The translations under genes were made by a program, and so were the position numbers. From Chthoniobacter flavus (GTDB taxonomy: Bacteria; Verrucomicrobiota; Verrucomicrobiia; Chthoniobacterales; Chthoniobacteraceae): a stretch of DNA of 43,187 nucleotides. The notes below the pieces were generated by a model. That model was not told where the DNA came from. It did not search any database and was given only the letters and a program-made list of their open reading frames with translations. The DNA lies in contig CAMAUX010000047.1 in the NCBI GenBank assembly GCA_945861435.1, positions 1 through 43,187 of the forward strand, written 5' to 3'. Below are positions 1-43,187 of this stretch, piece by piece (position 1 is the stretch's first letter; every line of letters begins with the position of its first letter).

Positions 1-1074
1 CAGAAGGGGCGCGAGGCGAGTCAGGCGCTGGCGAGTTTGCGTGAGACGGCGCCGACGTTTGCCGTGCGTGCGCAGGATGCACTGCGGGGCGGGCAGTTTG
101 AGGAGGCGCTGAAGGCGGCGACGTTCGCGGTGAAATTGGAGCCCAAGAACTCCGAGTACCATGCGCTGCGTGGCAATGCGCTGCAGGTCTTGGTGCGATG
201 GCCGGAGGCGGTGGAGGCGTATCGGACGGCGGTGCGACTTGGTGCGGATGCCGGAGTGAAGGACAATCTGGCTTTGACGGAGAGCTTGATGGTGCGCTCC
301 AAGAGCGAAGGTGAGGCCAAGGCAAAAGTGGCCTTGTTTGAAGCGCTCAATGGGCAGGGGCGTCAATCGGAGGCGCTGGAGTTTGGAAGGGAGTTGGGAG
401 ATTTTTGGAAGGATCGGAAGCGGGACATGAGCGTGTTGCCGGAGTTGGTGAAGCGGTTGGAGGCGAAGCTGCTGCCGGTGCCTGGGAGCAAGATTCGCAT
501 GAGCAAGACGGAGATGACCGTCGGGGAATGGAAGCTGTACCTGAAGGCGGATGGGCTTCCCGACTGGCAGCAGCCGTCCAAAGACTGGACACAGACGGAC
601 GAGCATCCCGTGGTGAGTGTGAGTTGGAATCGAGCGAAGGAGTTCTGCGAATGGCTGAGCGCGAAGACTGGTAAGCAGTGGCGTCTTCCGACGAATGCGG
701 AGTGGGAGGCTGCGGTGGGACCGACGAAATATCCGTGGGGGGATTATTACCCGCCGCACTGGGATGACGGGAATTACGCGGTGGGGGTGGATGGAAAAGA
801 GGATCCTGAAAAAGTGGGAGTGGACGGGATTCTGGGGACAGCGCCCGTGGGTTCATTCAAACCGAATGCTTTGGGTTTTTACGATTTGGGAGGCAACGTT
901 TGGGAATGGATGTGGGATGGACAGGATGAGAAAACAGGGAAACGGGTGTTCCGTGGCGGGGGCTGGGACGGCTTCGCGGAGGGCTGCGCGGTGGGGTACC
1001 GGATCTACTACTCCCCGGCCGGCAGCTACGGCGGCGGCTACGGGTTCCGGCTGGCTCTGAGTTCAGATCCCTGA
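1..1074 (+). CDS. TPR + formylglycine-enzyme-like (FGE-sulfatase/SUMF1) domain protein, 5' end outside the window
   Basis: The frame is open from base 1, so the TTG at 37 is only the first start-like codon in the window and the true start lies upstream. The first part (about bases 60-300) reads as TPR-like helices of the type ALRGGQFEEALKAA. From about base 470 the protein is an FGE-sulfatase (PF03781) domain, with VVSVSWNRAKEFCEWLS, WRLPTNAEWEAA, GFYDLGGNVWEWMWD and a terminal GFRLALSS. In the PVC group such domains often sit at the C-terminus of kinase or TPR proteins, so an upstream kinase domain is possible but unseen. True FGE activity is not shown: many members are non-catalytic C-type-lectin folds. 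Odd point: near the 3' end, presumed variable positions use NNC codons while the rest of the gene prefers G-ending codons (see findings). The family assignment is firm; the function is not. Confidence 0.88.
   Translation, partial: QKGREASQALASLRETAPTFAVRAQDALRGGQFEEALKAATFAVKLEPKNSEYHALRGNALQVLVRWPEAVEAYRTAVRLGADAGVKDNLALTESLMVRSKSEGEAKAKVALFEALNGQGRQSEALEFGRELGDFWKDRKRDMSVLPELVKRLEAKLLPVPGSKIRMSKTEMTVGEWKLYLKADGLPDWQQPSKDWTQTDEHPVVSVSWNRAKEFCEWLSAKTGKQWRLPTNAEWEAAVGPTKYPWGDYYPPHWDDGNYAVGVDGKEDPEKVGVDGILGTAPVGSFKPNALGFYDLGGNVWEWMWDGQDEKTGKRVFRGGGWDGFAEGCAVGYRIYYSPAGSYGGGYGFRLALSSDP
949..1050 (+). other. Candidate diversity-generating-retroelement variable region (VR)
   Basis: The last part of the FGE/C-type-lectin domain runs from RVF to the terminal GFR. 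Of the 13 codons at 1003-1041, 12 end in C (ATC, TAC, TAC, TCC, GCC, GGC, AGC, TAC, GGC, GGC, GGC, TAC); the exception is a CCG proline. All 12 can be derived from AAC or AGC by changing A only. Glycines at family-conserved positions use GGG (958, 994, 1042), whereas those at surface-loop positions use GGC (961, 970, 982, 1021, 1030-1038). DGRs mutate adenines of AAC-type codons in exactly this fold and position. No template repeat or reverse transcriptase is visible in the window, so this is an inference. Confidence 0.45.
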
Positions 1075-1107
1075 GCGGCTGTGCCGCGGGCTTTCGCGGA
1101 GCGAAAG
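1075..1107 (+). other. Tandem hairpins just after the FGE-like gene
   Basis: Two short perfect inverted repeats follow the stop codon directly. GCGGC (1075-1079) pairs with GCCGC (1083-1087) around a 3-base loop. CTTTCGC (1091-1097) pairs with GCGAAAG (1101-1107) around loop GGA. No T-run follows on the + strand, so they are not typical intrinsic terminators. In DGR systems a short-loop hairpin or cruciform just downstream of the variable region promotes retrohoming, and the second hairpin fits that by position and shape. Unrelated RNA 3'-end structure is the alternative. Confidence 0.5.
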
Positions 1108-1248
1108 GGCGCGTGGTGGGAGGAGGGAGCAGCCGATGACGGCGGAGCCGGCACCGCCCGGAGGGCGGAGGCTGGGCGTGTGCTGTTTTACGTTCTACTA
1201 CGGAGGGCTCGCCATGGATGGCGCCTGCGGGCAGAGTGCACGGCTCAG

Positions 1249-1875
1249 ATGAAACTTCTCCGTACCCTCCCCCTGCTGGCTGTTCTCTGGAACTGTGCGT
1301 GTGTGTTCGCGGCTCCCGTGCCCATTTTTGATGGGAAAAGCTTCGCCGGATGGGAGGGCGACACTCAGAAAACGTGGCGCATCGAGGGGGGGAGCATCGT
1401 GGGCGGTTCGCTGGAGGAGAAGGTGCCGCACAACGCATTCCTCGCGACGGAGCGTCGGTACGCGAACTTTGAGCTGCACGTGGAGTTCAAGCTCGTGGGG
1501 ACCGAGGGGCAGGTGAATGCGGGGATTCAGATTCGGAGTGAACGGGTTCCGAATCACTTCGAGATGATCGGTTACCAAGCCGATCTGGGTGAGAAGTATT
1601 ACGGGGCGCTTTATGACGAGTCGCGTCGGCGGAAGGTGCTGGCGGCGCCTGCACCGGAGGTCATTGCCAAGGCACTCAAGGTCGGGGAATGGAATGCGTA
1701 CCGGATTCGGTGTGAAGGGCGGCGGATCCAGCTTTGGATCAATGGTGTCCAGACGGTGGATTACACGGAAGCCGACGAGACGCTTGTGCAGGACGGGCGG
1801 ATCGGGCTCCAGATCCACGGGGGCGGCAAGGCGCAGGTGTGGTATCGGGACGTGCGGATCGAGGAGTTGCCTTGA
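1249..1875 (+). CDS. Secreted DUF1080 (3-keto-disaccharide hydrolase-type) protein
   Basis: The protein has 208 residues from ATG 1249. The frame is open further upstream to a GTG at 1081, but the ATG start gives a clean signal peptide (MKLLRTLPLLAVL...CVFA, cleavage near residues 20-22), so I chose it. The mature part opens with IFDGKSFAGWEGD, the hallmark N-terminus of DUF1080 (PF06439), a concanavalin-like jelly roll, and continues through FELHVEFKL, NAGIQIRS and GEWNAYRIRCEGRRIQLWINGV to a C-terminal GRIGLQIHGGG.AQVWYRDVRI. Members are abundant in Verrucomicrobiota and Planctomycetota, and some hydrolyse 3-keto-glycosides; the substrate here is unknown. The export signal places it in the periplasm or outside. 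The neighbour upstream has a 175-base gap, so no operon is evident. Confidence 0.9.
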   Translation: MKLLRTLPLLAVLWNCACVFAAPVPIFDGKSFAGWEGDTQKTWRIEGGSIVGGSLEEKVPHNAFLATERRYANFELHVEFKLVGTEGQVNAGIQIRSERVPNHFEMIGYQADLGEKYYGALYDESRRRKVLAAPAPEVIAKALKVGEWNAYRIRCEGRRIQLWINGVQTVDYTEADETLVQDGRIGLQIHGGGKAQVWYRDVRIEELP

Positions 1876-1978
1876 AGGGTGTGGGCCGACGGGGCAATGC
1901 TGGTTGGGCGTCGATGGCGGGGCCGCTGTCCTGCGCCGGTCGTTTGCCCCGGGCGTCTGTCGTGGAGCAGCGGTGCGC

Positions 1979-2254
1979 TCAGCGGCGGCGGAGCTTTTCT
2001 TTTTCCGCCTCGCAGTCGTCCTGGAGTTTGCGGACTTCGCGGGCGAGTTCCTGCTCGATCTGAGCGGCGTCCTCGAAGGAGCCTGCAGCTTGGGCCTTGG
2101 CGAGGTTGTCTTTGAGGAAGACTTCGCGTTCGGCGATGCGGGCGCGGAATTTGGAGTCGACCTCGGCGAGGGCGGCCTTTTGTTCGGCGGTGAGTTTGAC
2201 GGCGGGAGCCTGTTTCTCGAGCCGTTCCATGGCGAGTTCGTATGCGGATTTCAT
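1979..2254 (-). CDS. Small conserved coiled-coil protein, function unknown
   Basis: The protein has 91 residues from the ATG at 2252-2254. The frame continues upstream for another 56 codons, but that part is proline/arginine-rich and of shadow quality, so the inner MKSAYELAMERL start is preferred. The protein is almost entirely charged helix (LTAEQKAALAEVDSKFRARI, AREVRKLQDDCEAEKEKLRRR), with heptad-like spacing, no signal peptide and no membrane segment. I do not recognise a named family. It is convergent with the DUF1080 gene (about 100 bases apart) and divergent from the HAD gene (182-base spacer). The codon use and soluble helical composition look like a genuine gene. Confidence 0.7.
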   Translation of the reverse strand: MKSAYELAMERLEKQAPAVKLTAEQKAALAEVDSKFRARIAEREVFLKDNLAKAQAAGSFEDAAQIEQELAREVRKLQDDCEAEKEKLRRR

Positions 2255-2436
2255 CAGAGTTAGGAGAATGAGGGTTGCATGGGGGGCGTTGGGGCGCGAA
2301 GAAGGGTGGGCGATGCGGGTTGCATCCTTCACGGGAAGGTGGTGGGTTGCCAACCCTGTTTGCGCTGCGGCCTCTTCCATTCCTGCGACGTTCCTGCTGA
2401 GGCCCTCTTCCATTTGCTGCAATTTTTCTGCGACGC

Positions 2437-3213
2437 ATGATCAAGTTGTTGAGCACCGATTTTGACGGGACCGTGGTGGACCACAACGCGGTGCCCGCCG
2501 TGGACCCCGGGTTTCTCGAGGCGATCCGGGAATTGCGTGCTGGTGGGGCGTTGTGGGCGATCAACACTGGGCGAGACCTTCGTCAGATCGTGGAGGGGTT
2601 GCGGGAGTTTCGGGTGCCTGTGGAGCCGGACTTCGTGCTGACGGCGGAGCGGGAGGTTTTCCACAAGGGGCAGGACGGGTGCTGGCAGGATTTTGGGGAT
2701 TGGAATGCGCGCTGCCAGGAGGCGCACCTGAAACTGCTGGTGGATGCGCGGCCGTTTTTGCGGGATGTGGAGTTTTTTTTGCGCACGCATGGGAAGGCGC
2801 ATCCGATTTTTGAGGGGGATCACATGGTGGGGCTCGCGACGGACACGGAGGCTGGGATGGAGGAGGTATGCGCGTTTTTGGATGCGGAACGCAGTCGGGT
2901 GCCGGGCTTTTATTATATGCGCAACACGGTGTATGCGCGGTTCTGTCACGAGGATTACAGCAAGGGGACGGCGCTTGGGGAGTTGGCGCGGTTGGTGGGG
3001 ATCGGGGTGCACGAGATTTTTGCGGCGGGTGATCATTACAACGATCTGCCGATGCTGGACGGGCGGCATGCGCGCTGGGTGGCGTGTCCGGGTAATGCGG
3101 TGGGGGCGGTGAAGGAGCAGGTGCAGCGGGTGGGTGGGTATGTGGCGAAGGGGGCGTGCAGCGTGGGGTTGTTGGAGGCGCTACGGGTATTTGGAGCGCT
3201 GCCCAAGCGGTGA
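2437..3213 (+). CDS. HAD-superfamily (class IIB, Cof-like) hydrolase
   Basis: The protein has 258 residues. HAD motif I is STDFDGTVVD (nucleophile D8, acid D10), motif II is AINTGRD, and motif III/IV is a distal lysine (DYSKGTALGEL) with AAGDHYNDLPML binding Mg2+. The large cap between motif II and the lysine is typical of subclass IIB phosphatases such as Cof and sucrose-phosphatase-type enzymes. The substrate is probably a small phosphorylated metabolite; the sequence does not say which. It starts at ATG 2437 with no Shine-Dalgarno sequence (the upstream bases are T-rich). It stands alone, divergent from the coiled-coil gene and 190 bases ahead of rpmI. Confidence 0.88.
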   Translation: MIKLLSTDFDGTVVDHNAVPAVDPGFLEAIRELRAGGALWAINTGRDLRQIVEGLREFRVPVEPDFVLTAEREVFHKGQDGCWQDFGDWNARCQEAHLKLLVDARPFLRDVEFFLRTHGKAHPIFEGDHMVGLATDTEAGMEEVCAFLDAERSRVPGFYYMRNTVYARFCHEDYSKGTALGELARLVGIGVHEIFAAGDHYNDLPMLDGRHARWVACPGNAVGAVKEQVQRVGGYVAKGACSVGLLEALRVFGALPKR

Positions 3214-3403
3214 GAGGATGGGTGGGCGCGGAGGTGTGAGGGTGTTGGATGGGCGATGAGTGTGCTCGAGGCTTCCTGAGTGGGGGTGGCTGAAATGGGT
3301 GGAAACCGGGTGGGATGTTCGGGTTGACTTGCTTGGGGCGGGAGGTGTTGAGGCCCTAGAAAGAGATTGCCAATCGGGTTTTGGGCGTTAGTTTTTGCCC
3401 CCC

Positions 3404-3613
3404 ATGCCAAAAAGCATTGCACGTCGTAAGACGAAAAAATCGGCCGCCAAACGGTTCAAAGTGACCGCGACGGGCAAGATTCTTCGCCGTAAACCGGGTC
3501 TCCGGCATCTGGCCTCCTCCAAGAGTTCGAAGCGCAAGCGGAACCTTGGGAAGGTGGGTCAGGTTCACGAGACCATGGTGGCTCGGATCGCAGAATGCCT
3601 GCCGTTCGCCTAA
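3404..3613 (+). CDS. rpmI: 50S ribosomal protein L35
   Basis: The protein has 69 residues, the usual L35 length is about 65, and it is strongly basic: MPKSIARRKTKKSAAKRFKV, then GKILRRKPGLRHLASSKSSKRKRNL. A TTG nine bases upstream is in frame, but ATG 3404 gives the canonical MPK start. It heads a translation cluster, rpmI-rplT-pheS-pheT. infC, often first in this cluster, is not upstream here: a HAD gene is. The 190-base leader has a TTGACT hexamer at 3323 but no convincing -10 at normal spacing, and there is no Shine-Dalgarno sequence directly before the ATG (a C-run instead). Confidence 0.96.
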   Translation: MPKSIARRKTKKSAAKRFKVTATGKILRRKPGLRHLASSKSSKRKRNLGKVGQVHETMVARIAECLPFA

Positions 3614-3643
3614 GTCGGCGGCGTTAACCACTGGCTGCTGTTG

Positions 3644-3729
3644 CCCGGGAAATCCGGGGGGCGGCGGCCGGGATCCCAGCGTCTGTCCCGCCTTTTGCGG
3701 GACGCATCGGAACCTGAGACGCGGGATCC
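3644..3729 (+). promoter_or_regulatory. Structured RNA in the rpmI-rplT spacer (candidate r-protein autoregulatory element)
   Basis: The 160-base spacer contains a nested fold. An outer helix pairs GGATCCC-A-GCGTCT (3671-3684) with AGACGCGGGATCC (3717-3729): 13 base pairs with one bulged A. It encloses a perfect hairpin, GTCCCGC-CTTTT-GCGGGAC (3685-3703), and leaves 3704-3716 unpaired. A further small hairpin, CCCGG-GAAAT-CCGGG, lies at 3644-3658. The element ends 44 bases before the rplT ATG. In E. coli and Bacillus, L20 represses its own operon by binding a structured mRNA site; this fold is where such a site would be, but I cannot match it to a known L20 motif. Confidence 0.6.
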
Positions 3730-3773
3730 TTCACTAAAAAGAAACAGGGATTCCGAAAGCAAAATACTAACCT

Positions 3774-4148
3774 ATGCCAAGAGCCACGAATGCGCCCGCC
3801 AGTCGCGAGCGCCGCAAGAAGATCGTCGACGCCGCCCGGGGATACCGCGGCCGTCGTTCCAAACTTTTCCGTTACGCGAAGAACGCGGTGATGAAAGCCC
3901 AGGTATGGGCTTACCGGGATCGCAAGACGCGCAAGCGCAATTTCCGGATGCTGTGGCAGCAGCGGATCAACGCGGCGGCCCGTGCGAACGGGATGAACTA
4001 CAGCCGCTTCATTGAGGGCATCAAGGCGGCGGGTCTGGATCTTGACCGCAAGGTGATGTCCGACCTCGCCATTCATGACGAGGCTGGGTTCAAGGCGCTG
4101 GTCGCCAAGGCTCAGGCCGCGCTCGAGGCGAAAAAGAAGGCGGCCTAA
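3774..4148 (+). CDS. rplT: 50S ribosomal protein L20
   Basis: The protein has 124 residues, slightly longer than the usual 115-120. It has the basic N-terminal arm (MPRATNAPASRERRKKIVDA, then GYRGRRSKLFRYAKNAVMKA), AYRDRKTRKRNFRMLWQQRINAA, and the C-terminal globular part YSRFIEGIKAAGLDLDRKVMSDLA. L20 binds 23S rRNA during early 50S assembly and in several phyla represses its own operon. The C-terminal tail is alanine/lysine-rich. It is separated from rpmI by the structured spacer and from pheS by a 90-base spacer with a perfect 10-base-pair hairpin. Confidence 0.97.
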   Translation: MPRATNAPASRERRKKIVDAARGYRGRRSKLFRYAKNAVMKAQVWAYRDRKTRKRNFRMLWQQRINAAARANGMNYSRFIEGIKAAGLDLDRKVMSDLAIHDEAGFKALVAKAQAALEAKKKAA

Positions 4149-4173
4149 GTCGACCTTCAGCCCCACGGTTTTC

Positions 4174-4207
4174 CAGCCTCGAATGCGCGTGTGCGTGTTC
4201 GAGGCTG
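4174..4207 (+). terminator. Terminator- or attenuator-like hairpin between rplT and pheS
   Basis: CAGCCTCGAA (4174-4183) pairs perfectly with TTCGAGGCTG (4198-4207) around a 14-base GC/GT loop, followed by TGCCGTTTTCAG. The short T-run and the position between r-protein and tRNA-synthetase genes fit a weak terminator or attenuator that lowers pheST relative to rplT. No phenylalanine-rich leader peptide and no T-box features are visible. Confidence 0.5.
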
Positions 4208-4238
4208 TGCCGTTTTCAGACTCCACGAAGAATCAGCC

Positions 4239-5252
4239 ATGGACCAATCACTTGAAGAATTGCGCGTGACGGCGCTTGCCCAGATTGCCGGGGTCGGCGA
4301 CGAGGCGTCGTTGGAGGCGGTGCGGGTGCAGTACCTCGGGCGCGCCGGGAAGATTTCGGCGGCGAGCGAGGCGATGAAGTCGCTGCCCAAGGAGGACAAG
4401 CCGCGGATTGGGAAGTTGCTCAACGAGGTGCGCGGGGCGGTGAGTGGGGCGCTGGACGCGGCGAAGGCGGCGCTTTTGGCGAAGGCCGATCAGGCTGCGT
4501 TTGCGGGAGTCGATGGTTCTCTGCCGGGCACCGGGTTGCCTCAAGGCAGCCTGCATCCGCTCACGCAGCTTCAGGAGCGGGCGATCCAGATTTTCCGGCG
4601 GATGGGGTTTGCGCTGGCGGATGGGCCGGACATCGAGACGGAGTTCCATTGTTTCGACGCGCTCAACACGCCGGCGGATCACCCGGCTCGCAACGAGCAG
4701 GACACGTTTTACTTTGGGGACGGGCGGTTGTTGCGCACGCACACGAGTTCGGTGCAGGTGCGCACGATGGAGAAGGTGGCGCCGCCAGTGCGCATCATTG
4801 CGCCCGGAGCGGCGTATCGGCGCGATGAGATTGATGCGACGCACCTTGCGCAGTTCACGCAGATGGAGGGGTTGTACGTGGACGAGAACGTCAGCGTGGC
4901 GGATTTGAAGGGAACGCTGGAGTTCTTCTTCCGCGAGTTGCTTGGCAAGGATGCGCAGTTCCGTTTCCGGCCGCACTTTTTCCCGTTCACGGAGCCGAGT
5001 TACGAGGTGGACATCAAGACGAGCGCGCTGGGCAGTGCGGATCGCTGGCTGGAGATCGCCGGATGCGGGATGGTGGATCCGGCGGTGTTCGAGGCGATCA
5101 ACACGCGCCGTGGTGATCGTGCGTTTGATCCGGAGAAGGTGACCGGGTTTGCGTTCGGGTTCGGATTAGACCGCTTGGCGATGATCCTCTCGCGGGTGCC
5201 GGACATCCGTTATTTCACGGACAACGACCAGCGCTTTCTCGCGCAGTTCTAA
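4239..5252 (+). CDS. pheS: Phenylalanine--tRNA ligase alpha subunit
   Basis: The protein has 337 residues from ATG 4239 (MDQSLEELRVTALAQIAGVG). An in-frame GTG/ATG extension upstream would run through the rplT-pheS hairpin and is rejected. The N-terminal coiled coil is followed by the class II synthetase core: LHPLTQLQERAIQIFRRMGF, the motif-2 region GAAYRRDEIDATHLAQFTQM and motif 3, GFAFGFGLDRLAMI. It forms the alpha2-beta2 enzyme with PheT, charging tRNA-Phe in the cytoplasm. The spacing to pheT is 23 bases, so the two are co-transcribed. The length and motif order are normal. Confidence 0.97.
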   Translation: MDQSLEELRVTALAQIAGVGDEASLEAVRVQYLGRAGKISAASEAMKSLPKEDKPRIGKLLNEVRGAVSGALDAAKAALLAKADQAAFAGVDGSLPGTGLPQGSLHPLTQLQERAIQIFRRMGFALADGPDIETEFHCFDALNTPADHPARNEQDTFYFGDGRLLRTHTSSVQVRTMEKVAPPVRIIAPGAAYRRDEIDATHLAQFTQMEGLYVDENVSVADLKGTLEFFFRELLGKDAQFRFRPHFFPFTEPSYEVDIKTSALGSADRWLEIAGCGMVDPAVFEAINTRRGDRAFDPEKVTGFAFGFGLDRLAMILSRVPDIRYFTDNDQRFLAQF

Positions 5253-5275
5253 ATTTCAGATCCCGTTTTTTTCTC

Positions 5276-7648
5276 ATGAAAGTTTCCCTCAACTGGCTGC
5301 GTGAACTGGTGGATTTGCCGGAGGACACGGGGCGTCTTGTGGACTTGCTGACGTTGGCGGGCGTGGAGGTGGAAGATATCGAGCAGCACGGTGTCGCGAT
5401 TGCCAACGTGGTGGTGGCCGAGATCCGCGAGAGCGTGCAGCATCCGAATGCGGATCGGCTTAGCGTGTGCCAGATCGATGATGGGTCCGGCACGCTGCGG
5501 CAGATCGTGTGTGGAGCGAAGAATTACCGGGTGGGCGACAAGGTGCCGGTGGCGCTTCCGGGCGCGGTGTTGCCAGGCGATTTCAAGATTAAGGTGGGCA
5601 AGTTGCGCGGGGTGGAGAGCCAGGGGATGCTGTGCAGTGCTGAAGAACTCGGGATGCCGAAGGGGGAAGATGGGTTGCTGATCCTCGGGAATGAGCCCGC
5701 TGCGGGGACGCCGCTTGGTGCGTTGTTTCCATCGGACACGGTGCTGGAGCTGGAGGTGACGCCGAACCGGCCGGATCTGTTGAGCGTGAATGGGATCGCG
5801 CGTGAGATCGGTGCGCTGACGGGCAAGCCGGTCCGTTTTGTGGGGCCGCAGTCCGCTGTGTCCGGGGTTGATGCCGGGGCTGGTGCGGTGCAGGTGGCCA
5901 GTCTTGAACGGTGTCCGTTTTACAGTGCGCGAGCGATTCGTGGGGTGAAGGTGGTGGCGAGTCCCGAATGGTTGCGGCGCAAGCTGGAGGCAGTGGGGTT
6001 GAGGCCGATCAACAACTTGGTGGACGTGACGAACCTCGTGATGCTCGAGCTTGGACAGCCGCTCCATGTGTTCGATGCGGATGTGCTTGAGGGCGCGGTC
6101 CGCGTCCGGTGTGCGGTGGAGGGAGAGGAGATGGTGGCGCTGGATGGGAAGAGTTACCGGCTTGGGGCCGAGGAGCTCGTGATCGCGGACGGAGCGCGTC
6201 CGCAAGCGATTGCCGGGATCATGGGAGGCGAGGCGAGCGGGGTGACGGAGCGCACGGTGAACGTGTTGTTGGAGAGCGCGTATTTCGAGCCACGCGGGAT
6301 TCGGCGTAGTGCGCGCAAATTGGGGCTGAGTTCGGATTCGAGCTATCGCTTCGAGCGGGGGGTGGATCGCGCGGGGGTGCTGCGTGCGGCGCAACGTGCG
6401 ACTGAGCTGATTTTGGAACTGGCTGGGGGCGAGGCGGGTCCTGTTCAGGTAGGTGGGAATGTGGACGCGCTGAGTCGGGAGGCGTGTGTGGTGGGGCTGC
6501 GTGCCGAGCGCCTTTGCAGTCTGTTGGGGGTGAAGGTGGAGCCTGCGCGCGTGGAGCAGATTCTTACGGGGTTCGGTTTGGTGAGGGAAGGGGATGGGTG
6601 GCGGGTGCCGTCGTTCCGTGCGGATCTGACGCGGGAGATCGACCTTGTGGAGGAGGTGGCGCGGGTGTTTGGGATGGAGGCTATTCCTGCGAAGACGCAG
6701 GCGCGTTTCGTGCCGGCGAGTGATACGGACGGGCGTTATGATGTGGCGATGGAGTTGCGGCGTGCCTGTGTGGCAGCGGGTTTGCACGAGGCGCGGAGCA
6801 TCACGCTGGTGCCGGAGATTCCGCTGGGGCTGTCTTTGACGGGGATCGGAGCGGAGGCGTTGATCCGCGTGAAGAACCCGATGATTGATGATCAGGTGGT
6901 GCTACGGCCGAACCTTTTGCACGGACTGCTGAAGGCGGTGGGTGACAACTTCCGCGCGCAAGCGGAGTCGGTGCGGCTCTTTGAGGTGGGGCGGGTTTTT
7001 TTCCGCGGTGAGCAGGAGGAGGGATCCCGTCTGGCGATGGTTTTGAGCGGGGCTTTGCATGGGCGTTCGTGGCGGGGTGGGCAGGGGCGCGAGGCTGACC
7101 TCTTTGATTTGAAGGGGATTCTTAGCGGGGTGCTAGGTTCCCGAGTGGGGTTTGAGTTGAAGGAAAATTCTGCGCTGGCGTTGTCGCTGGCGTTGACTGT
7201 CGGGGGTCGGGAGGTGGGGGTGCTTGGGCAGCTCTGGCCTGCCGATGCGCGGGCGTTGGACGCGAAGGCGCCGGTGATGTTTGCGGAGGTGAACCTTGAT
7301 GCGTTGGCGCAGGCGGGGTGGAGCAGGGGTGGGCGTGTGTACGAGGCGGTTCCCCGTTTTCCGGGGGTTACGCGGGATATCGCGATGCTGGTGCCGCTGG
7401 GGTTGGGGCACGCGGAGGTGGTGCGGGTGCTGGAGAGTGTGAAGGAGCCGTTGTTGGTTGGGGTGGAACTGTTCGATGTGTTTGCGGATGCGAGTGGGGA
7501 GAAGGTGCCTGCGGATCGGAAGTCACTGGCTTACTCATTGACATACCGGTCGGTGGACCGAACACTGACGACAGAAGAAGTCAACGCGGCCCACGGGCGC
7601 CTGAAAGAGGCACTGGCGGGGCAGTTGGCGGTGAGTTTCCGCGAGTGA
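5276..7648 (+). CDS. pheT: Phenylalanine--tRNA ligase beta subunit
   Basis: The protein has 790 residues, normal for bacterial PheT. It starts MKVSLNWLRELVDLP. The EMAP-like tRNA-binding domain (about residues 40-150) shows HPNADRLSVCQID and VESQGMLCSAEELG. The B3/B4 editing domain contains PINNLVDVTNLVM and HVFDAD; B5 contains FRADLTREIDLVEEVARVFG; the C-terminal FDX-ACB anticodon-binding domain has VPRFPGVTRDIAMLV and YSLTYRSVDRTLT. It partners with PheS, 23 bases upstream. The start is preceded by a T-run (CCCGTTTTTTTCTC), not a Shine-Dalgarno sequence. The frame is continuous. Confidence 0.97.
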   Translation: MKVSLNWLRELVDLPEDTGRLVDLLTLAGVEVEDIEQHGVAIANVVVAEIRESVQHPNADRLSVCQIDDGSGTLRQIVCGAKNYRVGDKVPVALPGAVLPGDFKIKVGKLRGVESQGMLCSAEELGMPKGEDGLLILGNEPAAGTPLGALFPSDTVLELEVTPNRPDLLSVNGIAREIGALTGKPVRFVGPQSAVSGVDAGAGAVQVASLERCPFYSARAIRGVKVVASPEWLRRKLEAVGLRPINNLVDVTNLVMLELGQPLHVFDADVLEGAVRVRCAVEGEEMVALDGKSYRLGAEELVIADGARPQAIAGIMGGEASGVTERTVNVLLESAYFEPRGIRRSARKLGLSSDSSYRFERGVDRAGVLRAAQRATELILELAGGEAGPVQVGGNVDALSREACVVGLRAERLCSLLGVKVEPARVEQILTGFGLVREGDGWRVPSFRADLTREIDLVEEVARVFGMEAIPAKTQARFVPASDTDGRYDVAMELRRACVAAGLHEARSITLVPEIPLGLSLTGIGAEALIRVKNPMIDDQVVLRPNLLHGLLKAVGDNFRAQAESVRLFEVGRVFFRGEQEEGSRLAMVLSGALHGRSWRGGQGREADLFDLKGILSGVLGSRVGFELKENSALALSLALTVGGREVGVLGQLWPADARALDAKAPVMFAEVNLDALAQAGWSRGGRVYEAVPRFPGVTRDIAMLVPLGLGHAEVVRVLESVKEPLLVGVELFDVFADASGEKVPADRKSLAYSLTYRSVDRTLTTEEVNAAHGRLKEALAGQLAVSFRE

Positions 7649-8117
7649 CTGCAGTGGCTTTGAATGAGTTCCTGCTGCGGCGAGTCCTTCCTTGAGGAGG
7701 CGGAGTTCTTTGGAGATTTCGAGGCCTGTTTTCTGCATTCCCATGAATGCGGGGGGCATGGACTCAACAAGTTTGCCCTGTGTTGTTCGACCAATCGGCG
7801 GGAATCCCGGTCCGGTAATCTTACATAACACAGGAGGCCGGGGTGGGCGTGTTAATGTCATGCCTTCGTTGGAAGACAAAGGCCCGTCCCAGGTCGTCCG
7901 CTCGTGAACCTTCGGGGGAACGTGGTGCTCCATCGAGACGGCAATCGCAGGGCAAATCAGGCGCCTCAGAGGACGGCTCACATGAGCTTCCCTGAGGCGC
8001 CTGTTTTTTTGTGTGGATCGATGGAGGGCGGGCGGTGGGTGTGAGGGGAAGGAAAGTGGGCGGAGTGATTCTTTGCGCTTCAAAATTGGGGGCGCGTTCT
8101 CCTAACTAGTTAATTAC
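7649..8117. other. Gene-poor 470-base spacer between pheT and carA, possibly carrying a non-coding RNA
   Basis: No convincing + strand ORF exists here. A minus-strand frame with a plausible helix (GLEISKELRLLKEGLAAAG) runs on antisense into pheT and is probably not a gene. TTTGCCCTG (7772-7780) is perfectly complementary to CAGGGCAAA (7948-7956), so these can close a domain of about 185 bases that contains smaller hairpins such as CTTC-GTTG-GAAG near 7863. A strong terminator follows immediately. The stretch could be an independent RNA, the 3' UTR of pheST, or a carA leader with attenuator. I could not match it to 6S, SRP, tmRNA, RNase P or a riboswitch class. Confidence 0.35.
7958..8010 (+). 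terminator. Strong intrinsic terminator upstream of carA
   Basis: CAGGCGCCTCAG (7958-7969) pairs perfectly with CTGAGGCGCCTG (7992-8003): 12 base pairs followed by seven T residues (8004-8010). The loop holds a second small hairpin, GCTCA-CA-TGAGC. The orientation is + strand, so it ends transcription coming from pheST or from an RNA in the spacer. It lies about 110 bases before carA. Confidence 0.88.
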
Positions 8118-9296
8118 ATGCGCGCGATTCTCGCTCTCGAAGACGGACGTCACTTTGTTGGGGAAGCCTTTGGTGCATCAGCCACCACGGTGGGCGAGGT
8201 ATGCTTCAACACGTCGATGACAGGATATCAGGAGGTGCTGACGGATCCGTCCTACCGTGGACAGGTGGTGGCGATGACTTATCCCGAGATCGGTAACTAC
8301 GGAGTGAACGCCTGCGACGAGGAGAGCGGGGGGCCGCATGTGCGTGGGTTTGTGATTGAGGAGCTGAGTCCCGTGGCCAGCAACTGGCGATCAGAGGGGA
8401 CGTTGGACGCTTATTTGAAGCGGTGGAACGTTCCCGGAATTCAGGGGATCGACACGCGTGCGCTTACGCGGCATCTGAGGGACAAGGGGGCGATGAAGGG
8501 GTGCCTGACGAGTGAGTCGATCAGCGTGGAGGAAGCGGTGCGAAGGGCAAAGGAGGGCAGCGGTGTGGTGGGTATGGATTACGTGAAGGAAGTGACTCCC
8601 AAGGCCGCCTACGACTGGGATCCCGGGGATGAACTAAGCCGCAAGTGGACGGTGGTGAAGGGGAGTCCGGCGCCCGGAGAAAAGGTGGCAGCCGGGGAGC
8701 GGTTTGAACCTCTCGCACCGGCGAGGCATTCGATCGTGGCGTATGATTTTGGGATGAAGGTGAACATCCTCCGGCGTTTGCGGCAGGAGGGGTTCAAGGT
8801 GCGGGTGGTTCCGGCGGACACGCCGGCTGCGGACGTGCTGGCGTTGAAGCCGGACGGCGTCTTTCTTTCCAACGGCCCCGGGGATCCTTCCGCCCTGCAT
8901 TACGTGCATGAGAACCTGCGCGGGTTGATTGGGAAGACGCCGATCTTTGGTATCTGCCTTGGGCACCAGATGCTGAGTTATGCGTTTGGAGGGAAGACCT
9001 TTAAGCTGAAGTTTGGGCACCGTGGGGGGAATCAACCGGTGAAGGATCTGGAGACGGGGCGTGTGTCGATCACTTCACAGAATCATGGATTTGCGGTGGA
9101 TCCGGAATCGTTGCCGGGGGAGGTGGTGGTGACGCATGTGAACCTCAACGATGGGACGCTGGAGGGGATGCGGCACCGGGATTTGCCGATTTTCAGTGTG
9201 CAGTACCATCCGGAGGCTGCGCCTGGTCCCAACGACGCGAGCTACTTTTTTGAGCAGTTTGCCAATCTGATTGCGCGTTCTGGCGGGTCGCGTTAG
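8118..9296 (+). CDS. carA: Carbamoyl-phosphate synthase small (glutaminase) subunit
   Basis: The protein has 392 residues. The N-terminal CPSase small-chain domain (GEVCFNTSMTGYQEVLTDPS, GIQGIDTRALTRHLRDKG) is followed by a class I glutamine amidotransferase. The nucleophile is C280 in FGICLGHQML, and the H364/E366 pair lies in VQYHPEAAPG. The enzyme hydrolyses glutamine and channels ammonia to CarB for arginine and pyrimidine synthesis. carB is not adjacent: the next gene is an FHA protein. ATG 8118 follows an AT-rich stretch (CTAACTAGTTAATTAC) with no Shine-Dalgarno sequence. Confidence 0.97.
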   Translation: MRAILALEDGRHFVGEAFGASATTVGEVCFNTSMTGYQEVLTDPSYRGQVVAMTYPEIGNYGVNACDEESGGPHVRGFVIEELSPVASNWRSEGTLDAYLKRWNVPGIQGIDTRALTRHLRDKGAMKGCLTSESISVEEAVRRAKEGSGVVGMDYVKEVTPKAAYDWDPGDELSRKWTVVKGSPAPGEKVAAGERFEPLAPARHSIVAYDFGMKVNILRRLRQEGFKVRVVPADTPAADVLALKPDGVFLSNGPGDPSALHYVHENLRGLIGKTPIFGICLGHQMLSYAFGGKTFKLKFGHRGGNQPVKDLETGRVSITSQNHGFAVDPESLPGEVVVTHVNLNDGTLEGMRHRDLPIFSVQYHPEAAPGPNDASYFFEQFANLIARSGGSR

Positions 9297-9334
9297 AGGT
9301 TGCTTGCAGTTTTGGAATCACCCCCCCCGAATTC

Positions 9335-9862
9335 ATGCCCACGCTCAAGTTCGTTCTTCAGGATGGCAGTGAGGTCCACACCGAGTTGCTCGATGAGAGC
9401 GTGACGGTGGGACGTTTGGAAGAGAACCTGATCCAGCTTCCCGACGCTTCGGTTTCGAGCAGGCATGCGGTGTTGATGCTTGTGGAGGGTGGCTACGTCC
9501 TGCGGGACCTCGGTTCGACGAACGGGACGGAGGTCAACGGAGTGCGACTGCAGGTGGGTGAGGATCGTGGGCTCGCGCATGGAGACAGGTTGGTTCTTGG
9601 GAGTGTGTCTGCTCTTTACACGGAAGGTGCGGACGCAGGGGATGGGTCGGGGGGTACTGCGCTGCCGGATGCGGAGATGGAGGTGGCGAGTGTTGGTGCT
9701 TCCAGTGAGCGGCCTTCGAACTTTTCGAATGCTTCCCCTTTTCAAGCGCGGACCCAAAAGCGGGACGTGGGTGCGGTGGCGGTGATGGCCTTTGGTGTTC
9801 TGGCGTTGCTGGCGGGTGCATGGGTGATTTTTCTGGTTTTCGGCATGGAGGTTTCGCTCTAG
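9335..9862 (+). CDS. FHA-domain protein with one C-terminal membrane segment
   Basis: The protein has 175 residues. An FHA domain occupies about residues 20-95, with VTVGRLEENLIQLPD, SSRHAVLM and DLGSTNGTEVNG, the conserved loops that bind phosphothreonine peptides. A polar linker follows, then one hydrophobic segment near the C-terminus (VAVMAFGVLALLAGAWVIFL), so it is probably tail-anchored with the FHA domain in the cytoplasm. Such proteins usually read out Ser/Thr kinase signalling; no kinase is in the window. The start is ATG 9335 after an 8-C run, with no Shine-Dalgarno sequence. The next gene starts three bases after its stop, which implies coupled expression. Confidence 0.88.
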   Translation: MPTLKFVLQDGSEVHTELLDESVTVGRLEENLIQLPDASVSSRHAVLMLVEGGYVLRDLGSTNGTEVNGVRLQVGEDRGLAHGDRLVLGSVSALYTEGADAGDGSGGTALPDAEMEVASVGASSERPSNFSNASPFQARTQKRDVGAVAVMAFGVLALLAGAWVIFLVFGMEVSL

Positions 9863-9865
9863 GCG

Positions 9866-10543
9866 ATGGCCGGGGCCCGGGCGATTCCGCGAGCCGAATG
9901 CGTTTGGGTGGAGCGGGTGGAAGAGGACGGGGAGTCTCGGGATGGTCTGTGGGGGGATGTGGGTGCGTTGGAGTTGAGTGAATGTACGGGTGGGGGGGTG
10001 CCTGAGCAGCGGACAGAAGTCCGGGCGTGTTGGACAAGGGACGCGCTGCACCTGCAGTTTGCGGTCTGGGACACGGATCCTTGGGCGACGCTGTTGGAGC
10101 GCAAGGCACTCTTGTACACGGAGGAGGTGGTGGAGGTGTTTTTGGATCCCGCGGGGGATGGGGAGGGGTATTTCGAATTGGAACTAAACCCCCTGAATAC
10201 GGTTCTGGATCTGGCGCTCCGGCGCAACCGGAGTGGTTTTTTGAAGGATTTCGGATGGGTGTGCGAAGGGTTGAGTACCGGCGTTCGCAGGACGCAGTGG
10301 GGGTGGGTGGGGAGTTGGAAGATCCCGTTTCTGGCAGTTGCCGCGGAGCCTCCCGCGGCGGGTGCGGTATGGCGTGTGAACTTCTGCAGGATCGACCGAC
10401 CCAAGGGCAGGCCGCGTGAATTGAGTGCATGGGTGCCGACGCTGTCGGGCACGTTTCACAGCCCGCGGCACTTTGGCGCGCTGGAGTTTTCGGGACCGCG
10501 TTCCGCTGCTGCTTCTTTGATGGCGAGGCCTGTGGTTTCCTAG
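9866..10543 (+). CDS. Carbohydrate-binding family 9-like (CBM9/DOMON-like) protein
   Basis: The protein has 225 residues. The core resembles CBM9-like domains: LWGDVGALEL, EVRACWTRDALHLQFAVWDT, TEEVVEVFLDPAGDGEGYFE, LELNPLNTVLDL, and a C-terminal WRVNFCRIDRP...LSAWVPT...FHSPRHFGALEF. These beta-sandwich domains occur in many PVC and Bacteroidota proteins, usually fused to enzymes; here the domain stands alone. No signal peptide is visible, which is odd for a sugar-binding protein. It begins three bases after the FHA gene and ends overlapping the convergent M50 gene by 4 bases. The ligand is unknown. Confidence 0.78.
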   Translation: MAGARAIPRAECVWVERVEEDGESRDGLWGDVGALELSECTGGGVPEQRTEVRACWTRDALHLQFAVWDTDPWATLLERKALLYTEEVVEVFLDPAGDGEGYFELELNPLNTVLDLALRRNRSGFLKDFGWVCEGLSTGVRRTQWGWVGSWKIPFLAVAAEPPAAGAVWRVNFCRIDRPKGRPRELSAWVPTLSGTFHSPRHFGALEFSGPRSAAASLMARPVVS

Positions 10544-11367
10544 GAAGTGTGGTCGCTGGAATGCGGCTGGGACTCGGGGGACTGGCCGGGGTTGGAGTGG
10601 TGGGCTGGGCCGTTGGATCGGAGTTCCTTTTCCAGGGAGTGTTGATAGCCGCGGCGGGCGGCGCGTTGGAGAAACCATCCGATCAGGATGAAGCTGAGGG
10701 CGCTCCATTGGTGTTTGGCAAAGAGGCCGTAAGCGCCCCAGAGGACGAGGCCGGCGCTGAGGACTAGTGCGGCTCGGGAGGAGATCCATGTGGATCTGGC
10801 AAGGCGTCCGGTGCGTTTCCAGAGGAGGGCGCGCAAGACCCTGCCTCCATCGAGTGGGTAAGCCGGGATGAGGTTGAAGATGAGGAGTGAGAAATTTGCT
10901 GCGGCGAGCCAGTAGCTGATGACGGCTGGCAGGTCGTTTTCGCGGTTTTCCAGAAACAGTCCGAGGCAGAGGGACAGGAGGGTGATGAGTACGGTGACGG
11001 CCGGGCCGCCGAGCGCGATTTTGATTTCGGAGGTGGGATCATCTGGCTCGCGAGCGATTTCTGCGACGCCCCCGATGCAGTAGAGCGTGATGCGGGTGAC
11101 CGGTACGCCGCAGCGCTGGCTGACGATGCTGTGGCCGAGTTCGTGGAGGAGGATACTCAGGAAGAAGAGGAGCGAGGAGACCAGGCCAGTGGCGGCGTAG
11201 GTGAGGGGGCTTCGATCTGGCAGCAGTTCGGGCAGGAACTGCGACGCGAGGGTGTAAGAGACGACCGCGGCGAGGGGGAACCAGGAGAGGTGCAGGTGGA
11301 GTGCGATGCCTCGGCAGCTGCCGATTTGAAGGCTGCTTCGGCGGTTGATCAGCGTCCGCCAGCGCAT
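10540..11367 (-). CDS. Site-2-type zinc metalloprotease (peptidase M50 family)
   Basis: The protein has 275 residues with several hydrophobic segments. The zinc site H75-E-L-G-H79 lies inside LFFLSILLHELGHSIVSQR, and the third ligand D173 lies in NLIPAYPLDGGRVLRAL, the family's two signatures. The N-terminus SLQIGSCRGIALHLHLSW is typical of the non-PDZ, SpoIVFB/Rv-like branch. No CBS or PDZ domain is present, and the C-terminus is a hydrophilic tail rich in serine and proline. The enzyme is expected to cleave substrates in the membrane; the target is unknown. It lies 51 bases after the AsmA/TamB-like gene, same strand, so the two are probably co-transcribed. Confidence 0.92.
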   Translation of the reverse strand: MRWRTLINRRSSLQIGSCRGIALHLHLSWFPLAAVVSYTLASQFLPELLPDRSPLTYAATGLVSSLLFFLSILLHELGHSIVSQRCGVPVTRITLYCIGGVAEIAREPDDPTSEIKIALGGPAVTVLITLLSLCLGLFLENRENDLPAVISYWLAAANFSLLIFNLIPAYPLDGGRVLRALLWKRTGRLARSTWISSRAALVLSAGLVLWGAYGLFAKHQWSALSFILIGWFLQRAARRGYQHSLEKELRSNGPAHHSNPGQSPESQPHSSDHTS

Positions 11368-11418
11368 GAAGGAGGGGGGGGAGGTGCGGCTGCCTTGAAG
11401 AGCGATGGCAGTGCAGAG

Positions 11419-14304
11419 CTAGGGAACGACCGCCGGTGGGGCGGGTTTCTGTGAAGCGGCATCCGGCTTTGGCTGCGGTGCTGCATCTTTGGAGGGCGGG
11501 CCTCCGAGGAGATCGGGGATGAAGCTCTCGCCAGCGTCGAGAGGGAGGGTCGACCAGAGGCGAAGTTGGTCGAGGGAACCTGTGACGTAAGCGTTGAAAG
11601 GGGTGCCCTTTTCTTCACCGATGGCGATCAGTGAGATGAGAGGAGTCGAGGGATTTGCGTTGAAGAAGCGGACGCTGGCTTCTTGGAGAGTGAGGGATTT
11701 GCCATTGGCTGAGGCGTTGAGGCCGCTGAGATTTACGGTGCCCTCGAGGGCGGGTTCGGCGATGGAGCCGCCGATGTGGAGATCGAGGCGGTCCGTTTTG
11801 CACTGGAGGTCGAGTTCCCAGAGTTTCCATGCGTCCGGAACCTCGCCGAAGAGCGGGGGGAGGCTGGGCTTGGCTTTTTGCTGCCAGAGAGAGCGGAGGT
11901 CGTCCTTGATCTGGAACTGGACGGATGTGACTGCGCCGGAAACCTTCGCTTTATCAGCGGGTCCTTCGATTTGGAGTTTAAGAGAGGCGTCGGCAGCGGA
12001 CGTTTTTGCGGAGCCGAAGAGGGGCAGTGTGGCGGACGGCAGCGTCGCTTCGAGATGGAGCTGTGGTCTCAGGATGTTGGCGAGCGAGATGTGTCCGCCC
12101 AGTTGCACGGTGCCGAAGGGATGGATGGCTTGAAGGGGCTGCACCTGGAGTTCGCCATTCTGGAGGGAGCCCGTGATGTTCGCGATGGCGAGGACAGGGC
12201 CGGTCTCGCTAAGGGGGATTTTTGCGTCGGTGATGGAGATGCTGCCGTCGGACTTGCAGGCGGTTGCTGAACCCGTTGCTTGAAGGGTTCCCGAGAGGTG
12301 GCCGGAGGGCGGATTGCGCAGGCCAAGGAGTCGTCCGATGGCTTGGAGGTTGAGATCGTTCGCCGAGAGGTCGAGTGATCCTGGCTTATCGGGAGGGAAG
12401 AGGGAGGTGGAGGCGGCGGGTGTCTCGGCTGAGGGGAGGGAGAGCGGGAGCAGTGCGCTGCCCTGAAGGGTGGTTTTTCCGTCCTGCGCGAGCTGGATTT
12501 TTTTGACGGAGAGGCCAGTGGATTGGAGGGCGATGTCGGCTTGGAGGTGGTTGTGATCGTCGGTGAGGGTGAAGCTTGAGAGTTGGAGTGCGTCGCCTGT
12601 GTAGCTGCCGGTGGTTTCGAGATTGAAGGGGGTGAGTTCCTGGGTGGGCTTGGCTGAGAGCTTCACGCGGCGGAGGCGGGCGAGGAAGTTGCCTTCATGG
12701 CCCTTTGTGGAGCCGGATCCGGTCCACTCCATGACGGCTCCGCCGCTTAGAGGGGAGGGGAGGAGGGGTGTTTTTTGGATGAGGGCGTCATAAGTGGCCA
12801 TCTCATCGATGGAGGCGCGCAACTCTCCCCAATATTGGGAGGGGCCGAGGATGTTGACGACTCCGCGTCCGCGGAGGTAGTCGGCGCCGTTGAAGATTTC
12901 GAGGTTGAGGATGTGGCAGTCGTTACCGGAGAGGCGGAGTGCGGCGTGGAGGTTTTCGATGGGGGCGTTGCGCCATTTGAGGCTGGAGCCTGAGAGGATG
13001 AGTTGGCCGGTGAAGTTTTGGTTGCGGCTGCGGATGGAGCCTTCGAGTTTGGCCTTGCCCGCGGTGTATTTGAATTCCGGGAGGAGCAGGGCGGAGAGGG
13101 CCGTGAGGTCGTTGAGTTCGGCACTGACGTCGCAGGTGAATTCGTTTTGGAGCCAGTTGACGCCCTCGGCTGGGAGGGATGCTTCGCCGCTGAGGCTGAT
13201 GCGGTTTGGGCCTTGGTCGAGTTCGAGGCGCGAGACCTTGAGTCTCGAGTTGATGAGTTCTGCGCCCACAGAGAGGGAGTCCCACTGGCGCGTCTCCCAC
13301 TGGAAGTTGGTGGCTTCGAGGAGGAGGCTGGCGGTGGATTTTTCCGGTTGTTGGGGGCCGCCGCGGAAGTTGAGCTTACCCTCCTTGATGGTGCCGCCAG
13401 CTGCGTCGGAGAGGTTGAAGAAGAGGGCGAGTTTGGCGAGGTCGATCTGGGTGAAGGTGGTGCTGCCGTCCAGGATGAGGGATTCGGAATCGGGGACGAT
13501 GCGGGCCTGTCCACGGCAGGCTCCGCCGAATGCTTGCATCTGGACCTGCATTTCTGGATCTAGGCCACCGAGTCGGGCGAGGTCCGCGGAGAAGGAGGTG
13601 ACTTCCAGTTCTGGCTCGAGCGAGAGTTTGCCGAGCAGGAGGCGGGATCCTTGGAGAGCCGTGCTGCCGCGGACATTGCGGAAGGTGCGATCGAGCCATG
13701 GTTGGTGAATGGCAATGCGCCGGAAGGAAACGGCGCCCGGTTCCAACGCGCTGAGCAGGAAGCTTGCTTGGTTAATTTCCAGAGAGTGCTTCCCGTTTTG
13801 GACGGTGATGCCGAGTCTTCGCACGTCGAGCGTTTGCGGCAGAGGCAGCGTCCATGCGGGTAAGCGAGGGAGGGGGCTGGCGGGATCGGCAGCGGCGCGG
13901 AGTTGGGTTTCGTGTGGGTGATCTGCGAGGACGTAGGAGCCCTGCGCACCGTCGACGGTGATGCGGGAGAAGCATCGGTCGAAGCTGCCGAGAAGGAGCT
14001 TTTTCCAAGAGAAGTCTGCCTCGAGTCTTGCGATGCGGAACTGCAGTTTATTGCCTGTGGAGGAGGTGTGTTCCACGCTGATACCCTGGATGAGGAGGGG
14101 TTCGAAAATGGTGTTTTCCAGACGTTCCATCTGCACGGTGGCGCCGCGGGATTTGGCGGCGAGCCATACGCCGGTGCGTACTGTGGCGTGGAAGACTTCG
14201 GGTTCAGTCTGGAGAAGGCCAAGCACGAGTGCGCCAAGCGTGCAGGCACGGAGTAGGCGCAGAGCTTTTGGTTTTTTCTTAGCGGGCGGGGTGGAGTCAG
14301 GCAT
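11419..14304 (-). CDS. AsmA/TamB-like large envelope protein
   Basis: The protein has 961 residues. The N-terminus has a short basic cytoplasmic part (AKKKPKALRLLRA) and a single hydrophobic segment, GALVLGLLQ; the rest is a long repetitive beta-strand pattern of alternating hydrophobic residues with phrases such as LSLEPELEVTSFSADLARLGG and GSAVRLSGT-like turns. This is the architecture of AsmA-like/TamB-like proteins, thought to form hydrophobic grooves bridging inner and outer membrane for phospholipid or protein transport. The C-terminus is proline/alanine-rich. The family-level call rests on architecture and turn pattern, not on a sharp motif. Confidence 0.72.
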   Translation of the reverse strand: MPDSTPPAKKKPKALRLLRACTLGALVLGLLQTEPEVFHATVRTGVWLAAKSRGATVQMERLENTIFEPLLIQGISVEHTSSTGNKLQFRIARLEADFSWKKLLLGSFDRCFSRITVDGAQGSYVLADHPHETQLRAAADPASPLPRLPAWTLPLPQTLDVRRLGITVQNGKHSLEINQASFLLSALEPGAVSFRRIAIHQPWLDRTFRNVRGSTALQGSRLLLGKLSLEPELEVTSFSADLARLGGLDPEMQVQMQAFGGACRGQARIVPDSESLILDGSTTFTQIDLAKLALFFNLSDAAGGTIKEGKLNFRGGPQQPEKSTASLLLEATNFQWETRQWDSLSVGAELINSRLKVSRLELDQGPNRISLSGEASLPAEGVNWLQNEFTCDVSAELNDLTALSALLLPEFKYTAGKAKLEGSIRSRNQNFTGQLILSGSSLKWRNAPIENLHAALRLSGNDCHILNLEIFNGADYLRGRGVVNILGPSQYWGELRASIDEMATYDALIQKTPLLPSPLSGGAVMEWTGSGSTKGHEGNFLARLRRVKLSAKPTQELTPFNLETTGSYTGDALQLSSFTLTDDHNHLQADIALQSTGLSVKKIQLAQDGKTTLQGSALLPLSLPSAETPAASTSLFPPDKPGSLDLSANDLNLQAIGRLLGLRNPPSGHLSGTLQATGSATACKSDGSISITDAKIPLSETGPVLAIANITGSLQNGELQVQPLQAIHPFGTVQLGGHISLANILRPQLHLEATLPSATLPLFGSAKTSAADASLKLQIEGPADKAKVSGAVTSVQFQIKDDLRSLWQQKAKPSLPPLFGEVPDAWKLWELDLQCKTDRLDLHIGGSIAEPALEGTVNLSGLNASANGKSLTLQEASVRFFNANPSTPLISLIAIGEEKGTPFNAYVTGSLDQLRLWSTLPLDAGESFIPDLLGGPPSKDAAPQPKPDAASQKPAPPAVVP

Positions 14305-14388
14305 GCGGGAAACGGAGTGCGAAGCTAACTCGAAGAGGGAAAAAGGAAAGAGTTGCGCTCGTTTTGTGTGGCGGTCTGGGGAAAAAGA

Positions 14389-14422
14389 GAAGCCCCGGGC
14401 GACAGAGTCGTCCCGGGGCTTC
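14389..14422 (-). terminator. Intrinsic terminator of the gyrBA operon
   Basis: On the minus strand GAAGCCCCGGG pairs with CCCGGGGCTTC (11 base pairs; + strand arms 14389-14399 and 14412-14422) and is followed by TCTTTTTCC. It lies 29 bases downstream of the gyrA stop codon, in the gap before the AsmA/TamB-like gene. Confidence 0.88.
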
Positions 14423-14450
14423 CAGAGTGGGCTGTGGTGGAGGGAGGGGA

Positions 14451-17030
14451 TTAACCCTCTGCTGGGGAGCCTTCAACCTCGTCGTCGTTGCGGACGACGG
14501 GAGCGATGGCTTGGAGTTTTTCGCCGGCTCTGAGGTCGATGAGTTTGACGCCCATCGAGTTGCGGCCGATGACGCGCACCTCGTTCACACGGGTGCGGAT
14601 GATCTGGCCCTTGTTGGTGATGAGCATGAGATCCTGGTTTTCATGCACGGAGAGGGCGCCGACGACCTGGCCGGTTTTGTCGCCGACCTTCATGGTGATC
14701 ACGCCTTTGCCTCCGCGGGACTGGCGGCGGTAGATTTCGCCGTCTGCGTCGTCGAAGGGGGTGCGCTTGCCGATGCCGTTTTCGCCTGCAACGAGGAGGG
14801 TGGCGTCCTTGTTGGTGAGGACGGCGGCTACGACGTAGTCGCTCTTTTCCAGGCGGATGCCCCAGACGCCGATGGCGTCGCGTCCCATTTCGCGGACTTC
14901 CTCTTCGTGGAAGCGGATGGACATGCCGCGGCGGGTGATGATGACGATTTCGTCGTTACCCTCGGTGAGCATGCAGTCGATGAGGCGGTCGTCCTCTTCG
15001 ATTCTGATGGCGATGATGCCGCCTTTGCGGATGTTGCGGAAGCGCTCGAGGTTGCTCTTCTTCACGAGGCCGCTGCGGGTGCAGAAGAAGATGGTTTTGT
15101 TCGGGTCCCAGGTTTCGCCCTCGTTCTTCTTGCCTTGGATGCGGATGGTGGCGGCGATCTTCTCCTCGGGTTTGAGTTCGAGGAGGTTGGCGATGGATCG
15201 GCCCTTGGAGGCGCGTCCCATTTCCGGGATTTCGAACACGCGCTCGACGTAGCAGCGACCCTGCGCGGTGAAGAACATGAGGTAGTCGTGGGTGGTGGCG
15301 GTGAAGAGGTGTTCGACGAAGTCGCCGTCCTCCTCTGTGACGCCTTCGCGGGTCTGCATGCCCATGACGCCCTTGCCTCCGCGGCGCTGTGCGCGGTAGG
15401 CGCTGATGGCGGTGCGCTTGATGAAGCCGTTGTGGGTGATGGTGATGATGCAGCCTTCGTTGGCGATGAGGTCCTCGAGGGCGATCTCGCCTTGGTCTGG
15501 AACGATCTGGGTGCGGCGCTCGGTGGCGTGCTGTTCCTTGATTTCGCTGAGTTCCTTTTTGATGATGCTCAGCACGCGGCTTTCGCGTTTGAGGATGTCG
15601 AGGAGGTCCTTGATGGTGGCGATGAGCTCGTCGTACTCCTTCTTGATCGCTTCGCGCTCGAGGCCGGTGAGTTGGTAGAGGCGCAGGTCGAGGATGGCGT
15701 TGACCTGGCGTTCGTTGAACTTGTAGTTGCCGTCGACGAGGCGCGCCTCGTCGCGGATGAGGATGCCGATCTGCTCGACGGAGCGCTTGGACCACGAGAG
15801 GGCCATGAGGCGCGCGCGTGCATCGTCGCGGTCGCGGGAGTCGCGGATGATCTTGATGAAATCATCGAGGTTGGCGAGAGCGATGAGGAGCGCTTCGAGG
15901 CGTTCTGCGCGTTCTTCGGCCTCCTTGAGGAGGAAGCGGGTGCGGCGGAGGACGACTTCACGGCGGTGCTCGATGTAGCAGGAGATGGCGTCCTTGAGGG
16001 AGAGGAGCTTTGGCTTGCCGTGATCGATGGCGAGCATGGACGCGGCGAAGGAGCTTTCGAGCGCGGTATGCTTGTAGAGGTTGTTGAGGAGAACCTTGGG
16101 ATTGGCGTCGCGCTTGAGTTCGACGACGACCCGGGTGTTTTCGTCCGACTCGTCGCGGACGTCGGAGATGCCAGTGAGGATCTTCTCGTGGACGAGTTCG
16201 GCGATGCGTTTGACGAGTTCGGCGCGGTTCACGCCGTAGGGGATCTCGGTGATGATGATCTGTTCCCTGCCGCCCTTGAGTTCTTCGACGCCGGCTTTGC
16301 CGCGGACACGCAGCGAGCCTTTGCCGGTGTGGAAGTACTGTTTAACGGCGGCGGTTCCGCAGAGGCTGCAGCCGGTGGGGAAGTCGGGGCCCTTCACGTG
16401 GGCCATGAGGCCGTCGATGGTGATATCCGGGTCGTCGATCTGTGCGCAGATGCCGTCGATCACCTCGCCGAGGTTGTGAGGCGGGATGTTGGTGGCCATG
16501 CCGACGGCGATGCCGGTGCCGCCGTTGACGAGGAGGTTCGGCCATGCGGCGGGAAGGACGGTGGGCTCGGAGAGGGACTCGTCGTAGTTGGGGACGAAGT
16601 CGACGGTTCCCTTGTCCATGTCCTCCATGAGCGCCGCGCCGAGGTGCTTGAGGCGGGCTTCGGTGTAACGCATGGCGGCTGGCGGGTCGCCTTCGACGGA
16701 GCCGAAGTTGCCCTGACCTTCGACGAGCATTTCGCGCATGGCCCAGGATTGGGCCATGTGGACGAGGGTGGGGTAGACGGCTTGGTCGCCGTGTGGGTGG
16801 TATTTACCGATGGTTTCGCCGACGATACGCGCGCACTTGAGGGGCTTGCGCGTCGGGGTGATGCCCAGTTCGCTCATGGCGAAGAGGATCCGTCGCTGGG
16901 AGGGTTTAAGGCCGTCGCGGGCGTCTGGCAGTGCGCGCGAGACGATGACGGACATGGAGTAGTCGAGGAACGACTTCGACATTTCGTCGGCGACGTCGAT
17001 CTTTTCGATTTTTTCGTGCGGGTTGGGCAT
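14451..17030 (-). CDS. gyrA: DNA gyrase subunit A
   Basis: The protein has 859 residues. It starts [20 protein letters not shown]; the catalytic tyrosine is Y122 in [14 protein letters not shown]. The GyrA box QRRGGKG, specific to gyrase rather than topoisomerase IV, is present ([15 protein letters not shown]), followed by a six-bladed beta-pinwheel C-terminal domain. It forms the A2B2 gyrase with GyrB, encoded 47 bases upstream, and introduces negative supercoils. The quinolone-determining loop reads [13 protein letters not shown], with Gln at position 83 (Ser in E. coli) and Pro at 87 (Asp in E. coli), both positions linked to quinolone sensitivity. A strong terminator follows. Confidence 0.97.
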
Positions 17031-17077
17031 GGAAGGCGAAGGGGTTGCGCTGCGGGTGTGAGGGCTTTAGTGGCGGC

Positions 17078-19933
<2,856 letters not shown>

Positions 19934-19936
19934 CTA

Positions 19937-21331
19937 ATGAATGGACCTTATGATTTGGTGGTGATCGGTGGTGGGAGCGCGGGTTATGCTGCGGCGGCGA
20001 CTGCCGTTCGCGAGGGGCTGAGCTGTGCTGTGGTGGACGGGGCCGACGAACTGGGCGGACTCTGCATTCTGCGTGGGTGCATGCCGAGCAAGGCGCTGCT
20101 GGAATCCTCCCACCGGGCGGAGGTGGTGCGGCGTGCGGCGGAGTTTGGTTTGAGGGTGGGATGGGAGGGGGTGGATCTGCCTGCGGTGATCGGGCGCAAA
20201 CGCCGGTTGGTTGGGGAGTTTGCGGGGTACCGTCAGGGGCAGCTGAGCGATGGACGCTTTGAGTTGGTGAGAGGAAGGGGGGGGTTTGTTGATCCGCACA
20301 CGCTGAACGTGGAGATGCGCGGTGGCGGAGTGCGGAGGGTGGAGGGTCGTGCGTTCTTGTTGGCCACGGGTTCCCGCGTTCGCCGGGTGGACATCGCCGG
20401 GCTTGAGGAAGCGGGGTTTTGGGATAGTGACCAGGTTCTGGAGAGCGTGCGCCTGCCGGAGTCGGTGGCGGTGCTCGGAGGCGGTGCGGTGGCGGTGGAG
20501 TTGGCCAGTTACTATGCGGGGTTTGGGGTGCGGGTGGTTTTGATCCAGCGCGGTGGGCAGTTGTTGAGGGATGTGGATGCGGACGTGGCGTCCGGATTGG
20601 CTGCAGGCCTGGAGCGGCGCGGTGTGGAGGTGTTGTGCGGCACTTCGTTGATTGGGGTGGAGCGCGCGGGCGCAGGCAGGCGGGTGGTTTTTGTGCGTGG
20701 CGGTGAGCGCCGCGAGGTGGAGGTGGAGCAACTGGTCTGCGCGCTTGGGCGAGAGCCGATGGTTGATGGTCTTGGGTTGGATGTTGCGGGTGTGAAGGCC
20801 GGGGTGGGCGGGGTGGGGGTGGAGGGCACGCAGCAGACGAATGTCGCGCACATCTTTGCTGCGGGAGATGTGTGTGGTCCGTTTGAGGTTGTGCATCTTG
20901 CTGTTCAGCAGGGGGAGGTTGCTGCCCGCAATGCTGCGCGGCTCCTGCGGGGGGGTGGGGGGCTGGAGCGGATGGACTATCGGTTGAAGTTGTTCGCGGT
21001 TTTTTCCCGACCCGAGGTGGCTGCGGTGGGATTAACGGAGAGAGAGGCTGGCGTGCTGGGTTTGGAGGTGGATGTGGCGCGGTATCCCTTCAACGATCAT
21101 GGGAGGTCGATGGTGCAGGGGGAGGAGGATGGTTTTGTGAAGTTGGTGGTGGAGCGGGCATCGAGGAAGATCGCCGGGGCTGCGGTGGTGGGGCCGTCGG
21201 CGGCTGAGTTGATCCAGGAGGTGGTGGTGGCGATGCACTTTGGAGGCACGGCGGGCGACCTTGCGCGTGTGCCTCATTATCATCCCACCCTGAGCGAAAT
21301 TTGGACGTATCCGGCAGAGGAGTTGGCGTGA
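19937..21331 (+). CDS. Dihydrolipoyl dehydrogenase-family FAD disulfide oxidoreductase
   Basis: The protein has 464 residues from ATG 19937; an upstream in-frame extension is rejected because the FAD-binding motif DLVVIGGGSAGYAAA comes right after this start. The redox pair is CX4C in GGLCILRGCMPSKALLE (the usual form is GGTCLNVGC), and the second nucleotide-binding motif is VAVLGGGAVAVELASYYAGF. The C-terminal active-site segment is HYHPTLSE (usually HAHPTLSE), supplying the catalytic His-Glu pair for the other subunit of the dimer. It is therefore a complete class I enzyme; Lpd, glutathione-reductase-like or mercuric-reductase-like use cannot be separated from sequence. No 2-oxo-acid dehydrogenase genes are next to it. 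Confidence 0.87.
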   Translation: MNGPYDLVVIGGGSAGYAAAATAVREGLSCAVVDGADELGGLCILRGCMPSKALLESSHRAEVVRRAAEFGLRVGWEGVDLPAVIGRKRRLVGEFAGYRQGQLSDGRFELVRGRGGFVDPHTLNVEMRGGGVRRVEGRAFLLATGSRVRRVDIAGLEEAGFWDSDQVLESVRLPESVAVLGGGAVAVELASYYAGFGVRVVLIQRGGQLLRDVDADVASGLAAGLERRGVEVLCGTSLIGVERAGAGRRVVFVRGGERREVEVEQLVCALGREPMVDGLGLDVAGVKAGVGGVGVEGTQQTNVAHIFAAGDVCGPFEVVHLAVQQGEVAARNAARLLRGGGGLERMDYRLKLFAVFSRPEVAAVGLTEREAGVLGLEVDVARYPFNDHGRSMVQGEEDGFVKLVVERASRKIAGAAVVGPSAAELIQEVVVAMHFGGTAGDLARVPHYHPTLSEIWTYPAEELA

Positions 21332-21388
21332 CAGGGAGTGGGCTTGTTGTGGGATCGGGGGAAAACTGAAAGTGGTGCCAAGGGGGCG

Positions 21389-21416
21389 TTGACAGAGCGG
21401 GGTGGCCGGATAAGAG
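21389..21416 (+). promoter_or_regulatory. Candidate promoter of the bactofilin pair
   Basis: A perfect -35 TTGACA (21389-21394) is followed after 16 bases by TAAGAG (21411-21416), a weak -10. The first bactofilin ATG is about 108 bases downstream, after a leader containing GCGAG-TTGCCCT-CTCGC, a possible small hairpin. Confidence 0.45.
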
Positions 21417-21524
21417 TCGGAGGTGATTCGGTCCCGGAATCAGAGAGCCACAGGCTTTCGGGGGCTGGATTAATTACCCAAGCGAGTTGCCCTCTCGCTC
21501 TCGTTTACCAAAGCAAACCCACCC

Positions 21525-21923
21525 ATGTCCGATAACAACACCCGCAATGTGCTCTCCCAAGATGTGGAGATCAAAGGATCCATCAAGTTCACCAACGATC
21601 TGACCATCGACGGCAAGGTCGAGGGCGAGATCATTTCGCAGGGGGTTTTGACGGTGGGTGAGAATGCGGAGATTCGTGGGGAGATTAAGACCAAGTCTGC
21701 GACGGTGCACGGGAAGGTGAACGGCAATATTACCGTGGACGAGCGTTGCGAGCTCAAGGCGCGTGCGGTGCTGCACGGCGACCTGAAGGCTTCACGTCTT
21801 GTGATCGAGGAAGGCGCGACCTTCGTGGGCAAGTCGGAAGTTTCTCCGAACAAGATTGCGTCGATGAAGCCCGATGTTCGCGGCATTGAGCCGGGCAAGG
21901 TCGCCGCAAACCCGGCTCGGTAA
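21525..21923 (+). CDS. Bactofilin (polymer-forming cytoskeletal protein)
   Basis: The protein has 132 residues. The bactofilin core (PF04519) is visible as a right-handed beta-helix: IKGSIKFTNDLTIDGKVEGE, GVLTVGENAEIRGEI, ATVHGKVNGNITV and LHGDLKASRLVIEEGATFVG. Short disordered tails flank it (N-terminal MSDNNTRNVLSQ, C-terminal GKVAANPAR), as in typical bactofilins. These proteins self-assemble into nucleotide-free filaments at the membrane and scaffold cell-wall or envelope enzymes. It is followed after 13 bases by a second, zinc-ribbon bactofilin, so the pair probably forms mixed or coordinated polymers. Confidence 0.93.
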   Translation: MSDNNTRNVLSQDVEIKGSIKFTNDLTIDGKVEGEIISQGVLTVGENAEIRGEIKTKSATVHGKVNGNITVDERCELKARAVLHGDLKASRLVIEEGATFVGKSEVSPNKIASMKPDVRGIEPGKVAANPAR

Positions 21924-21936
21924 GTAGCGGCCCATC

Positions 21937-22815
21937 GTGGCCAATCAAAACATTCCCAAGCAGGCGGAGAAGATCAGTGCGGATTGTCCGCACTGTGGCT
22001 TCAGCCAGCTGGAGTCTGCCTACGCGAAGTCCACCTTCTGCCGCAAATGCGGCCAGCACTTCAATATTGAGAAGTTGCTGATGAAGGAGGCTTCGAGCCT
22101 CAAGGCGCCCTCCCTTCTCGATCGGCTTTCAAAGCTGATCATGAGGGACAAGATCGTGGACGTGACCTGCTTTGGCTGCCGCACGAAGCAGCAGGTCAGC
22201 ACGGAGGTTCAGTCGACTTCTTGTACAGCATGCGGGTCTTACATGGACCTGCGGGAGTTCAAGATCGCCGGACCATTTGGGCGGAGCATCCAGACGCATG
22301 GAAATCTGATCGTCACGTCCAAGGGGGACGTGGCGAGTTCGCGTATTTCCTGCGGCTCAGCGCTGATCGAGGGGAAGGTGAAGGGGAGCCTGCTCTGCAC
22401 CGGAGTAATCCGTGTGAAGTGCAAGGGGCGGTTTCTTGGGTCGGTGGAGACCGAGGGGCTGACCATCGAGAAACGCAGTGAGGTGGAGTTCATCCGTCCG
22501 GTGAAGGCGCGCACGGTGGAGGTTGGCGGCAAGATCACGGCCCGCATTATGTGCGACGGCCGTGTGACTATTTCCAAGGGAGGACATTTGGATGGCGTCG
22601 TGCACGCCAAGTCTATTTCCGTGGAGAAAGGCGGGGTGTTCACCGGTGACCTCTTCATCAGCCCAACACCCGCGCAGACGGAGGATGAGTTTTTCGCGGC
22701 GGAACAATCCAGCTCCGCGGGAGCATCTCCTGTGGATGAGTCAGAAGCGGACGAGCCAGAAGTGGACGGCTCGAAAGATCAGGAAGAGTCTTCTGACGAG
22801 TCTGCGCCTGAATGA
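21937..22815 (+). CDS. Bactofilin with N-terminal zinc-ribbon pair
   Basis: The protein has 292 residues, starting at GTG 21937, thirteen bases after the first bactofilin. Residues about 17-42 hold CPHCGFSQ...CRKCG and residues about 79-100 hold CFGC...CTACG, so two CxxC...CxxC zinc-binding modules. A bactofilin beta-helix follows (HGNLIVTSKGDVASSRISCG, IEGKVKGSLLCTGVIRVKC, GGHLDGVVHAKSISVEKGG), then an acidic tail rich in Asp, Glu and Ser. The zinc modules may anchor the filament to a partner or nucleic acid. The architecture is longer than a standard bactofilin; the function is inferred. Confidence 0.85.
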   Translation: MANQNIPKQAEKISADCPHCGFSQLESAYAKSTFCRKCGQHFNIEKLLMKEASSLKAPSLLDRLSKLIMRDKIVDVTCFGCRTKQQVSTEVQSTSCTACGSYMDLREFKIAGPFGRSIQTHGNLIVTSKGDVASSRISCGSALIEGKVKGSLLCTGVIRVKCKGRFLGSVETEGLTIEKRSEVEFIRPVKARTVEVGGKITARIMCDGRVTISKGGHLDGVVHAKSISVEKGGVFTGDLFISPTPAQTEDEFFAAEQSSSAGASPVDESEADEPEVDGSKDQEESSDESAPE

Positions 22816-22869
22816 CACCCTGAAGAGCCGGTGATTGGCCGGTTCAGTGGGTGTGGGGAGCGGCGGAGA

Positions 22870-23691
22870 CTATTTCTTTTCAGCATTATTCTGAGCGGGC
22901 TGCGGATTTTGGCTGTTGCCAGTGTTTTCCACAGGAGCTGCGGCAGGTGCTGGAGCGGGGGCCGGCGTGGCAGTGGGAACGGGCGCTGCACTAGGAGTTG
23001 CAGGGGGAGCGAGCGTTGCGGCAGGAGCGGGAGCGGGCGGTGCGGCAGGACTGAGGGAGGGAGCCGCTGGAGCAGCGGGTTTGAGTTTCTGACTTTCGAA
23101 AATAGCCTGACGGGCGAAGGAGGTCTGGCCGAATTGGGAGATGATCTGGTCGTAAATCTGGCGGGCTTTGTCATCCTCAGAGCGGCTGTGGTGGATGCGC
23201 GCCTGAGACATCATGGCGACCGGGGCGGCGAAGCTTGAGGGGTAGGTGGCGATGACTTTCTGGTAGGTGGCGATCGCCTCGTCTGTTTTGCCCTGGGCCT
23301 CCAAGGTGGTGGCGATGCTGTTCCATGCGCCGCTGATCAGGGGGTGGGAGGGATGCTCCGTGGTGAACTTGCGAAGAGTGGTGGCCGCCTCGTCGAGTTT
23401 CCCTTCATTGCGGAGTTGTTCCGCGAGGAGGAGGGCTGCGTTGGCTGCGACAGGGGAGCTGCTATGGGATTGGATGACCTTGCGGAAGTCATCTGCAGAC
23501 TTGGCTTGGGCAAAGTCTGCGGCCGCGGCATCCTGTGCGCGCTGGCTGGCGTATTGGTAAATGCCGTAGGCTGCGAGACCCGCGGCGAGTACCGCGGAGA
23601 GAGCCAGCACCTTGGTTTTGTGTTCGATCCAGAAGGCGAGTGGATCGAAGCCGTGGTCGGTGGGTTGGCTGTTTTCTGCAGGGGTGGACAT
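22870..23691 (-). CDS. Membrane-anchored TPR protein with Pro/Ala-rich tail
   Basis: The protein has 273 residues from the ATG at 23689-23691; an upstream in-frame ATG would add 13 codons with no support. One membrane segment (VLALSAVLAAGLAAYGIYQY) is followed by YfgM-like/TPR_21-type repeats: AANAALLLAEQLRNEGKLDE, GAWNSIATTLEAQGKTDEAI and SQARIHHSRSEDDKARQIYD. The last 75 residues are low-complexity proline/alanine. The protein is anchored in the inner membrane with TPRs in the periplasm. In other bacteria YfgM-type proteins work with the SecYEG/PpiD chaperone system, which is only a suggestion here. It is the last gene of the minus-strand run that begins at 27130. Confidence 0.8.
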   Translation of the reverse strand: MSTPAENSQPTDHGFDPLAFWIEHKTKVLALSAVLAAGLAAYGIYQYASQRAQDAAAADFAQAKSADDFRKVIQSHSSSPVAANAALLLAEQLRNEGKLDEAATTLRKFTTEHPSHPLISGAWNSIATTLEAQGKTDEAIATYQKVIATYPSSFAAPVAMMSQARIHHSRSEDDKARQIYDQIISQFGQTSFARQAIFESQKLKPAAPAAPSLSPAAPPAPAPAATLAPPATPSAAPVPTATPAPAPAPAAAPVENTGNSQNPQPAQNNAEKK

Positions 23692-23781
23692 AAGGTTGGG
23701 TAAACTTTCAAAGGGCCGGATGGAGGGCAAGCCCAGATCAGTCTGTTGATAGGGGTCTGCTTGCGGGGCACCTGTGTTTGG

Positions 23782-24459
23782 TCAGGAGCGGCGGGCAAGG
23801 ATTTGGTGGGACTGCTGGGTCTTGACGATGGAGTCCGCGGGGAGCACGCCGCGCCACTGAGTGCCTGGATAGAGGACGGAGCGCTTGCCGATAAGGGAGC
23901 CTGGATTCAGGACGGAGTTGCAGCCGATTTCGGCATGGTCGCCGATGATGGCTCCGAACTTGCGGAGGCCGGTGGGCAGGAGGGCTTCGCCCGCAGGAAC
24001 GGTGATCTCGCCCCGGTCGAGCTTCACGTTGGAGAGGATCACGCCCGCGCCGAGGTGGGCGCGGTACCCGAGGATGGAGTCGCCGACGTAGTTGAAGTGG
24101 GGAACTTGGGCTTCATCGAGGAGGATGGAGTTTTTGAACTCGCAGGAGTTTCCGAGGACGCAGCCGGATCCGACGACGACGTTTTCGCGGATGTAGCAGC
24201 CGCTGCGGATTTCGCAGTTTTCGCCGATCCATGCGGGGCCCTTGATCATGGCGCCTTGTTCGATGACGGTGCCGTGGCCGACGAAGACTGCGCCGCTGAC
24301 GAAGGGTTTGCCGATGAGACGTCCGTGGATGCCTGGTTTGAGGCGGAACTGGAGGTAGCTGGTGATTTGAGCGAGGGCCTCCCAGACGTGCGAGGCGTTC
24401 TCGAAGAGCATCCGGTGCTCGGTGTGGTTGAGGTCGAGGTAGTCTTGGGGAGCAGGCAT
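23782..24459 (-). CDS. Left-handed beta-helix (hexapeptide) acyltransferase-like protein
   Basis: The protein has 225 residues from the ATG at 24457-24459; an upstream frame continues antisense through cysS and is not part of the gene. The hexapeptide repeats are clear: GTVIEQGAMIKGPAWIGENC, IRSGCYIRENVVVGSGCVLG, and DSILGYRAHLGAGVILSNVK, then HAEIGCNSVLNPGSLIGKRS. This resembles the C-terminal domain of GlmU and of sugar-nucleotide pyrophosphorylases, without the nucleotidyltransferase half. It is probably a sugar N-acyltransferase in envelope or surface polysaccharide synthesis, though the substrate is not visible. It lies 13 bases after the cysS stop codon, in the same operon. Confidence 0.85.
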   Translation of the reverse strand: MPAPQDYLDLNHTEHRMLFENASHVWEALAQITSYLQFRLKPGIHGRLIGKPFVSGAVFVGHGTVIEQGAMIKGPAWIGENCEIRSGCYIRENVVVGSGCVLGNSCEFKNSILLDEAQVPHFNYVGDSILGYRAHLGAGVILSNVKLDRGEITVPAGEALLPTGLRKFGAIIGDHAEIGCNSVLNPGSLIGKRSVLYPGTQWRGVLPADSIVKTQQSHQILARRS

Positions 24460-24472
24460 GGGGTGGGCGGTC

Positions 24473-25873
24473 TTAGGTGGGGAGGAGCTTGGGTCCCTCC
24501 TTGGTGTCCTTGAGCTGCCAGCCGAGAGCGGCGATCTGGTCGCGGATCTGGTCGCTGAGGGCCCAGTCTTTTGAGGCGCGCGCCTGCTGCCTTTGTTCGA
24601 CCAGGTCGAGGACTTGTGCGGGGATGGTGAGGGAGTCTGCTTCGAGTGCGAGGACGGCATTGATCGTGCGCCATTCCGCGAGGAGGGCGGCGGACTGTCC
24701 TTTGGTGAGGCGGTGTTCGTCGAGGGCCTTGTTGCTTTCGCGCACGAGGTCGAAGAGCTGGCCCATGGCGGCGGAGATGTTGAGGTCGTCGTCGAGACAG
24801 TCGAGGAACCTTCCGCTGAATCCGGAGAGGGGGCTGGATTCCGGGGTGGCGTCTGCGGCGTTCTCCGTGAGCCGTTCGACCCATTGATCGAGGCGGCTGA
24901 GTGCTGCGCGTGCGCCTTCGAGCCCCGGGATGGTGAAGTTGCAGGGCAGCCGGTAGTTGACGGTGATAAGGGCGTAGCGGGTTTCGCGTCCGGTGAACCC
25001 GCGGGCGAGGAGGTCGCGGAGGGTGTGGAAGTTACCGAGGGACTTGGACATTTTCTGTCCGTCGACCATGAGGTGGGCGCAGTGAAGCCAGTGGCGGACG
25101 AAGGGTTTGCCAGTGCAGCACTCCGACTGGGCGATTTCGGCTTCGTGGTGGGGGAAGATGTTGTCGACGCCGCCGCAGTGGATGTCGAGTTCCGGGCCGA
25201 GGAGAGCGGTGGCCATGGCGCTGCACTCGATGTGCCAGCCCGGGCGGCCGCGGCCCCATGGGGAGTCCCACGCGACATCGCCATCGTTTTCATCCCATGC
25301 CTTCCAGAGTGCGAAGTCGCCGATGCTTTCCTTTTCGTACTCGTCGCTGCGGACGCGGCCCGAGGGGCGCAGTTCCTCGAGGTTGAGATGTGCTAGGCGT
25401 CCGTAGGCGGGGAATTTTGAGAGGCGGAAATAGAGGGAGCGATCCTCGGCTTGGTAGGCGATGCCAGCGGCCTGGAGCTGCTGGATCATGGAGATCATGC
25501 GATCGAGGTAGCGCGGTTCGGTGGCGGCGGGGTAGTGGAGAGCGCGGCGGATGCGGAGGGTGTCGATGTCTGTGAAGAAGGCGTCCTTGTAGATCTGGGT
25601 GAAGTCGGCGAGGTGTTTGCCGGCCTTGCGGGAGTCGCGGATTGTCTTGTCGTCGACGTCGGTGAGGTTCATCACGCGCAGGACGTGGTAGCCGCGGGCC
25701 TCGAGATGGCGCTGGAGGAGGTCCTCGAAAAGGTAGGCGCGGAAGTTGCCGATGTGGGCGTGGTTGTAGACGGTGGGTCCGCAGGTGTACATGCGCACCT
25801 CGCGCCCCGCCGGGTCGAGTGGGGAAAAGGGCTCGATGCGGCGTGTGAGGGTGTTGAAGAGGTGGATGGGCAT
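24473..25873 (-). CDS. cysS: Cysteine--tRNA ligase
   Basis: The protein has 466 residues from the ATG at 25871-25873; the frame is open a further 28 codons, but the canonical MPIHLFNTLTRRIEPF start is preferred. Class I signatures: HIGN in PTVYNHAHIGNFRAYLFED (a known CysRS variant of HIGH) and KMSKS in MVDGQKMSKSLGNF. The zinc site includes C31 and the WHIECSAMA and HCGGVDNIFPHHEAE segments. The C-terminal anticodon-binding helical domain is complete. It charges tRNA-Cys in the cytoplasm. It lies 22 bases downstream of ispF and 13 bases upstream of the acyltransferase start, a tight operon. Confidence 0.97.
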   Translation of the reverse strand: MPIHLFNTLTRRIEPFSPLDPAGREVRMYTCGPTVYNHAHIGNFRAYLFEDLLQRHLEARGYHVLRVMNLTDVDDKTIRDSRKAGKHLADFTQIYKDAFFTDIDTLRIRRALHYPAATEPRYLDRMISMIQQLQAAGIAYQAEDRSLYFRLSKFPAYGRLAHLNLEELRPSGRVRSDEYEKESIGDFALWKAWDENDGDVAWDSPWGRGRPGWHIECSAMATALLGPELDIHCGGVDNIFPHHEAEIAQSECCTGKPFVRHWLHCAHLMVDGQKMSKSLGNFHTLRDLLARGFTGRETRYALITVNYRLPCNFTIPGLEGARAALSRLDQWVERLTENAADATPESSPLSGFSGRFLDCLDDDLNISAAMGQLFDLVRESNKALDEHRLTKGQSAALLAEWRTINAVLALEADSLTIPAQVLDLVEQRQQARASKDWALSDQIRDQIAALGWQLKDTKEGPKLLPT

Positions 25874-25895
25874 CGAAGGGGAACGGTGAAGGGCC

Positions 25896-26378
25896 TCAGG
25901 ATTCGGTGACTTCGACGCTGACGACCGCCATGGCTGCGATGCCTTCGCGGCGGCCAAGGAAACCCATCATTTCGTTGGTGGTGGCTTTGATGCCGATCCG
26001 CTTGGAGGGGAGGCCGAGGGCTTCGGAGAGGTGGGAGCGCATCTCCTCCAGATGAGGGCCGATTTTTGGGGCCTCAGAGATGAGGGTGGAGTCGATATTC
26101 ACCAGGCGCGCGCCGCGCTGGCTGAGGATGGATGTGGTGCGGCGGAGGATCTCCATGCTGCTGATGCCGCGGATGCTCTCGTCGGTGTTGGGAAAGTGGT
26201 GGCCGATGTCGCGTTCGCCGATGGCGCCGAGGATGGCATCGGCGATGGCGTGGGCGAGGACGTCGGCGTCGGAATGTCCCTCGAGGCCGTGAGAGTGGGG
26301 GATGGTGACGCCGCCGAGCACGAGGGGTCGTCCCTCGACGAGGCGGTGCACGTCGTAGCCGATGCCGACGAGGTTCAT
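25896..26378 (-). CDS. ispF: 2-C-methyl-D-erythritol 2,4-cyclodiphosphate synthase
   Basis: The protein has 160 residues. Metal ligands D9, H11 and H43 sit in GIGYDVHRL and in LEGHSDADVLAHAIADAILGA. The conserved region IGIKATTNEMMGFLGRREGI near the C-terminus completes the family. It is the MEP-pathway step that makes the cyclic diphosphate from CDP-ME-2-phosphate, for isoprenoids. The start codon overlaps the inositol-monophosphatase stop by ATGA, so translation is coupled. ispD, often fused or adjacent, is not present. Homotrimeric in other bacteria. Confidence 0.97.
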   Translation of the reverse strand: MNLVGIGYDVHRLVEGRPLVLGGVTIPHSHGLEGHSDADVLAHAIADAILGAIGERDIGHHFPNTDESIRGISSMEILRRTTSILSQRGARLVNIDSTLISEAPKIGPHLEEMRSHLSEALGLPSKRIGIKATTNEMMGFLGRREGIAAMAVVSVEVTES

Positions 26379-27130
26379 GGGGTGAGCTCGAGGTCGATGC
26401 GGCCGTTGGATGCGCAGACGGAGATTTTCTGCGGAGCGTCTGCGCGCTCGGTGCAGGTGATTTTTCCGCCGGCGGTTTCGACCAGGAGTTTTCCGGCCGC
26501 GATGTCCCACAGGTTCACGGACTGTTCGATGTAAGCGTCGAGTCTTCCGCAGGCGACGTAGGCGAGGTCGAGTGCGGCGCTGCCCATGAGCCTGCACTTG
26601 CGCGCGCGCTGGACGTACTTTGCGAGGAGGGGAAGGCCCGCGGCGATGGTGGTCTTTGTTTTGGAAAAGCCCACGGAGAGTACGGCGTCGGAGAGTTTGG
26701 TGCGGGGGCTGACTTGGATGGGTTTTCCGTTGAGCGTGGGGGTGGTGCCGATGGAAGCGGCCCAGAGTTCGTCGCGCATGGGATCGTAGATCACGCCCAC
26801 TTGGATCTCTTCGTGGTGACGAAGGGCGATGGAGATGCAGAAGTGGGGGATGCCGTAGAAATAGTTCACGGTTCCATCGATGGGATCGACGATCCACTGC
26901 CAAGGGCTGGAGGAATCGCCGGCGACGCCTTCTTCGCCGAGGATGGCGTGGGTGGGGAAGCGTTCCAGGAGGAGTTTGGTGATGAGTTCCTGCGACTGGA
27001 TGTCGAGTTCGAGTTTGATGTCATGAGCCTCGAAGGCGTTGACGTCCGGGGTGCCGCCGAAGTGGTCGCGGAGGAGTTGGCCGGCGGCGTGCGCTGCGTC
27101 GGTGGCGGCTTGGAGATGGAGGTCGTTCAT
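26375..27130 (-). CDS. Inositol-monophosphatase-family phosphatase
   Basis: The protein has 251 residues from the ATG at 27128-27130; the frame extends 22 codons upstream, across the terminator region, which argues against that start. Motif 1 is ILGEEGVAG, motif 2 is IVDPIDGTVNYFYGIPHF (the metal-binding Asp cluster), and motif 3 is NLWDIAAGKLLVETAGGKI. The family dephosphorylates inositol phosphate or related sugar phosphates; SuhB and CysQ-like members are possible, and the sequence does not fix the substrate. It is first in the run to ispF and cysS, with coupled translation into ispF. Confidence 0.9.
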   Translation of the reverse strand: MNDLHLQAATDAAHAAGQLLRDHFGGTPDVNAFEAHDIKLELDIQSQELITKLLLERFPTHAILGEEGVAGDSSSPWQWIVDPIDGTVNYFYGIPHFCISIALRHHEEIQVGVIYDPMRDELWAASIGTTPTLNGKPIQVSPRTKLSDAVLSVGFSKTKTTIAAGLPLLAKYVQRARKCRLMGSAALDLAYVACGRLDAYIEQSVNLWDIAAGKLLVETAGGKITCTERADAPQKISVCASNGRIDLELTP

Positions 27131-27163
27131 TGAGGCGTGATTGGGAGGGGTGTTGTGGAAAAG

Positions 27164-27198
27164 AAATGGGAGGAGAAATGAAATTTCTCCTCCCATTT
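27164..27198 (-). terminator. Long perfect-stem terminator of the histone-like gene
   Basis: AAATGGGAGGAGAAAT (27164-27179) pairs perfectly with ATTTCTCCTCCCATTT (27183-27198) around a 3-base loop. Read on the minus strand it is followed by CTTTTCC. It lies 23 bases downstream of the histone-like stop codon and 33 bases upstream of the inositol-monophosphatase start, and thereby separates the two transcripts. The A/T-flanked stem could work in both directions. Confidence 0.85.
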
Positions 27199-27221
27199 TA
27201 AACTAGTTTGAAGAGAAGTGA

Positions 27222-27359
27222 TTACTTCTTCTTAGCAGCAGCCTTCTTGGCCGGAGCCTTCTTAGCAGCAGCCTTCTTAGGAGCAGCAGCCTTTTTAGGA
27301 GCAGCAGCCTTCTTAGGAGCAGCAGCCTTCTTGGCCGGAGCAGCTTTCTTAGTCGCCAT
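27222..27359 (-). CDS. Histone H1-like Lys/Ala/Pro repeat protein, 45 residues
   Basis: A short minus-strand frame from ATG 27357-27359 to TAA 27222-27224 translates to MATKKAAPAKKAAAPKK followed by repeats of KKAAAP and KKAAAKKAPA, ending in KKK. It consists almost only of Lys, Ala and Pro, like the C-terminal tail of histone H1, and will bind DNA or RNA non-specifically. The opposite strand has an ORF that is its shadow (27208-27528). The gene has its own terminator (27164-27198), and a purine run AAAGGGGGG sits about 8 bases before the ATG, one of the few Shine-Dalgarno-like sites in the window. Such proteins are known in chlamydiae and verrucomicrobia; the nucleoid role is inferred. Confidence 0.88.
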   Translation of the reverse strand: MATKKAAPAKKAAAPKKAAAPKKAAAPKKAAAKKAPAKKAAAKKK

Positions 27360-27377
27360 CGATAATCCCCCCTTTCA

Positions 27378-27393
27378 AACCGCAGTAGCGGTT
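27378..27393 (-). promoter_or_regulatory. Leader hairpin before the histone-like gene
   Basis: AACCGC (27378-27383) pairs with GCGGTT (27388-27393) around a 4-base loop, just upstream of the AAAGGGGGG ribosome-site-like run and 18 bases before the ATG. It may tune translation or stabilise the short mRNA. No effector is implied. Confidence 0.4.
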
Positions 27394-27808
27394 CACGGAA
27401 ATTTTTTTGAGCACAGAGATCGAATACATCTTGCGTTCGATGTGTGTTGGGTAGTGAGAAGCGCCCGATGCGTCAACATGATTTTGTGCGCGGCGGTGTG
27501 GGTTGATGGCGCGCGTGCGGGTGCGTGAATTTTGTGAACGCGAGTGCGTCTGCTCGCGAGGTGAGTGTGCATCGATGTTCGCGGGCGATCCGAAATTTCA
27601 CGACGTTCATCGCGAGACGATTGGAGGTCGCGAAATATTTTTGCGCGTGCGCACGCGCTTGATGTTGTGAGTCGCAGTTTTTTTGTGCGCGTTGAGTGAG
27701 TCGCGCGGTGCGAGACGTGTGCGCTGCGAGGTGGTGCGCGGGATTGCGGCGGTCTGCGCCGCGGTGCGGATGGTCTGCGGATCCTTTGCTGGACGGGCTT
27801 CGCGGCCT
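27394..27808. other. CG/TG-rich non-coding stretch between the histone-like gene and coaC
   Basis: No convincing ORF lies here; minus-strand frames are arginine/histidine-rich shadows. The stretch is dense in alternating purine-pyrimidine steps, for example GCGCGTGCGCACGCGC at 27643-27658, a perfect 16-base palindrome, and CGCGAG-TGCGTCTG-CTCGCG at 27539-27558. Repeated words such as GTGCGC and CGCGAG occur throughout. The promoter of the histone-like gene should lie here, but I see only a weak TTGACG (minus strand, at 27471-27476) with a poor -10. Confidence 0.5.
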
Positions 27809-28360
27809 TCAGCGTGAAGCGAGGAGCGCGGAGGCGCGCTCGACGATGGCGGAGGGTTCGCTCATTCGACCTGCGCCTTCGTATCCGCATGCGAGCATTC
27901 CGGAGTCGGGTCCGATGAACTCTGCGCCGCGGCTGCGAAGGAGCGCGACGTTGTGCTGAGTGGCGGCGTGCTCCCACATTTTGCCGTTCATCGCGGGTGC
28001 GATGAGAAGCGGTGCGCGCGTTGCGAGAGCGATCTCCGTGAGCGGATGCGATGCGCTGCCGTGTGCGAGCTCGGCGATGATGTTGGCGGTTGCGGGGGCG
28101 ATGAGAAGAAGACTGGCGCGGTCTGCGAGATCGATGTGGACCGGCTTCCAATCGGTCTCGGCGCTGAAGCTGGTGGTGACCACCGGGTTCTTCGAGAGGG
28201 TGAGGAAGGTGAGCGGGGTGACGAATTGCGCGGCGCTCTGAGTGAGGATGACGTGGACGTTGCAGCCGCGCTTCACGAGTTGGCTGACGATGTCGGCGGC
28301 CTTGTAGGCTGCGATGGAACCCGTGACGCCGACGAGGACGGTGTGTCCGGTCGCGCTCAT
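27809..28360 (-). CDS. coaC: Phosphopantothenoylcysteine decarboxylase (CoaC, stand-alone)
   Basis: The protein has 183 residues. Catalytic H75 lies in KPVHIDLADRA, N125 in the PAMNGKMWEHAA motif, and C158 in the substrate flap GMLACGYEGAGRM, the same numbering as E. coli CoaBC. FMN binding is by the N-terminal VLVGVTGSIAAYKAADI. Only the decarboxylase half is present: most bacteria fuse it to CoaB (phosphopantothenate-cysteine ligase), so CoaB must be encoded elsewhere. It makes 4'-phosphopantetheine for coenzyme A. The start overlaps the gmk stop by ATGA. It is last in the run trpB-yicC-gmk-coaC. Confidence 0.93.
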   Translation of the reverse strand: MSATGHTVLVGVTGSIAAYKAADIVSQLVKRGCNVHVILTQSAAQFVTPLTFLTLSKNPVVTTSFSAETDWKPVHIDLADRASLLLIAPATANIIAELAHGSASHPLTEIALATRAPLLIAPAMNGKMWEHAATQHNVALLRSRGAEFIGPDSGMLACGYEGAGRMSEPSAIVERASALLASR

Positions 28361-28953
28361 GAGAGGAGGAGCCTGCGGCTGAGGTAGCGTTCAGCGCGCA
28401 TGATGGCGCGGAACTTCTGGAGGTCTTCCTCCACGGATCCGCTGATGAGGGTGTATTTGTACTGGGGCCACGCCTTCATCTCCTCGACGGCGTTGGTGAG
28501 GCGGAGTTCGATTTGCTGAGGAGATTCCGTTCCGCGCTTCTGGAGTCTGTGGCGGAGTTCGGCAAGGGAGGGAGGGAGGAGGAAGATGTCTGCGAGGCAC
28601 TCGCGGATGAGACCGCCCTCGCGGCGGATGTGGGCGGCGCCTTGGACATCGAGGTCGAGCATCACATCGACGCCGGCGTTGAGGTTTTCGAGGATGGTGG
28701 TGCGGCGCGTGCCGTAGTAGTTCCCGTGGACCTGCGCGTATTCGAGAAATTCGCCAGCGGCCACCTGTTCTTCGAACTGCTGGGTGGTGAGGAAGAAGTA
28801 GTCTTCGCCATCGATCTCGCCGGGACGCGGTGTCCGGGTGGTGCAGGAGACGGAGTAGGCGAAGTCCGGGCTTTGTCGCAGGGAGTTGAGGAGGGTGCTC
28901 TTGCCGGCGCCGGACGGAGCGGAGATCAGGAAGAGGATCCCGAGGCGGCGCAT
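28357..28953 (-). CDS. gmk: Guanylate kinase
   Basis: The protein has 198 residues from the ATG at 28951-28953 (MRRLGILFLISAPSGAGKST). A TTG at 29001 is in frame and would add 16 residues; the ATG gives a typical length and is preferred. The P-loop is SAPSGAGKSTL, followed by SCTTRTPRPGEIDGEDYFF (GMP binding) and MLDLDVQGAAHIRR. It phosphorylates GMP to GDP. YicC-gmk is a conserved gene pair in bacteria; here the usual next gene rpoZ is missing and coaC follows directly, sharing the ATGA overlap. Confidence 0.96.
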   Translation of the reverse strand: MRRLGILFLISAPSGAGKSTLLNSLRQSPDFAYSVSCTTRTPRPGEIDGEDYFFLTTQQFEEQVAAGEFLEYAQVHGNYYGTRRTTILENLNAGVDVMLDLDVQGAAHIRREGGLIRECLADIFLLPPSLAELRHRLQKRGTESPQQIELRLTNAVEEMKAWPQYKYTLISGSVEEDLQKFRAIMRAERYLSRRLLLS

Positions 28954-28993
28954 GGAGCCCGGATTTTCGAGGGATGCGGAGCTGGGTGTCGGG

Positions 28994-29869
28994 TTATTCA
29001 ATGTTCTGGATCTGCTCGCGGACTTTTTCCATTTCGGATTTGCAGAGGACGACGAGCTGGGAGATTTGGACGTCGTTGGCCTTTGCGCCGAGGGTGTTGA
29101 ATTCGCGGGCGATTTCCTGGGTCATGAACTCGAGGGTGCGTCCGACGGGTTCTGCTTTGCGGAGATGGTGGGCGAATTGTGCGAAGTGGCTTTCGAGACG
29201 GGTGACCTCCTCGGTGATGTCGCTTTTTTCTGCGAAGAAGATGACCTCCTTGGTGAGGCGCTCGTCGTCGAGTGCGAGATCCACGCCGGCGCGCTGGATG
29301 CGTTCCTGAAGGGACTGCCGATAGCGCTTGATGACGGCGGGCTGGAGTTTGCCGATGTTGCGGAGGTGTCCGCGCACGACCTTCATGCGTTTGATGAGGT
29401 CGCGCGCGAGGTTGCGTCCCTCCGTCTCGCGCATCTTCACGAGGTCCTTGAGGGCTTCTTTGAGCGAGGATTCGACATGGGGCCAGGAGTCTTCCACCGA
29501 GAGCTGTTCCTCGGGGAGGCGGAGGACGCCCGGCGCGCGAAGGACGGTGTCGATGCTGATCTCGCCCGGGATGCTGAGCTGGCGCTGGAGGGCCTGCATG
29601 GAGCGGAAGTAGGTCTGGGCAAGATCGGCGTCGAGGCAGAGTTGCGGGGAGCCTGCGGAGGCGCGGTGGTACGCGACGACGACGTTGAGACGCCCGCGGG
29701 AGACCTCGGCGTTGATGAGGTCGCGGATGCGGGGTTCGATCTCGCTGAGTTCGCGAGGGAGGGTGACCGAGACGTCGCTCTGCTTGCGGTTGACGGAGTT
29801 GAGTTCGACGGAGAATTTGCCACCGGCGCTGCAGCTCTGGCCGCGGCCGTAGCCTGTCATACTTCTCAT
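28994..29869 (-). CDS. yicC: YicC/YloC-family endoribonuclease or RNase adaptor
   Basis: The protein has 291 residues. The N-terminal YicC domain ([41 protein letters not shown]) is followed by the C-terminal DUF1732 domain with [20 protein letters not shown], then [33 protein letters not shown]. YicC of E. coli is an RNase-type protein affecting sRNA stability. The start overlaps the trpB stop by ATGA, so it is translationally coupled to trpB. It is upstream of gmk as in many bacteria. Confidence 0.95.
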
Positions 29870-31074
29870 CGAGGCCCCCCCTTGAGGAGGATTTCTGCGG
29901 CCTGTGCGACGTCCTTGTCTCCACGGCCCGAGAGATTGACAACGATGACCTGACTCGGCTGCATCTTGGGTGCGCGCTTGAGCAGGTAGGCGATGGCGTG
30001 TGAGCTTTCGAGCGCTGGGATGATGCCTTCAACTTGGGATAGGCGCTGGAATGCTTCGAGGGCTTCGTCGTCGGTTGCAAAGTCGTAGCCGATGCGGCCG
30101 AGGTCGCGGAGATAGGCGTGCTCGGGTCCGATGGCGGCGTAGTCGAGGCCGGCGGAGACGGAGTGGGTGAGCTGGATCTGGCCGTCGTTGTTGGCCAGAA
30201 GGTAGGTCTTGGTTCCTTGAAGGACGCCGAGTTTTCCGCCTTGGAAGCGGGCGGCGTGGTCCCCGTCTTGGATGCCGCGGCCGCCGGCTTCGACGCCGAT
30301 CATTTCGACGCCTTCGTCGTTGAGGAAGGGCCAGAAGAGGCCGATGGCGTTGCTCCCGCCGCCGACGCAGGCGACGAGGAGGTCCGGGAGGCGGTGTTCG
30401 CGTTCGAGAATTTGCGCGCGGGCTTCGTCGCCGATGATGCGGTGGAAATCGCGCACGATCATCGGATAGGGATGGGAGCCGAGAGCGGAGCCGAGGATGT
30501 AGTGGGTGTGGCGGACGTTGGTGACCCAGTCGCGCATGGCTTCGTTGATGGCCTCCTTGAGGGTGGCCTGGCCTGCGGTGACGGCGACGACCTTGGCGCC
30601 GAGGAAGCGCATGCGCGCGACGTTGAGGGCCTGACGTTCCATGTCGACGGCGCCCATGTAGATGACGCATTCGAGGCCTGCGCGCGCGGCGACGGTGGCG
30701 GTGGCGACGCCGTGCTGGCCCGCGCCCGTCTCGGCGATGATGCGGGTCTTGCCCATGCGACGGGCGAGGAGGATCTGGCCGAGGGCGTTGTTGATTTTGT
30801 GAGCGCCGGTGTGAAGGAGGTCCTCGCGCTTGAGGTAGATTTTTGCTCCGCCGAGTTGTTCGGTGAGGCGCTGTGCGAAGTAGAGGGGCGTGGGGCGCCC
30901 GGCGAAGTCCTTGAGGATGGCGGCGAGTTCTTGTTGGAAGGCGGGGTCGCGCCGAGCCCTCTCGTATTCAGCGCTCAGTTCGTTGAGCGCGGTCATGAGG
31001 GTTTCGGGCACGAACATGCCGCCATAAGGGCCGAAGTGGCCACGCTGATCCGGCAAGGCGGCGAGGTCGATCAT
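29866..31074 (-). CDS. trpB: Tryptophan synthase beta chain
   Basis: The protein has 402 residues. The PLP lysine is K93 in [20 protein letters not shown], and the phosphate-binding loop is [16 protein letters not shown]. It has the full TrpB1 N-terminus ([20 protein letters not shown]), including the segment that contacts TrpA, so it should make tryptophan from indole and serine in an alpha2-beta2 complex. trpA is not adjacent on either side, and the downstream gene is yicC. ATG 31072-31074 has no Shine-Dalgarno sequence. The frame is complete with no odd residues. Confidence 0.97.
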
Positions 31075-31511
31075 AGGGCGGGGAGCCTAGGCGGCGCGTA
31101 GGGGCAGGTGCAAAGGTTTTTCGGGAATCGGCGGGCAGTGGCGTGCCTTGTGGATCTTTTGCCCCGGCGCTCTGGTTTGTTCATGGCCCATCAGGGTGAT
31201 TCTTTGTTCGCAGTGCGCCAAAGTTGGTGCCGTTTCATGTGCATGCTGTCTGGAATTGGACAGCGCTCTTGGATTCCCGCGGGTTCGGAACGCGGTCTGG
31301 CCCTTGGGAAGAGAGCGGGGCGCTGCGGTTGGCACGGTGGGTGCTAACGAAGGGAACGTCCGCATTTGCGGATTCTAATTCACAGGGATGCAGTTCGGCC
31401 GTGAGGCGCAACGCGGGGAGACCGGGGGGAAACTCTTCGCAAGGACGGCCGGACTGCCATCTCCCTGAGGGAGGGCGGCGAAGGGTGCGTTGGTTGACGC
31501 GAGGGGCCGGA
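31075..31511. other. 437-base spacer without a recognised gene
   Basis: It lies between the trpB start and the antitoxin-like stop. Frames here are short and of shadow quality. A hairpin TCCGC-ATTT-GCGGA lies near 31359-31372. This is presumably the trpB promoter region and the 3' end of the toxin-antitoxin transcript. Nothing else is visible. Confidence 0.4.
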
Positions 31512-31775
31512 TCAGAGTTCCTTTTCGAGGCGCTCGCTGAGCCACTGCTTGATCATGCTCTGGTAATTGAGATAGCGGGAGCGTGCGATGCGTTTGATGC
31601 GGGCGAGCATCCTTGGGTCGAAGCGGAGGGTGACGGTGGTGGACTCGCGGTTGTCGGCCTTGATCATGCCGGCGTTCATGAGGCGTGCGTCGAGCCTTGC
31701 GCTGGTCCAGAACGCAGCCTCCTCCGCCTCGGAGGCGAATTGGGGGATCTCAGACCATTGGGAAATCAGGCGCAT
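31512..31775 (-). CDS. CopG/BrnA-like ribbon-helix-helix antitoxin
   Basis: The protein has 87 residues. The C-terminal half has the RHH form STTVTLRFDPRMLARIKRIA followed by LNYQSMIKQWLSERLEKEL, as in CopG-family antitoxins (PF12441); the N-terminal part (MRLISQWSEIPQFASEAEE) would be the toxin-neutralising arm. The start lies one base after the stop of the upstream toxin-like gene (TGATATG), typical of brnT-brnA order. The operon is probably autoregulated by the RHH domain. Alternative: a solitary regulator. Confidence 0.75.
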   Translation of the reverse strand: MRLISQWSEIPQFASEAEEAAFWTSARLDARLMNAGMIKADNRESTTVTLRFDPRMLARIKRIARSRYLNYQSMIKQWLSERLEKEL

Positions 31776-31776
31776 A

Positions 31777-32055
31777 TCAGTGGCCGGCCTCGGTGTTTTT
31801 GCGTTGGTAGAAGGAGGATTCCTCCGGGGTCATCTCGCGGGCGAGGAGGACGCGGTGGCGTTTGCCGTCGGTCCAAAAGACGGAGAAGATGGGGCGTTCG
31901 GAGACGCTCTTGCCGAGGTTGAAGTAGCGGGCCTGCTGGTCGCCGTGGGCTTCTGGGAGGATGCGGAGACTGAAGGGGTCCTCGAAGGATTCCTCGATTT
32001 CCTTCGGGGTGATGGTGCGCAGGTCGAAGGGCGCGTCGAGCCAGTCGAACTCCAT
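31777..32055 (-). CDS. BrnT-like toxin of a type II toxin-antitoxin pair
   Basis: The protein has 92 residues: FDWLDAPFDLRTITPKEIEE, then FEDPF, RYFNLGKSVSERPIFSVFWT, DGKRHRVLLAREMTPEESSF. The order of the DP loop, the GK(S/T)-like strand, FSVFWT and ARxM resembles BrnT (PF04365) and related ribonuclease toxins, although the catalytic residues are not certain to match. The neighbour downstream is an RHH antitoxin. It begins two bases after the stop of the glyoxalase-like gene; GGAG lies about 10 bases before the ATG. The call is at family level. Confidence 0.65.
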   Translation of the reverse strand: MEFDWLDAPFDLRTITPKEIEESFEDPFSLRILPEAHGDQQARYFNLGKSVSERPIFSVFWTDGKRHRVLLAREMTPEESSFYQRKNTEAGH

Positions 32056-32057
32056 GG

Positions 32058-32438
32058 TCAGCTCCGCTGGATGAGCTCGACCTCGTAGCCTTCGGGGGCG
32101 TCAAGGAAGGCGATGAGGCTGCCGGAGCCGGTGCGGGTGGGGCCGTCGGAGAGGGGGTATCCAAGGCTCGCCGCGTGGGCGCTGAACGCCGCGAGGTCGC
32201 TTACCTCGAAGGCGAGGTGGGTGAGGTCGGGGCCGACTTGTACGGGACCCGAGGCGTCGAACTTGCAGATCTCGATGAGTTCGTCGCTGTGGGGGGCTTT
32301 GAAGAAGACCAGTTCCGAGCCGCGCGGGGAACGATGGCGCTGGACCTCCTCAAGGCCGAGGACTTCGCGGTAGAAGTGCACGGTTTTTTCAAGGTCGTGG
32401 ACCCGGTAACGGGTATGGAGAAGACGGGTCACCCTCAT
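32058..32438 (-). CDS. Glyoxalase I-like VOC-family protein
   Basis: The protein has 126 residues. Metal ligands of glyoxalase I are present: H8 (LLHTRYRVHDLEKTVHFY), E56 (ELIEICKF), H74 (DLTHLAFEV) and E121 (GYEVELIQ). This is the pattern of lactoylglutathione lyase (gloA, Ni/Zn type), which converts the hemithioacetal of methylglyoxal. A related VOC enzyme with another substrate cannot be excluded. It is the first gene of a minus-strand unit that continues with the toxin- and antitoxin-like genes, spacings 2 and 1 bases. Confidence 0.88.
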   Translation of the reverse strand: MRVTRLLHTRYRVHDLEKTVHFYREVLGLEEVQRHRSPRGSELVFFKAPHSDELIEICKFDASGPVQVGPDLTHLAFEVSDLAAFSAHAASLGYPLSDGPTRTGSGSLIAFLDAPEGYEVELIQRS

Positions 32439-32472
32439 TTCGGTTCTCGATTTGTGTGGGGCCGTTGTGTAG

Positions 32473-32513
32473 CCCCGAAAGGGGATCGGCCGGGACTGTC
32501 ATAGCTCCGGCCG
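32473..32513 (+). promoter_or_regulatory. Structured leader upstream of xylB
   Basis: CCCC-GAAA-GGGG (32473-32484), a GNRA-loop hairpin, is followed by CGGCCGG (32487-32493) pairing with CCGGCCG (32507-32513). It lies 31 bases before the xylB ATG, in the 106-base divergent spacer. It could regulate xylB or stabilise its mRNA. No known riboswitch core is evident. Confidence 0.35.
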
Positions 32514-32544
32514 GGGGAAATTCCCAAACCGAATTTTACAAAAC

Positions 32545-34044
32545 ATGATCGCCATCGGAATCGACAGCGGAACCCAGAGCACCAAGGCCATCGCCCTCGA
32601 CATTGAATCGGGTGCGATCCTCGCCTCCGCCTCCAGTGCCTACGGGCTGGTGGAGGGGCTGCCGCAGGGGCACATGGAGCAGGTGCCCCAGCACTGGATC
32701 GATGCAGTGGATACCACCGTCAAGGCCTGCCTGAGTCAGCTCGGCCCCCGCAAGGACGACGTGGTGGCAATCGGGGTCAGTGGCCAGCAGCATGGGTTCG
32801 TGCCGCTGGACCGGCGGGGGAGCGTGATCCGCCCGGCCAAGCTCTGGTGCGACACCTCCACCCTCGACCAATGCAGGCAGTTTGAGGCCGAGTTTGGCGG
32901 GGCGGAGGAACTCATCGGGCTGGCGGGTAACGCCATGCTGCCGGGGTACACCGCGCCCAAGATCCTCTGGCTCAAGCAGAACGAGCCCGGCAACTTCAAC
33001 GCCCTGGCCTCCGTGTTGCTGCCGCACGACTACATCAACTTTCACCTCACGGGTGAGCGCGCCATGGAATACGGCGATGCCTCCGGCACTGGTCTGATGG
33101 ATGTGCGCACGCGTCAGTGGTCCAAGCCTCTGATGGACTTTATCGACCCCAAGCTTGAGGAGACGCTTCCTGCGCCAGGTAGTTCCCGGCGCGCTCTGGG
33201 CCTGCTGCGCGACAGCTTGCGCGAGGCATGGGGTTTGAAGAAAAGCCCGGTGGTCAGCGCCGGTGGTGGCGATAACATGATGGGCGCCATCGGTACGGGG
33301 AACGTGCAGCCCGGGGTGGTGACTGTGAGCCTCGGGACCTCGGGCACCGTGTACGCATGCTCTTCAGAACCGGTGGTGGATCCGGCAGGCGAGGTGGCGG
33401 CGTTCTGCGACAGCACGGACCGCTGGATGCCTTTGGTGTGCACGATGAATGTCACCGTGGCCACTGAGCAGGTGCGCAAACTTTTTGGGTGGGATCACAT
33501 CCGCTTGGAGGCCGAGGTCGCCAGCGCACCGATCGGGGCGTCCGGGATGCTCTTCCTTCCTTACCTCAACGGCGAGCGCACCCCGAACCTCCCCACTGGC
33601 AGCGGTGTTTTTCACGGTCTGACGACCGAGAACATGGCTCCCGCTCACATGGCGCGCGCGGTCATGGAGGGCGTCACCCTTGGCCTCGGCTACGGGCTTG
33701 CCCGCTTCCGTGAACTGGGTATCGCGCCGACTGAGATCCGCCTCACCGGCGGGGGAAGCAAGAGCGGTATCTGGCGTCAGATTTGTGCAGATGTCTTTGG
33801 CGTGCCGACCGTGTGCCTCGCATCTGCGGAGGGCGCGGCGCTCGGGGCTGCGATTCAGGGGGCCTACGCAGCGATGCACGCGAATGGGCAGAGCACCACC
33901 TTCCGCGAGCTCTGCGGGCGTCTGGTGCAACTCGATTCCACGACCCGGGCGGAGCCCCGTGTGGCGGCCCGCGATCTCTACGTGCAGTCCCTGTCGCGTC
34001 AGACTGACTTGACGCGCCGCCTGCATACGGGTGGGTTGCTCTAA
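32545..34044 (+). CDS. xylB: Xylulokinase
   Basis: The protein has 499 residues. FGGY-kinase signatures: N-terminal IGIDSGTQSTKAIALDIESG (phosphate 1 loop), SGQQHGFVPLD, and the catalytic Asp region SAGGGDNMMGAIGTG with VSLGTSGTVY; the C-terminal ADP site is LTGGGSKSGIWRQI. The MEQVPQHWIDAV segment is the xylulokinase-type variation. It phosphorylates D-xylulose for the pentose phosphate pathway. No xylose isomerase is near, so D-xylulose must come from elsewhere. The gene starts at ATG 32545 with no Shine-Dalgarno sequence and lies in a C-rich stretch unlike the left part of the window. Confidence 0.95.
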   Translation: MIAIGIDSGTQSTKAIALDIESGAILASASSAYGLVEGLPQGHMEQVPQHWIDAVDTTVKACLSQLGPRKDDVVAIGVSGQQHGFVPLDRRGSVIRPAKLWCDTSTLDQCRQFEAEFGGAEELIGLAGNAMLPGYTAPKILWLKQNEPGNFNALASVLLPHDYINFHLTGERAMEYGDASGTGLMDVRTRQWSKPLMDFIDPKLEETLPAPGSSRRALGLLRDSLREAWGLKKSPVVSAGGGDNMMGAIGTGNVQPGVVTVSLGTSGTVYACSSEPVVDPAGEVAAFCDSTDRWMPLVCTMNVTVATEQVRKLFGWDHIRLEAEVASAPIGASGMLFLPYLNGERTPNLPTGSGVFHGLTTENMAPAHMARAVMEGVTLGLGYGLARFRELGIAPTEIRLTGGGSKSGIWRQICADVFGVPTVCLASAEGAALGAAIQGAYAAMHANGQSTTFRELCGRLVQLDSTTRAEPRVAARDLYVQSLSRQTDLTRRLHTGGLL

Positions 34045-34081
34045 GCCCCCGGACGAGCGTTCCTTAAACTGAAAAGCATCT

Positions 34082-34822
34082 ATGAAAAAATCGGATTCCA
34101 CCCGGACGAATCAACCAGCCGGGAAGCCTTCTGCTCCCCAGCCTACACCGATGAAAAACTGGATGCTCCCGACGATGGCCGCCCTTGTGGTTGCCCTCTG
34201 CGTGGGTGTGGGCTTGTTCCTTCAGTCGAGCCCCGTCTCGGTGGACCCGTCGCCGGTGGTGAAGCCCGAGAGCGCCCCCGCCCCCCAGCCTCCTGCGGTC
34301 GAACCCGAGCCCGAAGCGGTTCCCAAACCCTTGAGTGGCAAGAGTTCGGTGGATGCAGGCAAGGGCAAGGCGAAGCCCGCTCCCGCACCGCTCGCACCAT
34401 GGGAGATCAAGATCGACCAACTGCTCACCTCGAACCTTGGCGAAACTGAGACGGCGCAAAACATCATTAACATGGTGCCCACGCTCCCTCCCGAAGGACA
34501 GGTGGGCGCGATTCTGCATGCGACGAATCTGCTGGTCGACAAGGAGTACCAGCGGCTCATGCCTCTGGTCCGCAACCTGCGCCTTCCCCAAGAGGTCCAC
34601 GACGTCCTCATGACCGACCTCATGAACCGGGAAAACAAGGTCAAGCTCCCGGTCCTCCTTGAAATGGCCCGCATGGTTGGGCATCCGCATCAGGAGGAGG
34701 CTCAGACCGATCTCCAGATTTTCCTCGATGCAGACTACGGCGCGGACTGGAACAAGTGGGGCACCGCCCTCAACGAGTTTCTGAAGAAGGACGCGGCCGA
34801 GACCCAGCCCGCGGCGAACTGA
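34082..34822 (+). CDS. Membrane-anchored hypothetical protein
   Basis: The protein has 246 residues. After a polar N-terminus there is one hydrophobic segment (WMLPTMAALVVALCVGVGLFL), then a proline-rich linker (VKPESAPAPQPPAVEPEPE), and a helical C-terminal part (QNIINMVPTLPPEGQVGAIL, VHDVLMTDLMNRENKVKLPV). The globular part is predicted outside the cytoplasm. I do not recognise a family. It overlaps the ubiX start by one base (TGATG), so it is translationally coupled to ubiX. No function can be assigned beyond its membrane location. Confidence 0.72.
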   Translation: MKKSDSTRTNQPAGKPSAPQPTPMKNWMLPTMAALVVALCVGVGLFLQSSPVSVDPSPVVKPESAPAPQPPAVEPEPEAVPKPLSGKSSVDAGKGKAKPAPAPLAPWEIKIDQLLTSNLGETETAQNIINMVPTLPPEGQVGAILHATNLLVDKEYQRLMPLVRNLRLPQEVHDVLMTDLMNRENKVKLPVLLEMARMVGHPHQEEAQTDLQIFLDADYGADWNKWGTALNEFLKKDAAETQPAAN

Positions 34823-35448
34823 TGAGGCTGGTCGTTGCCGCCACCGGCGCCAGCGGGGCGATCTATTTCCAGCGGTTGCTGGAACAGGTGGACTGCGCCG
34901 CTCACGAGGTCCATGTGGTCCTGAGCGCTTATGCGCGCCAAGTCATTCGAGAGGAACTCGGGACATGGACCCCCCCGGCCGGCGTTCATCTCCACGGCGA
35001 CAAGACCATGCATGTGCCGTTTGTGAGCGGCAGCGCCCCCTTCGATGCCATGGTGGTGGTGCCGTGTTCCATGGGCACCCTCGCCCGCATCGCGGCTGGC
35101 ATCGCGGACACCACGATCCTGCGCGCAGCCGATGTGTTTTTGAAGGAACGCCGCAAGCTCGTGGTGGTTCCGCGCGAGACCCCGTGGAACCTGATCCACG
35201 CCCGCAATGTCGTCACCCTCATGGAGGCTGGTGCACTCGTGCTCCCCGCTTCCCCTTCCTTTTACAGCAAGCCCGCGAACCTCAACGAACTGGCTGACAC
35301 CGTAGTCTCCAGAATCCTTTCCCAGCTCGGTCTTCCGGACCCCAACGGCTTCCGCTGGTGCGGTTCCGGTTCTTTGGGGGCTGGGGGGGGGGCGAGGGAT
35401 TCCGGCGGAGAGGCAGGCTCTGGCTCTGCAGGGAACGAGTTGGAATGA
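34822..35448 (+). CDS. ubiX: Flavin prenyltransferase UbiX
   Basis: The protein has 208 residues from ATG 34822; a frame upstream overlaps the hypothetical gene and is not used. The N-terminal FMN loop is VVAATGASGAIYFQRLLEQ. The motif VVVPCSMGTLARIAAGIADT and the later VVVPRETPWNLIHARN are the UbiX/Pad1 signatures. It makes prenylated FMN for UbiD-type decarboxylases in ubiquinone or menaquinone routes and aromatic degradation. No ubiD is in the window. The C-terminus has an unusual Gly/Ser-rich tail of about 25 residues. The stop overlaps the DUF374 start by ATGA. Confidence 0.93.
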   Translation: MRLVVAATGASGAIYFQRLLEQVDCAAHEVHVVLSAYARQVIREELGTWTPPAGVHLHGDKTMHVPFVSGSAPFDAMVVVPCSMGTLARIAAGIADTTILRAADVFLKERRKLVVVPRETPWNLIHARNVVTLMEAGALVLPASPSFYSKPANLNELADTVVSRILSQLGLPDPNGFRWCGSGSLGAGGGARDSGGEAGSGSAGNELE

Positions 35449-36128
35449 GCCGTCCACTGAAGGTGTGGTTGGTGGGCCTGGTGGGTTACGTGCTCATGCG
35501 GGTGTGGTGCGCGAGCATCCGGCTTCGCATCGTGGACCCGCATGGCACCCTCCGTGCCATTGCGCCGGGGACTCCCTCCATCTGGGCTTTCTGGCACAAC
35601 CGCCTCTTCCTGACGGCCCACATGTTCCGCAGCTTCTTCCCCCGCCACCGCGGCGCCGCCCTCGCCAGCGTGAGCAAGGATGGCGAGGTCATCTCCGCGC
35701 TGATCGAACGCTTCGGCGTGCAAGCCGTTCGTGGGTCCAGTTCGCGCCGGGGTGCCGCGGCGCTTGTGGCAATGCGGCGTTCCCTGCTCTCGGGCCATGT
35801 GGTGGCGCTTACCCCGGATGGTCCCCGCGGCCCCGTCCACCGGGTCAACCCCGGCGTGGTCAAACTCGCCCAAGTCACCGGCATCCCGATCGTCCCCCTT
35901 CATCTGCGCATGGAAAGTTTCTGGGCCCTGCGAAGCTGGGACGGGTTCCGGCTGCCGGTGCCATTTTCCCGGGTGGACGTGGTGTTCGGCGCGGCTCATG
36001 TCGTGGCCGCCACGTCGACCGAAGAGGAGTTTGAAGCCGAGCGTCTCCGTTTTGAGCAGGTGCTGCGGGCGCCCGAAGTGGAGTCCGGGTCGACGCAGGC
36101 TCCGGGCATTTCCGCCGAGGTGGTTTGA
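35445..36128 (+). CDS. DUF374-family lysophospholipid acyltransferase-like protein
   Basis: The protein has 227 residues from ATG 35445 (MSRPLKVWLVGLVGYVLMRV), starting with a membrane segment. The family core is IWAFWHNRLFLTAHMF, ASVSKDGEVISALIERFG, VRGSSSRRGAAALVAM, and LTPDGPRGPVHRVNPGVVKL. The histidine in FWHNR may act like that of other acyltransferases. DUF374 proteins are linked to lipid A/Kdo-lipid or phospholipid acylation in Gram-negative envelopes; the substrate is not resolved. It is translationally coupled to ubiX by a 4-base overlap. The C-terminal 25 residues look disordered. Confidence 0.88.
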   Translation: MSRPLKVWLVGLVGYVLMRVWCASIRLRIVDPHGTLRAIAPGTPSIWAFWHNRLFLTAHMFRSFFPRHRGAALASVSKDGEVISALIERFGVQAVRGSSSRRGAAALVAMRRSLLSGHVVALTPDGPRGPVHRVNPGVVKLAQVTGIPIVPLHLRMESFWALRSWDGFRLPVPFSRVDVVFGAAHVVAATSTEEEFEAERLRFEQVLRAPEVESGSTQAPGISAEVV

Positions 36129-36139
36129 GTAATTCCCGC

Positions 36140-36170
36140 TTGTCAACAGCGGTGGGCGTCGGGATAGGAT
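36140..36170 (+). promoter_or_regulatory. Candidate promoter of tRNA-Gly
   Basis: TTGTCA (36140-36145) serves as -35. A -10 lies in GATAGGATAT (36163-36172): GATAGG at 17 bases or TAGGAT at 19 bases spacing. It precedes the tRNA by about 14 bases, so a short leader is removed by processing. Confidence 0.45.
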
Positions 36171-36183
36171 ATGGCTGTTTTCT

Positions 36184-36257
36184 GCGGGTATAGCTTAGTG
36201 GTAAAGCTCCAGCCTTCCAAGCTGGCTAGGAGGGTTCGATTCCCTCTACCCGCTCCA
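36184..36257 (+). tRNA. tRNA-Gly (anticodon TCC), CCA encoded
   Basis: Acceptor arm GCGGGTA/TACCCGC; D arm GCTTAGTGGTAAAGC; anticodon arm CCAGC-CTTCCAA-GCTGG with anticodon TCC (reads GGA and GGG codons); T arm GAGGG-TTCGATT-CCCTC. Discriminator T is followed by an encoded CCA at 36255-36257. All helices are perfectly paired. An antisense ORF reading KMERVEGIEPS over the 3' half is the usual tRNA shadow. Confidence 0.97.
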
Positions 36258-36264
36258 TCTTTCC

Positions 36265-36291
36265 AAAAACCCCTCCTCGCGAGGGGTTTTT
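36265..36291 (+). terminator. Terminator after tRNA-Gly
   Basis: AAAAACCCCTC (36265-36275) pairs with GAGGGGTTTTT (36281-36291) around loop CTCGC, eleven base pairs. The stem ends in five T, followed by GATTTTATG. The distance from the tRNA 3' end is 7 bases, so it ends a monocistronic tRNA transcript. Confidence 0.88.
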
Positions 36292-37198
36292 GATTTTATG
36301 GGGGTCTCGCAGGCAGCCGGAAATGGCTGGAGTGAGAAAAGAAGTGAGAAAACCTGCACCGATCTCCACCCTCATCCATGGTCGTTTGCGGGTGTGCTTA
36401 GGGGGCTCACGGTCCCCCCGGTTGAGATGCCCTACAAAAATCCTGTCTCTGGCGTTCCCGAGCCATGCGTGTGGCAATCGATGGGAAAAGCGCCGGTGAA
36501 GGGGCCTGCGAGCTCTGCAAAAACAAAGCGTGCGTTTGAGCAGGGTGTTTAAGCGTGGGCGTCAGGAATAGCCGGAGGGGCGACTGTCACGGATGTCACG
36601 ATTGTCACAGGGGGTTTAGGCAAGACTGTGATTTGCTCGCCCCAGCACGGTGGTGAGGCTCTGGGCGACGACTTCACTGCCGTGCTGTTTGGTTCGAATC
36701 GGCGCAACAACCTCCTTCCGCAGGAGGTCCGCCAAGAAACGCACGGGGCCGGAGGTCATGCTCCGTGGGGTGGAATGTCTCCCAGGATTTTCCGGCCATG
36801 CACCCGCCAGTGGCTCGCAAGGAAAGTCCTCGCTGTCCCTGCGCATTGCCCAGTGAGGTCGGGTTCCGGCGCGTGCTGGAGTTAAGCCGCGTTGCGGCGA
36901 TCGGCCGTAATCTTGACTACGCCACACCACTCCCATGCCTCCGCGGGCGGTGGCGTTGGATCAAACCCCATCACCGGCGCGCCGTCATGCGAGGAGTGGG
37001 CGCTGCTCCGAGGCTGCGGCGCGGTGGCGGTCCGCGACACGGCTCCTCAAGGCTGGTCCTGAGGGTGGGGTAGGGGCGCGGAACAAGTTTGATCGGGTGC
37101 CTCCGCTCCTCCACTTCCTCCGGGCTTTTTACGGGAAAATCCTTATGCACCTGACGCCCGCTTCCTACCTTGACTCCTTGATCCAGCGTTTGCACTAG
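36292..37198. other. Gene-poor stretch of about 0.9 kb after tRNA-Gly
   Basis: No frame shows a recognisable family. Short frames on both strands (for example a 106-residue minus-strand frame at 36616-36936) have mixed composition and could be decayed genes. A triple 9-base repeat lies at 36585-36611. The position after a tRNA gene fits an old integration site, but no integrase or flanking direct repeat of the tRNA 3' end was found by eye. Confidence 0.4.
36585..36611 (+). repeat. Three 9-base iterons TGTCACNNN
   Basis: TGTCACGGA, TGTCACGAT and TGTCACAGG follow each other without gap, with TGTCAC at 36585, 36594 and 36603. Period 9 puts the sites a little under one helical turn apart. Such iterons can be protein-binding sites, or a coding remnant with a three-residue repeat (VTD, VTI, VTG in one frame). 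Confidence 0.6.
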
Positions 37199-40100
37199 AT
37201 GGAGCCCCGCCGGCTCTGGGTGTCTTCGTTGCGGGCCTTATCAGAAGGGGCGTCTTTTGCAGGCGATACGCGCCGGGCGCGCAGAGGTGAGAGTGCGGGG
37301 CCGCGTCGCTGGGTGGGGCTGCTGGCGCTCATGGCCGGCGCGTGGATGGGTCTGCTGCAAGGAGCCGCGCATGCGCAGGTGTTCGTGCTGCAGGACGTGG
37401 ACTGGGCGCAACCCGTGTCGACCACCGCCACCTATCTGCCCCTCCTTGCGGGTGGATCGCCTGCCGGGAGCACGCTCACAAAGAACACCGGCGCGGCATC
37501 CGGCTGGAACGCTGACGCGTGCAGCTGGAGGGCGATCCGCGGCGATGGCTATGTGCAGTTCCGCTTCGGGCAGGTGAATAAGAACGCAGTGGCTGGACTG
37601 GCCACGGCCAATAGCGACGCCACCGCCCTCAGTATCGATTACGGCATCACTGCCAAGAGCAACGGCACGTTTGTCATCTCCGAAAAGGGAGTCGCGCTGA
37701 GCGCCGCAGTTCCCTACTCGGCGACGGATTTGTTCGAGGTCCGGCGCACGGGAAGCTCCGTGGGTTATTTCCGCAATGGCTTCCCGATCGCGCTGCTGAG
37801 CACCGCGGTTTCGGCTCGCTCGGTGGCTGCGCTCTACGTGGACACCTCCCTCTACGAGGCCGGCGCCGCCATTGTGGGTTGCAAGTACGCGGGGCTCTCA
37901 GAGCTGGAGGATGTGGTGTGGGAAAACCTCAGCGGCACGGGCGGGGCGGCCGGCTACAACGCAACCGCGGACGCGGGCTCGACCTTTTCAAAGACGGCGG
38001 TGGCCGGTTGGGTGGGGGCCTCCGGGGCGATGCGCCTTCAGGGCAATGGGTCGCTGGTTTTCCGGTTCTCCAAGAACAACTGCCAGGCGGCCGTGGGGCT
38101 GAGCGCAGAGGGGTTCAGCGGCGCGACACCGCACACCCAGTCGGCCCAGATCGACTACGCCATTGAGGCCACCACGACCGCAGGGGTCTGCCGCGTGCTT
38201 GAGCGGGGGTTGGCCAGGTGGAGCGGGTCTTACACGGTGTCGGACGTGTTTCGCATCGAGCGCACGGACTATGGCGTGGCGTATTTTAAGAACGACGTGT
38301 GGGTTTACACCTCGGCGACTCCCGTGGCGGCCTCCTCGCTTGTGGTGGAGACGTTCCTTTACTCAGCCAGCGCCGCCATCAACAGCTGCCGGGCCACGGC
38401 GTTGCGCACCCTCGAGAAGGTGTCGTGGAACGCCGCCGCAGGGCTCACAGCCGATGTCGGCTCGGGTCGCAGCCGCCTTGTCGCGACGGTGCCAAACGCC
38501 CGCACCACCAGCGCCAAGGTGCTGCCCGCAAACGGACTGCTGCGCTTTGCGTTCGACCAGGCCACGGCCGGGGTGAAGGTGGCGCTCACCGGGTCCGGCA
38601 CCCAGTTCGCGATTCAGACGCTGGCAGGCGGTCTCGTGCAGGTGAGCGAGGGCGGGGTGTTGGTGCCCGGCACCACCCGAGCGTTCACGCCCGGCGATGT
38701 GTTGGGCCTCCGGCGCAGGGTTTCCAGCGGGGTCGAGTCCATCCAGTACTTCGTCAGCGGCACGGTGTTTTACGAGCACCCGCTTCCCGCTGCGGGCGAA
38801 CTGCGGGCGGAGGCCTCCTTCGCGGCACCCGCCTCGATCTCACATTGCGAATGGATCGGCGTGCCCGTGGATGTGGTATGGCGCGATCAGGCCGGGGTCG
38901 GATTCACCCGGACCCAGCCGGGCGCAGGCAGCACGCTTGCCAAAACCACCGCCACCACCGCATGGGATGCCGGCGCCGCGGCCAGCGATGGTCTCGCGCC
39001 CGGGCGCGATGGTTGGTGGCAGTTCGCGGCTGGTGCCACCGGCAAGGCCGCTTTTGCCGGACTGGCGGAGTCCGATCCCGACAGGAACTACACAGGGATG
39101 CGTTGCGCTCTCTATCTGCTGAGCGGTGGAACGACCTTCGAGCTGCGCTTCAACAATGTGAAGGTGGGGGGCGGTACGTATGCCCTCGGCGATGTGTTCC
39201 GCTTCCAGCGCAAAGCTGGCGTGGTGACGCTCTGGCGCAACGGCGCGCTGGTACCCACAGGCACCGCAAGCATGACACTCCCCGGGGCGCTCCTTCTCGA
39301 CACCTCCCTCTCCGGGCAGGGAGCCACCCTGCGCAATGCCGTGTTTTACACCGCCGCGGCTGATGTGAACGTCAACGGCATCGAGGACGAATGGGAACTG
39401 CGCTGGCTCGGCTCCCTCCTCCCCATGGGGCCCGTGGGTAACTTCGATCAGGACGCCTACAGCGACCTCGAGGAGTACCTGCGTGGAAGCAATCCCGCGG
39501 ACTACTTCAATGGCGAGGCCCCCGTGGTCAGCATCACCAGCGGCACCCCGCAGACCTCCACGGCCGGCGCCTTCGCCCCCGATGCGCTGGGCGTGGCGGT
39601 CAGCTTCGGAGGCCCCAGAGTGCAGGGCGCACCCGTGCGCTTCCAAGCCGATGCTTCCGGCGGATGGCTCGCGTCCGGCAACTCGTCCACAGCGTCCCGC
39701 GCGAAATCCCTGCTCTCATTCACCTCGGCCGCGGATGGGATCGCGAGCGCCTATTTCCTGCAGCCGAGTGCGCAGGGGATCAGCAGCACCGTCTTCGCCT
39801 CAGTGGGCGCTGCAACTCCGCTCGTCTTCAGGCTGTATACTCACGAGTTGCTCGGCTTCTGGCGCTTTAATGAAACGCCGGACACGGCCGCCTTCGCCTC
39901 CGACAGCTCCACCAACGCGCAGACCGCCATCCTCCAAGGCGGCGCGGGTCGCATGCCCGGTTTCAGCGGCCAAAGCATGATGCTCGAAGCTCCCGGTGGC
40001 CGCGCCCTCAAACTCTCGGGAGCCGGCCAGTATGCCGTGGTGTCCCCCTCCGCTCGCACCAAAGGGGTGCTTGCCAGCGCTCCGTTGAGCATCGCCGCAT

Positions 40101-43100
40101 GGGTGGTGCCTGATCCTGCAGCACCCCTTGCCGCCCTCACCGACGAATACCCGCTGGTGTCCGCATCCAACAACAACGGTCAGGGGTTCTGCTTCTCTCT
40201 CAAAGGCGGCCCCGCCAACGGGCTCTCCATCCTCCTCAACCCCGGTGCGGGGCAGGTGGGCAGGGAGCTCAATCCGCTCCTGCAGCAGTCTGCGTTGCTG
40301 TGCGACGGCCGCCCCCACCTCGTCGTCTTCACCCGCGATGCCGACAACCAGTGTGCCCTCTACATCGACGGCCGCGATGTCACCACGCCTGCCGCCGGCG
40401 GCACGCCCGTGCGTGTAGGTGCATGGCCCATCGAATCTCTGCTGCTCGGTGCCAATGCCGCGAAGAACCGCTTCTTCAGGGGCGTTCTCGAGGACGTCCG
40501 CATCCTTGGCAGCTGCTATCGCCCAGACGAGGTCCTCGCCCTCTGCGACTCCGATGGCGACGGTCTCCCAGACTGGTGGGAACTCACTCACGCGCCCAAC
40601 CTCTCCGCACTCTCCGCGGCCGGCGACTTCGATGGCGACGGCATCGCGGACCTCCAGGAATACCGCGGTCTCACCTCACCCACGGACTACTACAACGGCC
40701 AGCTGCCCACGCTGAGCGTGCTCTCCGGCGACAACCAGGCCGGCCCCGCCAGCAGCCCGCTTCCCGCACCCCTGAAGATCCGGGTCACACGACTGAGCGG
40801 TGCCACACAGATCCCGCTAGCCAATGCCCCGCTGAGCTTCAGCGTCGCCTCTGGTGGGGGCCGGCTCCTGAAGGCGGATGGCAGCGCACTCGACGGGGCC
40901 ATCCAGCGCACCGGCGCCGACGGCTGCGCCTCCGTGCTTTACGTGCAGGGCCCCCTCGGCGCCACCCCCTCCGCCATCCGCGTCACCGCCAGCCTGAACG
41001 CATCTCCCACTCAGTCGGTGTCCGCCACCTTCAACGCCTCCACCAACGCTCTTGTCGGCCGCTGGCAGTTTGATAAATCCTCCAACCGCGGTGCTGACTC
41101 CTCCGGCACGGGCTATGGCCTTGACGCCTCAACCCCCCTGTGGAGCCCGGCTTTCGGAGCGTTCACCGCCGCAGGCGTCGACCCATCCACCGCGTGCAGC
41201 CTGAGCCTCAACAACGCGGGCGGCGTCTTCTGCGCACCGGCCGGCACCCGCCCGTGGACCGTTGCATTCTGGCTCAAGCTCAACAACCTCCCGCCGGCAG
41301 ACACCGCCTCGGTTGTTCTCTCCAACGAGGCCGGCGGCCCGGCCGGCTTCCGCCTCCTTGCGCGCTCCACCACGAATGCGGCGGCTGAGCTCGCTCTGGT
41401 CTCCCCCGGATTGAGCCCCGCCTCCGGCCTCACCGCAAAGATCACCCTCGGACAGTGGCACCATGTGGCTCTGATCGTAGGGACCGGCACCTCCCCCGTG
41501 GTGCAGCTCCTCCTCAACGGCGTCGCCGCCGCCACAGGTACGGGCACCCTCGCCACCAGCGTCAGCAGTCCCGTCTGCTTCGGAGCGGGGATCGCCGGGG
41601 ATCCACAAAGCCTCCCGCTCCACGGCTGCCTTGCGGACCTCCGCGTCTACGCCGGCACGCTGGCTGCCGCGGAACTCCAGGCACTCAGCGACTGCGACAC
41701 CGATGGCAGCGGCCTCTCCGACCGCTGGGAGGAAAAGTACTTCGGCGCCCGCGGCCAGGACCCCGCCGCCGACCCCGATGGCGATGGCCGCACCAACCTC
41801 CAGGAGCAGGCGGCGGGTTCCGATCCGCGCGACTTCTTCAACGGCGCCGCCGCACAGCTGCGCGTGGTTTCCGGCGATGACCAGTTCGGCGAACCCGGTG
41901 CGCGCTTCGCCCAGAATTTCACGGTGGAGGTGACCGACCCGGAGGGACGTCCCCTCTTCAACGCCCCTGTGACTTTCAGCGCGTCTGGGAGGGGGAAAAT
42001 ATCAGACGGTTTTGTGGCGCAGGTCTCCGGCTCACCTCAGTGGTCGGGCAGCACCCTCGTGCGCACACTCAACCAAGGCGGGCGCTCCCTCGCCTCAGTG
42101 GCTCTCAAGGCCCCGGCCGAGGGACGCAACTCTGTGTTCACCGCCTCCATCGCCGGCTCCCTCCCCGTGGCGCGGCAGATCACGACACGCGCCGCCGGCC
42201 TCGCCTCCTGGCTGCGACTCGATGAACCCGTCGCAGAGCCCGGCGCCGACGGACTCCCCGCCCCGGTGGAGGCGCGCGATGCCAGCGGCTCGGGCAGGCC
42301 GGGCTCCATCAGCGCGCGCACGGGGCGCAGCCCCAGCTTCGACGCCTCAGGCGCCCTCCTTTTCACAAAACCTCAGGACGCCCTTTGCATCCCCAACCCC
42401 ACCACCGACATCCTCCCGGGCGGGGGCCGCCCCTTCACCCTCTCCTTCTGGATCTCCCCGGAACCATGGGCCATGAACGTGCCCCGCCTCATGGGCAATG
42501 CGCAGGACGGGCTCAGTGGCTTCACCCTTGGTATGGATCAGGGGGTTCTCACCCTCTCCTCCCTCCAGTCAGGCGGCACTCTGGGGCCCGTGCGCGCCGC
42601 CGCCCCGCTTGAGCCCCGGCGCTGGTCGTCCATCACCCTCACCTTCGACTCCTCCTCCACCCTCAGGCTCTACATCAACGGGGCTCTCTCAGCCACCGGC
42701 ACCGGCCGGATCCTCTCCAACACCCAGCCCATCCTCTTTGCCGGCGTGCAATCAGGGGAGCCGGCGGGCCCAAACGACGGGTTCCGGGGCCGCATCGACG
42801 AGGTCGCCATCCGCCGCGGTGTCGCGCTCGATGCCGAAAGCATCCGCCTCGATTACGACAGCGACGGCGACGGCCTCCCCAATGCGTGGGAAAAAGCCCT
42901 CGGCCTGGACCCCACAAACCCCGCCGATGCCTGCAAGCGCGTCGACGGGGCCGGGCGCACCGCCCTCGAGTTCTACAACGCGGGCGATGTGCCGCCCGCG
43001 CCCGGCGCGGCTGGGCCCGGCTCGCCTGGAGTTGCCCTCAGCTGGCAGTCGGAACGGGCCCCGCTCCAGACCGAGCCGCTGGTCTCCCTCAAGGTGCAGA

Positions 43101-43187
43101 CCCGATGGTTGCAGAGCGATGTGCTGGGTTATTCCGGGTTCATCGTGCCCCCGGGCCAAGCCGTTGCCAACCGTTACAAGACCTACC
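37199..43187 (+). CDS. Giant secreted LamG/Ig-like repeat protein, 3' end outside the window
   Basis: One open frame of 1996 codons runs from ATG 37199 (directly after an in-frame TAG) to the window edge with no stop. A signal peptide (VGLLALMAGAWMGLLQGAAHA, mature start near 37379) follows a long basic N-region. Then come four related modules of about 150 residues (37379-39360) with VVW...GSTLAKT...W...AGA, IDYAI, DVFRI.R...V.YFKN and LYVDTSLY. Three super-modules follow, each an Asp-rich calcium-type linker (such as SDGDGLPDWWE, DFDGDGIADLQEY), an Ig-like domain and a LamG/concanavalin-like domain (about 39848-40540, 41050-41688, 42195-42845). It is probably a cell-surface adhesin or the front part of a larger RHS-like or toxin-type protein. 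Codons are C-rich, unlike genes to the left. Confidence 0.88.
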   Translation, partial: MEPRRLWVSSLRALSEGASFAGDTRRARRGESAGPRRWVGLLALMAGAWMGLLQGAAHAQVFVLQDVDWAQPVSTTATYLPLLAGGSPAGSTLTKNTGAASGWNADACSWRAIRGDGYVQFRFGQVNKNAVAGLATANSDATALSIDYGITAKSNGTFVISEKGVALSAAVPYSATDLFEVRRTGSSVGYFRNGFPIALLSTAVSARSVAALYVDTSLYEAGAAIVGCKYAGLSELEDVVWENLSGTGGAAGYNATADAGSTFSKTAVAGWVGASGAMRLQGNGSLVFRFSKNNCQAAVGLSAEGFSGATPHTQSAQIDYAIEATTTAGVCRVLERGLARWSGSYTVSDVFRIERTDYGVAYFKNDVWVYTSATPVAASSLVVETFLYSASAAINSCRATALRTLEKVSWNAAAGLTADVGSGRSRLVATVPNARTTSAKVLPANGLLRFAFDQATAGVKVALTGSGTQFAIQTLAGGLVQVSEGGVLVPGTTRAFTPGDVLGLRRRVSSGVESIQYFVSGTVFYEHPLPAAGELRAEASFAAPASISHCEWIGVPVDVVWRDQAGVGFTRTQPGAGSTLAKTTATTAWDAGAAASDGLAPGRDGWWQFAAGATGKAAFAGLAESDPDRNYTGMRCALYLLSGGTTFELRFNNVKVGGGTYALGDVFRFQRKAGVVTLWRNGALVPTGTASMTLPGALLLDTSLSGQGATLRNAVFYTAAADVNVNGIEDEWELRWLGSLLPMGPVGNFDQDAYSDLEEYLRGSNPADYFNGEAPVVSITSGTPQTSTAGAFAPDALGVAVSFGGPRVQGAPVRFQADASGGWLASGNSSTASRAKSLLSFTSAADGIASAYFLQPSAQGISSTVFASVGAATPLVFRLYTHELLGFWRFNETPDTAAFASDSSTNAQTAILQGGAGRMPGFSGQSMMLEAPGGRALKLSGAGQYAVVSPSARTKGVLASAPLSIAAWVVPDPAAPLAALTDEYPLVSASNNNGQGFCFSLKGGPANGLSILLNPGAGQVGRELNPLLQQSALLCDGRPHLVVFTRDADNQCALYIDGRDVTTPAAGGTPVRVGAWPIESLLLGANAAKNRFFRGVLEDVRILGSCYRPDEVLALCDSDGDGLPDWWELTHAPNLSALSAAGDFDGDGIADLQEYRGLTSPTDYYNGQLPTLSVLSGDNQAGPASSPLPAPLKIRVTRLSGATQIPLANAPLSFSVASGGGRLLKADGSALDGAIQRTGADGCASVLYVQGPLGATPSAIRVTASLNASPTQSVSATFNASTNALVGRWQFDKSSNRGADSSGTGYGLDASTPLWSPAFGAFTAAGVDPSTACSLSLNNAGGVFCAPAGTRPWTVAFWLKLNNLPPADTASVVLSNEAGGPAGFRLLARSTTNAAAELALVSPGLSPASGLTAKITLGQWHHVALIVGTGTSPVVQLLLNGVAAATGTGTLATSVSSPVCFGAGIAGDPQSLPLHGCLADLRVYAGTLAAAELQALSDCDTDGSGLSDRWEEKYFGARGQDPAADPDGDGRTNLQEQAAGSDPRDFFNGAAAQLRVVSGDDQFGEPGARFAQNFTVEVTDPEGRPLFNAPVTFSASGRGKISDGFVAQVSGSPQWSGSTLVRTLNQGGRSLASVALKAPAEGRNSVFTASIAGSLPVARQITTRAAGLASWLRLDEPVAEPGADGLPAPVEARDASGSGRPGSISARTGRSPSFDASGALLFTKPQDALCIPNPTTDILPGGGRPFTLSFWISPEPWAMNVPRLMGNAQDGLSGFTLGMDQGVLTLSSLQSGGTLGPVRAAAPLEPRRWSSITLTFDSSSTLRLYINGALSATGTGRILSNTQPILFAGVQSGEPAGPNDGFRGRIDEVAIRRGVALDAESIRLDYDSDGDGLPNAWEKALGLDPTNPADACKRVDGAGRTALEFYNAGDVPPAPGAAGPGSPGVALSWQSERAPLQTEPLVSLKVQTRWLQSDVLGYSGFIVPPGQAVANRYKTY

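Follow-up and report, generated by a model that had tools for sequence, protein, structure and literature searches.

Among the diversity-generating retroelements (DGRs) described so far, that of Treponema denticola offers one of the closest parallels to the gene family reported here. As the accessible part of its description presents it (PMC4891356), its target TvpA (PDB 2y3c) is an FGE/C-type-lectin protein with a variable region (VR) at the C terminus and an HRDC accessory gene; there are several remote targets, and targets survive in isolates without the core DGR. Our family resembles the T. denticola system in these respects, the HRDC gene being represented beside our targets by remnants. 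The same part of that source gives two to seven DGR targets per isolate and names eight for SP23, whereas we find 15 in one assembly, some of them with kinase, caspase or SAM N-termini, and did not find the reverse transcriptase (RT) or the template there. The DGRs of Thiohalocapsa PB-PSB1, in the portion of the account available (PMC10907252), are alike in that loci are incomplete or remote, diversification occurs in trans, target C-termini have been recombined onto different N-terminal domains, and conflict-system domains are involved. They differ in comprising nine loci, some of which include RT and template, in being accompanied by population data, and in the ties of the targets to NACHT and ternary systems; our genome belongs to a different phylum and has one VR tail family, and its RT was not found.

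Two further comparisons concern the architecture of the locus. The DGR of Bordetella phage BPP-1 has a comparable invariant 3' stretch (the initiation-of-mutagenic-homing sequence, IMH) and a hairpin after the stop codon. As far as PMC3240598 sets these elements out, phage DGR hairpins or cruciforms have a GC-rich stem of 7–10 bp and a four-base GRNA loop, as in BPP-1, where homing needs the hairpin; the loop in our family has three bases and is seen in five of the 15 targets. Closer at hand, cassettes in two congeners (G001, contig 273; G003, contig 71) share the FGE VR layout and VRs with A-limited changes, and run in the order target, HRDC-type gene, RT, template, with a further target downstream in G003. 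The tails of these templates differ from the GFRLALSS tail of our family, and thus they are not its template. Links between FGE-type DGRs and conflict systems have already been published (PMC7159879, PMC10907252), and Verrucomicrobiota are named among DGR hosts or groups (PMC10907252, PMC8144416), in the parts of these papers that are accessible; our literature search found no paper on the present FGE VR family. In its workings the variable region resembles an established kind of system, the DGR, and it counts among the targets of that kind.

The window analysed here is the whole of contig C47, 43,187 nucleotides long, from an assembly (G000) of 5.35 Mb in 105 contigs that is 96% complete. Its first gene lies on the forward strand at positions 1–1074, with the 5' end lost at the contig start, and is translated into 357 residues up to the stop at 1074. 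TPR repeats, with matches slightly below the Pfam curated cut-offs, are followed by an FGE-sulfatase domain of the C-type-lectin fold family (PF03781, residues 166–352, E 2.4e-34). A sister gene on contig C76 (4033–6519, reverse strand; L133) encodes a Ser/Thr kinase with Pkinase at residues 118–355, FGE at 634–823 and an FGE end of like kind, and in the C48 sister, kinase-like sequence occurs in a different frame and a frame break lies ahead of the FGE part. By analogy with the C76 sister, from which the kinase start is taken, the window gene is probably a kinase-TPR-FGE receptor. At the far end of the window, GC skew ranges from +0.08 to -0.16 over positions 32001–43187, as against +0.20 to +0.33 in the preceding 32 kb, and the first 667 residues of an ORF at 37199–43186, open at the contig end, gave no Pfam match.

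For the last 74 residues of the window protein, TvpA (2y3c) is the best match among solved structures (E 1.8e-7), with RVFRGGGW...CAVGYR...GFRLAL aligned to RVLRGGSW...CAVGER...GFRLAC; when the whole protein is used, the FGE-type enzymes PvdO, SUMF2 and SUMF1 outrank TvpA (E 7.5e-9). An AlphaFold model of the FGE part, built from a two-row alignment, had a mean pLDDT of 36 and was left unused, so the fold call is a sequence-based one. The variable residues of TvpA are located at the end of the protein, the part with which the end of the window protein aligns, and we infer that a ligand-binding face is what varies.

Attention was drawn to this gene by its codons. The preliminary description had proposed a DGR target from a run of C-ending codons at 1003–1041, and direct reading confirms 12 of 13 (ATC TAC TAC TCC CCG GCC GGC AGC TAC GGC GGC GGC TAC). 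Its remark that the gene elsewhere prefers G-ending codons also holds: the 316 upstream body codons include 181 that end in G and 46 that end in C, and no 13 consecutive codons of the body have more than five C endings (simple binomial P ~1e-9). The accompanying argument that this is not general bias stands for this G3-rich gene but not for the genome at large, as 66 of 6,771 13-codon stretches in ten other ORFs of the window have at least 12 C endings, all of them in three genes with a C3 of 0.52–0.61. Since C3-rich genes of the window contain such runs too, the codon count by itself is suggestive only, and the decisive check lies with the paralogues.

This genome carries an FGE domain together with a 3' end of the window type in 15 genes or gene remnants, counted from a DNA search, a tail pattern and a match on C18. 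They are on contigs C47, C48, C91, C93, C50, C25, C30, C62 (two), C76, C11, C44, C22, C18 and C97, each with an FGE-sulfatase match in Pfam. The DNA search with positions 949–1074 hit 12 places besides itself at E <=5e-8, and a 25-mer tail pattern gave 14 matches (ten exact, two with one mismatch, two with three), while the reversed control pattern gave none. Contig starts truncate the C47 and C91 targets, and those on C48 (L128) and C11 (L134) have a frame break between the N-terminal part and FGE, through decay or assembly error. Besides the kinase, N-terminal parts include caspase (both C62 targets), SAM (C50, C30, C22) and an Ig-like domain (C44); FGE is the sole Pfam domain in the scanned part of the C93, C25, C18 and C97 targets.

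A codon alignment of 16 homologues, together with sister comparison, places the VR of the window gene at 949–1041, with variable NNC codons set among fixed ones. In the 12-row core of this alignment (C18, C97, C62b and G003_C195 omitted), 14 NNC codons are variable at bases 1 and 2, and the third base is C in 165 of 168 cases. Over the 28 columns formed by codon positions 1 and 2, A is present in all 28, at least three bases in 27 and all four in 17, the 14 codons having been chosen from the same alignment that supplied the counts; 16 amino acids are represented across them. The fixed codons in between are nearly invariant, mostly G-ending and conserved at the DNA level. The earlier view that fixed glycines are GGG does not extend to every one of them, as the fixed glycine at 955–957 is GGC in 11 of the 12 core paralogues. 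Similarly, 1003–1041 stands as the main variable block, but the VR begins earlier, at TTC 949, with further variable codons at 967, 970, 973, 982 and 997. The three at 967–975 (GAC GGC TTC) correspond to AAC-type codons in the templates of relatives. Length also varies: the VR is one codon longer in C47, where the block 1003–1041 exceeds that of C48 by a codon aligned within 1030–1038, and five codons longer in C93. Across all 15 VRs of the genome, nine keep 14 of 14 NNC codons and three keep 13; C18 (9/14), C97 (10/14) and C62b (9/14) are decayed.

Sister pairs separate the VR sharply from the gene body. Identities were taken from the best 25 pairs, and seven pairs were tested statistically by codon position. 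In C47/C48, the nearest sister pair among these 25, the FGE bodies are identical at 427 of 449 bases and the VRs at 65 of 84, after which the next 34 bases are 34/34 and then 60/60 identical. The corresponding body and VR values are 420/446 and 62/87 for C50/C30, and 324/356 and 67/87 for C91/C25. At codon positions 1 and 2, differences are concentrated in the VR: 19/60 against 8/296 in the body for C47/C48 (p 1.1e-10), 26/62 against 19/294 for C50/C30 (p 2.8e-11) and 20/62 against 15/234 for C91/C25 (p 4.8e-7). At position 3 the VR is at least as conserved as the body, with VR plus tail against body at 0/41 versus 14/148 for C47/C48 (p 0.043), 0/42 versus 17/117 for C91/C25 (p 0.0068) and 4/41 versus 44/145 for C47/C76 (p 0.008); for C50/C30 the values are 1/42 versus 7/147 (p 0.69). 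C25/C44 (p 2.9e-5 at positions 1 and 2, p 0.025 at position 3) and C48/C76 (p 6.4e-6 and p 0.003) complete the set with the decayed pair C62a/C62b, in which the pattern is absent (position 3, 14/42 versus 49/147, p 1). The frozen third base fits rewriting from an AAC template, as selection for diversity would leave the synonymous base free.

Downstream of the VR, positions 1042–1074 form an invariant tail, GGGTTCCGGCTGGCTCTGAGTTCAG(A/T)TCCCTGA, defined by tail pattern matches and pairwise identity, which ends at the stop codon and likely acts as the IMH stretch. In six compared pairs whose FGE bodies share 31–49% amino acid identity, 31–33 of the 33 tail bases are identical. A conserved non-coding 3' flank common to other targets follows at 1075–1180, again recognized by pairwise identity: the C47 flank matches C48 at 109/109 and C76 at 107/107 bases, and both C62 targets at 84–86%. 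The similarity fades near +107, and identity is at background level from +121 to +270. The flanks of 13 of the 15 targets fall into two types, type 1 with five (C47, C48, C76 and both C62 targets) and type 2 with eight, and within a type the first 95 bases after the stop are 86–100% identical (nine pairs). A hairpin scan found a perfect 7-bp stem with a three-base loop (CTTTCGC GGA GCGAAAG) at 1091–1107, which in comparison with the phage elements (PMC3240598) is possibly a DGR hairpin. Such a 7-bp stem and three-base loop follows the stop at a distance of 17 or 21 bases in the five type 1 targets, and the other ten have no perfect stem of at least 6 bp after the stop. Copies of the type 1 flank also occur without a preceding VR, at C76:18563–18663 and, in part, at C48:40535–40585, as if the flank spreads alone.

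The template and RT that go with such VRs are present in relatives. An AAC-rich template inferred from the paralogues was searched in 38 genomes and matched nine, including our own. In six relatives, two of the same genus (G001, G003), two of the same family (G012, G020) and two of the same order (G032, G033), template repeats stand beside RTs that were found independently with PF00078. The weak matches in G027 and G011 are not accompanied by a listed RT. Five of the RTs were aligned (that of G033 was left out): four have 44–58% identity to the first, and the DGR-type motif IG(S/N)LxSQ is common to all five. An HRDC-type gene directly precedes the RT in G003, G012, G020 and G032, Pfam having been run on the G003 protein, and a similar ORF does so in G001. 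The G032 locus (L101:83–1438) has its template repeat within the RT open frame, and the end of the RT ORF is an FGE-like segment recognized by Pfam.

Template and target in these relatives differ mostly where the template has A. Mismatches at template A and at other bases number 25 and 1 in G001, 16 and 3 and 22 and 3 in the two G003 pairs, 18 and 4 in G012, 23 and 3 in G032, and 24 and 4 in G033. By region, the six template-target pairs have 108 mismatches at A against 2 elsewhere in the core, 17 against 5 on the 5' side of the core, and 3 against 11 in the tail. G020 contributes no row, as its template came without a VR in the 6 kb read, and a second G012 row of 39 bases, all tail, with 1 mismatch at A and 7 elsewhere, is excluded from the core count.

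Together, the NNC-limited variation among paralogues, the templates beside RTs in relatives, the A-limited changes, remnants of the accessory gene and the TvpA match bear out the original DGR reading. We conclude, at a probability of roughly 0.93, that the 3' end of a TPR-FGE receptor gene, one of 15 such loci in the genome, holds a DGR variable region at positions 949–1041. As in known DGRs, a DGR reverse transcriptase would copy a template RNA rich in AAC, making errors at template A, and the resulting cDNA would take the place of the VR ahead of the invariant tail (1042–1074). Changes would then fall largely on the first two bases of AAC-type codons and leave the frame intact. The template of this family should have AAC-type codons where the 14 variable codons stand, and then a GGGTTCCGGCTGGCTCTGAG-like tail. 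The 15 targets are taken as trans targets because no template is seen adjoining them. That the same mechanism produced the variation in this genome is suggested by the VR family, its A-type pattern, the excess divergence of the VR, and the template and RT of congeners.

The engine itself was not found in the assembly. A DGR RT was sought with PF00078 and an RT profile; the former gave three matches, which we classified by eye on translations as retron-like (C42) and as group II type (C43, and C58, where a fragment lies at the end of the contig), while the latter matched C43 (E 6.9e-22) and C42 (5.6e-5) only, with nothing at 1e-30. No IG..SQ motif was seen in the C43 and C42 RTs, and the C58 piece stops short of the motif position; on these assignments, group II intron type for C43 and C58 and retron-like for C42, we rejected the RTs of this genome as drivers. 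The retron-like RT domain (C42:17734–18282; L002) is part of a 933-residue open frame with a long N-terminal part. A template was sought by DNA search, tail pattern, inferred template and AAC pattern, which returned VRs and scraps only: the C18 match is a decayed target, and those on C15 (108123–108203) and C26 (39721–39783) are likely relic scraps of target tails and flanks. The preliminary description had noted no template or RT in the window, in agreement with these searches, which cover contig C47. It had also treated a genome holding neither an A-rich template nor a DGR RT as contrary to its proposal; neither was found in the 5.35 Mb assembly, a result that, by the letter, goes against it but is outweighed by the evidence from paralogues and relatives.

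Several observations bear on where the engine is. A remnant of the HRDC accessory gene lies downstream of the C93 target (C93:7712–7891; the N-terminal 60 residues matched, then cut off, E 4.3e-9), and a broken, weaker piece downstream of the C50 target (C50:10420–10491, E 0.019); a third HRDC match falls within a 652-residue frame on C42. Given the two remnants beside targets, cassettes were probably present at these places in the past. The cassettes of three of the six relatives are on contigs of only 3.2–3.6 kb, which makes loss from the bin a real possibility. A family member with an 88% complete assembly, G042, is in a similar position: it has seven VR-type matches (L118–L124) with the related tail GFRV-A/V-LSSVP, and no DGR RT at 1e-30 and no template were found in it. 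One of its proteins (L120) has two FGE-like ends in tandem. The exact tail pattern occurs in eight stretches among the genome contigs of 84,980 species; one is on contig 195 of the congener G003 (L143), and in the other seven no more than a short segment around the tail matches. We favour, with some reserve, the view that RT and template are present in the organism but absent from the assembly or bin.

The main alternative to loss from the bin is loss from the genome: the serving DGR would be gone from the lineage, and the VRs, recent relics, would now be inherited and reshuffled by recombination. The RT and template missing from the assembly, the HRDC remnants adjoining two targets, the decayed VRs of C18, C97 and C62b and the likely scraps on C15 and C26 all agree with this, and so do the T. 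denticola isolates that retain target remnants without the core DGR, in the accessible part of that report (PMC4891356). Against it, nine of the 15 VRs still have all 14 NNC codons even though sister bodies differ at third positions (C91/C25 and C47/C76, not C50/C30 or C62a/C62b), which implies that rewriting was late relative to body divergence, and cassettes on such short contigs as those of three relatives are easily missed by a bin. We regard loss from the lineage as a serious but clearly less probable explanation than loss from the bin.

Another issue is the puzzling combination, across targets, of a near-identical tail and roughly 100 conserved bases of 3' flank with differing VR lengths in C47 and C93. 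Identity reaching some 100 bases past the stop exceeds what retrohoming alone should copy, and thus counts against a plain DGR account, while the length differences mean that one template is insufficient. Exchange of modules between genes, as described for Thiohalocapsa in the available portion of PMC10907252, may explain both. In a more far-reaching version, which we hold to be improbable, VR, tail and the flank of about 100 bases would be a mobile recognition module grafted onto unrelated kinase, caspase, SAM and secreted-protein genes, giving up to 15 hypervariable sensors with shared binding-site chemistry and different outputs, rewritten by an RT and template outside the main chromosome.

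A related proposal places the acting RT and template on a phage or plasmid, an extrachromosomal element outside the bin. Both G000 and G042 have many VRs and yielded neither component, and IMG/VR contigs carry relatives of the RT with identity of up to 57%, some with AAC-rich template-like stretches. The RT profile marked 56 loci in viral contigs; at four of them (L171, L172, L173, L176) the template-like stretch is AAC-rich but the match stops before the tail, and L189, L221 and L223 gave short matches. However, two tail patterns had no exact match in the viral contigs, and the inferred template had no match at 1e-5 in the phage and plasmid records searched. A mobile source is an outside chance.

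Gene conversion among FGE paralogues alone, with no retroelement, is very unlikely. The likeness of the tails (31–33/33) and of the first 95 flank bases within a type, in genes whose bodies have diverged, indicates that exchange does occur, but conversion could not give rise to all four bases at codon positions 1 and 2 while position 3 stays fixed as C, nor could it yield the A-limited template-target pairs of the congeners. Codon bias or chance can be dismissed: although C-ending runs exist in C3-rich genes of the window, C endings are few in the body of this one (46/316, at most 5/13), and the pattern recurs at matching codons in the paralogues.

If the DGR reading is correct, the family would consist of sensors in which a single variable binding face serves several outputs, as the domain architectures suggest. 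It adds a large repertoire of DGR targets for a Verrucomicrobiota (Spartobacteria-like) lineage, in which a single variable binding tail is combined with a kinase, with caspases and SAM proteins, and with proteins that look secreted. Patterns among paralogues can reveal DGR targets where an assembly is without RT and template, and surveys that start from the RT would therefore miss such repertoires. The proposal that bacteria run many hypervariable sensors via DGRs thereby becomes testable within a single genome.
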